In this document: in pieces, positions 1-64,000 of the stretch | Layout: every line of letters begins with the position of its first letter | Numbering within the stretch: position 1 is the first letter of the stretch | Translations under genes and position numbers: made by a program | Notes under the pieces: model-generated | The model's database searches: none | Told to the model about the DNA's origin: nothing | The model's input: the letters and a program-made list of their open reading frames with translations, nothing else | From: Chaetoderma sp. LZ-2023a | Taxonomy: Eukaryota; Mollusca; Caudofoveata; Chaetodermatida; Chaetodermatidae | Assembly: GCA_034401795.1 (NCBI GenBank) | Contig: CM067367.1 | Location: forward strand, 49,275,363 to 49,339,362 | Direction: 5' to 3' | Length of the DNA: 64,000 nt

Positions 1-1424
<1,424 letters not shown>

Positions 1425-2690
1425 TGTTCTGACTACAATTATTTATATGTTATTAATGTCTATATATAAAATAGGTATATTTTCAGTCTCATCTGTTCAC
1501 AAGAATGTTTTATGTGAGGGTCAAAGTCATGTCTTGATACCGCTTAGCAATTCTACAAGAGAATGGTACCGGGCCATGGTTGTCTCATTTCGAGATTGAA
1601 CTGGTTATCAATTCGGCCCATGTCCGTCTGTCAGTCACCCGGTCTGTATGTCGGTCACCTAATGTCAGTTATTAACCATGACTATGCCAATGGATCGGTG
1701 GCAAGCACCATGCAGGTACATATCTGGGCGGTCTAGGTATGTACCTCGGTATAGGTATAAGGATAACTGGAGGCACACCTCTTAATATCCGAAATGCCCT
1801 TATAATCAAAGTAATTTGTTGTCATTGTTCGTCTGCCATGCTGAAATATAGTTTATACAGTTTAACATTACATTTTTATACGATTGCGATATTCAGTTGT
1901 TCATGATTCTAAATGAATCTTATAATGCGATTAATATAATTTATTAAAATAGAATATAGCTAATGAACTTCGAGTGTTGGTATATGTGCATAAGTGGCAG
2001 CTGATTTTACCTGATTGAGCAACATTAACTTTGACACACATGCTAAAGCAGACAGAGCCATAGCATAGGCATGTGTATGTTGCATAATAATCCCCCCATT
2101 AGCGACTTCAATACTTCAATCACGCGCATTGCACAAGCTGATTTTGATCATTCCATTGCAGAAAACATGTATTGACATGAACCGTTATGAGCATGAAGAA
2201 AGTTTATGAATAGCGGAAAACTGTATTAAGTGGGCATTCATTCTTTGACTTTAAGAATGGATACATTTCGATGTGAGAAATGAAATGCAACTCCTATACA
2301 TTGTGGGTGTATCAAGTGGAATAGATTTAATGATGTAGAGGTCGACAGCCAGTATATATTATTATTATTACCGAAATTCAGAACCGAAGTACCGAATACC
2401 TTAAGGAACCGAATGAACGTAATCTTAATAAATTAATTCATACGCAATACCAGTTGAGAGATGAGTGTTGCGAATGCAAATGGTGTCGTGAAGCTACAGA
2501 GTTATATCAATGCACACACAATGAGTAAACATCACAAAACAACATCAGGCTCTTTTTCAAGGGCCACCAAATCTTAAAGTTGTGTCTTTCTATGCACTGG
2601 TCATCGTTTTACTATAGCGTGGCTAGCTATCCTCATGGCACACATGCATATGGGTATATGGCACCAACGCCATGACAAATTAGATAGAAA
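1425..2690. other. Unassigned DNA
   Basis: No exon, RNA gene or clear repeat family member was recognised. The stretch is AT-rich like its surroundings. Confidence 0.45.
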
Positions 2691-2699
2691 ATATTCATC

Positions 2700-3405
<706 letters not shown>

Positions 3406-3444
3406 TTTTTATTTGGTTTTAAATAATATATTATATTATTAAAT

Positions 3445-3725
3445 AAAATATTTATTGAAACTAATTTGACTGGAAGTTGATGATACCGTATAAATTTAAT
3501 TTAATTAAATCTAAATTAATAAATATAAATTAATAAATATAAATTAAATATATTCATATAATTTGATGAAACTAATTTGACTGAAAGATGTTGATGCCTT
3601 ATAAATTAAAATAAATTAATAAATAAATATAAATAAATTCATATAAGTTATTGAATATTTTGAAACTAGTTGACTGGAAGTTGATGATGCCTTATAAATT
3701 AAATTATATTAAATAAAAATTAATA
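3445..3725. repeat. Three degenerate tandem copies of a family A half-core
   Basis: The block GAAACTAATTTGACTGGAAG followed by TTGATGATGCCTTATAAATT recurs near 3457, 3570 and 3660, separated by AT-only filler. The first half is the left half of the family A palindrome, so a fragment of that MITE appears to have been amplified in tandem. Confidence 0.7.
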
Positions 3726-3784
3726 TAATTAGAGAACGCGACAATTTTGTTCAGGCAGGTGGACGATGGTCACTATTGGTCATG

Positions 3785-3970
3785 CAGGTGACCGCTATTG
3801 ATCATCACTACTGGTGCAAATCAGAACTAGTGCTGGATGTGTGCTATTGTTGATAAGTGGGTGCTGTCCGCTATTGTTCATAAGTGACCGCTGCACGCTA
3901 TTGTTCATGAAGGTGCCGTCATTCATGTGGATAAATGCTAATCTTAAAAAAGTGCAGGATAAAACGTTCA
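3785..3970. repeat. Short interspersed motif cluster (CGCTATTGTTCAT)
   Basis: The motif CGCTATTGTTCAT and near variants recur at least four times here, and again at 4408-4475. Spacing is irregular, so this is a degenerate minisatellite rather than a clean array. An 85-residue minus-strand reading frame (3795-4052) covers it, but it looks like a by-product of the repeats. Confidence 0.55.
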
Positions 3971-4045
3971 ATAGTGGGTGATGAACACTATTGATGGATT
4001 CATTAACACTCGAATCATGCCAATATTTTAGAAATTTTTTGATTT

Positions 4046-4402
4046 TTTTCAAGCCTAAATCGTGGTTTAAGTGAATATTTTTTTATACTAATTTGACATG
4101 GGAATTTTCAATTCGCCCTAGTCTCAAAATATTCATCAGATATAATATATTAACATTTTGATTTACAAGCCTAAATCATGGTGCGTTGGTAGTTTAAGTG
4201 AATATTATTTTGATACTAATTTGACATAGAAAGCTACAAATCATGCTCGTTTCAAAATATTCATCAGATATAATATTTTAACATTTTTAATTTTTTCAAA
4301 CCTAAATCGTGGCATGGTGGTAGTTTAAGCGAATATTTTTTGATACTAATTTGGCATAGGAAATTTCAATTCATGCTAGTTTCAAAATATTCAACAGATA
4401 CC
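4046..4402. repeat. Three tandem units of about 120 bp, family A-related
   Basis: Units begin with CCTAAATCGTGG at about 4052, 4171 and 4300. Each continues with TTTAAGTGAATATT, TACTAATTTGACAT and TTTCAAAATATTCA(T/A)CAGATA. The last two blocks correspond to the left and right halves of the family A core, without its central stem. Confidence 0.8.
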
Positions 4403-4479
4403 AACCAGCTGTGCGCTATTGTTAGCTGGACGCTATTGTTCTTAATGATGAGCTGTGTGTTATTGTTCATGCAGATGGC

Positions 4480-6160
4480 TGATGCACTCTCGTGCAGTAT
4501 AATTAATGTATTTTATAGCCTGCGATATGAAAGATGTATTTTATGAAAAAACCGTTCATCAGTGATCAGCAGCGTAGTTTCCAAAAAATGGTAATAATAC
4601 TAGGACAATTACTGTGTCTGGGTACATACACATGTTGCCGCGTGTATAAATGTCTAGCCAACTGTTTAAAATAGCAAATGTTTTGAAAATTTTATAATTA
4701 AATGACTGCTATGACTGCTATGACCACTCCTTAAATACGATAGATACATGATTATTATCTATATAATATTATACATACATCATCGCTTAGTTTACCTATA
4801 TATTACTTGTGTAACGCAACGCTCCGATTTAAAAAAAATTAAATGACTAGGGCAGTTTCAAAATATCTTTTTAACCATGAAGGCCAACCTAATTAATACG
4901 TTAAACAAGACAAGGGTGCTCAGGACATCATTATTCATTAAGGATGATGGACACTGTTCGACACCAAAACAATAACGCGCAGCCTACACCAATAGTGTTA
5001 CACTAGGTGCGCGCTGTCGGCCATTGTTCTAGTATTGATCAACTTGTCACAACCTGACAGATACACATCAATCATTCGGACAACTGAACAATTGCACTTG
5101 ACCTCCTGGCATATACACACCAATCATTCTGACAACAGAATAATAGCACACCGCCGCACACATGACCTACACGACCTCATTACACCTGTAAAACCAATTA
5201 AAACCCATTAATCAAATTAATTATGCATTAATTAGCATTGTCACGCATGAGCGATTTAGAACAATAGCGTACAGCTTCCCCTAGACTACATATTCATCCA
5301 TGCCAGTTACACAGCATATCTGGTACGCCGTTTTTGAGAAACACATGCCGTACCGTTGGTAAGCCAAACTGTGGCAAAATAGATTAACATAAGGTGAGAT
5401 TGAGAAATGCAAACTTTACTCTCAGTTGACACGCTGGTGTATAATGCGTAATAGAAAAATATCGTACCAGGACAACACGGAATAAAACATACCATTGACT
5501 AGGAACAGGAGAGCATAAATGGAGATACTCAATGAAGAAGAATTTGTCAAAGCTGTTGCTGGCTTAGTCAGTAACGACTTTCAATCAGTTGCTAGAAATA
5601 TCTTCTACAAGTATTCCTCGATTGAATGTCCTGCTGATTATTGTGAGAACAGCTAGAAGAAAGTTGGTAAAATGACGATTTTCATTCAAATAGTTTTCAA
5701 ACTGTTATCTAGTGGCACTTGTTTGGTCTCCTGAGAATTGTTACAACAATTTGAAGGAAAGTTGATGCCGCTATGACTAGCAGGAAGTGTCAGTAAACTC
5801 GTTATAGCAATATTTAGCATAGCACGTGTCACATGTAGGCCTACCATCGAAAACACACAACCAGAATCGAACTATTAAACTCATATTAAGCACTATCGAG
5901 TAACGTGGCATCTTTGGTGACCTTGCAAGTCAATAGTGCAATGAGTATCATTAAAGCAAATCTCACATAATGATATTCAGATGATAGAATTTGAGACACA
6001 TAATTTTAGCTTTATATCATGTCGATAACGAACGATATTCAGGCTTGGGTTTAGTAGCTAAATGTTGATAGATTTCTACAGCCTATGATGGCTGTCATGC
6101 TTTACTTTTAAAAAAATCAGAAGAAACTTAGCGAGCCTGCCTAGGTATATATATACGCTC
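4480..6160. other. Unassigned DNA
   Basis: No supported exon or RNA gene. Short reading frames exist on both strands but carry no recognisable motif. Confidence 0.45.
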
Positions 6161-6164
6161 AGTC

Positions 6165-6375
6165 GTAGAGGTGTCAGCTATAGTTTGACAATCTGGTATA
6201 AAAGCAACCACACACGTCATAGGCAGCAACAACTTCCAGTCAAATTAGTTTCAAAATATTCAACGAGATGAGTATTACATAATACAGAATGTAAGGCACT
6301 GGTACTTGCATGACATGACACATTATCACTTGAGGAGACAAAATGGCGGCGATCACTGCTCAACATTTAAGCGAT
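6165..6375 (+). repeat. Family A-prime repeat, copy 1
   Basis: It contains a family A right half-core (CAAATTAGTTTCAAAATATT at 6241). Its flanks differ from other family A copies but match those at 24670-24872: an upstream GAGGTG-C(C/T)AT...TTTG(A/G)CAAT block, and a downstream ATTACATAATA(C/T)AGAATGT...CTTGAGGAGACA block. The two loci therefore define a separate subfamily. Confidence 0.7.
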
Positions 6376-7635
6376 ATTCCAAAGCAGATAATTGTGATAC
6401 AGAAACGGGAGTGTGAAAGGATATGAATGATATGGAATATATAAGGCCTAAACTATAGGTGTAGTGCAACATTAGAGATAAGATTAGCATCCCTTTAACG
6501 TTATGGTACTGGTCTATAACGAGCATTGAGCAATAACGGCGTTAACAACAGAATCACAAATAATGGCGGCTACAAATATCAAAACTAAAATGGCGACTTC
6601 GAAACATACTATCGTCACTGACATTTTCTAACGATTGCGTTCTATTCCTATTGTTCCAGCATAACCTTAATGTTTACAACTAAGGTATGTTTAAAAAGAT
6701 GTACGCTGGACTAATAACCATCCTTCTATTTTAATGGCATATTCATGTTTGTAAAGTCAACCTTTAGACTGTTATACTCGCGTCATAATAAAAACCGTAC
6801 GCGTTGTATTATTACACGGGTGTAGGACCGTTGTGAGGGGCGGGAAGAGGGGCGATCGTCAGGCGTGCCAACCGTCAGGGTCAACAACACAAGCACACAT
6901 GTAAAATTAAATACTTTGACTGTCAACCGGGGGTCTATATCATGATATCTCCCTCGGGAAATGCAGAAAATGCCTTCTCTACCAGCCGGCTCTACGAGAA
7001 TATATACTTTGACATTTTCGCCAAGAAGACCCCAGACCCCGGCCATCTCAGATGCAATTACTGGATGGGACGACAAATATCCAGCTTACCCACCACGCCT
7101 GGTCGACACATTATTACGGCTCGTTATGGGTCTAGTGTTATCTATATTTTATTGGCGACGTGATTTCATACTTATAAATAGCCTTCTAATTAGTTAACAT
7201 TACATTCAAAATTAACATACCAGAATTATGAGACGGCCAGATTTTTGCCAGGTGAGCTCCATTTTTGCTTCAATTTCCTCGTTAAAATACAGAAATATGC
7301 ACTACGACGTGGTTTCTTGCGCTATGAATAGGCGTTCAGCTGAGAATATAATTTATATGAAAAACACGATAAAATTCATTCTAGAAAATAGGGCAGATGT
7401 ATTGAAGCGTTTAATGAATAGGCACCTTTGTAAACTGCCACATCTAGCCCAACTATTATGAATAGCCAACACTAGCAGTGCAAATAAAAAGATCTTTATC
7501 ATCCTCTGAAAGGAATATACCCAATATGTATATATCATTGAGCGTATGAATTCTTAACACATACATAATATGTAATTTGCGTTTCAGGTATGCGAATACC
7601 AGAAACGCAAGTTATATATGATGTATGTAATATTC
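6376..7635. other. Unassigned DNA with overlapping short open frames
   Basis: Between about 6783 and 7461 several frames on both strands stay open for 60 to 97 codons. None has a recognisable domain or convincing splice sites, so I do not call a gene. Confidence 0.4.
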
Positions 7636-7727
7636 TGTTGAATATTTTGAAACTAAGTTAACGGGAACCTATTTGCTGCATACGGCAGCAACATGCCCCC
7701 ATCAAATTAGTTACACAATATTCAACA
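7636..7727. repeat. Family A MITE core (core only)
   Basis: A palindromic core of TGTTGAATATTTTGAAACTAA, a divergent GC-richer stem with CTGCATACGGCAG at its centre, then the inverse ending ATATTCAACA. The outer P and Q arms are absent. Confidence 0.85.
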
Positions 7728-7782
7728 ATTTAAGACTTATGAATCTTAATGTTTAACCCATCTTGAGTCAAGTTAACCCTTT

Positions 7783-8065
7783 AATGGTCCAGCTGTGTAC
7801 AACCGCCTCCGTAATGGTCGTGAGGATTGTCCATGTGCAGGCCGAGAGACGAATAATCTTGACAATTTACCACTAGAATGACTGGCTCGGTAAACGAGCC
7901 AGTCTTTGCAGTGGTAACTTTTCAAAATTGCGGTTCTCTTAGCTTGCAAGATTGACGTTGGCTAAGTGAAAACATGAATTTTCCGTTTGCCTACCGCTTT
8001 CTTGGGCAACACGACCAAAACGACCTCTGCAGTGGTCATGAGAAATGCCCATTTACATGGCAAAG
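7783..8065. repeat. Family B foldback MITE
   Basis: The left end TTAACCCTTTAATGG is followed by a long palindrome centred on GACTGGCTCGG-TAA-ACGAGCCAGTC at about 7875-7903. Flanking this are TTTACCACTAGAAT and its inverse. The outer portion repeats the AGGCCGAGAGA/TCTCTTAGC theme seen in other copies. Confidence 0.85.
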
Positions 8066-8384
8066 GAACGATATTTTTATTAATTTACAAAATAGTCTTC
8101 TTAACCTGCCAAAGTATAATTTTCTTGAAAGATCTTGAGCATTAAATGATGAATTGTTTTAAGTAGCACTGTGAGTGATTTGATGCGCTGTTGAGCCAAA
8201 AAGGGATACAATGGGTAACCAGAATTTATATAGATTCAATTCGGGTAACCAGTGCATAGCGCGTGATACGGATGCTGTTCTATACGTAAATGCCATTGAG
8301 CATGATATGTGAAAGATGTTATCTATAGAATCCGACATGCCTCCGGAATATACTCTAGTAGATTAATTACAGATGGTCATACCA

Positions 8385-8770
8385 GGCCGATGGAGGATTT
8401 CGCAGTCAATCATATGACGTCATAAACAACTACATAACCTGCCCGATGTCGTCATAATCCATTACGTTATGAATGCCGTAGCTAAGTTCGGCACGAACAC
8501 GTAATTGATGACGGACTAAGCGTTGTTGTACGAATTGCATGTCGTTACTATTCAATAAACATGTTATTGAAAAATTTGAAACTAATTTGACTTCGTGCCA
8601 TAGGGTGAAACAACACCCAATCCTATTAGTTTCAAAAATATTCAACAGGTTACCTCTATAGTTTTCTGAAAATTGAGAGCCATGGAGGGAGTTCTGGGAT
8701 CGCGGGCGACGTATGGGTGGAGCTTTTCTCAAGATTGGTGGGCTTAGGTAAAACTGGATTCCTCCATTTG
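8385..8770 (-). repeat. Family A MITE, near full length, reverse orientation
   Basis: The order is Q arm (CATATGACGTCATAA...TTGTACGAATTGCATGTC...TTCAATAAACATG), then the palindromic core (8565-8650), then the reversed P arm (GAAAATTGAGAG...GTGGGTGGAGCTT...AAAACTGGA). The core stem is degraded here. Confidence 0.85.
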
Positions 8771-8871
8771 GCAACCACGTCACAGCTACTTCTAAGGGTG
8801 ATAGATAAAGAAGGTTGTCCATTTAGTTTTAGGATACAAAGTTAAAGTATGCTCCAAGTAGCTGCCTTGAT

Positions 8872-8965
8872 GTTACTGGGCCGGCATTGGACGAACATCC
8901 GGCCGCATTGGCCAGCTATTGGTCCTGTGCCAACCCAGTAACTCGCTTTAACAGATTGCCGGTCC
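8872..8965. repeat. CCAATATTGG-type repeat, copy 1
   Basis: A stretch of short near-palindromes (GGCCGGCATTGG, CCAGCTATTGGTCCTG, CCCAGTAAC) that matches the reverse complement of 31095-31165. It looks like a small dispersed repeat. Confidence 0.5.
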
Positions 8966-11325
8966 TGGGGAATGAGTCTATGCATATCTCTCTTCAGCTA
9001 TATCATTTCGTTGATGCCATGTATGGCATAGTAAGATAATACATACAACTTCTTTTCAGTCTTTCCATTATTACGACTGTATCAAAATATCTGTAACATG
9101 GATCTAACGTGGCTAGCTCTGACTAGCTTCTCTAGTCAAGTCTCCTTATGAATGTACTCCTTTCTGAGTGACGTGTGGGCGCCAATAATTGTTCCTACCT
9201 CTTATCGATGCTGATGCCGCTTTACTTTTGTGTTGCTTCGAGGCTCCACGTGTTGTTTCCTGTCATAATTATTGGTTGTTTATATCTGGTTATGGCCGTA
9301 AAAATTAATATGCACATCTGTTTCTATGTAGCGGATCTAGCACTATAATCATATATAGACCCCATTGTGAACGGCATTGTCAACAGCGACTGCCCAGTGC
9401 ATAGCTGCACGTGATTGAACGCAATAGCGACGGCTCATACAATATTATTTTCATAATAAAAATTGGCGCATTGACTTAAATATGTACAATCTGTTTCGGT
9501 TGCAACCATGGGGCCCTTCATCGAATAAGTCCGTCATTAGAAGGCTATATATTATGCATACATTTCGATGACAGAGCAACCACACTCCTGCCAGTTGAAC
9601 TCATTATTACATCCTGATTCAGACTGGACAGGTTTACACTAAGCGACCCGATCCGAATACATTCCTATTTAAACCAGTCGAACCGTGCCGCGTGAATCAC
9701 GTTTTATCATCGTTGAATTATCAACGCATCTTTTGAGTTCCTTGTATCCCTTATTTGCTATACATCTTTAAGCATATTTCGCAAGCCGTTGATACTCTCT
9801 GACACAGTAGCCATTTTCAGTAATGCTTTTGTACATTAGACACCACACGTCACTCTGAGAGCTAATAGACATGTGCAGCGCTTTAGTTGCGATATAGATA
9901 ACCCTATTAGAAATTTCAAAACAATTTACTGTGAGAAAAGCCAACAAAGATACTGGCAGATCAACCGATATACGGCAACCGGGCGTATGTTAGTTGCGAG
10001 TTGCAACCAAAGATTCTGGCCGTTATCTGTAGCGATACACATCCTTACCTCTGACCTGGCATTATCTCCATTCAGGGCCGAACTTAGGATTCACGGGGCC
10101 CTGTGCAAAGTTTCTGAAAATCTTACCCTCGGGCCCTCGGAACTGGCGCTATGAAAGCGAGAAAGCTAAGGTGCAGCTTCAACCATAATGTTGCTGAGGT
10201 CCCTCGAGGCCAAGGGGGGATGTGGGGTTTGGCTGCATCAGTCTTATACAGTACATGTTTCAAACACAAATTCAATTATTTTCAAAATATTCAACAGAAT
10301 ATTTTTACATCGTGTCCCAAAAATGTTCTTTTGGAAACACGTGTACTTGTGTTTAGGTGTGCTCTATGCGTGGCATATGTGCATGGAACTTTAAATTATA
10401 CACGGCCTCCAAAAATTAAGAAAAAATAATTTTGTGTCACTTTTATGGGGTACTGGAAATTTGCCGACCCAGTGCAAAAGTTCGACCCTGCCTCCACTAC
10501 ACGGCAGCAATAGCATGGTGATTTGCTATACACCACACCTGATTTCTAATGCAGTGCGCGGTGTCATCAATTAGATCTCGCCTCAATGTCCACGCATGAG
10601 CATGGTGACGTGATCGAATAACAAATGTCCACGCAGCGTGCTTGCACGTATGTCCGTCTGCATGCTCGTGCATAATGAGGTATATCTTGATGGAAATCCG
10701 TTGAATACGTCACCGAAAATGTATGTATACACCTTATTGATTATCTTCGTCTGTTACATTCACACATAGATATAGTATATACTCGCTAGATCACACACGA
10801 CCCTCCGAAAAGGGACAGTTCAGCGATAAGTATTTTCTTGCCGGATGTATAGTCGCCAAAATAGTATGTTTTTGTTACTAATCCTATTACGTAGTCGAAT
10901 AAAGTGTCAGATCAATATAGTCAATAACATTTTATTTCTGATAAAAATATATAAATTTGCGTGTGTTAAATTCGTATTCAAATTGGCAAAAGAGAATTGA
11001 GTAATTTTTGGAGGCTATATATGCATCGTCTGCGTCAGACAGTCAGTGCCCATCCGGTTGTGGGCAATTGCGATTTACTGAACCCATTGTCCCCGGCGGT
11101 CGTGACAACTAGTCCCCTCGTGAGAGATGTAGCCAATATATCCTAAATCTATGCATTCACACAGCTAATACATGAATATACACAGTAGTGGTGCTGTCAC
11201 TCGGCTACTTCTTGTACTCAGTAGATTGATGAGATATTGGACAGAGAAATGAGTGTCATTTCCCTGAATCCAAGCCGTTTTATTTACAGAAACTGAAAAG
11301 CAAAAATGATACATACAAAACATAA
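8966..11325. other. Unassigned DNA
   Basis: No supported exon. A fragment resembling a degenerate family A right half lies at 10270-10295. The phrase GGGGCCCTGTGCAAAGTTT (10097) and a related GTGCAAAAGTTCGACCCTG (10472) suggest an old short repeat. Open frames at 9873-10429 have no recognisable domain. Confidence 0.4.
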
Positions 11326-11326
11326 T

Positions 11327-11735
11327 GGATGAAACCAGTTTATTATAGGGCAGCCATATAAGGTCATAATCAACTACATCACATACGGGTTGACGTCACA
11401 ATCCAGTGTCACAACCCACAATCATAATTGACAGACATAGTCCGTCTTTAACCTGTAATAGTCCGCCAAGTTGTACGAATTGCACGTCTTTACTATTTAA
11501 TAAACATTCTGCCGAATACATTGAAACTAATTTGACTGGGCGCTGTTGCTGCAATAGGCAGCAAAAAGCCCTCAGTCAAATTACTTAAAATATTCAACAG
11601 ATTACGAGCATAGTTTTCTGGAAATTGAGATTCAGGGATGCAGGTGTCGATCGAGTCTAACGCGGGCAAAACGTGGGCGGAGTTTAGCTAAAGACACGCA
11701 AGGCAAAGGTAAACCTAGATTCACCCATTATATCA
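11327..11735 (-). repeat. Family A MITE, full length, reverse orientation
   Basis: Q arm with TGACGTCACAA and TTGTACGAATTGCACGTC, core at about 11510-11605 (GAAACTAATTTGACTGGGCG and its inverse), then P arm reversed with GTGGGCGGAGTTTAGCTAAAG. Orientation is opposite to the copy at 38775. Confidence 0.88.
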
Positions 11736-12160
11736 GTATCTCTTACATAAATTGAATCACTCGTGTGTGACAAAAATGCCGCGTACAACACAGGCCAGTT
11801 GCGCTAACATTATTGTGTCTGCTCATGCGCTCTATGTGACAAGTTAATAACAACCATTGACATTCTCGATACACTGATGGTGTGTTCTCTGTTTTCGAAA
11901 ATCGGCTTCAAGTAGTGTGTCTCTAGTCTGTGATCCATATGTTTCCGTATATGTTTGTCAGGTTGACACATGACCTGTCTTTCATTGCCTAAAGAGTACA
12001 AGCATCAGTCCATCTACAGTGTTGAACACCAACAGCAGATGGGCTTCAATTTGGACATTATCTGAATGCAAAGATCGCTCTATGCTCCCGCCTATACGTG
12101 TTGAAATCTCTTAACAAAACCCATTGCATCCAGGAAATATAATGTTCATTGGCGACGGTG
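11736..12160. other. Unassigned DNA
   Basis: No supported feature. A minus-strand frame of 63 codons at 11810-12001 has no recognisable motif. Confidence 0.4.
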
Positions 12161-12161
12161 T

Positions 12162-12336
12162 TAATGGAATATTCCAATTTTAGCTATGCCCCGCCCATCT
12201 CTAGCTAAGCTCCACCCACACCTCGCTCGTGTTGGGATCGATAGATCTCTGAACTCTCTGACTATCAATTTCCAGAAAACTATACAGATAAGCTATTGAA
12301 TATTTTGGAACTAATTTGACTGGGCGCCGTTAGGTA
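12162..12336 (+). repeat. Family A MITE, 3'-truncated
   Basis: P arm (TTTTAGCTATGCCCCGCCCA, AGCTAAGCTCCACCCACACC, GTTGGGATCGATAGATC) and the left half of the core are present. The copy stops abruptly in the central stem (GGGCGCCGTTA). The copy at 22577 stops at almost the same place. Confidence 0.88.
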
Positions 12337-12481
12337 TATTTTGGAATTAATTTGCATCATCAGCCTAGTAAATGGTATGTCCAAACTTGTTGAGAAGATC
12401 GACATGTTTGCTTCTAGCAATATAATTATGCTATACATGCTATGGTATTGATATATTAGCAACCTATAGAACAATACGATG

Positions 12482-12690
12482 TTCTTAAGACAACCCTAGA
12501 CCGTTCTTAAGACATACCTAGATCGTTCTTAAGACAGACCTAGACCTTTCTTAAGACAGACCTTGACCGTTCTTACGACAGACCTAGATCATTCTTAAGA
12601 ATGACCTGGACCATCCTTAAGACAGACCTAGACCGTTCTTAAGGCAAACCTAGACCGTTCTTAAGACAGACATGGGCCGTTCTTAGCGAG
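12482..12690. repeat. 22-bp minisatellite, about 9-10 units
   Basis: The unit GTTCTTAAGACAGACCTAGACC repeats head to tail with one to four substitutions per unit. Each unit contains the palindrome CTTAAG. Confidence 0.95.
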
Positions 12691-12757
12691 ACCAAGTTGT
12701 TATCACTTTGAAGCCGAAGGGCTAAATAGACAAAATCATTTACGATTTAATGAATAT

Positions 12758-12853
12758 GCTGTTAACTATTTTGAAACTAATATGACTGGAAGCTGTTGCT
12801 GCCTATGGCAGCAACAGGTCCCTGTCAAATTAGTTTCCAACTATTCAACAACT
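12758..12853. repeat. Family A MITE core (core only)
   Basis: A well-preserved palindrome: GAAACTAATATGACTGGAAG, GCTGTTGCTGCC-TAT-GGCAGCAACAG, CTGTCAAATTAGTTTCC. The outer arms are missing. Confidence 0.92.
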
Positions 12854-12992
12854 TACCTGCATAGTGACCTTGAAATAGGGATTCTGAAAATTCAGGGCTC
12901 AAAGCGTTAATGAGCCACAACATTATGGCTCCAGTTCTAAGTAAATGATCTTCGTCGTTAAAACAAACACGATTCAAACGTAGTACCTATTT

Positions 12993-13106
12993 AAGACTAA
13001 CTCAATTTATTTTTACAGCTTTCGTGCATAGATGTGCTTCATCATCAGACGCCTGATAAAACACATTTATTTACAAAAACTCGTCAAAATAAACTAAGTT
13101 AGTCTT
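12993..13106. repeat. Small inverted repeat (20-bp arms)
   Basis: Arms AAGACTAACTCAATTTATTT (12993) and its near-perfect inverse ending AGTTAGTCTT (13106) enclose about 70 bp containing GATGTGCTTCATCATCAGACG. This could be a short non-autonomous element. Confidence 0.7.
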
Positions 13107-13705
13107 AAAGATGACTTCATTTGAATCATGTTAATATCTATGCACACTAACGCGGCTACATCTGCGGCCAATGGCTACTATAGTACGCTGTCATGTTAAG
13201 ATGCCCGTTATAGTCAGACTTGATTGCATGCACTCCCTTGTTGAGAGAGTATAACAACACTGGAATGAGAAAATTAGATTAGGTACCTAATGGCCATGGC
13301 ACGTTGGTGCAACAATGTAATTTATACCACATAGCTTCACATTACGTGCAGAAAACATTATTTAGTGTTTCACTTGAACAATCCATATTCAACAGATCTC
13401 TGTTATATGACGCTTTGGTAATCACAATACCATCCGAATAACATCCCAATGATTTACTATTGGCATAGCGTACAACATGTGTTTCCTTATGCTTGGATAT
13501 GCCCTCTATGATGGCATCATGCCAATTCATTACATCAGCCCCTGTAAGGTTCGACTATATTTTACAAGTAACAGTGTCTGGTTCCCTAAGTACAACTGAT
13601 TCATTGTATAGCAAATGATTAGAAAGCCGTTGCAGATTATATAAGAAAAGTGGTTTTGGATTTGAGTCATTTATTACTAGACAAATAATCAGAAGACGCA
13701 TCGGT
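13107..13705. other. Unassigned DNA
   Basis: No supported exon or repeat identified. Confidence 0.4.
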
Positions 13706-14114
13706 TAATGGACCTTTCCAGAGTATTCATCCATCAAGCTGATGTCATATGACGTCATAATAAGCTACGCGGCGTGTAGGATGACGTAATAATCATTACG
13801 TCATAACTGATTTTCTCTGAACCGTCTTTAACTCTTGAGAGTCTGGCACGTTGTACGAATCCTATGTCTCTACTATTTAATAAACATGTTGTTGAATATT
13901 TTGAAACTAATTTGACTGGGCGCTGTTGCTGCCTATGACGGCAACAGCACCCAGTCAAATTAGTTTCAAAATATTCAACCGCTTACCTGTATAGCTTTTT
14001 TAGAAATTGATGGTAAGGGAGTTCAGAGATCGTTCTGTCCCAAAACCAGCAAGGTGTGGATGGAGATTAGTTAGAGATGGGCGGGGATTAGGTAAAAATT
14101 GAAAGGTCCATTGA
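13706..14114 (-). repeat. Family A MITE, full length with terminal inverted repeats
   Basis: The ends are AATGGACCTTTCCAG and its inverse GAAAGGTCCATT. Between them lie the Q arm (TGACGTCATAA, TTGTACGAATCC, TTTAATAAACATG), a near-perfect core (13888-13980; TTGAATATTTTGAAACTAAT and inverse) and the P arm reversed. This is one of the best copies for defining the element. Confidence 0.93.
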
Positions 14115-14780
14115 ATTACATAATCATAAATAACTGGAATTTGTTCGAATATTATTTATTGTTATTCAGAAATAAGGATATAATTTGGAATGGTGTTCAT
14201 TTGCCATTGGCGTTTTTTTCAACATGCGGAGTTGTACTGTACTAATATTGATACACTACTTACACTTAGAGAGGTCAGTGAGTACGTGTGTTCGTTAACC
14301 CATCTACCATGGTGTGTATTCGTGTGCGATATACCCCGTGATTGATCCGGTTATGTTTCATTATTGATGATATAACTGGAAGACAGTATCTTTATGCATT
14401 TTCAAAAATGAACAGCAGTTATTGCAATGCCATTAGCGTCTAGAACATTCTCCACCAGAGAATAAAATTAAAACTGCGTTCAATACCAACCCATCCTCGT
14501 GTTTAAGAAAGAGGGTATGATTGCTGAATTAAAAAAAACACATTGGGAAATGTTCGAATACGCACTCGCCACTCAGCCCCACATCCCTGTGAAACGCGTA
14601 TCAACACTCTCGCACTTTTTTTCTCAGTTATTCATAATTTCTATTATCTGAAAACGATTTGTTGTACTGCATGGCTGGGATAAGAGGCAGTGTGGTGTGC
14701 TTGGGCAAGTTCCCGGGGAGTGTGTCATCTTTTACTCAGCTCATCTTTTGCCAACACGCACACTTTATTTTCGTCTTGCA
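14115..14780. other. Unassigned DNA
   Basis: No supported feature. A pyrimidine-rich stretch at 14763-14781 ends in TTGCAG and may be a splice acceptor for the putative exon that follows. Confidence 0.4.
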
Positions 14781-14781
14781 G

Positions 14782-14916
14782 CGGCCCTGCCAGCGTGACT
14801 TCAGCGCAAGATCTGCAGCAAAGCAACGATATAATGCAATAAAACAAATTTTTAATAAATTCTTCACGTCGTTCACGAGAGCACCAGTGCATCGATCCAT
14901 GCGCAAACCGGGCGAT
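14782..14916 (+). CDS. Possible coding exon (weak)
   Basis: A frame open through the acceptor-like TTTTCGTCTTGCAG is followed by 45 codons encoding a basic segment (RPCQRDFSARSAAKQRY at the start). A GTAACG donor-like site follows at 14917. The frame remains open beyond the donor to TAG at about 15003. Both ends would be phase 0, which does not fit the phase-2 entry of the exon at 15472, so if it is real at least one more exon lies between or it belongs to another transcript. No domain is recognised. A minus-strand frame is open over the same interval, so chance is possible. Confidence 0.25.
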
Positions 14917-15471
14917 GTAACGGGAATTGTTCTGTTGAGCGTGGAAATATGTTCACACGGACAATGGGTACTTAATGAGTGCAATTCGGCAATTCGAGTC
15001 ACGTAGTCGCGCTTTCACTCATTTATTTTGTTCTTTATCTAAAAGTTGTGTTTGTAGCAAGCATGTGCGCGCGATGTACAGCATGAACAACGCCTTATCT
15101 TTGAGATGCACTTCATCAAACTATGGTTCATCTGGTGGGTATCTTTGAGATTTCTGTGTGCTTCTGATATGAATGTTTTACTGTGGCTACGAATACTCTC
15201 TCTCTTTGGAAGTCAAACGACGGTAGCTCTTAAGTCACGCGATCTAAGGATCGCATGGCTTAGGGAACGATCGTCCTTTGCCGACCTATGTCGATAGAAA
15301 ACAGCATCTAAATCCACATCTAAAAACTATTCAACCAAATCGGTCATGCAATGTCCCTGCCTTTTAGTTGTCTTAAAATTCAAAAAGCTAACCGTCTACA
15401 TGTTGTGTCATTGTTTATATTCGGCAGGGTTTTAACGTGTGCCTAGCCGTAACCACGTGGTTTATTTACAG

Positions 15472-15771
15472 CACAAGGTGTGGGTTTATGGAAGGTGAAG
15501 CTGGCGGAGGAGGAGGAGGAGGGAACTATTCACGGAATGATAAGATCGAGAATCATTATATGGAGCTAAAACGGCCTTTAGTTAAGAAACGAAAGTTCGA
15601 ACAGGACGATGTTTTAAAAACAAAACATGGTCGGCAAAGGACTAGCAGTAGCAATAGTGGATATACCAGCTTGTGTCAGACGAAAGAGTGTGAATGGCAG
15701 AACAACAACCGCCAGAGCCCGATTGCCAAGAATATTGGTACAGATAATGTGCGTATGGAACAAGAGATGGG
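15472..15771 (+). CDS. Putative exon of an EF-hand protein gene (N-terminal, low-complexity, basic cluster)
   Basis: This exon is bounded by TTTATTTACAG (acceptor, ends 15471) and G|GTATGT (donor at 15772). The frame includes a Met at 15488, preceded in the same frame by no stop within the exon, so it could be the initiator or an internal residue. It encodes a glycine run (seven Gly), a basic nuclear-localisation-like cluster (LVKKRKFEQ) and a polar, probably disordered tail. It ends in phase 2, and the next exon at 22835 supplies exactly the one base needed, which keeps the frame open into an EF-hand. The protein is not recognised by name. The intervening intron holds the first TIR element. 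Support comes from splice sites, phase and frame only. Confidence 0.5.
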
Positions 15772-15943
15772 GTATGTACTGATGATAAAGATAGTGTATG
15801 ACTGAAAATATACGCGTTGTCGTATTTCTGTTTTAGCTTTCTGTTTAGCATATGCTGTCCAAGATTTATATCTGGTCACACATGCCACGATAACTTGTAC
15901 CGATAATTGATCTATCCATATGCTTAGCCATCTAGCTAAATAA
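15772..15943. other. Intronic DNA 5' of the tetranucleotide array
   Basis: Presumed start of the intron between 15771 and 22835. It begins with a consensus-like GTATGT. Nothing else recognised. Confidence 0.4.
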
Positions 15944-15944
15944 G

Positions 15945-15992
<48 letters not shown>

Positions 15993-16102
15993 CGTCCGTC
16001 CGTCCGTCCGTCCGTCCGTCCGTCCGTCCGTCCGTCTGTCCGTCCGTCCGTTCGCCAGCCCGTCCGTCTGCCCGCCCACCCGCCCGCCCACTCGCCCGCC
16101 TG
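15944..16102. repeat. (TCTG)n/(TCCG)n tetranucleotide array
   Basis: TCTG repeats grade into TCCG repeats and then into GCCC-rich variants. The long frames across it (Ser-Val-Cys-Leu or Thr-Asp-Gly-Arg repeats) are repeat artefacts. Confidence 0.95.
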
Positions 16103-16530
16103 AATACAGTTACATTTTCCCAAAAGATATCTTTAACATTATGCTATAGCGATTATTTGAAAACACGCTCCGGAAATCAGGCGATGGATCGAGGCTAAAC
16201 ATTCGGAGGGTTACTTAGAGTTCATCTTCGATGTAACAATACAGATGACGCAACATCGCGATCTGCCATCGATTCATACGGACTGCCCTATTAGGACTAG
16301 ATAATGGGGACGCGTTCTTCTAATGTTATCCTGGTTCAACATAGATAGTGTACTCTAGCGGACCAGGTTACGCTTTCATCTCACTTTGTTCTACTAGCTG
16401 TAACTGAGTCAGGTCTAAGGCAACCGCATCTAAAATTGCCAAACTGTCCAAATCTTAACCCTTTCACATTGAAACTGAAACATACAGCTGAAATGCGAAC
16501 AACTAATCTAGGATTGTCTAAAATAGCCTG

Positions 16531-16631
16531 ATAATGGTGTGAATATTTTAAAACTAATATATCAGGACTAACTTTCGCAAGCGATAGCAAACTGCGCTAA
16601 GCCAAATTAGGTTCAGAATATTCAGCAGGTT
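16531..16631. repeat. Family A MITE core, diverged
   Basis: TGAATATTTTAAAACTAAT and the inverse CCAAATTAGGTTCAGAATAT flank a stem in which TTTCGCAAGCGATAGC replaces the usual GCTGTTGCTGCC. The outer arms are absent. Confidence 0.75.
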
Positions 16632-17152
16632 GTATGCACGGTAGGTTCAGCGATTTTAGAACTAAGACAATCACTTTCTTATCCGAGTTTGCACAAACCT
16701 GGCTGTTTCTAAATGAAATCTCAAATTGGCTGACTATATTTCTAGTCATCTGATCGAAAGTTGTTAATGGCAATGGTAACTAAGAAACTGTTTAAGAAAT
16801 AATCACATTTATTCTTATCATTATTCAGTACTCTGCTGAACAACAGCATGCAGCAGCAGTTATTTCAATTAGTGTGAAATGGGTTAAGCTAGTTCTAGCA
16901 TCCCCGGGATCCTATGCGAATTCTCGTGCAAAATAGAGAAGACGCGACACCCAGCCGGAGAAGCACGTGCCTGTTGACAAGTGATTCAATATGATTTAAT
17001 TCCGCCTTTTATCGCTTCTGTTCGACTGCCATTGCCTGTCTGACTAGCTAGAAAAGATCCACCACTATGATGTTTTATATGATAGTATAATAAACTTTTG
17101 AATAGAGCCTGCCCTTTAGAGCAAAGCCTTATACGAGAAAGACATTGCGGCT

Positions 17153-17393
17153 TTAACCCTTTAATGACAAAATTTTATCAAAAGATCTAAATATTTGCTT
17201 ATTGAATGTCCATTTACAGGCCACGAGAAGACTATTTTTGCAAATTTACCACTGGAATGACTGGCTCGGTTACCGAGACAGTCATTCTAGTGGTAAATTT
17301 GCAAAAATAGGATTCTCTTGGCCGGGAAATTGACATTCTTCAAGACCACTGCAGAGGCCGGTTGTGGCCGACTTCGACATGAAAGGGTTAAAT
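17153..17393. repeat. Family B foldback MITE, full length
   Basis: The best family B copy. Ends TTTAACCCTTT and AAAGGGTTAAA form terminal inverted repeats. The inside is a long palindrome: GAGAAGACTATTTTTGCAAA, TTTACCACTGGAATGACTGG, CTCGGTTACCGAG and the inverse (17241-17333). The whole unit of about 240 bp could fold on itself. Confidence 0.92.
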
Positions 17394-17532
17394 GACGTTT
17401 GATCACGCCACTCAGTTATATCAGCTAGAAGTTACAGCCGTATAAGATTAATTTTGTTGAGAAATGGGTCAGCGTTTAACCGTTCATCAGTTACATGACA
17501 TAATCGGCAATTTATGTATGGCGTAAACAATA

Positions 17533-17640
17533 TTAAATTGTATATTTTGAAACTACTTTGACTGAGAGTGAGAGTTGGTAGTACCTCTAACTGCATGCAA
17601 CAAATTCCAGTAAAATTAATTTCATAATATTAAACGAATA
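17533..17640. repeat. Family A MITE core, diverged
   Basis: TATATTTTGAAACTACTTTGACT and the inverse AGTAAAATTAATTTCATAAT frame a degenerate stem. Confidence 0.7.
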
Positions 17641-18212
17641 CCTTGTATTATTGTAGAGAAATATGATACTGACATTTCAAGTGTTAGAGTGGTCAAATAA
17701 CATGTTCTGCTTGTAGTGAAGTAAACGAATAAAATACATTTAGCAAGATCGGTTGATTTTGCCGTTTGTCCAATGGAAATTTGTCTCACTGCAATATCGT
17801 CTACAGAGAAGAAAGCGTTGAAACGATTAGCTTATTTGATAAAATCGACGAATCATTTTCGCAATTAATTTGTTTACTCAGCCTTGCTGACTGGCGTTTA
17901 TAAGCCATTTCCATAACTAAGTACTGTGCATTTTCAATTAGAAATCAAGTTTGTTAAACATGTTTCACATTTTGGTATTACCCTTTTGCAATCCTCTTTC
18001 ACATTCTTCCACAACGTTCATAGAGGTTACTACAGGAAAGCCACTCTGAGAATCTGAGTAAACCGAGCCTATTTGGACTGTATTCCCACTAGAGAGTCAA
18101 TCTGGAGTAACGTCATAATGAGAGCCGAATTCATTATCTAATGTGAGCACAACCTCAGATTTCGAAGATGGCACCAGCTTGGATCTCCACGGTTTTCTAA
18201 GACATGTGGGAG
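17641..18212. other. Unassigned DNA left of the first TIR element
   Basis: No exon recognised. The 12-mer CCCACTAGAGAG at 18085-18096 recurs in the same orientation at 22050-22061, at the other side of the element. Confidence 0.45.
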
Positions 18213-18457
18213 TGATAGTAGGGCAGATATGTGAAAAAGATGTTCCATTCTGGCAGAAAGCATACAATTTGGCATATAGGTGGTTTAACGTATCCTGATC
18301 ATAATTAGATGCGGTACCACGTGATTCTACCAAGGGAACCAATTCAAAATGGCGGATTCAAAATGGCCGCCTTCCAAGCGGAAAATCCGCATTACTCAAG
18401 CTCTAGACGGAGTAGAGAGATGAGATTAATGTCAAATTAGGGTTTATAGCAATCCTT
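18213..18457 (+). repeat. Left terminal inverted repeat of element 1
   Basis: Reading inward it contains GGGCAGATATGTG, GTTCCATTCTGGCAGAAAGC, TTTGGCATATAGGTGGTTTA, CGTGATTCTACCAAGGGAA, CAAAATGGCGGATTCAAAAT, GGCCGCCTTCCAAGCGGAAA and TTACTCAAG. All of these recur as the reverse complement at 21810-22061. Confidence 0.93.
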
Positions 18458-18689
18458 CCATAGCGACCACCTGTGTTTGATGTCAAAAGACGGTGGCTCT
18501 TTAAGATGTGTTATCTGAAAGATCCATCGCTTGAGAACAAAAGCAATATTGCATCTAGAAATAGTTTAAATTACTTGATTTCTTAATATCAAACCAAGTA
18601 ATGGTCGTTATAGATACGTTCAATTATCCTATTAGAGTATGCAAGGCTATACATGATGCTGTTGATTGTTGAATCATGATTCACAGATG

Positions 18690-18790
18690 TCACACGCACT
18701 GTGCACCGCATGAGCACAACTGTGTACAAGGTAAGTTGGATTTATAGCATTTGCATCTGCCAATGCAATTACTTTTGCAAGCACATTTCA
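18690..18790 (-). other. CXC-like cysteine cluster in element 1
   Basis: The last 33 residues read LVKCACKSNCIGRC, KCYKSNLPC and TQLCSCGAQC in order, giving a C-x-C-x4-C-x3-C-x-C-x5-C-x3-C-x-C-x3-C pattern like one half of a tesmin/TSO1 CXC domain, which binds DNA and zinc. Here it probably supplies DNA binding to the nuclease. Confidence 0.6.
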
Positions 18791-19189
18791 CGAGTTCCCG
18801 GCATGCCTTAGATGCGTCTGCAAGCAAACTCCATTGCGGTGACCAAGTGTCTCCATCTCTGACCCAGCCCCAGTCAGCTGACGATGGCGTTTTTGCATTT
18901 GCGTGGAGTGATTGGCCCCAAAGATGACCTGCCTGTAACGCAGCACGTTTGGTGTGTTGCAGCAGAGCTGCACTGGTCGGATGAATGTTTTCTAGCTGCC
19001 TGTTGCCAAAAGCGAAAAGCCGTTTTCGTGCCTCATTAACCTTTGACAATGGTGATGTGCGTTTGTACAGTAGTACGACAAACGTCTCCAGCGTGTCCAT
19101 GCCATTGTCACACAGAGACCCCGGGGCATCAGACAGTCTCCTAAACAGTGACTTGAATAGATCCGAAGTCCTCCAAACTTCCCATGCTG

Positions 19190-19500
19190 TCTTCTTGCCA
19201 ATCCCACAAAATGCAGACACAGTGTCACACCCAGAGAAAGCATGCAAAAATAGCAGTCCTTGTGACGCTTCTGCACCCAAATCTGTTGCAATGCCATGAG
19301 CTGATACATAGTGGAAAGTCTTCCCATGGCCAAATGCGACGCAGAGATCACATCCATGAAGAAAGTTTGCTGTCCATATGGCTAGGACTACAACGTCTGT
19401 ATCTGTAGCATGAATCATTATTGTTCGATAGCCTTGGTGATATGCATGGAAGGCGTGGAGAAACATTCTACCATCTGCTTCATCTTGCATGCATGGCGCG
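19190..19500 (-). other. FEN/XPG-type acidic motif set (nuclease core) in element 1
   Basis: In the 281-residue frame starting at 19535, EAD lies at residues 19-21, TDTDVVVLA at 44-52, SGCDTVS at 101-107 and GIGKK at 111-115. The flap-endonuclease pattern (EAEA, then SEDMD, then GCDY followed by the helix-hairpin-helix GIGPK) has the same order and similar spacing. EADGR differs from the EADTR I expect for the family at one non-catalytic position. I infer a metal-dependent 5' nuclease fold. The N-terminal XPG-N part cannot be placed because of the deletion. Confidence 0.65.
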
Positions 19501-21625
19501 AGTTGTGAGACGTCATGCTCTGGCCTCATCAGCACGTTTTATTCACATGTTGTGACGAGTATCTTTCCTTCTGGTAGCTCGAATGACCCCAATGTATGTG
19601 CGAGAAAGGTGATGAACTCTGTTTTGTTTGCATAAACAAGCAGCTGGATTCACAACTGTGTACGTCTCGGATAATGGATGGATGGTGGTGGATTTTTGTA
19701 CAACGTTTGGTGTCAATTGTTCAAGAGTTCGAATGACACCAGTATTTGTGTCTGAACAATGTTGTGTTAATAAGATTGCTGTCCCATGGAATGCAGTTCG
19801 TGCTGATGTGGATGTAGGATTATGGTCTATGTTATCAAGGTTCCCAGTTGTGAACAGATTACCATGCAAGTTAGTCGGACAAACAACCCCATCCGTTTTA
19901 AACATATCTATAGCCTTATTTCCTACATCAGTCGAGAGCTGCATGACGAGATCGTAGGATACTGAAAGTCCATGTCTGAAGAGTTCATCCACAAGGTCCC
20001 GCTTTCGCGTTTTGGCATGAATTAGTAGGCCTAGGTAGAGTGGCAATGCTGTTTCACGATCAGGATTATGGCGAGTTCCCATACTGCTGTTACGCGCTCT
20101 TTTATTGGCATTAAAGATGAGTAGCTGGGTCAATGACGACACTTCCCCCTTGATAGTTTGGGAATTCTCATTTTGATTATGAATGTTGGTACCGCCAAGT
20201 ATCATCTGAACTAAAGTAACAAGTGATTGAGGTAAGTTGTCATACTGGTCAGCATCAAGTGAATCCTTGCAATCATACTTAATCTGAAAAATCTCTTTGC
20301 GGACTATTTGAGCTGCCCTCATCAACGCAATTGCGTCACTATCAGAATCATTTTTGGTGGCTAGTAATAGAGCATCGCCTTGGCTTTCTTGAATGTGAGA
20401 ATCACTTCATAGTTACTCTTGTTTGACTCCACATTTGGCATTTTCGACAAGATCTTTTCCTTCAACCTGGTAGAGTTAATCCTACTTGGCATAGCACCAC
20501 CAAGTTGTTCAAGACGGCGAGTGTATAATCGTGTTAAATCAGAAAGTTTAAATATGCTGCCAATAGGATGCTCAGAGGCTTGATAATCTTCCATGTATGA
20601 TATTAGCTCTGCAAGAGCAACAGAGTCAGGTTTCATATCGTCAGCAATATCAGATTCACTTCTCGAAAGAGATCTATGTCGTGTGTATAGTTTTGTCAAA
20701 CAAGTCTTGTGGTAAATACCATCCAATGCTGTCATGTCTCCAGATGACATTTTAGCAAGAAGTTTTGTATCTCTCAGTTCTGTCACCATTTTGCGTATGT
20801 TTTGGTCGAATTTTGCTGTTGCGGCTCTATGAATGTCATGCTCTATCGGTTGGTCACAGAAAAAGCACAGTGGTTGAGTGGGGTAATTTATACTTGGCAT
20901 AGTGAATGAAACCTCAATCTAGATTTTACTGGTGACCTGAGATCCTCGCTGGATTCCAATTTCGCATTTCTTTTCACGGCGCGATCAACCCGAGTCTGGC
21001 TACAGAGATGCCAACAAGATTTGTGCCACCTAGCATAGTTTTCTATGAGCGTCTCCGCAATTCCAGATCCATCATTCAACCTACATAGATCCAGGTATGG
21101 TGGAAGGGCATGGAGTTGCTGTAGCTTATCAAGGTTATCAGCTAATGACCTATAACTCATAATCACATTGTCACGATGTGTATTACTACATGGGTCTATG
21201 AGATGCTCCGTTGTGGACTGCTGGCAAATAACACACAGGGACCAGTTCGTGTGTGCTAAATCCACTGTGGGATCAGATGTCAATTTCACTTTCATTGACA
21301 TATTGACTTGAATGCGAGAATATAATAGGCTATTGTCTCTGTCTATAAGCAGAGCACAATACGCGTGTGTGTGATTGCTATGCAGCTATGTATTCTCTTG
21401 ATATATTTAAATAGTCAGTCTGAGTTTACGAAACTACAATAATTATATGGAAATCCACAACGAAATAATGCTTGTCGAAGCGAGGGGCTGGCATACAATT
21501 ACTTTTACTGGAGAAAACGTGCAGACCAATTGTTTTGAGTAGCGAAAACTTATTTCTAAAATGTTCCGACCGGAACATGTGTGTACACACGTTTAGCAAT
21601 AATACTACTAATTTACAAAGGTTAC

Positions 21626-21679
21626 AACAACAACGACGACGACGATGACGACCACAACAACAACAACAACAACAACCTC

Positions 21680-21715
<36 letters not shown>

Positions 21716-21765
21716 TATAAAAATAAAAATAATAATAACAATAATAATATATATTTTCAGCATGT
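21626..21765. repeat. (CAA)n/(AAT)n trinucleotide tract
   Basis: CAACAA repeats with CGA interruptions at the left and AAT at the right. It lies between the 5' end of the element 1 gene and its right TIR. Confidence 0.95.
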
Positions 21766-21809
21766 TTATCTATTTAGACTATTGTAATGGGTAAAATCAT
21801 AACCAGTGA

Positions 21810-22061
21810 CCCAAGAAACCCTTAATTTGACATCAATTCTAGCCCTCTATTCCATCTAGAACTTGAGTAATGCAGATTTTCCGCTGGGAAGGCGGCCATT
21901 TTGAATCCGCCATTTTGAATGGATTCCCTTGGTAGAATCACGGGGCACCGCATCTAATTATGTTCAGCATACCTTAAACCACCTAAATGCCAAATTTCAT
22001 GCTTTCTGCCAGAATGGAACAGCTTACCTCAAATGTGTTACATATCCGCCCCACTAGAGAG
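21810..22061 (-). repeat. Right terminal inverted repeat of element 1
   Basis: Reverse complement of 18213-18457, well preserved from AAACCCTTAATTTGACAT (inner) to CATATCCGCCCCACTA (outer). A small indel between GATATGT and GTTCCATTC makes the right arm a few bases longer. Confidence 0.93.
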
Positions 22062-22576
22062 CATTATGAATAATGAGCCATAATATGCAAAAACTCGGTG
22101 ATGGTACAGTATCAATTTGTTGGAGAGCTGCACGGAGTTTAATGTGAGATACGCTACAACGTCCCATGTACGACTAAATTAAAACATTTTATTAAGATGT
22201 TCCCATGTGGGGTGGGGGTTGTGGGTGGTGGGGATTGTGGGAGTTCGTCCTACTGAATCTTGGGCGGTATTCTCGCTAGAGAGATACTCGAGAATAACTC
22301 CATACTTCAGTATGACGTTATTCCTGATTAAGTCTCTCTTGAGAACACGGCCTTAGCTTTATAGTAGTAGTCATTCTCTTTTGATATGGGTTAATTACTG
22401 GCAGACTCATGCTTAAAGCATTCAAACAGGACATAATTATATTAAATATATATTCATGATTTTATCCACACTGGGATCGCATCCAGATTTGCAATATGGA
22501 ATAGTCTGGCCAATCTGCTTCCGACTTGTAACGCACATGAATTAATAGGCAATGTAAGGATTATCAGCACGCTGCA
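22062..22576. other. Unassigned DNA
   Basis: G-rich stretch GGGGTGGGGGTTGTGGGTGG at 22208. The rest is without recognised features. Confidence 0.4.
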
Positions 22577-22762
22577 CGAGGTAATTGACCTTTCCAGTTT
22601 CTGCTAAGCCCCGCCCATCTTTATCTAAGCTCCACTCACAGATCGCTCGTGTTGGGATCGATCGATCTCTGAACTCTCTGACTATCAATTTCCAGAAAGC
22701 TATACAGATAAGCTGTTGAATATTTTGAAACTAATTTGATTGGGTGCTGTTTCTGCCTATGG
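22577..22762 (+). repeat. Family A MITE, 3'-truncated
   Basis: P arm (ACCTTTCCAGTTTCTGCTAAG, AGCTCCACTCACAGATCGC, GTTGGGATCGATCGATC) and the left half-core ending GGGTGCTGTTTCTGCCTATGG. It stops at the palindrome centre, like the copy at 12162. Confidence 0.9.
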
Positions 22763-22834
22763 AAGACTCTATATACTGGCATCATAAGTAAATAAGCAGG
22801 TCTAAGCGGATAATTTTATTTACACAATTTTCAG

Positions 22835-22995
22835 AACTCCGCAGCAAATTGACCCCAACACTCAAAGAAAGATGCACTTCTTTGATGTCACAGATAGAAA
22901 TGCTGATGGATACGTCACCGTAAAAGAATATATGAGACACAACCTCGCTCTGGAGTATGATGCAACAATAATCGTGGGCTCGTTTGATCGCGATG
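22835..22995 (+). CDS. Putative exon encoding the first EF-hand and the start of the second
   Basis: Acceptor TTTACACAATTTTCAG ends at 22834 and donor G|GTACGT starts at 22996. Entering in phase 2, the exon encodes TPQQIDPNTQRKM followed by an EF-hand: helix residues HFFDVT, loop DRNADGYVTVKE (Asp1, Asn3, Asp5, Gly6, Thr9, Glu12), then helix YMRHNLALEYD. It ends within a second loop at FDRDG, phase 1. The loop fits the canonical calcium-binding consensus at every ligand position. The exon at 30936 supplies the rest. The family beyond an EF-hand pair is not recognised. Confidence 0.75.
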
Positions 22996-23067
22996 GTACG
23001 TAACATTCTACTATTGGCTAAAGCTAATTGTCGGATCTGGGGTCTACCTGTAGCTTGAGGCCACATC

Positions 23068-23068
23068 C

Positions 23069-23146
<78 letters not shown>
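23068..23146. repeat. (AGT)n trinucleotide repeat
   Basis: About 26 uninterrupted AGT units just inside the intron that begins at 22996. Confidence 0.97.
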
Positions 23147-23331
23147 CCCTAATATGTCTTTCCTTATTTATTTAAGTAGATTTAATCTAGGATACGATTT
23201 TGATATTTTGTTTTGCCTACAAAGTATTTAAGATCTGTTGCATCTAAAGAAATTGGCATTGCTAGTTCACAGCTTATCCAATGTATTTCAGCATGTGCGT
23301 TCTTGGTTGTCTCCCTGTTAACAACATGATA

Positions 23332-23379
23332 GGTGGCGGTGGTGGTGGCGGTGGCGGTGGCGGTGGCGGTAGCGGTGGC

Positions 23380-23410
<31 letters not shown>

Positions 23411-23582
23411 ATGGCAGTGGTGGTGGCGGCGGTGGTGGTGGTGATAGCGGTCTTGGTGGTAGTGCTGGTGGTTGTGGTGGTGGTGGTGGTGGTTGAGGTG
23501 GTGGTGGTGGTAGTCGGGGTGGTGGTGGTGGTGGTGGTGGTGGTGGTGGTGGTGGTGGTTGAGGTGGTGGTGGGTGGTGGTG
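23332..23582. repeat. (GGT)n/(GGTGGC)n purine/GT-rich array
   Basis: About 250 bp of GGTGGC hexamers changing to GGT, GTT and GAGGTGGTGG variants. The long open frames on both strands (Gly, Val, Ala, His or Thr runs) are artefacts of the repeat. Confidence 0.95.
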
Positions 23583-23790
23583 AAAATATTAGACTGGACG
23601 TTGTTGCTGTCATAGCAAGCAACACTCCCAGGCAAACTAGTTTCAAAATATCCAACAGCTTACCTGTACAGTTCTGGTGACATTCTGAGAATTCATGTTT
23701 CAAGATTTCAAATCGATGCGTTTAAGACGTGTAAAATGGGCGGCGCTTACATAGAACTCGTCTGGGTATAGCTGGAAATGGATCTCTCTA
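23583..23790 (-). repeat. Family A MITE, 5' part replaced by the GGT array
   Basis: It starts inside the left half-core (AAATATTAGACTGGACG), continues through GTTGTTGCTGTCATAGCAAG and the right half AAACTAGTTTCAAAATATCC, then a degenerate reversed P arm ending GGTATAGCTGGAAATGGAT. The GGT array abuts the break. Confidence 0.75.
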
Positions 23791-24275
23791 TTGGATACAA
23801 ATGAATATTGCATTGAGGTTATTAAGTTAGTGACCGAGTGAAATGCCAACAATATAAGGGATTGAAGTGTTGAGAAAAAGAAACACCGATACATCATTGT
23901 TATTTCTATGTATCAAAACACCTGCACCGGAGCCAACACACATATTTGCTCTATCCATGGGGGATAGGATTGTGGGGCTATTTGTTTCAGTATTTCTGCT
24001 TGTTTGTCATATCAGTTAATTTTGGAACTAGAATGCAAAGGCGTGACGAGGATGTAGATATGGTGAATGGTGTAAGATTGAAATATATGGCGACACGCAA
24101 CGTACACATACTACTAAATTCGAAAATTTGCTCTGCTAACAGTGTGACGGTCCGCATTCTCTGGGATTGCATATGCACGATGCTATTAAAGGCAAACACA
24201 CCCCATCTTATTCTAGTTACTCATTAACTATGCATCACATTTTCAGTTACTTTTCACCCCGTTAAAATATGTATC
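23791..24275. other. Unassigned intronic DNA
   Basis: Both strands are open for 60 to 90 codons between 23946 and 24227, without recognisable motif or paired splice sites. Not called as an exon. Confidence 0.4.
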
Positions 24276-24278
24276 CAG

Positions 24279-24480
24279 GCTTTAACCTATTAGCACTCAT
24301 ATCAGCAAAAAACAGCTTATGCAGTGGTGCTGAGAAATTTAGAAAAGAGCAAGAAAATACCATTTCTGAAAAGTTACCTCTGGAATGACTTGCTTGAGTC
24401 TTATCTTCGTCTGCAAAAGGACATTTTCTATGAGAAAATTAAAATTCTTTGAACAAATTCGAGGGTTAAAGTGTTAAGAG
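24279..24480. repeat. Family B MITE, degenerate
   Basis: TTTAACCTATTAGCACTCAT at the left and GAGGGTTAAAGTGTTAAGAG at the right. In between are CTGAAAAGTTACCTCTGGAA and TGACTTGCTTGAGTC, which correspond to the family B stem. The palindrome centre has lost one side. Confidence 0.65.
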
Positions 24481-24669
24481 GAAATGTTGATGTATTCCTC
24501 AAGTTTGTGAAGATTCGTTCATTCAAATGCTTTTATGGGCCACTCAAATCTGGGTGTATTTTGGCCATTTCACTCGCAATAGAATGGTTGCGTAGTTTGT
24601 GAAGGCTGACCTGATTTATTTTTTAACCAATCAGGAAAATATGGCCTCGGTATTACCGCTCAAACATAG

Positions 24670-24872
24670 AGGTGCCATCTATAATTTGGCAATGTCGAAT
24701 AAAATAAATCATACAGATAAAATGTTGACTATTTTGAAACTAATATTAGTTTTAAAGTATTCAATACACTAAATATTACGTAATATAGAATGTGTCCTAT
24801 TGGCACTTGCCTTTCATCAGACACTATCGCTTGAGGAGACACAATGGTTGCAATCACTGTTTAATATTAGCG
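24670..24872 (+). repeat. Family A-prime repeat, copy 2
   Basis: It matches 6165-6375 including the unusual flanks. The core is shortened to TTTTGAAACTAATATTAGTTTTAAAGTATT, i.e. the palindrome without its central stem. Confidence 0.7.
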
Positions 24873-24929
24873 CGCGGTTAAAACAAAGTTATACAGATAA
24901 GGGAATGTCACAGCAATAGATGAATCCAG

Positions 24930-25280
24930 TATTGGATATATCCCACCCATCTCTCGCTAAGCTCCGCCCACGCTTTATCTATGTTGGTTTGAACGCTAAA
25001 CTCCCTGAATCCCAATTTCTATAAAACCGTGTATGTAAGCTGTTGATTATTTTAAAACTAATTTAGCTGGATTGTGTTGTTGCCTATTAGTTTCAAAATA
25101 TTCAACAGAATGGTTATTAAAAGTAAAAACATACTAATCGTACAACTTGGCGGACTAATACGCGTTTATGAGGACCTTATACGTCATTCACAACTAAATT
25201 GATTGCGACGTGAACCTACACGTGACGCACTTCATTATGACGTCATATATTTGACGAATGGATTTTATTCCTCTATTGGG
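24930..25280 (+). repeat. Family A MITE, near full length
   Basis: P arm (CCCACCCATCTCTCGCTAAG, CTCCGCCCACG), a core with its stem reduced (TTGTTGCCTATTAGTTTCAA) and Q arm (CGTACAACTTGGCGGACTAAT, CGTGACGCACTTCATTATGA, CGTCATAT). Confidence 0.85.
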
Positions 25281-25345
25281 AGGTACAGAATCCATAATCC
25301 ATAATCTATTAGTACAATACGACATTTGAGACAAAGTAGTATCAC

Positions 25346-25476
25346 TTATTAAATAGTAAAGACTAATGGGCAATTAAGCGCGTAAGACTAAATCGAGACA
25401 TTCATGACGCAATTGATTATGACGTCAAACTATACGTGTAGTTAATTATGACGTCATATAATTGACAGAAAAAATG
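25346..25476 (+). repeat. Solitary family A Q arm
   Basis: TTATTAAATAGTAAAGACTA, GCGTAAGACTAAATCGAGAC, ATTCATGACGCAATTGATTA and TTATGACGTCATATAATTGAC are present without core or P arm, directly downstream of the previous copy. Confidence 0.85.
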
Positions 25477-25479
25477 GAT

Positions 25480-26606
25480 ACATGAATTCGCTATCGATGA
25501 TTTCAAATGCAGTTATTTCCAACCCTGTGGTTGTGATTAACTCATTCCTCAATATTGCCGTGATAGCATATAGGATTATGCAATAGCGATTCGTTTTTGG
25601 CAACAAATGTTGCATTATGCAATTCCTGTGCAAAATATCGACGATTGTTGTGTTAGCTTTTTATGAAGATGCAATTACTGGCCAATTTAACTTGAGGGAA
25701 TATCGATTGCTGTCGCTGGGTGGCGGATCAATGCACATTGATAACAGATGCATTCATTTAATAATTGGGTTAACCCATGCTGTGAGATACGGGTTTCTGC
25801 TACTAGCCTTTTCTTATTGACATATGCGACCAGTTCGGTCGAACTGAAGGCTTGTTTTTCTTAGCCTCTACACGCGTTCCAATCCCACCATTTCAGTATG
25901 AAACCAGCGATACATAATCATCGCTTAGTTGATGAATGTTTTGAAGATGGTCTGATTAGAAGCCGGTGCTACCACAGCCTGTTAGGTCTTCCAATCATAA
26001 TTGTTTCGTGATGTACCGTATGATCTTTATTTTACAATGTACAATTCTCAAAATTTATTTGCCTGGCTTAAACGGACAACCAGCTTATTACACGTGCAAC
26101 ATGCTCTATTGGCTACACATTTTAGTGGTATTTCTTGTTGATGTTTTTGAAATAATTGGACCTAATATACCTCAGCTAAACTCTTTTGTAAAATTTCCAT
26201 GTGGTCGGCAAATGAGCTCATTGCACGCTAAGTTTCTCGCCTGCACGCGTGCGTGCGCGTGTCACGATTTAGTGCATGCTATTTGTTAGTCTGGACAGTT
26301 TTGGCAGGCAACCGATTAGGCTGCATATACATTGCAATCGATATTAATCTGGTTTGATTTCTGTTGAGAACGAGAAGACGAGATCCCGTGAAGTCAGGGT
26401 CCACAGTTGAGCCATCTGTAGTGGATGATCCATCTCCATCCAATGCTAATGATAGAGGAAGGTATAGGTGGTGTGTGACCGCCAGATCTTTGCGACTTTG
26501 GCCAATAATTTCCTAAGTTTACTTCAGTAATATCACGTGAAAATGAGACTGTTTGCACAGATTTCCAAATTAAAGCAGGTCTTAAAAGGAACGCATGAGT
26601 CCATTT
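25480..26606. other. Unassigned intronic DNA
   Basis: A 107-codon plus-strand frame (25966-26289) with a hydrophobic middle was considered, but it has no recognisable homology or splice context. Nothing else is seen. Confidence 0.4.
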
Positions 26607-26607
26607 C

Positions 26608-26766
26608 CTCATATGACGCGTATACTGAAGTCATAATCATGACGTCATGAATGATTCGATTAACGCCATCTTTACACGTTGTACGAATTGTATGTTTTTG
26701 CTATTTAATAAACATGCTGTTGAATATTTTGAAACTAATTTGACTAAGCGCTGTTGTTGCCATATA
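26608..26766 (-). repeat. Family A MITE, truncated (Q arm and left half-core)
   Basis: CATGACGTCATGAATGATTCG, TTGTACGAATTGTATGTTT, TTAATAAACATGCTGTTGAA and the half-core GAAACTAATTTGACTAAGCG. It stops near the palindrome centre (GTTGTTGCCATAT). Confidence 0.88.
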
Positions 26767-28525
26767 CCATAGGCTCAGTTGTGAACTAGCGAGATTTCAT
26801 ACCACGTGCCAATTGATCATGAACGTGAGCTTATCTGCCCTCAGTAAGCTGGCATGGATCAATTGTGGATCAAAGTTTCGATACATGTGGATAGTCTGCG
26901 GTGACCCAGATTCTGTCAGTTGAGCAATTTGAAATCACAAATTGACGGCTCTTTCCATGCTTAAGGTTGATTGTAAAATAGATTGGCAAGTCAAGACCAT
27001 GCCAGTTTTAAGAAAAACGCACGTGATTACTACAAGCTGATATAGAAGCGTGATTGGAGAGGTGACGATTACAAATACGATACGGTAGCTTGCATGGACA
27101 TTGAGACGACCTTTAACAATTAGGTTGAAGCAACTTCACGAGCACCATCCATATTCTCAACTGCTGTTTAGGAAAATCTGTTAGATATGAACGAACAACT
27201 GTTCCAATAGCAACAGAGAGCCCAAGCCAATAATCTATTCGAGAAAATATATCATATAGGCTTAATTGTTGCCGAACTCTTCTGTAAAGACACAGCGAAG
27301 CCGCTAAACGAAGGATATGGACACATCCTTGTCTGTCTTAGAACAAGGCAGTTGCAACAAAAGGGAGAGAACACATATTGTTAACGCAGTGATATCAGGA
27401 AAGGGCCATTACGTTTCAATACGTCGAGATGGGAAAAGTAGATGACCTGGTTAACTAATGAAGCAGTCTGTTTCTGACCGAGCCGGAGAGGCTCTCGCCG
27501 CGCTACAGAATTTATTTATTTGAGCAATCGAACAGCAATGCGTGGTCCAGGGTGCTAATTTGAATAAAATGATAATATGTATGGCATTACAGTTCAATGG
27601 ACAATATACAATGTGCATTACACCTAACAAGAAATGTGCTAGTATAGATTCACAGCCTATAGCATACTCAAGAAGCCTAGAATACACACAACTGGCAAAC
27701 GGTTCGCCTGCTTGCAGCTTAATTCAAGCATATATCAATAAGTCTGGTCAAAGTGGCCCGGTTTACATACCCCACATGACAACGGGAGGAAAACAATGTA
27801 TCTGTCAACTTGTAGGCAAATGCCCACTGCCCCATACTTTGCAATCGTACTAAATCCCAGGTAACAACATTGATTAGTTATAATGGCATAGCCCATATGG
27901 ATTATGCCTTGAAGCATATGAACATATACCTGAGGAGAACATATTTCAGGAACAGCACATCGTCAGGAAATCTGAGGGTTCTGAGCCCTCCAATGCTTTA
28001 AGCCGTCCATATTCTATTTCTGAAGATTGTGTAACGTAATTTCAATGATAAATATCATTTTAATTGATAATGTTCCATGACCTTCGAATGACAGTTTTAA
28101 ACACTCGAATTATGTTTTCCATTCTAGATACATCGGAATGACGTTTCACGTATCAGCTGCCATCATAATAACTTTTAAGTGTGCATCTAACTCAATGATT
28201 GTGTTGTAGACATTCATTAATAAGATAAAAGCCACACCTCACAATTATTGGCATACCATTATTATTTTCACGCAAATATGTTCTACGAATTATGGGTTTC
28301 TATGTCAGTAACGAGTCCCTTAGGTATATTCAAATTAGGGCCCCTTTTGGACAATCTTGCTCGAGACGCTGCGAAATATATGGAAGATCAATGCTAGTAA
28401 CTAATTGACCACTTTTGACTGCCTTAGTTAATGGATATGTACTGATAGATCACTGTCTAATACTATCTGTCTAGATGCATCTTGTAATTCCTTACCGTCT
28501 GAATTACTCTTTGCCGCAGTATCTC
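26767..28525. other. Unassigned intronic DNA
   Basis: No exon or repeat family recognised. Opposing short frames at 27451-27917 show no motif. Confidence 0.4.
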
Positions 28526-28528
28526 CTG

Positions 28529-28712
28529 AGAAATGTCCATTTGTAGACCAAGAGAAGACTATTTTTTGAAAATTTACAACTGGAAAGACTGGCTCGATAA
28601 CCGAGCCAGTCATTCCAGTAATACATGTTCAAGAATAGTCTTCTCTTGGTCTGCAAATGAACATTTGTTATGTGAAAATTGAATTTTTAAAAGAAATTGC
28701 AGGATTAAAGGG
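28529..28712. repeat. Family B foldback MITE
   Basis: AAATGTCCATTTGTAGACCAAG, AGAAGACTATTTTTTGAAAAT, GACTGGCTCGATAACCGAGCC and the inverse half TCTTCTCTTGGTCTGCAAAT, ending AAAGGGTTAAAAG. Confidence 0.9.
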
Positions 28713-29170
28713 TTAAAAGCATGGCTCAAGATATCTTGCATTATGAGATATGGATTTAGCTACATATCCACCATCCACAGATATTCTGTCCGGTAGGAAT
28801 TGATAATATCGTATTAACCTGATTATAGCATTCTATGTGTAAGAAAATGTACATATGATAGCAAGAAAACCTATTATATTCGACCTTGACCATACTCATC
28901 ATTGTGTGATATATCTTGTCTGTTATTACTGCAACCCATCGTTATTGGTTCATTGCGGACTTGTTTGTAGATGATTTAAATGCAATAATCTGCATCCCTG
29001 CGAGCAAATAGTACGAGATAAATGATATTGCTACGTAACTGAAGACGGACGTACGAATTGATTGTTAGTCATCAATAATCTAAATATCTTCCACTATGAT
29101 GTATGAGAGCAGTAGATTAACACGGTAACCATTAAAATGGTATTGTCCCTGTTTCAAGACAACTATACAG
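28713..29170. other. Unassigned intronic DNA
   Basis: No recognised feature. Confidence 0.4.
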
Positions 29171-29174
29171 GGCA

Positions 29175-29262
29175 GTTCTTACACATTTTGAAACTAATTC
29201 GACTGAAACATATTGCTGCAATAGCCAGCACCAGCTCCCAGTCGAATTAGATGACGAAAACT
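29175..29262. repeat. Family A MITE core, diverged
   Basis: ACATTTTGAAACTAATTCGACTG, TATTGCTGCAATAGCCAGCA and CAGTCGAATTAGATGACG. The right end is degraded. Confidence 0.75.
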
Positions 29263-29369
29263 CGACATGCTATTTTTATGGGAAAAAATACTTGTCGTTT
29301 CTGTCTTGTATGGTTAACGGGACAACGGTGCAAACCAATTCAATATCAACATGGCAGAGGAATATCATG

Positions 29370-29610
29370 TCGAATGGAGGGATTCATCTCTAGCTATACC
29401 ATGCTAATTTCTGGCTAGCTCCACCGATCCTTTTCGCGTGTCGGAACCGATTTGAAACTTTAAAACCAAGTTAACTATTCAGGTGAACTATTGCATATTT
29501 TAAAACTAATCTGATTGAAAGCTGTTTCAATACATGGCAGCAAATGTTCCCAAACAAACTATTCAGCAGAATGTTGATTAAATCGACAAAACCTGACAAC
29601 TTGTAGAGTG
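29370..29610 (+). repeat. Family A MITE, left portion
   Basis: Degenerate P arm (CTAGCTATACCATGCTAATT, CTGGCTAGCTCCACCGATCC) and a diverged core (TATTTTAAAACTAATCTGATTG to AACAAACTATTCAGCAGAAT), followed by a few bases of Q arm. Confidence 0.7.
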
Positions 29611-29634
29611 TACACCAACTAGCATTGTTGTCTG

Positions 29635-29751
29635 ATTGACTGATTGATTGATTGACCTATTGAGTTTGTATGACTGATTACTTCGTTAGGTGATGATGAC
29701 TGACTGATTTGATCGCTTGCTTGCTTGCTAGCTAGCTAGCTAGCTAGCTTT

Positions 29752-29815
<64 letters not shown>

Positions 29816-29885
29816 ATTGATTGATTGATTGATTCCCTTCGTTCATTGACTTATTTATTTATTCATTCATTCATTCGTCCATTGG
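29635..29885. repeat. Compound tetranucleotide array (GATT)n/(GCTT)n/(GCTA)n/(ATTC)n
   Basis: GATT, GCTT, GCTA, GCTT, GATT, TTTA and ATTC blocks follow one another for about 250 bp. It lies between two family A fragments. Confidence 0.95.
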
Positions 29886-29907
29886 TTGATTAATAGGTTG
29901 GTTGATG

Positions 29908-30128
29908 GAAGCAACAGCGACCAGACAAATTAGTTTCAAAATATTCAACAAAGTGCATACTAAGTTGTAAAGACATACAATTCGTACAACTTGATGGACT
30001 ATTAAGCGTTTATGACGGACCTAGATACATCTTTCCTAAAGTAATTGATTGTGGCGTCAACCTACATGTGACGTAATTCATTATGACATCATATAATTGA
30101 CTGACAACAAATTGGATTTATCTATTAA
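29908..30128 (+). repeat. Family A MITE, right half
   Basis: It starts in the core stem (GCAACAGCGACCAGACAAAT), continues to ATATTCAACAAAG and a good Q arm (CATACAATTCGTACAACTTG, ATGGACTATTAAGCGTTTAT, CATGTGACGTAATTCATTAT). Confidence 0.88.
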
Positions 30129-30935
30129 TATCCGAATTATCGCATCACATTATTAAACATTAGAATAAACAAGATCTAACGAGTTCAGAATGAGATTTAC
30201 TAAATTAGGTTGATTTCGCTATCACATGGAAACCAGTTTAAAACTCTGTGTATCATATAGTCCGCTGTCATGATATTGCCAAACGTGTGTATCAAATACT
30301 GTGCGCTAAGTACAGATGAAAATGTTGCCAAATTTTTTATTTTTGCGCTCTATCTATCTCCTCCGGCACCGAATTCCACTACACTCAACATTCAATATCA
30401 CACTACACTAGTAAACAACTTATTATACTAAACGCATGATATGCGGTCGGCACCGCCTGTCTGCCAGCCTCTTTGGAATAAAAACAGACAAACATACATA
30501 CAGACAAAGAGGCAGACAGACATGTGGTGCCGACCGCAAATCATATGTTATATTTCCTGGAATAAGGTAGAATTACCAAATATGGCTCATCAATTCATAT
30601 TGTGTCTGGTTAAAGGAAATTTGAGTTTCAGGTCAATGTGTCAAATATCGAGGTCACGAAGTGCATTCACGTATACGTATTTACTCCATAAGGCTGGAAA
30701 CCAAAAAGGGCGAATCGTCAAATTTGGCAAATCCAGTTATATTTCGTTTATCTAAGATGGCTCTGAGGTTGAGGTAATATTGTCAAATATCTGGCTCAAG
30801 GGCTCACTCAGTGCTTTAGCAACACGGAGAAAGAAGGCACGAGTTAGCAACTTAGCACCACTACGAGTGCGGTCTAGTGTATTTCTGTATTGCTGCTACC
30901 GTGTGTATTTAATCATTCCATTCTTCTCTTTGCAG
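30129..30935. other. Intronic DNA upstream of the second EF-hand exon
   Basis: A 104-codon open frame (30441-30755) has no recognised domain. The pyrimidine tract TTCCATTCTTCTCTTTGCAG at 30916-30935 is a strong acceptor for the next exon. Confidence 0.45.
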
Positions 30936-31018
30936 GCGATGGAAGGATATCGACGGAAGAGTTCCTAACGAAAAGTCCACACTCTATCGCTGACACGACG
31001 AGAAAAAGAAAAAGTAAT
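30936..31018 (+). CDS. Putative exon completing the second EF-hand loop
   Basis: After the acceptor TTCTTCTCTTTGCAG, the exon enters in phase 1 and completes DRDGDGRISTEE, a canonical 12-residue EF-hand loop (Asp1, Asp3, Asp5, Gly6, Ser9, Glu12), followed by FLTKSPHSIADTTRKRKS. The exit is uncertain. AAT|GTAATA (31019) would end the exon in phase 0, AAAAA|GTAATG (31014) would end it in phase 1, and with no splice the frame runs to TGA at 31091-31093. I give the phase-0 end because the exon at 48629 begins in phase 0. Identity beyond an EF-hand protein is unknown. Confidence 0.7.
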
Positions 31019-31094
31019 GTAATAAACAATGCAAAAGAGCAGCACCAAATATACCTATTTAATTTAGTTGGACATTTCTTGATTATTCCCTGAT

Positions 31095-31165
31095 AATGCG
31101 GGTTACTGGGCAAGTACTGGACCAATACCGAGCCAATATGGTCCGGTATTGTTTCAGTATCGGCC
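31095..31165. repeat. CCAATATTGG-type repeat, copy 2
   Basis: TTACTGGGCAAGTACTGGACC, AATACCGAGCCAATATGGTC and CGGTATTG form short near-palindromes. It is the reverse-complement relative of 8872-8965. Confidence 0.5.
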
Positions 31166-31564
31166 AGAGACCTGCGTTATAATGATAAGCAATGGCGCTA
31201 TACGATGTGTTCTACCATAGTTAGCATGGACCTACTATCTTTGTTAGTTGTAATAGCCATATATGGTATTCAAGCTCACTACCAAATAGTTAAGTTTATA
31301 TTAACTGCGTGTAAATTTAAAGAGCTTATGAATTTGAAGGAAAACACATGTACATCCTCATTCAATGGTGAAATATCTTGCCCCAATATGTAACATAGTA
31401 TGTATAACACTACGTGATGGTGCGCTTAGATAAGAAATTGTCAACGATATTATTTTCAGAAGTCGTCTATCCGAATGGAGCGAAACTCGAAATCTTATAA
31501 ATTGGTAAATTAGACTGGCATATAACAGTACTCGGAGCATTCATTTCTGCTTGTCCTGATATCT
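31166..31564. other. Unassigned DNA
   Basis: Nothing recognised before the TTC tract. Confidence 0.4.
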
Positions 31565-31609
31565 TTTTCTTCTTCTTCTTCTTCTTCTTCTTCTTCTTCT
31601 TCTTCTTCC
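31565..31609. repeat. (TTC)n microsatellite
   Basis: About 14 TTC units immediately upstream of the 5'-truncated LINE. Confidence 0.95.
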
Positions 31610-31621
31610 TCATCATCGCTC

Positions 31622-32819
31622 GGAAATTGCAGGCCAATACCTTTAGGCTGCAAGTCACCAGAGTTAAGACATGTGAAAAGCTTTAGACGGCAGATTCATA
31701 TTGTAATGGAAAAGTCCCCATTACCGGAGTTTGTGGACACCCCTTACATAGGAAGGTCCCATAGACTATTTATAAGTACGGACGAGATTGTCTGTTTTAA
31801 ATGTGCACGGAAAGGACATCGTCAACGCTTTTGCCCATTGAATGACATTCACGACAATTCGGTGGGTCATGATAACTTTAACAACAATGTTGCGGACGAG
31901 CCGGTCAACAGTAAAAATCGTGACGTCATACCGAATTCCGATCTTGTGCTAAATGATAACAATTTTCCACAAACACTGTCACAAGGAAACGATAAACCAG
32001 TTGATAAAGACAGTAAATCGTCACCTAAGAAATCACCTCAGAATAAACGTCGTAAGACTCAGCTTTCCAATCGTTATAACGTCTTGAGCGATGATTTAAT
32101 TGTCACTGATCCTGAAACCGATAATGAGGCGGACATTACCAGCGCACCGTCGGATAATTCCACTGGTGTAGATGATGCTACTTCAATGGACCAGGCTACT
32201 CAGCAAAACTCGGCTCTGTTCACAGATAAACCTGGTAATTCCAACAGGGCGGCCAATGGGGACTGCAGTCACTGTCATTCAAATTCACCGTGAATCGGAA
32301 ATACACGACCCTGTTCTATTATCTGACGAGGGATGTGTAGCTGAAAAACTGTTATGTCGACACAAGAAATTCTAAGTGAACTCGATGTAAATATCTCCTT
32401 GGCGAAAGCAACCAGTGTTAATAATGCATCTATAGTTTTCAAACCTGGACATGATCCTTGTAATTCGGACAGGCTTGGAATAGAAGCAGGTGGAATGCCG
32501 CCTTTATCACAAGGTGAACTGCTGGACGAGGACAGCAGCGACGCTGATAGCATGTCTATTGGTTCAGAACTTTCGGACATAACAGATTATATTGATTCAA
32601 GGGAGGTAATGCCCTCTCTTGAAGATGTGAAACTATTTATAGAAAGTGTAAAATATAGTAAAAAGGTAATAGATAAATGCAAAGCCTTTCAACCCAACTT
32701 AAAATTACTGATACATCCATCAGCTGATACGATTGAAGAAACAATCTGGCTTAGAAACTGCGTTCAAGTCTCGTGTCACCAAAATAGTCACTAAGCTACA
32801 CCATAGCTTACGGAATTAA
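31622..32819 (+). pseudogene. LINE ORF1 (C-terminal part)
   Basis: The frame, open across the truncation, reads IPLGCKSPELRHVKSFRRQ, then STDEIVCFKCARKGHRQRFC, containing a C-x2-C-x4-H-x4-C zinc knuckle. This is the layout of Tx1-type ORF1 C-termini (nucleic-acid binding, RNP assembly). A long acidic and polar segment follows. The frame meets TGA at 32291 and TGA at 32324, then reopens in the same frame (32354-32794) with a helical segment including VKLFIESVKYSKKVIDKCK. The last residues appear to shift frame. The N-terminal part is missing. Confidence 0.75.
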
Positions 32820-32927
32820 TTGTATCCGCCTATGGTCAATCTATTAACGAACTTGAATACAGTTTCTTTTCTACACCAAACAATTATGGGTATCTTTGTT
32901 CTAAGATTTATTCAATTATTTTTAATT

Positions 32928-35900
32928 ATGACTTCCCTCTCAATTGTTACACTAAATACGAGGGGTTGTCGTGACTCTTTTAAAAGATTTCGTATTTTTA
33001 ATGAACTTCGCAAAGATTTATATGCCGATATTGTGTTTCTCCAGGATAATCACACAATTCAGCCGGATGAGTCGTTATGGCGACTTATATGGAGAGGTCA
33101 AGCTGTCCTTTCACATTTTAATACAAATACAGCTGGTGTTGCTATAATATTTAAACCCAAGTTAAATGTAAATATCATTGAAACGATCACAGTTGCTCAT
33201 GGAAGAATCCTACATGTCACAGCAAACATACATGGCACCTATTTTTATTTGATTAATGTTTACAATCCCACGGATTCTCATGACAAATTGAAATGCATAG
33301 ATATGCTAAAAACTCATATTTCCACATTGTCCGCACCATATCCTATAATATTAGGTTAACTGTACACTTGATTGTGAGTTAGATAGAACATCAGCAACAG
33401 AACCACATCCTCCAGCTGCGGATGCGTTTAAATCTGTAATTACAAGCAATAGTCTTACTGATGCATATCGCTGCCTCTATCCACAACCTGAAATTTTCAC
33501 CTGGCACAGGTCCGATGGGACTGCATCCAGACTTGATCGTTTCTACATTCATAGTAATTTTGGACTGTTTTTAAGCAGTTGTTCCATAATTCATTGCACC
33601 AATTCTGACCATGATTATGTTAAAGCAATAATTCAGCTTAAAAGTGTAAAACGGAAAAGCGCATATTGGTGCATGAATACCGCTGTGTTGAGTGAAAGAA
33701 ACTATGTGCTTTTAATTAATGATTTCTGGCATGGTTGGCAAGGAAAAAAAATGTGATTTTGAATGTCTACAGGATTGGTGGGAATTGGCCAAAAAGCATA
33801 TATGTATTTTATCACAGCGTTATTCCCGAGAACGAGCTGTCCTTTTCCGTGAGCGACGATCAGACTTACAAGCTGAAATTGATCAGTTATCGGTCAAAAT
33901 TCCAAAAACAAATGAATTATTAGAGGTAATTAACCAAAAGCAATCTGGATTAACAACTCTCCTCAAAGAGCAAAATAGGGTTGCTTGGATTCGATCGCGA
34001 TTCCATCATATAAATGAATCAGATAGACCTACTACATATCTTTTTAACTTTGAGAATAAACGTGTGATGAATAAAACTATTTCACAGTTGAAGATCCCGA
34101 CCGGTGAAATGGTTAATTCTGATACGGATATTCTGAGCCACGCCTCTGATTTCTATGGTGAATTATATGCGAAGTCCAGCTCATGCAAAGTGTCTGAAAA
34201 CCTGCTTTTATCAGATCTTCCTAATCTAAGTGAGCTTTCCAGAATTGAGTTAGATCGGGCCCTGAGTTTACCAGAGCTTATTGAAGCTGTTAACCATCTC
34301 ATTAACAACAAAGCTCCTGGAATTGATGGACTACCATCGGAATTTTACAAAACCTTTTGGGAAACTATCGGTTCTGATCTTCTTGATGTTTTTAATGAAT
34401 CAATTGAAGACATGTTATTACCTACTTCATGCAGGCGAGCGATTGTGACATTATTACCTAAAAAAGGTGATTTAACCAGTTTAAAGAACTGGAGACCTGT
34501 ATCGCTTTTATGTGTAGATTTGAAAATATTTTCCAAGGCCTTGTATAATCGTATACGTACAGTACTCGCAGAAATTATTCACATAGACCAAAGCTATTGT
34601 GTACCAGGATGTAAGATCTCCAATAACATTAGGTTGATAACAGACGTCGTCGAGTATTCAAATTTCATGTCGTTACCTCTTGGTGTTGTATCCCTAGATC
34701 AGGAGAAGGCGTTTGATAGGGTAAGTCACCAGTATTTATTGAATACCTTGCACGCATTTGGCTTTGGTGATTTTTTTGTTAAATGCATTCAGCCTCTTTA
34801 CAATGACACTTCGTGTTTACTGAAAATAAATAATTTGTTATCTATGCCTGTTTCTTTTAACCGTGGTATCGGACAGGGTTGCTTCCTATCAGGCGCTTTG
34901 TACAGTATCTGTATCGAACCATTGTTAGCTAAGATGCGCTCAAATAACTGACTGAGGGGAGTGGCCCTGCCTGATATCTCGGGTGAAAGGGTTTCTTGCT
35001 TAGCTTATGCTCATGATATAACCGCCGTGTGTACATGTAATGATGATTTTATTAAATTGCGAGATTTGATACATGTATATGAGTCTGCTTCCAACGCGAA
35101 AATTAACCACTTAACGTCAGAAGGCTTTTGGGTTGGTTCCTGGAAAGGGCGTATTGACAAGCCTTTGGGGTTAAAATGGAATAGCAATGGATTACAGATT
35201 CTCGGTGTTTATATTGGAAATTCTTTGGATTTTTGTAAACAAAATTGGGAAAATCTTGAAAATGAAATCAGCACACAACTTCTTAACTGGCTCCCGTTAT
35301 CAAAAGCCCTATCGTTTAGAGGTAGGATTACTATTACTAATCTGCTTGCTGCTTCTAAGCTTTGGCATAGGTTAGCTGTTATCGATGTCCCTGGTAATAT
35401 TTTAAATGCTATTAAAAAACTGTTAATTAGCTTCATCTGGTCTGGAAAGCACTGGCTTCCCAAAGAGTTACTGTTTCTGCCTTTAGACAAAGGTGGGCAA
35501 GGACTCGTGCATTTAGAACCTCGGATACGGACATTCCGTATTCAGTATGCACAATCCTTTATGAACTAATTCGCTTTTCATCCGTGTTTCAGCTTTAGCA
35601 GCTACTTTCTCAAGCAGGGACATAATCTGAATTACGATTATCAGATTTTCTCTATTCAATTGGATGTAAAGATGATTCGTGTTATACCTATCTTTTATAA
35701 GAGTGTGCTCAATTCTTGGTTTTTCTTCAATGTTATGAGAACATCGCCTCCAAGCTGTATGAACCACTGTTTCGGAATCCTTTGATCAAGAATATGTCCA
35801 CTGGATTTACTTTTTGCTACGAAGATTTTATAAGTGCGAATGCTACCATTCTAGCTGATATTTTGGTAAATGATAAACAAATTGCACTTGAAGACGTACT

Positions 35901-36751
35901 CCTTAAAATTGGCAACATGTCTCGACGATTGCTTCAAATAAACTTGAACACTCTATGTGATAGCAAACCCAATGCATTGTTTGAGCTATTAGATCGACCT
36001 ATTGACATTCCCAGGTCAGTATACAATTATGAATTATCATGCAATATTAATGATGACTCGGTTTTTACTGTATTGATACCATCTCTTTGCAAGAAGGAAC
36101 TGCACAAGATGTTACTCAATGATTTCACATAATACCAAAAGTAACATATGGAGAGATCTACTTTCTCTAAATATTGATTTTACAGATAATTGTCTCTGTT
36201 TTTATGAATATCCGTGTACGTACTACGAAGGAGATTTGTCATGGAAGGCTTTCCATGGGGCACTCAACACTGGTGTTTTTCTATATAAGGCCGGATATTG
36301 TATTAATGATAAATGTGTTTACTGTGGCGATCGTGAAGATTTAGCACATCTTTTTATAACATGTTCACGTCTCCAACCACTTTTGTGTGCTGTTAGACGA
36401 GCAGTTCTATTTTTAACACTGGCTGATGAATTTAAGCCTGAGAATTATGTCAAAGGCTTTCCATGCCCCCATTGTGCGTCTAAATCTGCACGTAAGATTA
36501 AACATCGTATATGCAAATGGATCATGGCAAACGCTAAAATGGCTACCTATGTAACGCGGCAGCGTCTACTGGATGGCAATGGTCAGACGGACGCCCTTCG
36601 AGAATGTATTTCTCGACTTCGAGCTCGTGTGACTATCGAATTTAAATACCACCAGCTAAATGGGTCACTAGAAAACTGTACAATTTGTTGGGCAATTGAC
36701 AACTTCGTCTGTAGTACTGAAGACGGTATTTCAACATTTAATGGTATTTAG
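32928..36751 (+). pseudogene. LINE ORF2: endonuclease / reverse transcriptase, disrupted
   Basis: The start MTSLSIVTLNTRG is typical of an AP-like endonuclease. The usual QETH catalytic Glu is Asp here (LQDNH), and the GGDFN motif is lost to a deletion of about 8 bases at 33354. The RT domain is 33719-35100: APGIDGLPSEFYKTFW, LLPKKGDLTSLKNWRPVSLL, SLDQEKAFDRVSH, then GIGQGCFLSGALYS. A TGA at 34949 interrupts the frame, which continues unchanged into SCLAYAHDITAV. There the YADD box is YAHD (codon CAT at 35012), so the first catalytic Asp is lost. Further stops or shifts occur near 33745 (A8 run), 35567 and 36120. The C-terminus has CVYCGDREDLAHLFITC, a C-x2-C...H-x4-C zinc-finger-like end usual for Tx1 elements. 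Confidence 0.9.
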
Positions 36752-37066
36752 CTATACCTTTCAGTATTAATTTGCCCCCATTCATCAATTAAAATTTCAA
36801 TGATTGATGACTGATGATTTTGATGACTGAATCCCATTGATGTTTTTATACGGATTGGATTGTTGTTTTTACAAAATTGACGTAGATCTGTGATATATTG
36901 ACATATTTGTTATTCTTCATAAATACAATGTTTGTTTAAATGATACTCAGACTGATTCAGGAATATATTTATATTGTCCAAGACCTGTTTTTAAAAATAA
37001 TTTATAAGTGATGTATTAAATTAAAGCGTTTTTTATGAATCCAAAATAAAATACATGAAAAGTCTT

Positions 37067-37136
37067 CTTCATCATCATCATCATCATCATCTTCTTCTTT
37101 TTCCTCTTCTCCTCCGCCTCCTCCACATCATCATCA

Positions 37137-37201
<65 letters not shown>

Positions 37202-37259
37202 CTGCGATCTATCGCAGATTATTGTTTTTACTCAGGATCTTTCTTATTATTATTATTAC

Positions 37260-37323
<64 letters not shown>

Positions 37324-37332
37324 GTTATTATT
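37067..37332. repeat. (ATC)n/(ATT)n compound microsatellite, two blocks
   Basis: ATC and CTT units, then ATT at 37138-37199, a 46-bp unique spacer containing the palindrome ATCTGCGATCTATCGCAGAT, then ATT again to 37332. It follows the LINE 3' end and may have grown from its tail. Confidence 0.95.
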
Positions 37333-38489
37333 CTCCCAAAGGTTTAGGAGCTATCTCCTACGGATCACTACCATACTTGCTGAGGATGTTACAACCGGCC
37401 ATATTTTTCTCTTCAAAGTGGCCATCAGACCTTTGACCCCACAATCCATGGAAAAACTCCCATATGAAATGTATGGGGATTTCAAATGGATGTTTGAAGT
37501 GCTACTACACCTAGAGTTTTGATCGGAGCACTCCCATGCTTGGGTAGGATGTTGCCACTGATGATTATTTTTTTTTAAATGGCCGCCATGAAAAAATTTT
37601 TGGCAAAAATACCAGTTTTCGGTTTTTTGCAGAAATTAACACAGGATGAAAATAAAAAAAATGTTTTTTGAAAAATGACGGCCAGGTGAACTTTTTGGTG
37701 TCAAAAAGACCCCCAAATTTTTTTTGCCAGAAATGCACTCACGGTGAAAAATGCCCGCCAAAATGAGTTTTGCCCCAATCGACTTGAAATTTGGTCACCT
37801 TCTAGTCTCATATTAACTTTTTTGGTTTCAAATTTCAGGTTGATCCGACCAACAGTTTTCGAGAAAATCAGCTTTTGGCTGCCACATATCCCCATAGTAA
37901 ACCTATGGAAGCAATATTGGAACAGTGTTATCTCCTATAGTTTTCTTCCGATTCTCTTCAAACCTGGCCAGATTCTAGAGCCTTGAGAGATCTAAATAAT
38001 TTCCGATGAAAATTTATATATCTCCCTTGGGGTCAAGGTCATTCACGGGCAAATCTTTCCAGTTTTCATGTTTGGCATAAGTTACCACTTCATCATTTTC
38101 AACAAGTAAAGGGAGGTAATTCATGACAAAAAGAAATTATGAGTTTTTTGCATGAATTGCCTCCCCTTTACCTTTAATTCATTAATCTGTCCTTTATTTG
38201 ATATGTAATGGCATTTTCCTTGATTTCGGTAAAGATTTTACTACAGCAAATCAGGACACATTATTTTATACTTTAGGGTCAAGGCTATCGGTTCTCAAGA
38301 AATCAGCTTTTCCATACCCTGTGTAAAAGTATGGGAATTTCAACTATGGATCTTTGAACTGTGACAACACTTAGACTTTTTATCAGATCACCATCAGACA
38401 TGTTCAGTGATCATATGAGAAGAGGGCTTATAATACTCCTTAATACACAGTCATCGCAGATTTACAGTTACCTCAGTAAATGTGTTCTA

Positions 38490-38490
<1 letters not shown>
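37333..38490. repeat. Diverged direct repeat pair in otherwise unassigned DNA
   Basis: 37455-37540 and 38310-38395 share order and wording: TATGGGGATTTCAAATGGAT / TATGGGAATTTCAACTATGG, TTTGAAGTG / TTTGAACTG, ACACCTAGAGTTTTGATCGG / ACACTTAGACTTTTTATCAG. The spacer of about 770 bp is rich in TTTTT/AAAAA and contains AATGGCCGCCATG. No exon recognised. This may be an old element with direct terminal repeats. Confidence 0.45.
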
Positions 38491-38491
<1 letters not shown>

Positions 38492-38546
<55 letters not shown>

Positions 38547-38547
38547 T
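38492..38547. repeat. (ATT)n microsatellite
   Basis: About 18 uninterrupted ATT units. Confidence 0.97.
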
Positions 38548-38774
38548 AGAAGTACCATCGATGCGTTCTATGGGAAAGTGCACTGTCCGTGTCAGTTCCT
38601 GTGTCGTTTCATTTGTGAAGACACTTCTAGTAGAAGGACGATTTCATCCCTGTGAATATTTAAAGGTACGCTTGAGTTATTCAACGCATGGTGGTAACAG
38701 GCTTACCCTGTATAAAGCCTGACATCGTACACATATACCGGACATGTACGAGGTGTTTCATTGGCATTACATCA

Positions 38775-39185
38775 TAATGGACCTTTCCGGTTTTAGCTAT
38801 GCCCCGCCCATCTCTAGCTAAGCTCCATCAACACCTCGCTGCTCGTGTTCGGATCAATCGATCGCTACACTCTTTGAATCTCAATACCCGGAAAATTATA
38901 CAGCTTAGCTGTTTAATATTTTGAAATTAATTTGACTGGGTGCTGGTGTTGCCTATGGCATCAACATCGTCCAGGCAAATAAGTTTCAAAATACACAAAG
39001 GCCTGTTTATTAAACAACAAAGACATACACTTCGTACGTCTCGAAGTATTAACCGCTTAAGAGGACTACATCGAGTCTGTCATCATATATCTGTTATCAT
39101 GCTGTAATTATGATGCAATCCAACACGTCACGTAGTTGATTATGACGTCATATGATAGATCGATACACTTGAAAGGTCTATTGCG
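38775..39185 (+). repeat. Family A MITE, full length
   Basis: TAATGGACCTTTCCGGTTTTAG at the left and CTTGAAAGGTCTATT at the right form the TIR. It has P arm, core (38915-38995) and Q arm with CACGTCACGTAGTTGATTATG and TGACGTCATAT. It defines the forward orientation of the family. Confidence 0.93.
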
Positions 39186-39304
39186 TGTTTCTGGTGTCAT
39201 AATTTGCTGTTGACCAACAACATTGTTTTTGTCTTGTTTAACATTCGTTTAACTTGTTAACCATTACAGACCAAACATAGCAATTTAATTACGATTAAAT
39301 GATT

Positions 39305-39390
39305 ATTGTGTGGAATACTTTGGAAATAGTTTGACTGGTAGCTGTTGTGCAGCAATATGTTCCATTCAAATTAGATTAAATATATTCATC
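39305..39390. repeat. Family A MITE core, diverged
   Basis: GGAATACTTTGGAAATAGTTTGACTGG and CATTCAAATTAGATTAAATA flank a short stem GCTGTTGTGCAGCAATATG. Confidence 0.75.
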
Positions 39391-39479
39391 AGCTGTGTGG
39401 GGACTTGAAGATGAGACACGTGACAGCCCAGGGCTTAAAACGCTAACAAAGAGGAGGGGTCGGGACTAAGCCATCACTT

Positions 39480-39648
39480 AGCCCGTTAACCCTCGAATTT
39501 GTTCAAGAAAATTCAATAAAAAATGCCAATTTTCAGACAAAGACAAAACTATTTTCAAAAATAGTCTTCTCTTGGTCTGCAAATGGACATTTCTGAAGAG
39601 CACTGCAGAATCCGGTTTTGACTGATATGAGCGATAAAGTGTTAAGGC
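39480..39648. repeat. Family B MITE, one side deleted
   Basis: GTTAACCCTCGAATTTGTTC at the left, TTTTCAAAAATAGTCTTCTC and TTGGTCTGCAAATGGACATT in the right half, ending GATAAAGTGTTAAGG. The GACTGGCTCGG centre is gone. Confidence 0.75.
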
Positions 39649-40153
39649 GGCTCTTGCATCTGAATTCATCGAGAAAAATAGCGCTACATATAGAGTTTAA
39701 TCTTACTACTACTACATCGTATGCTGTTTGGAGTGCTACATTGTTGTTGATGCTATTTCATGATAATTACCATAATCTAAATGGCTACTGTAAAGAAATA
39801 TAGTCTCGTCATACTAGAAATATCCACGAACACATAATAGTCAAATGAGGCGGATAAAACCAGTACTAGGAAAACATTGTTTAGTTCATATTGTACATTC
39901 GTTCCACGACGGTTCTACACCTCTGCTCATCATGTAGAGGCGGGGGCGCACACCCACGCGGTTTGGTATACGACTCGGCATCGTTACCAAATGACTGCAT
40001 GTGTCACGTGGTGTCTAGCCGGCAGATAGACCGTAAATCCGTATTTAGACAACTGCCAACTCGCCATTGATTATGCGCACAGGGTGGACCAATTTATAGA
40101 TATCTGTAGGCCTGCACCTATATTTACAAACGGTCGCACTAATATTCAACGGA
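39649..40153. other. Unassigned DNA
   Basis: No recognised exon or repeat. Confidence 0.4.
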
Positions 40154-40154
40154 T

Positions 40155-40553
40155 CATTCTAAGTTTATCCATCCATCATATGACGTTACATGGCGTCATA
40201 ATCAACTCTGTGACGTATACGATGTTGTCATAATCATGCCGTCATGAATGACTCGATATAGCCCGTCTTAAACGCTTACTAGTCCGACACGTTGTACGAA
40301 TTGGAGGTTTTGCTATTTAATACACATGCTGTTGAATAGTTTGAAACCAATTTAGCTGGGCGCTGTTGTGGCCATAAACAGCAACAGCACCCTGTGAAAT
40401 TAATTTCAAAATAACAGCTAACCTATAGATCTTTCTGGAAATTGATAGTCAAGGAGTTCAGAGATCGATCCATCCCAACACAAGCGAGGTATGGGTGGAA
40501 CTTAGCTTAGCTTTGAGATGGACCGGGCATAGCAAAAACTAGAAAGGATCATT
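40155..40553 (-). repeat. Family A MITE, full length, reverse orientation
   Basis: It runs from GGATCATTCTAAGTTTATCC to AAACTAGAAAGGATCATTGG, with Q arm (TCATGCCGTCATGAATGACTC, ACACGTTGTACGAATTGGAG), core (40330-40415) and reversed P arm (GAGGTATGGGTGGAACTTAG). Confidence 0.92.
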
Positions 40554-40925
40554 GGCATACAGGCCTGCACCGTTTAAAAACGGTCTTGCGCCATTTACAA
40601 ACGGGACAAATTTGTCATTGGGTCCCTACATCAACACGCCAATCACGCAATCGTGATATTTTGGCATGTATCGACAGCGTATGAACTGTGTAGGCCACTA
40701 AGAATATGCTGTGTGACAACATGGATGACTGTTTAGCTGTAGCAAAGCTAAAAGCAAACATAAAACTAGCGTGCCAGTATTCACTAAATACTGAACGCAA
40801 AGCCTATCCTGAAATTACAAAATCACCAGGCAGAACAAATATTATGCAAGCACTTTCCAAATCCATTCTATTATTAAGAGAGATGATGCATTAATGCAAT
40901 ATGTGAAGTTTGGATCGATAGTTTA

Positions 40926-41040
40926 CAGCTCCCAGTAAAAAATGTTTCAAAATATTCAACATAATGTTTATTTTGTTGTACAGTCACCAAGGACATATAT
41001 TTCTAACGAGTTCTATCAGACCTTTATCCACTTATATCAT
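40926..41040 (+). repeat. Family A MITE, right half remnant
   Basis: CAGCTCCCAGTAAAAAATGT, TTCAAAATATTCAACATAATG, then a weak Q arm (GGACATATATTTCTAACGAG). Confidence 0.65.
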
Positions 41041-41331
41041 TTGATTGTAACATCCATCATCTATAAAGTGCCATATTTTGATTAAAGAATCATAAACCGC
41101 AGTGGCAGATCAGATCCATGACGTAGCAATAATCGCAAGTTCAATGTCTGTAAAATTAGATGTGCTCACACGCTTGAACTATCGAGGCCGCCTGCATCTT
41201 CTTGACGGGTTGCTCCATGATGCGTCATGTAGTAATAGGTAACAGTCTAATTTGCTTTAAAATATTTAGCTGCATAATTGTAGATGCATTATCATGCTTG
41301 TTAGTGTGGGGGCCTACGTTGGAGTTTAAGG
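41041..41331. other. Unassigned DNA left of element 2
   Basis: No recognised feature. Confidence 0.4.
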
Positions 41332-41465
41332 TTCCGTGGGCATCGAATGTAAATTTGTTTTGTATGCATAATTTGGTTGATTATACCCCAAATAACAGAA
41401 AATCACTTGTCGCCATTCTTTAATCGAGGAAAAAGACGTATTATGACGTCATCAAAAGGGCCGCC
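41332..41465 (+). repeat. Left terminal inverted repeat of element 2
   Basis: Reading inward: CCGTGGGCATCGAATGTAAA, TTTGTTTTGTATGCATAAT, GGTTGATTATACCCCAAATA, ACAGAAAATCACTTGTCG, then a less conserved block ending ATTATGACGTCA and GGGCCGCCG. Confidence 0.9.
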
Positions 41466-41582
41466 GTTCATCAAATAAAAACATTATCTTAGACATAATA
41501 CGTTGTTTAATTTTGTTATTCTGTCTTTTTTCCGAACATGTAATACATATTTTTTCTGTGATAATTGTTAGTTACTAGTCAT

Positions 41583-41905
41583 AGTGCGCCATGACGTCAT
41601 GATCATCAGAAATCAATAATTATAAGCCTACTTTCTTTGGGTGAACTCTTAAATTTAATGATACAGAACGAAATATCCTGCTTTGAGGACATTATTTTGC
41701 TCGAATAGGATAACATAATACTAGCAAAATGGAAATGTATGACGCCTCATCGTGAGCCATGACGTCATAATCATCAGAAACCAAATAAAACCATTACAAA
41801 TGGCTACATATTACATTACCAAAGTTTCTTTGAGTGAACTCTTTAAATATAATAATACAGATTAAAATCAACAAAAAATCCTGCTTTGAGCACATTATTA
41901 AATTT
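41583..41905. repeat. Subterminal imperfect direct repeat in element 2 (2 x about 150 bp)
   Basis: GCCATGACGTCAT(G/A)ATCATCAGAAA, TTTCTTTG(G/A)GTGAACTCTT, AATGATACAG and ATCCTGCTTTGAG(G/C)ACATTAT occur in order from 41588 and again from 41756. They lie between the left TIR and the gene's 3' end. Subterminal repeats are a common place for transposase binding sites. Confidence 0.75.
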
Positions 41906-41907
41906 AA

Positions 41908-42100
41908 TCACAGGCATTCACCGCCATCCTCATTGCCACTATCATTAAACACGGTTACTTTAGCAGCATTAACTGAATTCTCACAGTTATCATCATCACC
42001 ATCACATGCGCACATCTCAGTACAGTTTAGTCCATTTGTGTTACAAGTACGGTTAGTTCGGCAATGTGACGTTTTACATCCACATGTAACCAAGTGGATG
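41908..42100 (-). other. CXC-like cysteine cluster in element 2
   Basis: VTCGCKTSHCRTNRTC, NTNGLNCTEMCAC and DGDDDNCENS give the C-x-C-x4-C-x5-C...C-x3-C-x-C pattern, matching the element 1 tail. An acidic, serine-containing end follows. It is out of frame with the preceding part, which stops at 42114. Confidence 0.6.
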
Positions 42101-42469
42101 ATTGCATCAGGAGCTAGGAGAAGTTTGTAGGTAATGGACCTATGCCCCCTCCCTCTAACTGCCAGCCATATCTAGTTGACTCCAGAAGATGCGGTTTGGG
42201 TACTATATCATTATTCCATTTTAGTGCCTGATAATGGGTTCGACATATATTCTGTGTTAGAGCTGCCTTTGGTGGGGGTAGACGCTCTGCATGTGCTTGT
42301 TTTTCAGTGAATAACTCCCAACGAAGTTCCCCTACACTACTTATTGTTGTACCGGGTTTACACAACTGATACACACACTTTTCGACAGCATTCAGAGTGA
42401 CATCAAGAGGCTCTTCACTACGTTCTAGTTGGGTGAATGCGGTAATCACATCATCATCTGTAGCTAGTA

Positions 42470-42800
42470 ATAATTTCCAGAAACCTTGTTTCCCCTTCCC
42501 AGCAAAGCTGCTAGTTGTGTCTGCATCCAAAAAAAGCATGAAATCCCGGCAAAGATGCAGCAATATTAGCACCTAGGGCTTTATAAACGGATTCCAATGC
42601 GATAGACCGTCGTTTTATACCTGTTCCAGTAACAAAGTTAGTAGCTTGACATAATTTAGGAGACCTGCGGACAGCAAGTATAAAAACATCTGTATCAGGA
42701 GAGTGAATGCCAATCTTTCTTGCACCACGGTTAACAGTAGCATCCACAGAATGAAGTATTAATCTTGTGTCCGCTTACTCGTGGTTACAGCTCAAATGCT
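42470..42800 (-). other. FEN/XPG-type acidic motif set in element 2
   Basis: Read across two disruptions, the order is NHE-stop-ADTRLILHS, then IHSPDTDVFILAVR, then LPGFHAFFGC, a frameshift, then DTTSSFAGKGKQGFW. The set (E)AD, PDTD, GC-D and GKGK is the same as in element 1, in the same order and with similar spacing. The conservation of motifs between two diverged copies supports a real catalytic site in the ancestor. Confidence 0.65.
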
Positions 42801-45800
42801 CCATTCTGCCATGATTCGATAATACTTGCTCGCGAGAGGTTACGACCACCAGTTTGGATGAACCACTTCATATTTCCAAAGCTTTGCTTACAAGGTAGAC
42901 TGTCAATTCATCTTTATAGTCATTCACAAACTTTCAAAAAATGTGCAGGAAGTAACCTGCAAGATCTGCACAGGTAACAATTGATGGTGGTTTGCCCATT
43001 GATTGGCCATTTGCCACACCATCCAAAATTGCCACAGTGGACCCATTTATTGGTTTCGCTGTATGTTCTATTGATGTTTCAATCTGTGTTTGCCTTGTAT
43101 ATTCCTCTACTAGTGACATCAATTTGCTTTTATCTGTGCAACGAAGTAATGTCCCGTTAGTACAAACATTGATCTGGAAGATATGAAAACCCATATGTCG
43201 CAATAGTGTTTTTTTCAAATTTATCTGAGGTCGTGACCTTGCAACAATTGAGTAATCTGGCAAAGGGAGATTGTTCATCGTTTGTCAGTTTGTATTTTAT
43301 TGGCTTGCATGCTGTTTTCCATGTTTGCAACCTTGCTTTCTTCATTGGGAACCATATATTAACTTTTCCATTCACAATCCGTTTCTCTACAAATGTCTGA
43401 TACATCTCAGCACCGATATCTACATGCATCAATATTTGTTCTTGTGCTTTCTGTGGCATAACTGCTTTGATTTTTAGATTGATTAGATCTTCTCCATCAT
43501 ATAGGAAAGGGTTTCGAAATTTCTGAATCACACACTGACGCTTCTTAATGTTATGTTCCTGTCTCTGCAGCACAGTTGCGGATAGATCGCGGTAATTTTT
43601 CCTTTGTTCAACAGATGTTCCAGCCATTTTAAATGCTTCTTCTGACAAACGAGATAACTATAGGGCTACCAAGAAGAATCTTGTACGGGCACTATCATTC
43701 TGTGTAATCCCAACAATGCCTCCCATCACTTCCATCCACCGATTCAATTGTTCTAGCCCATGATCCCTGCCAATCTGGCAAAACGGCCGTCCGCTTTTGT
43801 TGACTACAAAGATTCCTTTCTCGAGTTCTTCCCATATAGCAGGATCACTGTCTTTTACCATTTTCATGTATGATAAGTAGACAGCAACCATCCTGGCATA
43901 TTTCTGTTTGTCGAACATAAAGAAGTATTTGCACAGTTCCTCTAGAGATGCCAAGTGGAGTTCCCAATGACCCTCGTGTGTTGCTCTAATAAAACGCATG
44001 ACAGGTGAAACTAATTTTAGGTAATCACTGACAAATTTATACATTGGTCGTTGTTCTCCGTGCAGTTTATCAAATGTCTCAAGTTTCTCTAGCATGTTTT
44101 GTTCCTCTAGAACTGAAATAGTTTCCTTCTGAATAGCTATTATCTGCTTACTATCTGATATAGCACATGCACTGTTCACTTTTTCTGCTTGTGTCTGACA
44201 CACGTTATGGAGCTCTGGTTCATGCTTGAAGAATTCAGTTAGAAATAACTCATAAAATGCTTGTAATGTAATTAGGTTAGGTACCATGGCTCTTTTCATA
44301 TGCTTTGCCTCTAGAATCTGATGCACAGTTGCACAAGAATAAATATCAGCCTCACTCCAGGCATCGTCAATTCCACTGTTCTCAGTTAAGCTGCCAATGG
44401 TCCGAAGAGCTGCCATCACTGTGAGCATTTGCCCAATACTCAATACCCATTGGTGCTTACAATCACTTCTCGTCTCCAGCTGCTTCGCACGTTCATATAA
44501 CGTCATGTCCATGGTTATTACAGTCTTTCTCTCTGAACCAAGAACAACAGCATTAATTTTCTGTGTTTGCTTTAGTGCTGTTTGCAATGTGGACCACTCA
44601 TGTGGTGGAGCGCCATATGTGGTAGGGCACAGCCGTGAGTTAGTGGATATTGTGCTGTGACAAGTAAGTTGTAAGCTGCCCATGTTGGTATAGAGAGTTC
44701 AGATTTTTTATCAGGATCCACTGGTATGTCAGAGTGTTCTACCAGGCTTGTAAGGTTTTCACTCTTACCAGTGCGAACCATTGACCGAGAAATTAACCAA
44801 ACCATATCATGCATGTGACTGATGTTAATACCTGATTGCTTGGCACCAATGGTGGATGTGGAGGCGGTTGGGACACTTGATTTTGGTGTTGGTGCTGTAC
44901 ATGGTATTAGTTCAGTAACTGTACTTGGAATCACTTTCAATGACCTATCTCGTCCCATCTCAATAGGCATCTGCAATGCATCTTCAACTGGTTTAAGTGT
45001 ATTGTAGCGACTCTGACCATCGTTTCCTTTTCGTTGAAAGATTGCAATAGCAGTGGCATGCAGTGTATTCCTTCCATCTGGGGTATCTTCCAGGACGTCT
45101 GAGTTATCAATTGCAAAACATATAAACATGTCCTTAGGTGAGATGTAAAGACAATTTTGCTGCGACATACGTTTGACAACAACATTTGCCATTTGCGTTT
45201 CCAGTCTGAGTATTCTACTGTAGTCAACAGATAAACAAAGCCATGCAATAGGTTAATAAGACGTTTACTTCTAGTTGCTTGGTGTAAAGCTACACCTACT
45301 GCTAGTACCTGCAGATATTCACGGTGGCGTCGAAACAATGTAGTTTGGGATGCTGGCGTATACGTTATTTGGCGATCAGTGGCATAAGCATACATTATGT
45401 TTTGTGCATGTGTTGAGATATGTTAATCTAAATTAGCTTTCATTGCCTCTGTAGCAACTGCGTTGGTTGGACCTTGTGATATCCAACGTAGAATGGTATA
45501 TAGACTGTGTGGAATATGCTTTTGGATATCATTATCTAGCAATGTACCATCAAATTGCCATCAATCTGTACAAGCTGCCCCAATGTCCTTCCGTAATGCT
45601 TGTGCTGCACGGTAAAGTGATAACATATCTCCTTCAGCATCACCCTCGTCTACTGCCTGTTCAACAGGTAAATCATGTGCCCATTTTGATGGTACTAATT
45701 CTGATTCGTTTTTACGCGATGTACTTGTGAAATTTAAATCAGGTATATTTTCTATTATATTTCTTTTGAGAGATCTTCTACTGCAAGGATAATTTTTGAC

Positions 45801-46569
45801 GCAATTGTTATGCAATATGTTTTCATAGGTAACTTCAAGTGAGACCATATGATTATTTGACCCGTTTTTGCGAGAAGAGAAAGAACCTCTATATCAGCTG
45901 GAATAACGTTGGCCGTTTCATGTTTTGTAGTAGTCCTTGGGTGTAATTTTGTCTCGACATTTTTAACCCAGCATGTAAGATGATATTTTATGTCAATTGC
46001 TACATAATCATTAGGATCAATAGCGGGACTGATGTGAACCTTTAGACTTTCATCATCATTTTGCTCTACAGCTTTACGTTGTTTATAGCCCATATTATAG
46101 CTAGCAATTTTGTGCATTGGTCCACATCCAACAGTGGCGCCTTTTGGGCAAAAGAAACACAGTTCTCGAGCAAAGGGAGTACAAGACTAACGTGTGTATC
46201 TGCTGATCTCTTCTGGTATTGATATAGATACAGCCTTAGAAGAACTTGACCGAACAGCTGTTATATGCAGTTGTGATTGGTCACCACTACACAATGCTTT
46301 CTGGTATCTTTACCGAACACGCTCCAATTTCAGTTTATGACAGGTTTCTTGATAACATATGCGATGCCATGACGCATGTTCTTTTCTCAAAAGCTCTGGA
46401 GTAACACAATGTAATCGTTTAGAATTATCAGGGTAAGTTCCATCTCCATACTCTGCTCGTTCATGTATGAACAAGTTTTATATAATTCAAGTGTTGGCGA
46501 TTCTATAACTGCTACACCGTCATCGTGTTGGCAAATAAGACAAAGCCAATATTCAGTCTCCTAGCGGGA

Positions 46570-47104
46570 TTTCTTTTTTCTGGCCCAAGTTCACTTCCTT
46601 TCAATGCTGATCATGCTTTATTTCTAATATGGACAGTTTATATAATATCAATAATATGACAAATTATACTAATATATTCTACACATACATTTCACATACT
46701 TCTCATACACAAATTCAAATCACATACATATAAGCATACAATATTGCATCAGCCAAATACACAATAAAATGGAGAGAGTAAATACTACGCAAACATTTTC
46801 ATTCATTTAAGGTATTATATGTTAAATATCTAGGCTTAGCATAAGGAATTGGCATATTTATACATTTGTATGAAATATCATAGCGGACGACTGTGGGATA
46901 ATTGTTGTAAGTAACATTTTACTAGAATTAAGACTTTCTGAAATTACCCGACCCGTTTATTACAGAAATAAATTGAATAAGTGTTACATTATTGGATTTG
47001 TGGATTTAGTTTGAGTAATTTTAGCATTATATACACTTACGCATAGGAAATATAAAAATAAAGTGATATTAGGAAAAGTTATATAAATGTATTGCGCATT
47101 TTCG
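46570..47104. other. Unassigned AT-rich DNA inside element 2
   Basis: Lies between the nuclease gene's 5' end and the nested LINE. It would contain the element's promoter, but I see no clear TATA or initiator. Confidence 0.4.
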
Positions 47105-48426
47105 GTATTTTATTGCATATCAGTGCCGTACGACCACACCTTGAGTATGGATCCAGCTCATGGATGACAGCAGCTAAATCTCATCAACAGAACCTCGACA
47201 GAGTACAAAACCAGGCACTGCGCATCATCACTGGTGGAATGAGATCAACAACAATAGAAAAAAATGGAGCAGACAGCAGGCACCCCCCCCCCCCACTTTG
47301 CAAAGGAAGGGAATGCAAAGCACTGTCCAAGCTGCAAAGTTCAAATCGTTCAACAACCACCCGATGAAGATCAGGCAAGCACAGCTGTCATCAGGAAGAC
47401 TTAAAAGATCAAGTTTTGTGAAAGAGACTAAAGCACTTCAAAGGAAACACCAAGAAACGTTGCCAGCACAAATAGAAGACCCAAACCACACCCTTGATCC
47501 TTCACCCTGGGAAAACAAACTAGAGAGCATAGCTATTCGCACCACAGTACCTCTTCTCACAACCAAAGATGAACACAGTGATGTGAGCAAGAAGGCCCTG
47601 ACCTAGCCATGCTGGAAGAAATGTACCCTCAGGAGACATGGATAAGGATCTACACAGATGGATCAGCCAAAGATGCAATTAGGAGCGGAGGTGCCGGACT
47701 GCACATACAGTATCCAAACGGACAACATGAGTCAGCTGCAATACCGACAGGCAAACACTGCACAAACTACAGAGCTGAAGTCGAAGCACTGGTCCATGCA
47801 GCTAATACCATCAGCAGAACAGCAGACCCTATTGCACAGATTGTCTTTTTATCTGATGCCCGCTCCGTCTTTGAGGCTATCACCAAAGGTAAGCTGCCAC
47901 AACTTGAAGAAGCACTACAAACCATCAAATGCTTTCGGATAGCATTGCAGTGGATCCCCTCACACTGTGGAGTCGAAGGAAATGAGGACGCAGACAAGAT
48001 GGCAAAGGTGGGTGCAGAAGAGAATCAGACAGAAAACATGGTTACCCATACAGAGATGAAGACTATCATCAAGTCACTCTATAGAACACCTCAATCAGAA
48101 GATGCCTACCAACATCTCTCGAGGCCAGAGCAAGTGACCATTTTTCGTCTCAGAACTGGACATAACAGACTAAACCAACACATGTACAGGCGGTTCCACC
48201 TTGCGACATCGCCCGCTTGTCCTTGTGGAGAAGCAGAACAGACCACAGAGCACATACTTCAATGTTGCAGTACGTATCAGCTGCTGAGAGATGAGATCTG
48301 GCCTTTGTCAACCTCTTTTCTTGAAAAGCGGTATGGGCCTGTGGAAGAACTGCAGAAAACCACAGATTTCATCTTGAGAACGGCTCACCAAGTCTGATAC
48401 CAGCGATCGAAAAGAAGAAGAAGAAG
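47105..48426 (+). mobile_element. I/Nimb-like LINE 3' fragment with RNase H, nested in element 2
   Basis: 5'-truncated inside ORF2, 3' end intact with a terminal (AAG)n tail typical of such LINEs (GATCGAAAAGAAGAAGAAGA at 48407). It is inserted between the gene and the right TIR of element 2, abutting the TIR's inner edge. No target-site duplication could be assigned. Confidence 0.8.
47120..48397 (+). pseudogene. LINE ORF2 C-terminal part: RT thumb remnant, RNase H, Cys-rich tail
   Basis: The frame begins SAVRPHLEYGSSSWM and RVQNQALRIITGGMRST, the hallmark region after the RT domain. A C12 run at 47283-47294 shifts the frame, and a single-base loss near 47606 shifts it again. The final frame (47609-48397, 262 residues) holds RNase H: YTDGSAKD (Asp), YRAEVEAL (Glu), LSDARSVFEA (Asp) and IPSHCGVEGNEDADKMA (His, Asp). 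The tail ACPCGEAEQTTEHILQCC is a C-x-C...H-x4-C motif. All four RNase H catalytic positions look intact, so the copy is comparatively young. Confidence 0.88.
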
Positions 48427-48558
48427 TGCCGCGATTTGACGTCATAATATAACCGTGACATGGTTTAAAAAATTATCGACAAGTGATTTTCTCTTATTTG
48501 GGTCCTAATCAACTACCTTATGCATAGAAAACAAAATTAACCTTCGATGCCCACAGAA
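48427..48558 (-). repeat. Right terminal inverted repeat of element 2
   Basis: The reverse complement matches 41332-41465: CACTTGTCG / CGACAAGTG, CTATGCATA / TATGCATAG, and CGATGCCCACAGAA at the outer end. An indel of several bases lies between CTTGTCGATAATT and the ATTATGACGTCA block. Confidence 0.9.
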
Positions 48559-48628
48559 TGGCATAGGCATAGACTATGTCTGTTGTCGTCCGGGTTCAAA
48601 ACGTTAATACACTTTGTTTCATTTTCAG

Positions 48629-48788
48629 AGCTACTCCCGGTGTGTCCGCTTAAAGCTACGCGTGTGCGGTTGTGGCCGGAGACATGACCGGATATCAATG
48701 GCCAAGGTTTATATCAGCCAACTTCTGGAACAGGCGTGTTCATGGAAGAGAACGCGGGCTTACAAAAAAAAATTACATAATAAAATCG
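48629..48788 (+). CDS. Putative exon of a basic, cysteine-containing protein
   Basis: Acceptor CACTTTGTTTCATTTTCAG ends at 48628 and the near-perfect donor G|GTAAGTAAT starts at 48789. Entering in phase 0, the exon encodes SYSRCVRLKLRVCGCGRRHD, then ISMAKVYISQLLEQACSW and a lysine/arginine-rich end. It exits in phase 1 and joins the exon at 50986 exactly (GGG codon across the junction). No domain is recognised. It starts 70 bp outside element 2. It could continue the EF-hand gene (phase-0 exit at 31018), but nothing in the sequence proves it. Confidence 0.65.
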
Positions 48789-49425
48789 GTAAGTAATACG
48801 CGTTCCATATATTAATTAACTAGCTGCAATACGCCGGGTGGACGCTTTTCCCCTTCATCAGTAATTTACTCGTTGCAATTGTTAGCTTCCATATATAGGA
48901 AAGATCAAGAAATGCGGGGTGTGGGGTGCGAATCAAATATCAAGATCACAGTACTTTGGACACTGCCATTAATTTGGAAACAACTTTGCACCGGACATAT
49001 CTTAATACCATTGCATACAGATTCGAATTATTAGCTGTTATGGCCTAAAAAGGCCAAGCGAGTGTATGCCCATCGTCTCCCGATTGCTTCTCGGCTGTCA
49101 AATGTTTTTGTCATAATGTTTTCCTTTAGGTGACTTCTCCATCGATCCCATTGACGGTGCCGGCTTAAGCTGGTGCGAGCCCCTAAGCGGTTGTTTTTTT
49201 AAATCTAGACGCTCTGAGTTCCATCTGAGGCCTATAGTTGGCATATTTCTTGTTAATTATTAATTGGTCAAGATTTTTCACGAGAATTATAATTTTTGAA
49301 GGACAAGAGAAAACAATTTTTGTAAACTTACCTATAAAAATCCTGCAAATGCGCATTCCTCAGCACTGTAGAATTGTTTTGACCATCAAAGTGGTAGACG
49401 ATGGACGATAAGATTCACGCCATTG
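48789..49425. other. Unassigned intronic DNA
   Basis: A possible acceptor (TTTTCCTTTAG) at 49130 is followed by a frame open for only 13 codons, so I do not call an exon. At 49300-49410 a stretch resembles a very degraded family B copy. Confidence 0.4.
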
Positions 49426-49430
49426 CATAG

Positions 49431-49565
49431 CCAATGTACATTTGCAGGCCAAGAGAAGAATGTTTTTGAAAATTTACGACTGGAATGACTGGCTCGGTTA
49501 GCCGGCCAGTGATTCCTTTGGTAAATTTTCAAAAATACGCTTCCCTACGTAAATGTCCATTAACC
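49431..49565. repeat. Family B foldback MITE core
   Basis: ATTTGCAGGCCAAGAGAAGA, ATTTACGACTGGAATGACTG, GCTCGGTTAGCCGGCCAGTG and the inverse half. The outer ends are eroded. Confidence 0.88.
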
Positions 49566-50418
49566 AAGACGACTGTATTACTGTAGTGTAGATTGTACCG
49601 CGGTTGCTGATCGTTACGTTAGGGGTTAGAAAAAAACCTTTAAAATGTTGGCGGTTCTTTTAAATCGCGAGGCCCCACTTAAGCGCGAGGCCAAATGATG
49701 TAACCTAAGTAGCTTAGTGGGTAATCTGGCCCTGCTCATGAATGTGCGTAAGGAACGATTCTTTGTTTATGGAGATCCGCGATCATTAAAAGTAAGCTGA
49801 TCTGTCAATTTGACTGGGTGGCCATCATGTATTATGAACTATATTTAGCAACAAGTTTAACCGTTTTTACAAAACCACATGGCAAGTTAGTCCGTCAAGA
49901 AGCATCATCTACGGCAGTAGCAGGACCAAACATTTAAAAAAAAGCGTGAGTGGTTGTTTGCTAGGCCGTTTTCGTAGATGCTCATATTTTCACAAAAACT
50001 AAAACTCCACCGGAACGGCTGAAAAAATCGGATTGAAATTTGAGAAACATAATTATTGTTTAAACACAGGAAGAATACGCCGTTTGTTAGTTTGTAAATT
50101 ATGACAGGAAAATGTTGATGTCTAAGTTTCGGGGCTGAATATGAATTTGACACCTTTGGAACAGATTGGTACGTTTGGTGCGCGGCCATAAAAAATATAC
50201 ACCTTTGGTTGAAAGCTTTTTGTTTTGGTCCTAAATTTCCATGTTCCTTGTAGAAATTAGCACATCTGTAATCTAGGTTTCCAGACAATGCACAAAAGTG
50301 TTTTATATCTTCCAATCAAGAGTGGCATAGTTTGATGTTTCTGCTTCAAATACGGATGTAACAGTAGACCGATACAAGTCACTCTTCATCGCTCATGTCT
50401 CCGGGAAACCTAGTAACC
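49566..50418. other. Unassigned intronic DNA
   Basis: A 136-codon minus-strand frame (49905-50315) was examined. It has no recognised motif, and its composition does not stand out. Confidence 0.4.
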
Positions 50419-50419
50419 C

Positions 50420-50752
50420 AATGGAACTTTCCAAGTTTATCCATCTATCATATGATGTCATATGACGTCATAATCGGCTATGTGACGTGTATGTTAACGT
50501 CATAATCATGACGCCATGATTGGCTCGATATAATCGGTCGTTAACGCGTAATAGTCCGACACGTTGTACGAATTGTTGCTGTCACCCAATTAAATTAGTT
50601 TCAAAATATTCAACAGCTTACCTGTGTAGTTTTCTGGAAATGGATAGCCAGGGAGTTCAGATATCGATCGATCCCAACGACCGAGGTGTGGGTGGAGCTT
50701 AGCTAGATATTGGCGGAGCATAGCTAAAACTGGAAAGGCCCATTGCACTAAC
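50420..50752 (-). repeat. Family A MITE with TIRs, left half-core deleted
   Basis: CAATGGAACTTTCCAAGTTTATCC to AAACTGGAAAGGCCCATTGC. The Q arm passes straight from ACACGTTGTACGAATTG into the core stem (TTGCTGTCACCCAATTAAAT), so the left half of the palindrome is missing. The P arm is complete. Confidence 0.92.
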
Positions 50753-50771
50753 CTGTTGTACACCCCGCCCC

Positions 50772-50776
50772 ACACA

Positions 50777-50828
<52 letters not shown>

Positions 50829-50872
50829 CACACGCACGCACTCACACACACACACCCCACACACACACATAC
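50772..50872. repeat. (CACG)n/(CACA)n microsatellite
   Basis: About 17 CACG units with CACA ends. Confidence 0.95.
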
Positions 50873-50985
50873 ATTGCGTTTTCATATTTAGACATTCATG
50901 TTTAAACGGTAAGTGTGGTTTCTGCATTCACGTACAATAATTAATTTTATTGCCATTGCTATTATCCTTCATATTGCTTTTGTAG

Positions 50986-51212
50986 GGAGAAAACAGTCCA
51001 GGAAGTGTTGTCCTGTGCGAATTCTTCGCTGTTCTCATAAATTAATACAAGCAATAATCTCCTTGAAGTTCCGACGCAAGACACTGAAACGCTACAACTC
51101 GTGTATGCGGAAGAAAGTGCGAAATTGCATGTCAGAAACACACACATCGATTCTTAAGCACAACCATCGTATCCGAACTATTTTACTTAAACGATGGGGT
51201 GTGCTACACTGA
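50986..51212 (+). CDS. Putative terminal exon: basic C-terminus ending in TGA
   Basis: Acceptor CTTCATATTGCTTTTGTAG ends at 50985. Entering in phase 1, the frame reads GRKQSRKCCPVRILRCSHKL, then IQAIISLKFRRKTLKRY, and ends RTILLKRWGVLH before TGA at 51210-51212. Arginine and lysine dominate, with several cysteines. The IQAIISLKFRRK segment loosely resembles an IQ (calmodulin-binding) motif, which would be notable if the upstream EF-hands are in the same protein, but this is speculative. The phase match with the 48629-48788 exon and strong splice sites support a real coding unit. Confidence 0.65.
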
Positions 51213-51323
51213 ATTGAGCTAATGTGAGCACTTACCAGACGTGGTAGTTCTGTGTAGAGTGATTTGTGCAACACAAGTAACGTTAAACTTAACGCTGAAC
51301 TGACAGATTACGCCGAAAGATAA

Positions 51324-51476
51324 CAGTACTAAAGTCAATGTCAGGGATTCTTCCATTAGGTTATAACTCACCTCCAGTACTAAAGTCAATGTCAGGGATT
51401 CTTCCATTAGGTTATAACTTACCTCCAGTACTAAAGTCAATGTCAGGGATTCTTCCATTAGGTTAAAACTCACCTC
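51324..51476. repeat. 51-bp tandem repeat, 3 units
   Basis: Units begin CAGTACTAAAGTCAATGTCA at 51324, 51375 and 51426, each ending GGTTATAACTCACCTC with one or two changes. It lies 110 bp after the stop of the terminal exon. The unit length is a multiple of three, so the minus-strand frame repeats 17 residues, but I see no reason to call a gene. Confidence 0.97.
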
Positions 51477-51517
51477 ATAAAATAGACTGACATGTTTCCA
51501 AAACAAAACGTACGAAA

Positions 51518-51560
51518 TGTGTTGTTGAATATTTTGAAATCCATACTATTCAACAGGATG
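51518..51560. repeat. Family A core remnant without stem
   Basis: TTGTTGAATATTTTGAAATC directly followed by CATACTATTCAACAGGATG. Confidence 0.7.
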
Positions 51561-51779
51561 TTTTACTTTGTGTTGAGAACATTTTAAGGTTTTTTTCTGA
51601 GCCGTACTGTAGATAACTTTCTCGATATACGTGGTTCAGCCTTATAGTCCGGAAGCCCAGTGCCATTTAATTAGACATTTCAGTAGACACGGGTTGATGG
51701 CAGAAATTCTAATTAAACGCCAGTGGGCTCCAAAACACTTAGTGCGTGTGGCACAGCATACATAGAGCGTGTTGAATTG

Positions 51780-52078
51780 TAATGGAGCTTTCAAAGTTTA
51801 TCCATCCATCATATGACGTCATATGACGTAATAATCAAGTACTTGAAGGGTATAATGACGTGATAATTACGGCATCATGATTGACTCGATATAGTCCGTC
51901 TTTAACGCTGAAAGTACGACACCTTGTATGAAGTGTATGTCTTTACCATTTAATAAACACAGGCAATTCGTTTCAAAACATTTAGCAGTTCATCTGTATA
52001 GCTTTCTGGGAATTGATAGTCAGGGAGCTTAGATAGAGATGGGCGGGGCATAGCCAAACTGGAAAGGTTCCTTAATAT
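51780..52078 (-). repeat. Family A MITE, core reduced to the right half
   Basis: GTAATGGAGCTTTCAAAGTTTATCC, Q arm (CATATGACGTCATATGACG, GACACCTTGTATGAAGTGTA), then TTTAATAAACACAGGCAATT passes directly into the right half-core, then a short reversed P arm ending AACTGGAAAGG. Confidence 0.88.
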
Positions 52079-53610
52079 GGCACTGTCTCATCTGCCGTCA
52101 CATGACATACTTTCTGTCGAAAGCGCAAGTTGGATTAATCTTGTCATTATTAGAGTAGAAAAATCAGAAAAAATTAATATTTCTGTCTTTATCTATGGAT
52201 AATATCTTTAGTATATATGGTCCGTGGAACCATTTTTTATCATTTGAAATGACAAAAATAATATATAGAAAAATCAAGTAGGGTGCTGATATTTTCGCAT
52301 GATATTACAATATGAATGTTGCAAAACCTGGTTATCTTTTAAGTTATTGCCTAATTTATTTAGTGAACAGCTAACACAACTACTACTAGCAGCGGGGCGA
52401 ACAAGATATATGCGTATAAATAAGAAGGCATTTGCCTATCGGAACGATACAGTCGACATATTTCTGTGAGTTTATGGAGATACACAAATTATATCCTGCA
52501 AAAAAATAGATTCTCTGCACTGAAGATCTATTTTTCGACATTTGTCGCAAGCACTAAAATTACACAATGACCACACCACGTTATGTATGTCGTAAAATAT
52601 TTACTATCGTAATATCCCAGCTAGTTGGACAATAGCTAATGTGCGAGTTCTTAGCAGGTATTAGCTATTGTTTGAGAACATAGAAGACTTCACAATCCAA
52701 AATTTGCTATTGCTATATGGTACAATCCTGAGTATCCAAGGCATACACTATTGATATCAGGCATTTTCTTAAAACAGCGACCCTTGTGAATCGAACAAAT
52801 CATACAGTTACACTATGTCTTTCGAATACCTGGAACGTTTGCATCTTAAGGATGCCTTACTATATGTCAGGTACGAGCGGTCGACGAGATGCAGGGAAAC
52901 AGCCCTTGCGATTTGGGTTTCATGAAAACATAAATAGGACACAATTTAAATGCAAATATTCAAACAAAGACTATCAAGGCATTCATGAAAAGCACTTAGT
53001 TCAGAGCGTCATCTATATCCGGAAAGAAGAATAATAACACACTCGATGCACGAAACCATACCAATACGTACATTTTCTGTGTGACAGTTCAAATGCTTCT
53101 CCTCAGTTCAAAGTTGGATATTTATCTTTGACATGTATGAATCTGCATTGTAATGGATAATAACATGTACGGTAAGTCGTTAGAGAATTTTCCAGCTATT
53201 TCCCCTGCAGCACCATCAGCTGTTTAGATGTGGCATAACATGGGCACATCAACATCCTTTCTGGAAAGAAGTTACAGATTTTGAACAAATGTATGTGGAA
53301 ATTAAAGTTAGGTGCACTCATTAGCCGCGAGTATGGGAATAAGAACATGGTTTCTCTTATTACATCGACAGTTTATCTAATGGAATTTTAGTTAGAAGGG
53401 ACGTAGTGATTCTTTAAACCCAGACGTTTCCATATAGGTATGTACATTTACATAACTTATCAAACGGTAGATGTTCTTTAACATTCATTTAAATCGTATA
53501 TGTGTTCAGTAAATCTGCATGCTTTTTGTAGAAATATCAGTTGTTTTTTATCTTGAAATTCTTGGGCTCTGCCTTGATAAAGTAGATTCGCTTCACATTC
53601 TATTGTGATA
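52079..53610. other. Unassigned DNA
   Basis: No exon, RNA gene or recognised repeat. An 82-codon frame at 52786-53034 has no motif. Confidence 0.4.
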
Positions 53611-53612
53611 TG

Positions 53613-53975
53613 CTAATGGGCCTTTGCATTTTAGCTATGCCCCTTCCCATCTCTAGATAAGCTCCACCCACACCTCTCTCGTGGTGGGATCTATAGACTC
53701 CATGACTGTCAATTTGCACACTCCTATACAGATCAGTTGTTGAATATTTTGAAACCTATGGCAGCAACATCGCCCAGTCAAATTAGTTTCAAAATATTCA
53801 ACAGCATGTTTATTAAATAGCAAAGACATACAATTCGTACAAAGTGTCTAACTATTAACCGTTTAAGGCAGACTAAATCGAGTTAGTCATGGCGTAATGA
53901 GTATGGCGGCATCCTACACGTCACGTAGTTGATTATGACGTTATATGACGTCATACGATGTATGGATAAACTGGA
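53613..53975 (+). repeat. Family A MITE, left stem deleted
   Basis: CTAATGGGCCTTTGCATTTTAG, P arm, TTGAATATTTTGAAAC joined directly to CTATGGCAGCAACATCGCCC, right half-core, Q arm with CACGTCACGTAGTTGATTATG and TGACGTCATACG. Confidence 0.92.
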
Positions 53976-54635
53976 ACAGTGAATTGCCATACCAAGGCAT
54001 AATGTGCATGTTTTAGTAGATATCGATAAGATAGTGCAAATACTATAAGTGCAAGTCTGGCATAGCCAGTTGCTTTCTTCTCAAGTACTAAGCAGAAGGA
54101 GATTCTCGAACCCATACTCTTCGAATGCTACATGATGTATATTCAGATTATCTTAGCGAAAATTCAACTAATTGAACTCACAGTCTGCCTGAGTCCTCAG
54201 GAGATAATAAATGGCTGCCTAATGCATCATGTTATATCACAGTTATCTACCCCTTGGAGTCACGTTTGCAGCCGATAGCGAGCGGAAGGCCATACCATCC
54301 CCATCGAATCCCATCGAACAGCCAATATCCGACATCCATCATACATATTCAAACCTTGGATGTCGGATTCGAATGAGAATATAGAAAAGCCACATCTCCT
54401 TGCAAATCTTTCACCATGGCGAGTCTTTGTCTAACTGATGCCTCTATCATTGGTGGTGGATCTTTCGACATCCGTTCACAAGATTGAAGCGAAAGCTCCC
54501 AGTAGTGCTGAACTAATTATGTTGTGCTAATCATTCTCACTGCAACTGAGTGAGATTATATGCCCGGTAAAGTGAGGTTAATGCTTGGACCCGCACAGAC
54601 GAACAACGAGAAACGATTTATGATGGAATGGGTTT
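53976..54635. other. Unassigned DNA with one 12-bp hairpin
   Basis: ATCCGACATCCA (54327-54338) and TGGATGTCGGAT (54357-54368) form a perfect 12-bp stem with an 18-nt loop. Nothing else recognised. Confidence 0.5.
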
Positions 54636-54639
54636 CCTA

Positions 54640-54700
54640 GTTATAGTTTGAAAGAGTTTGACTAGGATCCAATTAAGTTTCTAAATATTCAACAGTCTTA
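54640..54700. repeat. Family A core remnant
   Basis: AGTTTGAAAGAGTTTGACTAGG and CCAATTAAGTTTCTAAATATTCAACAG. Confidence 0.7.
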
Positions 54701-54737
54701 TTACATAGTTATCCTGAATTTGAGACTCCAGAATTTT

Positions 54738-54984
54738 TAGTGTTAAATGGATAACGCTTTGGTGGCTAAATTTGTTCAATATATTTTAAATAGTTGCTAC
54801 TCAATGTCCATATGCAGGCCAAGAGAAGACAATTTAAAAAAATTTAACACTGAAATAGCTCACTCGGTTACCTGGCCAGCCATTCAATTGGTAAATAAAA
54901 AAAGTCTTCTCTTGACATACGACTGGACATCCAATAGCAAATATTTGATATATATTGATCAAATTTAGCCACAAAATGGTTAAC
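54738..54984. repeat. Family B foldback MITE, full length
   Basis: From TTTTAGTGTTAAATGGATAAC to TAGCCACAAAATGGTTAAC. The palindrome continues outside the central stem: AAATTTGTTCAATATATTTT at the left mirrors GATATATATTGATCAAATTT at the right. The centre is degraded (CTCACTCGGTTACCTGGCCA). Confidence 0.85.
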
Positions 54985-55450
54985 TATTCAACACTAGAAA
55001 TGTTGGCTTTATATCTCAGAAGATCCGAGACGCTACCATCAGGAATGTACATGAAGTATAATTTGCGGTTTACAAGCCCATGAAAATGATATATTTATCA
55101 TTAACATGTGCTTCAATTTCGAAAATATGTTTCTCTAAATCTGTCAATGAAGGGATCCGATCTGTCACTCAAGTATCTGAAAAGTTAGTCATGAACATCG
55201 AAATGTCCGTCAAATGTATGAATGCTTTTGTGATGAATTTACAATGTATTACACATTCTCTTAAATATTTTGACGTGATTGGGAGGTAGTTTAATTGAAT
55301 AGTTATATTGAAATTCGGGTTCTGGGAATGTATGGTTCAAATTGTATAAATTGATCCCAACACGCACAGAATGTGTGCAGAGCTTAACTGGAAATGCATT
55401 TCTCTATTTACCACCCGGTAGGCTGAAGGGAAGATTACAAGTGGTGTGGA
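54985..55450. other. Unassigned DNA
   Basis: No recognised feature; short frames only. Confidence 0.4.
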
Positions 55451-55451
55451 C

Positions 55452-55819
55452 AATGAACCTTTCCATTTTATATATGCCCCGCCCATCACTAGCTAAGCTC
55501 CACCCACACCTCGCCGTGTTGGGATTGATCGATCCCCGAATACCCTAGCTATCAATTTCCTGAAAACAATACAGAGAAGCTGTTGAATATTTTGTAACTA
55601 ATTTGACTGGGTGATATCGCTGCATATGGCAGCAACAGCGCCCTGCCAAATTAGTTTCAAAATATTCAACAGAATATTTATTAAATAGTAAAAGCAAACA
55701 ATTTGTACAACAATGCATAGACCGTCTTCAAATATGCATTCGTGACGTACTTATCGACAACATTCATGACATCATTCATTATGCTGTCATTCTATGCATC
55801 ACGTAGTTGGTTATGACGT
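55452..55819 (+). repeat. Family A MITE cut by the 55.8-kb junction
   Basis: P arm (ATGAACCTTTCCATTTTATAT, GCCCCGCCCATCACTAGCTAA), complete core (55581-55672) and most of the Q arm, ending GTAGTTGGTTATGACG. The expected remainder (TCATATGATGGATGG and the right TIR) is missing. TGTAGCTCGCG follows instead. Confidence 0.92.
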
Positions 55820-56099
55820 TGTAGCTCGCGGGCTATCGTCGGGTAGTTCCAGCACGAAGTACCCACCCGTCGCCCCACACGTGCACGACGAATGAGGGGG
55901 CTGGTTAACTCCGAGTCTCAAGGTGCCGGATCCACGGACGTCGCTCTGCGAAATACATGGACCGGCTCCTAAGGCTGGTGGAACTCAATCATTCCAATGG
56001 GGCCGTGCGACCATTGCCTCTAAGATTGAACTGCACGGTGTCAGCCCAACTATTTGTGTCACCGGTGTGTCTTTCCATTCAATGTAACTATGAAGAATG

Positions 56100-56101
<2 letters not shown>

Positions 56102-56196
<95 letters not shown>
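56102..56196. repeat. (AT)n microsatellite in the left arm
   Basis: About 47 AT units. It has no counterpart in the right arm. Confidence 0.97.
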
Positions 56197-56198
<2 letters not shown>

Positions 56199-57096
56199 AA
56201 AATAACAGTTTGTCAAACAAGGGTCGATCGTTTGACAGTAAATGAGCATATACTATGATACATAAAGTAGAGCTAGCTAATGGACTTTGCACGTGGGGTC
56301 GCTGGAGGTACCGCACAGACTCGTAAATCCTCAGAGGTATCCCCGCAAGGGAGGCATCCGGACAAAGAGGAGACTGACTAACTTAATATACCCTATTATA
56401 CCTTCATAATACAAATGAAAAAGACTCCTGATATTATGAGAGGGATATGCCTCGTGTGGACTCTGGTTACCTAGATGCTACTGGTTGGTGCGAGAGGTAA
56501 TAGCCTCGCGTGGGCCTCCGTCACATGATATCTTGCTTATGCGCGAAGAAAGTGCCTCACGTGGGCCTCCATCTCAGGAAAATGCCTTCAACGCTGAAGC
56601 AGAGGAAATGAGCTTGCAAAAAGGGCCACTCTTTTGTTCAACAAAAGTGCAAGGGAGAAAGACCATCCTAGTGAAAAATATACTTAACGTGATGCATACT
56701 GGTTTGCATGAAGATGGGGCGAGCGACTCGCGGATGATTCACTGCCTTATGTCATTCCAAGATACTTCATTGGTAGGTGCCACTTTTATTTATGCGGGCC
56801 TTCTGCCATTCCTAACCTACCATTTAGGTTTTGGAAACGAGAACAAGTTGAGGACGCAAGTGGCCGAGATTCCTACCTATCATTATACAGGGTTATCCAA
56901 CGGGCGCAGATGCTCTGCTTCCCATAGGTTGCCTTAGAAAGCATCTACCTCCATGGACAGTGGCGTACATGTTACTTCACAACGCATCTGAACTGGTTGA
57001 GACTCGAGATGCCCTGCTTCATAACCACATAACACATCACTGGAGGATGGCTACATTTTAGCCAAGCAAATTTTAGGACTGACATATCGTTACGGT

Positions 57097-57112
57097 GGGG
57101 GGGGGGGGGGGG
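57097..57112. repeat. G16 homopolymer
   Basis: Sixteen G residues. At the matching place in the right arm (about 61670) the sequence is CGATAACGATAGATC with no such run. Confidence 0.95.
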
Positions 57113-57964
57113 TAGCGAGACAAATATCCACTGCGAGTGTCCTTCCCGTAAGGGCGTGGCAGCTTCCAAGATCCTGCCCAGACACTGCAACGAGTTGGAT
57201 GGAGATGCGTGTCTCGTCCGTCACTAATCCTATGGACTTAACTATTGACCTGGCGTTAGGTTTATGTTCCAATATGCCCAATATGTACTGCGTGCCGGAA
57301 GTAAAATATCCTACCATAATGATAATTAATAACTACATGTTTCGCAGTGCTTTCCTCCCTTGGCAAAAATGTCTAGCTACTAAGTATCCGAAGACACAGT
57401 GGGAGATGCATGTAAACCCACACTTTGGCCATCACTGCTCGAAAACCTCCGATAGATTCCCAGAGTCAGACCAGTACAACGTGCGAGTGGGATATCCAAA
57501 CAATTGAGAAGCCTTGCGGCTGAGTGGATCGTGGAAAGAGACAATTACTTAATACATATGAGGCCCTGAAGGTATTTGGCCAATTTTGCACACCCTTGCT
57601 GGTGTGCGGGGTTACATTACCGCAACAGCCGGAAAAGAGGCATACACTATGTGTCTCCTAACGAAGAAATTGTCCCTAACCACTTTCAGCCTATCCTACG
57701 GAGCTGAGTAGTCAAGGTTAGTCGATAGCATTCCGGGCTCAATATATAGAGCATGGTCAGCGACCTCAGTGTAAAATTGTTGGTGGCGGGAATAAATGAT
57801 GCATATATTGCTGCTGTAGTATCTCCTAGCATACTGCGGTACAAAGTTTTACATAAATAAACAAAACATATGAACGGATGGCTACTTGCCATATACTTAG
57901 CTAACCATTGCAATTGAAATAATGTCACAGTTTTTACAGTTTGATTAGATGAGGTAGTAAATAA

Positions 57965-58069
<105 letters not shown>

Positions 58070-58979
58070 CTAATAACCTAATGTGGTGCGGTTAGTTAAG
58101 CACCTACAGTAAACAAGGATAATAAAAACAATAATAAAGAAATCATAAGTTGCGGTCCGAAGACCGGTGCAGTACCTCTTAGTCATCAGTAGCCTTTATA
58201 GACGTAAATTTATGACGGTGAAACATATTATGCATAGCTACTCGAGTACCTAGTAATTACTTGGATGGAACAGGCTACTATGTTACTGACATTGAGACGC
58301 TACATACAGATAGCGCGAGTTGACACGTTCTCTTGAGGATGGAAGGTTTCCGCATGCAGATCCCCGCACCTGGATTCCATAGATAGCTCTCCGCATGCTG
58401 ACTCCACGATGATATGGTACAAACTCAGGACGGTAACATAAAGCAATGAAGTAAAGTCTACTAGACCATCTCTATAGCTAAATCAGGAATTAGACTGTGT
58501 GGAGAAAGTTCTCCGTCCGGCGATGGAAGCATGAAAGTTAAACATAACCCAATAACAGATAGGGTCACTATATATAATATTTCTATGCATGTACATATTG
58601 AAGCATACAGTGCAGGGTACGTCAGATAGCTCTTTCGGCGCACCAGGCAAAGTCTACTTGGGCGAGGTAAAAAGGTTACAAAGGTGGCTGCACGACATGC
58701 AGTACAGCAGTTTGATCTCCACTTTCACGTGGTTGGCAGATCCGGTGAGTCATCCACCAAGAAACATCGCTGCTCTACATTATGTAGAAGTCTACATACT
58801 GGGTCCGAAGACCCTCCCGCAGAAAATTCCGCTTATTGATCTTCGCAAATTGGAACCATGATTTTAGTTTGTTATTGCTCACGGATGGCCATCTTGGATC
58901 ATCAAAAATTGTACTTAATGTGGGTTAGCCGAGAACTGCTTTCCGGAGTGAGCTGAACTGAAAGCTTTGCGGAACCAAG

Positions 58980-59190
58980 ATGATGTACTGTATCTATCTA
59001 ATGGTGTTCTGGTCCACTCGTCAAACTCCCACTCTTAGGGCTAGTCCTCGACTCTCGGCATCCACGCTGACGATGCTCTAGATCTTCGAATTTCACCCCC
59101 TTTTATACTCGCTGAGACGTCAGAGCTGGCTGCCTGAATCAAGCATAGATTGCTGGGCCAACCAATCAGTACGCTAGAATGCTGTGACGT
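58980..59190 (-). promoter_or_regulatory. Left outward promoter (minus strand)
   Basis: On the minus strand: ATTGGTTGG (inverted CCAAT box), TGACGTCTC (CRE-like), GAGTATAAAAGGGGG (TATA, about 59098-59111), then TAGAGCATCGTCAGCG around the expected start. The spacing of each element matches the right promoter. An upstream CATTCTAGCG is a degraded version of the right-hand heat-shock element. Confidence 0.7.
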
Positions 59191-59376
59191 ATACACAATT
59201 ATCTATGTATTACTATATATATATATAGATTGTAGAGTGACGTAGTAGGTTACGTGTACACAAATCACTATCTATCTAGCTATCCGTCTGGGATTTGTTC
59301 CCTGAACACGCCCCCTGGATAGGGCCATAAGCGTATATGAGCCTATGAGAGAGATCGTTCGTTAAAGTTCGTTAAA

Positions 59377-59411
59377 GCGCATAGTGCGCCTGCGCATAGT
59401 GCGCCTGCGCA
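59377..59411. promoter_or_regulatory. Duplicated NRF-1-like GC palindrome between the two promoters
   Basis: GCGCATAGTGCGCCT occurs twice in tandem and ends GCGC. Each junction holds TGCGCCTGCGCA, close to the NRF-1 consensus YGCGCAYGCGCR. Binding is inferred only. Confidence 0.4.
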
Positions 59412-59643
59412 CGCTTAAATGTTATTTTTGACAGAGCACGTAGTTTACGACCAAGATAGAATGACGCTCTTAGTGTACCGAGACGGTACTATGTAATCCT
59501 TTTTAATCACCTGTTCCCGCCTAATCTGGCATAATCAGACCAGAATTCGACGGGCTTTCCAAATCTGTAAACCATTTCAAAATCGGTTACGAAATGCCTG
59601 AGCTATCCACGGGAAACCTCTTTTGATTATCTTCAAAATATTG

Positions 59644-59830
59644 CCGTGACGTCATAACCACGTGTACGCAGAACTTCTAGAATGTTCTAGAACATTTGAC
59701 TGCGTTATTATTAGCCACACGCTGATTGGCTGTTGCTCGACTGATGATTGGTTGGAGCCTGCGCCTGTGACGTCACGAGTAGTATAAAAGGAGACGAGAT
59801 CCAGAGCTCGAGAGCATCGTCAGCCAGGGG
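59644..59830 (+). promoter_or_regulatory. Right outward promoter with perfect heat-shock element (plus strand)
   Basis: In order: TGACGTCA (59647), a four-unit heat-shock element TTCTAGAATGTTCTAGAA (59675-59692, alternating TTCnnGAAnnTTCnnGAA), two inverted CCAAT boxes (GATTGGCTG and GATTGGTTG), TGACGTCA again (59768), GTATAAAAGGAG (59782) and a likely start near GAGCATCGTCAGCC (59813). This is a complete RNA polymerase II-type promoter layout with an expected heat-shock response. Confidence 0.75.
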
Positions 59831-60102
59831 CCGAATAGGTTGGACCTGTGTCAGCTACGATCAGGACGACAGGCTTTACGCAGATTACGTCGCTTTCTGT
59901 CGGTTTCTCTCCCGTAGCCAGCAGTAATCCAGCCCACCGCACTAAAGCAATTGTGTAACTCCCGTTGCCCGCGGGAGCATTTTTGGAACTTTTTAGATAT
60001 TGTTCACGAATATATCAAGAACTAATTCGGAACACGAACTTGCGGTGAGGCCTTTCCCGGCCTGAAAATGTGATTCTACAGATGTAGAGGCAGCGATGTT
60101 CT

Positions 60103-60402
60103 TTGGTGGATGACTCGCCGGATCTGCCGGCCACGCCAAAAAGTGGTTATTTAACCATCGCCGCACTGATTGTCATGCAGGTTTATCTAAACATTTCGAC
60201 AGCTGCAAGTAAACTTTGCCCGGTACGTCTTCAGAGCTGGTTGACGTACCCCGCACTGTTAAGCTTAGTTATGTATCTTCATCCGCATTTAACAACCCCC
60301 GCTTATGATCGGGTTGTTGTCACCTTCCATCCATACCATTGGTGTATGGGAACTTTCGTCACAGCAGCCATGTTATTGTATCTCTTGCTGACTACTCGTT
60401 AG
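60103..60402 (+). CDS. Weak hypothetical ORF downstream of the heat-shock-type promoter
   Basis: A frame of 99 codons opens about 290 bp after the predicted start and contains three hydrophobic stretches (GYLTIAALIVMQVYL, YPALLSLVMYL, FVTAAMLLYLLL), as in a small membrane protein. It has no good ATG: nearby ATGs are followed at once by stops, so it would need a spliced leader exon. The left arm has a homologous stretch on the minus strand (LTYPAL conserved, 58461-58800) but with a stop in the equivalent frame. That weakens the coding case, or makes the left copy a pseudogene. No known family. Confidence 0.25.
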   Translation: MVDDSPDLPATPKSGYLTIAALIVMQVYLNISTAASKLCPVRLQSWLTYPALLSLVMYLHPHLTTPAYDRVVVTFHPYHWCMGTFVTAAMLLYLLLTTR

Positions 60403-62704
60403 ACATTCTATATTGTGATTACAGTCCTGAGTTCGATCCGCTCCCGTCATGAGCTGCGTGCGGGAATCCTGTTTGCGGAAACCAGCCTGCGGGAACTTTC
60501 CAGCTTCCAGGGAATGCATCAACTCACGTCAAGCTAAGAGTGACGTATCAATTTCAGTACCACGATAGCCCAGGTTTAAGAACGGCTACCGATTATTCAA
60601 ATAACTATACTTGACATTTTAATTATTCCATTAATTACATTTTTGATAATTATATCGTATCTGTGTGAACGGTCCCGATGACTAAGAGGCACCGTAACGC
60701 TCTTAGGACCACTAGTTATAATTTCTGTATCTGTTTATAGTTATTCTTATTTTCTGTAAGGTGTTTTTGCTAACCGCACCGTAGTAGGTTCCTTATCCTG
60801 TACTATAGATATATTACTCTGATCATTTCACACTGTATTGATAGTTCTGATTGGGTTATATATGGCCAGTTACCATCAGTTCATATGTTTTGTTTATTTG
60901 TAGAAAATATAGGACTGCAGTGCACGTAGGCAACACTATACAGCAACATTTATATATGCAGCACTTTCTCGCACCACCACCGAATTTTCACGGAGGTCGC
61001 TGTCCATGCTATAACTCTGTTAGCCCGGCATGCTACCGACTAACAACACCTTTTCTATTCAGCTCGATAGGATAGGTTCAAATGATTAGAGACAATTTCT
61101 TCGTTAGAAAACACGTAGTGTACGCCTCTTTTCTGGTAGTTGCGATAATTTAGCCCTGCACTCCAGCAAGGTTGTGTAAGATTGACGAAAATACCTAAAG
61201 GGCCTCATATTTCTAAGTTATTGTCTCTCTTCGTGTTCCACTAAGCCTTATGGCTTCTTAATTGTTTGGATGTCCCAAATCGCACCATGGGCTGATCCGA
61301 CCCTGGGAAACTATTGAGGTTTCCGAGCGGTGATGGCCAGGGTGTGGTGTCACACACATTTCCCATGTATCTTCGGATACTCACTGGTTAGCACCGTTGC
61401 CAATGTAGGAAATCACTGCGAAAACATGTCTTAATTGTTATTTATTATTCTTTAATCTGCTGAACAATCCTCCCGCACCGCAGTGCATAGCTGGGCAACT
61501 TGTGTTTAAACCTAACGACAGGTTAAATAGTTAGTTCCATAGGACCTGGTGACTGGCGAGATGCACATCCCCACCGAATTCCGTAACAATGTCTGGGCAT
61601 GATATTCAGATCTGCCACGCCCTCACGGGAAGGACATTTACGGTGGGTATTCGTCTCTTAACCCCACGATAACGATAGATCAGTTGCCTAAAAATGCTTT
61701 TGTGAAAAGTAACCAGTGTCCGGTGACGTTTTATGTGGTTACGGAGCGAGACGTCCAGATTCTTATCCAGTTCGGAGATCTTACTAAGTAACATGTATGC
61801 ACGCTGTCTTCAGTATTGATGTCTTAGGGCATCTGTTCTCAATGCCAGCCGTATCTAAAAACTAGATAGACGCCAGCCATTTGCGGCCTAAAATAATTCT
61901 TGTCTCTAAAAACTAAATATTAGGTTAAGCATAGATACATAAGATGGTAATGTGGGAATCCCTCGGGAATCGTTCGTCCCGTCTTCACGTAAAACAGCAC
62001 GCAACCCTATAGTCATAATCTCACTAGGTATGGTCTTTTCGTTACAGCATTTTGGTTAAATATTAGAGTGGGCCTCTTTTGGCTACTACTCTTCTCCCGC
62101 TTTAAGCAGTGGTGACATTTTCCCATGACGGAGGCCCGCGCGAGGCACTTGCCTCTCGCAAGGATTCAGTGATGACGGTCCACGAGAGGATAATACTCCT
62201 CACCCAAACTAGCACTAGGAGTGGTGCCCACGTGAGGCACAAGATTTTTTTTTTCCTTTCAGCTTAGAGGTATAATAGCTTATATTAATTTAATTAGTTA
62301 TGTCTCGTGTATGGGAGCCTCCCTTGCAGGGATACCTCTGTGGACCTACGAGTCTGTGTGGTACCTCCGGGAGCCCCACATTTAAAAGTTCATCAGGCTG
62401 TCTCTATGTCTTGTATTTACGTATGCTCATTATTGTTATCCAGCATACTTGACGGTCTGTTTAGATAAAACTATTGTATAGACTTATTTTAATTAGGTCA
62501 CCAAATCAAATCTTGTAAGTCCATAGATCACGAAATTGCTATGGACAGGCATACTGGTGACACAAACACTTGGGATGAGACTGTTGTGTTAAATGTTCAC
62601 GACGAGAACCGGAAGCCAAACAGCGTCATCATTCGTCGTGCACTTGCGGCGTGGTGAGTCGACATCTGACACCGGAATGGCCTGACACTGCCTCGCGAGC
62701 TACA

Positions 62705-63660
62705 CGAGGGACAATAACCTAGTTGACCCCCGAACAAGCAGGAACAGTAATGGATACCCACAAGGGGTCATCTTAGCAAGGATTCGAAGCCAGGCATAGA
62801 CTGTACCATGGAGCCGATGCCTGCTAGACGTCATTTTTGTTAAGCGCTCTGCGTAGATCGTTCTTTGACGTCAGTTTAGCTAAGAGGCCCTGCATAGATC
62901 GTACTAGCCAGGTCATCCACCCCACGGGTACTGGGATCATGACTGAACACTGTCTCCAGTTCGGCGAGCAACAGGCCACGCCCTCTCACACATATGCCCT
63001 CCTGCTTCCCAAAGATACACTTTTCATGTTCCCTGATCACGGAAGGCATAACTCGCAAAACGAACGCTTGCCAAGGCCTTACTGTACATTGGGCCATCTT
63101 GACCACTCATAACCAGTAATGGGTTGATGAACTGACATGATCAAGATGATCGGCCGGCGACCCAGTCCATAGCGATCACCATCTGAGCTCACACCCAGGG
63201 GCAGCCAACGGTCTAAACCAAATCTATTTGCCAACAGAACATGAACTTTGACCGTTTTCCCCGGCCTTGCCTGCAGGGCATCTCTAGCAAACACAGCGAA
63301 CTTCTAGGCTGTTAGAGATGTCCTGGGTGTGGACTGTCATCCATGTACCACGCATGTCCACTTACTGAGACCGGATGATCCACGTCTCAGCAGCCCGAAC
63401 ATGGTGCCGACTAGACGGTACCACAGTAGGATGTTAATTCATCCTTCATTAGACACGGCGGCCTTCAGTATCTGCTCTGTATTATATACTCGATTTATCG
63501 TGTCCTCGGACCTTCGCGGGCCCACTGCCACCTGTTATGGGCACCCCTCGAGAAGCCTATCCCTCTCGGTCCCCATCTTGATGAGTATATATCAGTATGT
63601 GTTAATTAAAAGTGCAACCCGGGTAAATAAACTGATGCACATAATGTATACTGATTAAAT
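62705..63660. other. Unassigned DNA right of the giant inverted repeat
   Basis: It is richer in GC than the first 55 kb and free of family A and B repeats, like the inverted repeat beside it. It contains an imperfect tandem duplication of about 39 bp (GACGTCATTTTTGTTAAGCG at 62828, GACGTCAGTTTAGCTAAGAG at 62867). Frames are open on both strands at 62837-63294 without recognisable motif. Confidence 0.45.
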
Positions 63661-63662
63661 AG

Positions 63663-63728
<66 letters not shown>
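63663..63728. repeat. (AT)n microsatellite
   Basis: About 33 AT units. Confidence 0.97.
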
Positions 63729-63730
<2 letters not shown>

Positions 63731-63741
63731 TATTATATATG

Positions 63742-63772
63742 TAACATACGGCCCATTTTGACGGGTCCGTAT
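63742..63772. other. Hairpin (ACATACGGCCC / GGGTCCGTATGT)
   Basis: An 11-12 bp stem with one irregular position and an 8-nt loop (ATTTTGAC), just right of the AT tract. No U tract follows, so this is not a terminator. It may be an element end. Confidence 0.6.
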
Positions 63773-64000
63773 GTGCCGCTCTCACTGACCCACAATCCGT
63801 CCCATTGCCCTAAGGCGAGAAGAAAAATAATAAGAAAAATAGAATGATAATAAAGATAAAAAGAGTGGTTCATCAGGTAGCCCCAGCGTAGCTGAGACTG
63901 CATGATGGGATTATGACATTATTTGGCTGCAGTGCATGACGTGTTTACAATGCAAGGATCCACAGCGATCATTTTATGTGAGACACAGCTGTGCAAGAAT
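63773..64000. other. Unassigned DNA to window end
   Basis: No recognised feature. Confidence 0.4.

Follow-up and report, generated by a model that had tools for sequence, protein, structure and literature searches.

AcademX is reportedly a lineage of the Academ superfamily, a placement attributed to Kapitonov and Jurka 2010 and Kojima 2020. The nuclease of AcademX elements is of the XPG type. A literature search found no paper tying Academ to XPG, and a single paper that names AcademX. In the available part of one report AcademX and AcademH are placed in the same superfamily; AcademX elements have target-site duplications of 3 or 4 bp and AcademH elements of 9 or 10 bp, and this difference seems to be related to the nuclease encoded by the former and the helicase encoded by the latter (PMC10045372). 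An excerpt of a second study describes a bivalve-specific amplification of Academ, with a mean length of 5565 bp (PMC10294476), and an excerpt of a third lists Academ among the superfamilies with a DDD/E transposase (PMC9587614).

The element described here lies in a 64-kb stretch of DNA that was analyzed as a whole (the window). It is a decayed copy of a cut-and-paste transposon, which most likely belongs to AcademX within the Academ superfamily. The name Academ was assigned by comparison with the published description of the superfamily and is used here in this sense.

Structure of the window element

The longest inverted pair in the window is an ungapped pair of 209 nt (18237-18445 and 21817-22025), which is 89% complementary. 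When gaps were allowed, the pair extended to the arms listed in Table 1, and 204 of 230 aligned bases matched, with 11 additional gap positions. The inverted arms are real and far above chance, and the first-pass annotation had described them correctly as arms of about 240 bp. The copy begins with TAGTAGGGCAG at 18216 and ends with CCGCCCCACTA at 22056, just inside the limits 18213-22061 that the annotation had given. The EAD, TDTD, GCD and GxGKK motifs and the CXC-like cysteine tail that it had read on the minus strand were found again in the 281-codon frame, and the acidic motifs do follow the order of FEN1/XPG nucleases.

The same annotation had described a gene boxed by the arms. A gene does lie between them, but only the two ends of a longer gene are present and about 1.8 kb are missing. 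The gene pieces are spread over four open frames (137, 179, 260 and 281 aa), which do not share one reading frame. The segment that is absent from the window copy is present in L012:3902-5709, a full-length copy. The deletion removed the second half of a candidate DDE core, of which the first candidate position alone was retained, and deprived the nuclease of its two N-terminal Asp motifs. The designation as an autonomous-type element was not upheld, because little of the transposase-like core and only half of the nuclease remain in the window copy. A comparison of the flanks revealed no target-site duplication. The window element is a dead, decayed copy, which is internally deleted and therefore non-autonomous, and which is otherwise ordinary.

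Table 1. Positions of the element and its parts in the window
Feature	Position	Strand	Basis or remark
Whole element copy, 3841 bp	18216..22056	.	alignment limits common with other copies, copy ends
Left terminal inverted repeat (gene's downstream end)	18216..18445	+	inverted-pair alignment
Right terminal inverted repeat (gene's upstream end)	21816..22056	-	inverted-pair alignment
281-codon frame with the second half of the nuclease (FEN/XPG-like), ending in a CXC-like cysteine tail	18690..19535	-	
EAD motif in the 281-codon frame	19473-19481	-	
TDTD motif in the 281-codon frame	19395-19406	-	
GCD motif in the 281-codon frame	19224-19232	-	
GIGKK motif in the 281-codon frame	19191-19205	-	
260-codon frame, middle region; retains the first candidate DDE aspartate region (LDNID...FHGTAI)	19543..20325	-	
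179-codon frame; second zinc-finger-like motif (CFFC...)	20361..20900	-	
137-codon N-terminal frame; first zinc-finger-like motif (CVIC...WHKSC)	20888..21301	-	
Junction of the internal deletion (about 1.8 kb lost relative to the full-length element)	19637..19638	.	comparison with full-length copies
Left flank tga	18213..18215	.	no match with right flank gag at 22057-22059

Further repeats were seen elsewhere in the window. Three segments on the plus strand (33719-34951, 36119-36751 and 47609-48397) gave reverse transcriptase, zf-RVT and RNase H matches and are probable remnants of retrotransposons. Inverted pairs of about 100 bases (89-97%), in several registers, were found between 1309-1430 and 56076-58072; they probably belong to a tandem or dispersed repeat.

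Copies, ends and insertion sites in the genome

The element matched at least 121 stretches in its own genome (2.44 Gb, 2753 contigs), a lower bound that was obtained by scoring the best 40 of 1690 candidate places. Both ends could be read in four full-length copies, i.e., L012 (5647 bp), L014 (5718 bp), L021 (5776 bp) and L023 (5811 bp), and the full-length element is about 5.7 kb long with terminal inverted repeats (TIRs) of about 290 bp. The first-pass reading as a TIR-bounded DNA transposon was supported, and other copies have the same order of TIR, gene and TIR.

A typical copy has the ends TAGTRGGGC...GCCCYACTA. Constant target-site duplications had been proposed as a check of the transposon reading, and of the 24 copies in which both ends were read, 19 indeed had flanks with an exact 3-bp match and none had a 4-bp match. 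In 5000 random re-pairings of the flanks, the mean number of matches was 1.65 and the maximum 8. The count covers only copies whose ends were retrieved, among the at least 121 stretches; it leaves out seven loci of which one end or no end was read (L007, L013, L016, L025, L026, L027, L047) and two with a degenerate left end (L011, L020). The five copies without a 3-bp match are the window copy, L002, L005, L041+L042 and L023. In the case of L023 a further left end lies upstream, and its flank, ctg, matches the right flank.

Empty sites in relatives were a further proposed check. Here the outcome was partial: paralogous empty sites were found for two copies, L010 and L018, within the same genome. 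The queries were the joined flanks of seven copies, together with most of those of an eighth copy, and the best 40 of 15423 candidates were scored. At least 13 places matched across the join of L010 and at least 27 across that of L018; among the matches listed there was no empty site for the other copies. One empty place was inspected for each of the two copies, and in both the duplication was present once. The empty place of L010 has an 8-bp difference five bases past the join. A TA target-site duplication, which the TAGT...ACTA ends had suggested, was also considered. It was dropped because the 3-bp matches lie outside the TA and because both empty sites are without TA.

The genome also contains a FEN1 gene of the host elsewhere (L053), so that a FEN-like host gene or pseudogene might have been trapped by chance between inverted repeats. 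This is extremely improbable, because many copies with 3-bp duplications combine the TIRs, the ends and the gene, and because hardly any similarity to the host FEN1 can be detected.

The copies of this transposon family differ in their internal deletions. When 27 loci were compared with L012, internal gaps longer than 1.5 kb were seen in 20 of them. The other seven were L012 itself as the reference, L014, L021, L023, L025 (small gap only), and L013 and L016, which were partly covered. The deletion endpoints mostly differ among copies; one endpoint near position 5151 of the L012 element recurs in L009, L010, L020 and L022. L018 and L027 share both deletion endpoints (2410|5160) and have different left flanks, which suggests that this deletion derivative moved with help from elsewhere. 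It was considered whether the deletion of the window copy is common to L002, and this was rejected after the junctions were found to differ. The internal deletions would fit gap repair that was interrupted after excision. Within the left TIR of L023 there is an apparent inverted copy of the right end together with some flank (L023:3550-3940), which looks like a product of template-switch repair. In seven pairs of sequences within the family, the codon-position counts revealed no third-position excess that would point to selection, which is expected for decaying copies and is uninformative about an active family.

Transposase-like core and FEN/XPG-like nuclease

The whole gene was not found in one open frame in any of the six copies of the window's family that were examined (L012, L014, L021, L023, L025, L048). 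The longest parts were a frame of 961 codons in L048, which starts in the second zinc-finger region, spans the candidate DDE core and reaches the first nuclease motif, and a frame of 506 codons through the nuclease in L014. Long open frames, counted from stop to stop, were present in more distant families, with 1611 codons in L049 and 1565 codons in L050. In both proteins zinc-finger-like motifs, candidate DDE core, FEN/XPG-like nuclease and CXC tail follow each other in this order on a single chain. L049 has TIRs of about 350 bp on both sides, starts with TAGTAGGG and ends with GGCTA, and is flanked by "ata" on both sides; its nuclease region lies at L049:4176-5657. Identity between the window's family and the other families in the comparison is only 22-29%. 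When the genome was searched with protein queries, there were at least 75 matches with L023 as query, at least 88 with L050, and at least 117 with a second relic from the window, and many of the matches have long open frames.

This second relic (42114-46186, minus strand) is a gene of the same kind, distantly related and in a more advanced state of decay. It has a weak DUF6589-like core (E 0.004), an ILDGVANGQ motif and a DADTTSSFAGKGK motif, and long inverted repeats were searched for around it and not found. A further observation concerns the subterminal motif TTCAAAATGGCCGCC, which together with a nearby ATGGCGG is similar inside the TIRs, at L049:274-309 and at 18343-18371 of the window; the TIRs of the two families otherwise look different.

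Three acidic positions upstream of the nuclease, and separate from it in the full-length proteins, were invariant across four families (D79/D82, D254 and E468 of alignment A3). Judged from this conservation, they may form a DDE transposase core. The region around them in L051 matched the Pfam family DUF6589 (PF20231) with 46.2 bits (cut-off 27, E 3.5e-12). The matches of L050 (E 2.5e-05) and L049 (E 0.069) were below the Pfam cut-off, and L048, of the window's own family, had no DUF6589 match in the Pfam scan. A literature search found no mention of DUF6589. The relatives with long open frames suggest that this unnamed Pfam family corresponds to a portion of the transposase core in elements of this kind.

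The nuclease follows with an Asp motif ([IVL][IVF]DG), [FW]DxY with SLK, EAD, DxD, GxD, a Lys-containing motif (GIGKK in the window's family) and the CXC tail. This order was kept in eight chosen sequences of five families (alignment A5), in which seven positions matching FEN acidic residues were invariant, as was the Lys after the second Asp motif. The motif names and the residue roles are those established for FEN nucleases. The alignment contains 8 of the 14 nuclease sequences at hand (L023, L052, L060, L061, L063 and L064 were left out) and also omits L012, L021 and the window, whose sequences are partial; changes at acidic positions occur in three of the six left-out sequences, namely L023, L061 and L064. 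The host's own FEN1 served as FEN reference for the motif comparison; the window's family has the same distance between the last Asp and GxGxK as this protein.

The A5 profile reached a score of 38.9 with the FEN motif chain, and none of 1000 column shuffles reached this value (mean 5.7, sd 6.4), although the highest of them came close with 38.4. The controls were much lower, with 2.1 for the reversed profile and 4.2 for the DDE region. In the best path the first block was placed outside the expected first Asp motif, and it is therefore the later blocks, above all DxD and GxD, that carry the support from the profile. The scores of single sequences were modest: they ranged from 42.5 to 61.5 for the families and from 19.0 to 41.8 for eight unrelated controls, so that the highest control nearly equals the lowest family, and an archaeal FEN scored 181. 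They were reached by 7, 2, 25, 9, 24 and 1 of 300 shuffles for L014, L025, L049, L050, L057 and L058, respectively.

HMMER revealed no significant FEN/XPG match in Pfam or among PDB sequences, and with HHalign the only similarity was weak, local and not significant; it lay on the GCD region (E 0.21, 0.26). The nuclease is therefore called FEN/XPG-like and not a member of the FEN family. Comparison of the window frames with Pfam, PHROGs and PDB sequences yielded nothing useful, and no relative of the 281-aa frame was found in viral and prokaryotic contigs. A search of the genome with Pfam XPG_I hit three places, none of which is a transposon place listed for these families. FEN1 relatives for a deeper reference profile were not found in viral and prokaryotic contigs; phages gave weak partial matches in seven records, and none with an archaeal query, while plasmids gave two records, of which one archaeal FEN was used as reference and no further one was found. 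The weak Pfam matches, one member each of 8, include NYN_YacP (E 0.24) beside 5_3_exonuc_N (E 0.11). Together with the lack of a significant FEN profile match and the modest single-sequence scores, this would suit a PIN-like or other metal nuclease that is not a true FEN/XPG relative, with motifs that converged or are distantly related. We consider this unlikely, because the motifs are ordered as in FEN1, GxGxK follows the last Asp at the same distance in the window's family as in the host FEN1, and the profile score lies above all shuffles. A FEN/XPG-like nuclease is thus the preferred reading. The FEN-type catalytic core of the first-pass annotation stood as far as FEN-like motifs are present, but it is not the sole catalytic candidate, as a separate candidate DDE core lies upstream.

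The catalytic roles of the two domains and the division of labour between them may be pictured as follows. One large protein contains two N-terminal zinc-finger-like motifs, the candidate DDE core, the structure-specific FEN/XPG-like nuclease and the CXC tail. The zinc-finger-like motifs would probably bind the element ends. The DDE core would free the 3' ends and join them to the target DNA with a 3-bp stagger, and the FEN-like domain would cut or trim the 5' strands at the junction of element and flank, or would process gap intermediates. Tentatively, and with less than even confidence, one polypeptide can be proposed to have two nucleolytic centres: the 3' ends would be made and joined by a DDE core, and a FEN-type nuclease would cut the 5' strands and thereby determine the short stagger of 3 bp. 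If this is true, the whole DUF6589 family may represent the transposase core of such elements. The portions of the literature that were available did not explain the presence of a flap-type nuclease in AcademX elements; relatives from this genome whose open frames are long would offer a test bed for this question.

Comparison with known systems

The nuclease shares several features with the FEN1/EXO1/XPG superfamily, i.e., the order of the acidic motifs, the invariant Lys, and, in the window's family, GxD followed by GIGKK at the spacing of FEN1. It differs from this superfamily by a divergence too great for significance with Pfam, PDB sequences or HHalign, and by its fusion with a CXC tail and a transposase-like core.

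The first-pass annotation had assigned the element to an undescribed or unassigned group. That the group is undescribed is probably wrong, because AcademX is a named lineage which, in the available part of the report, has a nuclease and duplications of 3-4 bp (PMC10045372). The elements could also belong to a TIR superfamily distinct from Academ, in which a DDE transposase and a FEN-like nuclease were fused independently. The identity of only 22-29% between the window's family and the others leaves room for this, as does the comparison with Academ by description, without a reference sequence. It is nevertheless improbable, somewhat more so than the PIN-like alternative for the nuclease, because nuclease, 3-bp duplication and element length all agree with what the available parts of the AcademX and Academ reports state (PMC10045372, PMC10294476).

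Assignment to AcademX is therefore preferred. AcademH differs, as far as the accessible text of its description goes, by a helicase and duplications of 9-10 bp, compared to 3 bp here (PMC10045372), and no helicase family matched in four element proteins scanned against Pfam. The full-length copies, with 5647-5811 bp, resemble the Academ elements of bivalves, for which the excerpt mentioned above gives a mean of 5565 bp (PMC10294476). Unlike AcademX, the window copy itself is deleted and has no duplication. The likeness to AcademX lies in the TIRs on a multi-copy element, in the FEN/XPG-type motif set in five families, by motif only, and in the combination of an encoded nuclease with a duplication of 3 bp, compared to 3 or 4 bp in the part of the AcademX report at hand (PMC10045372).
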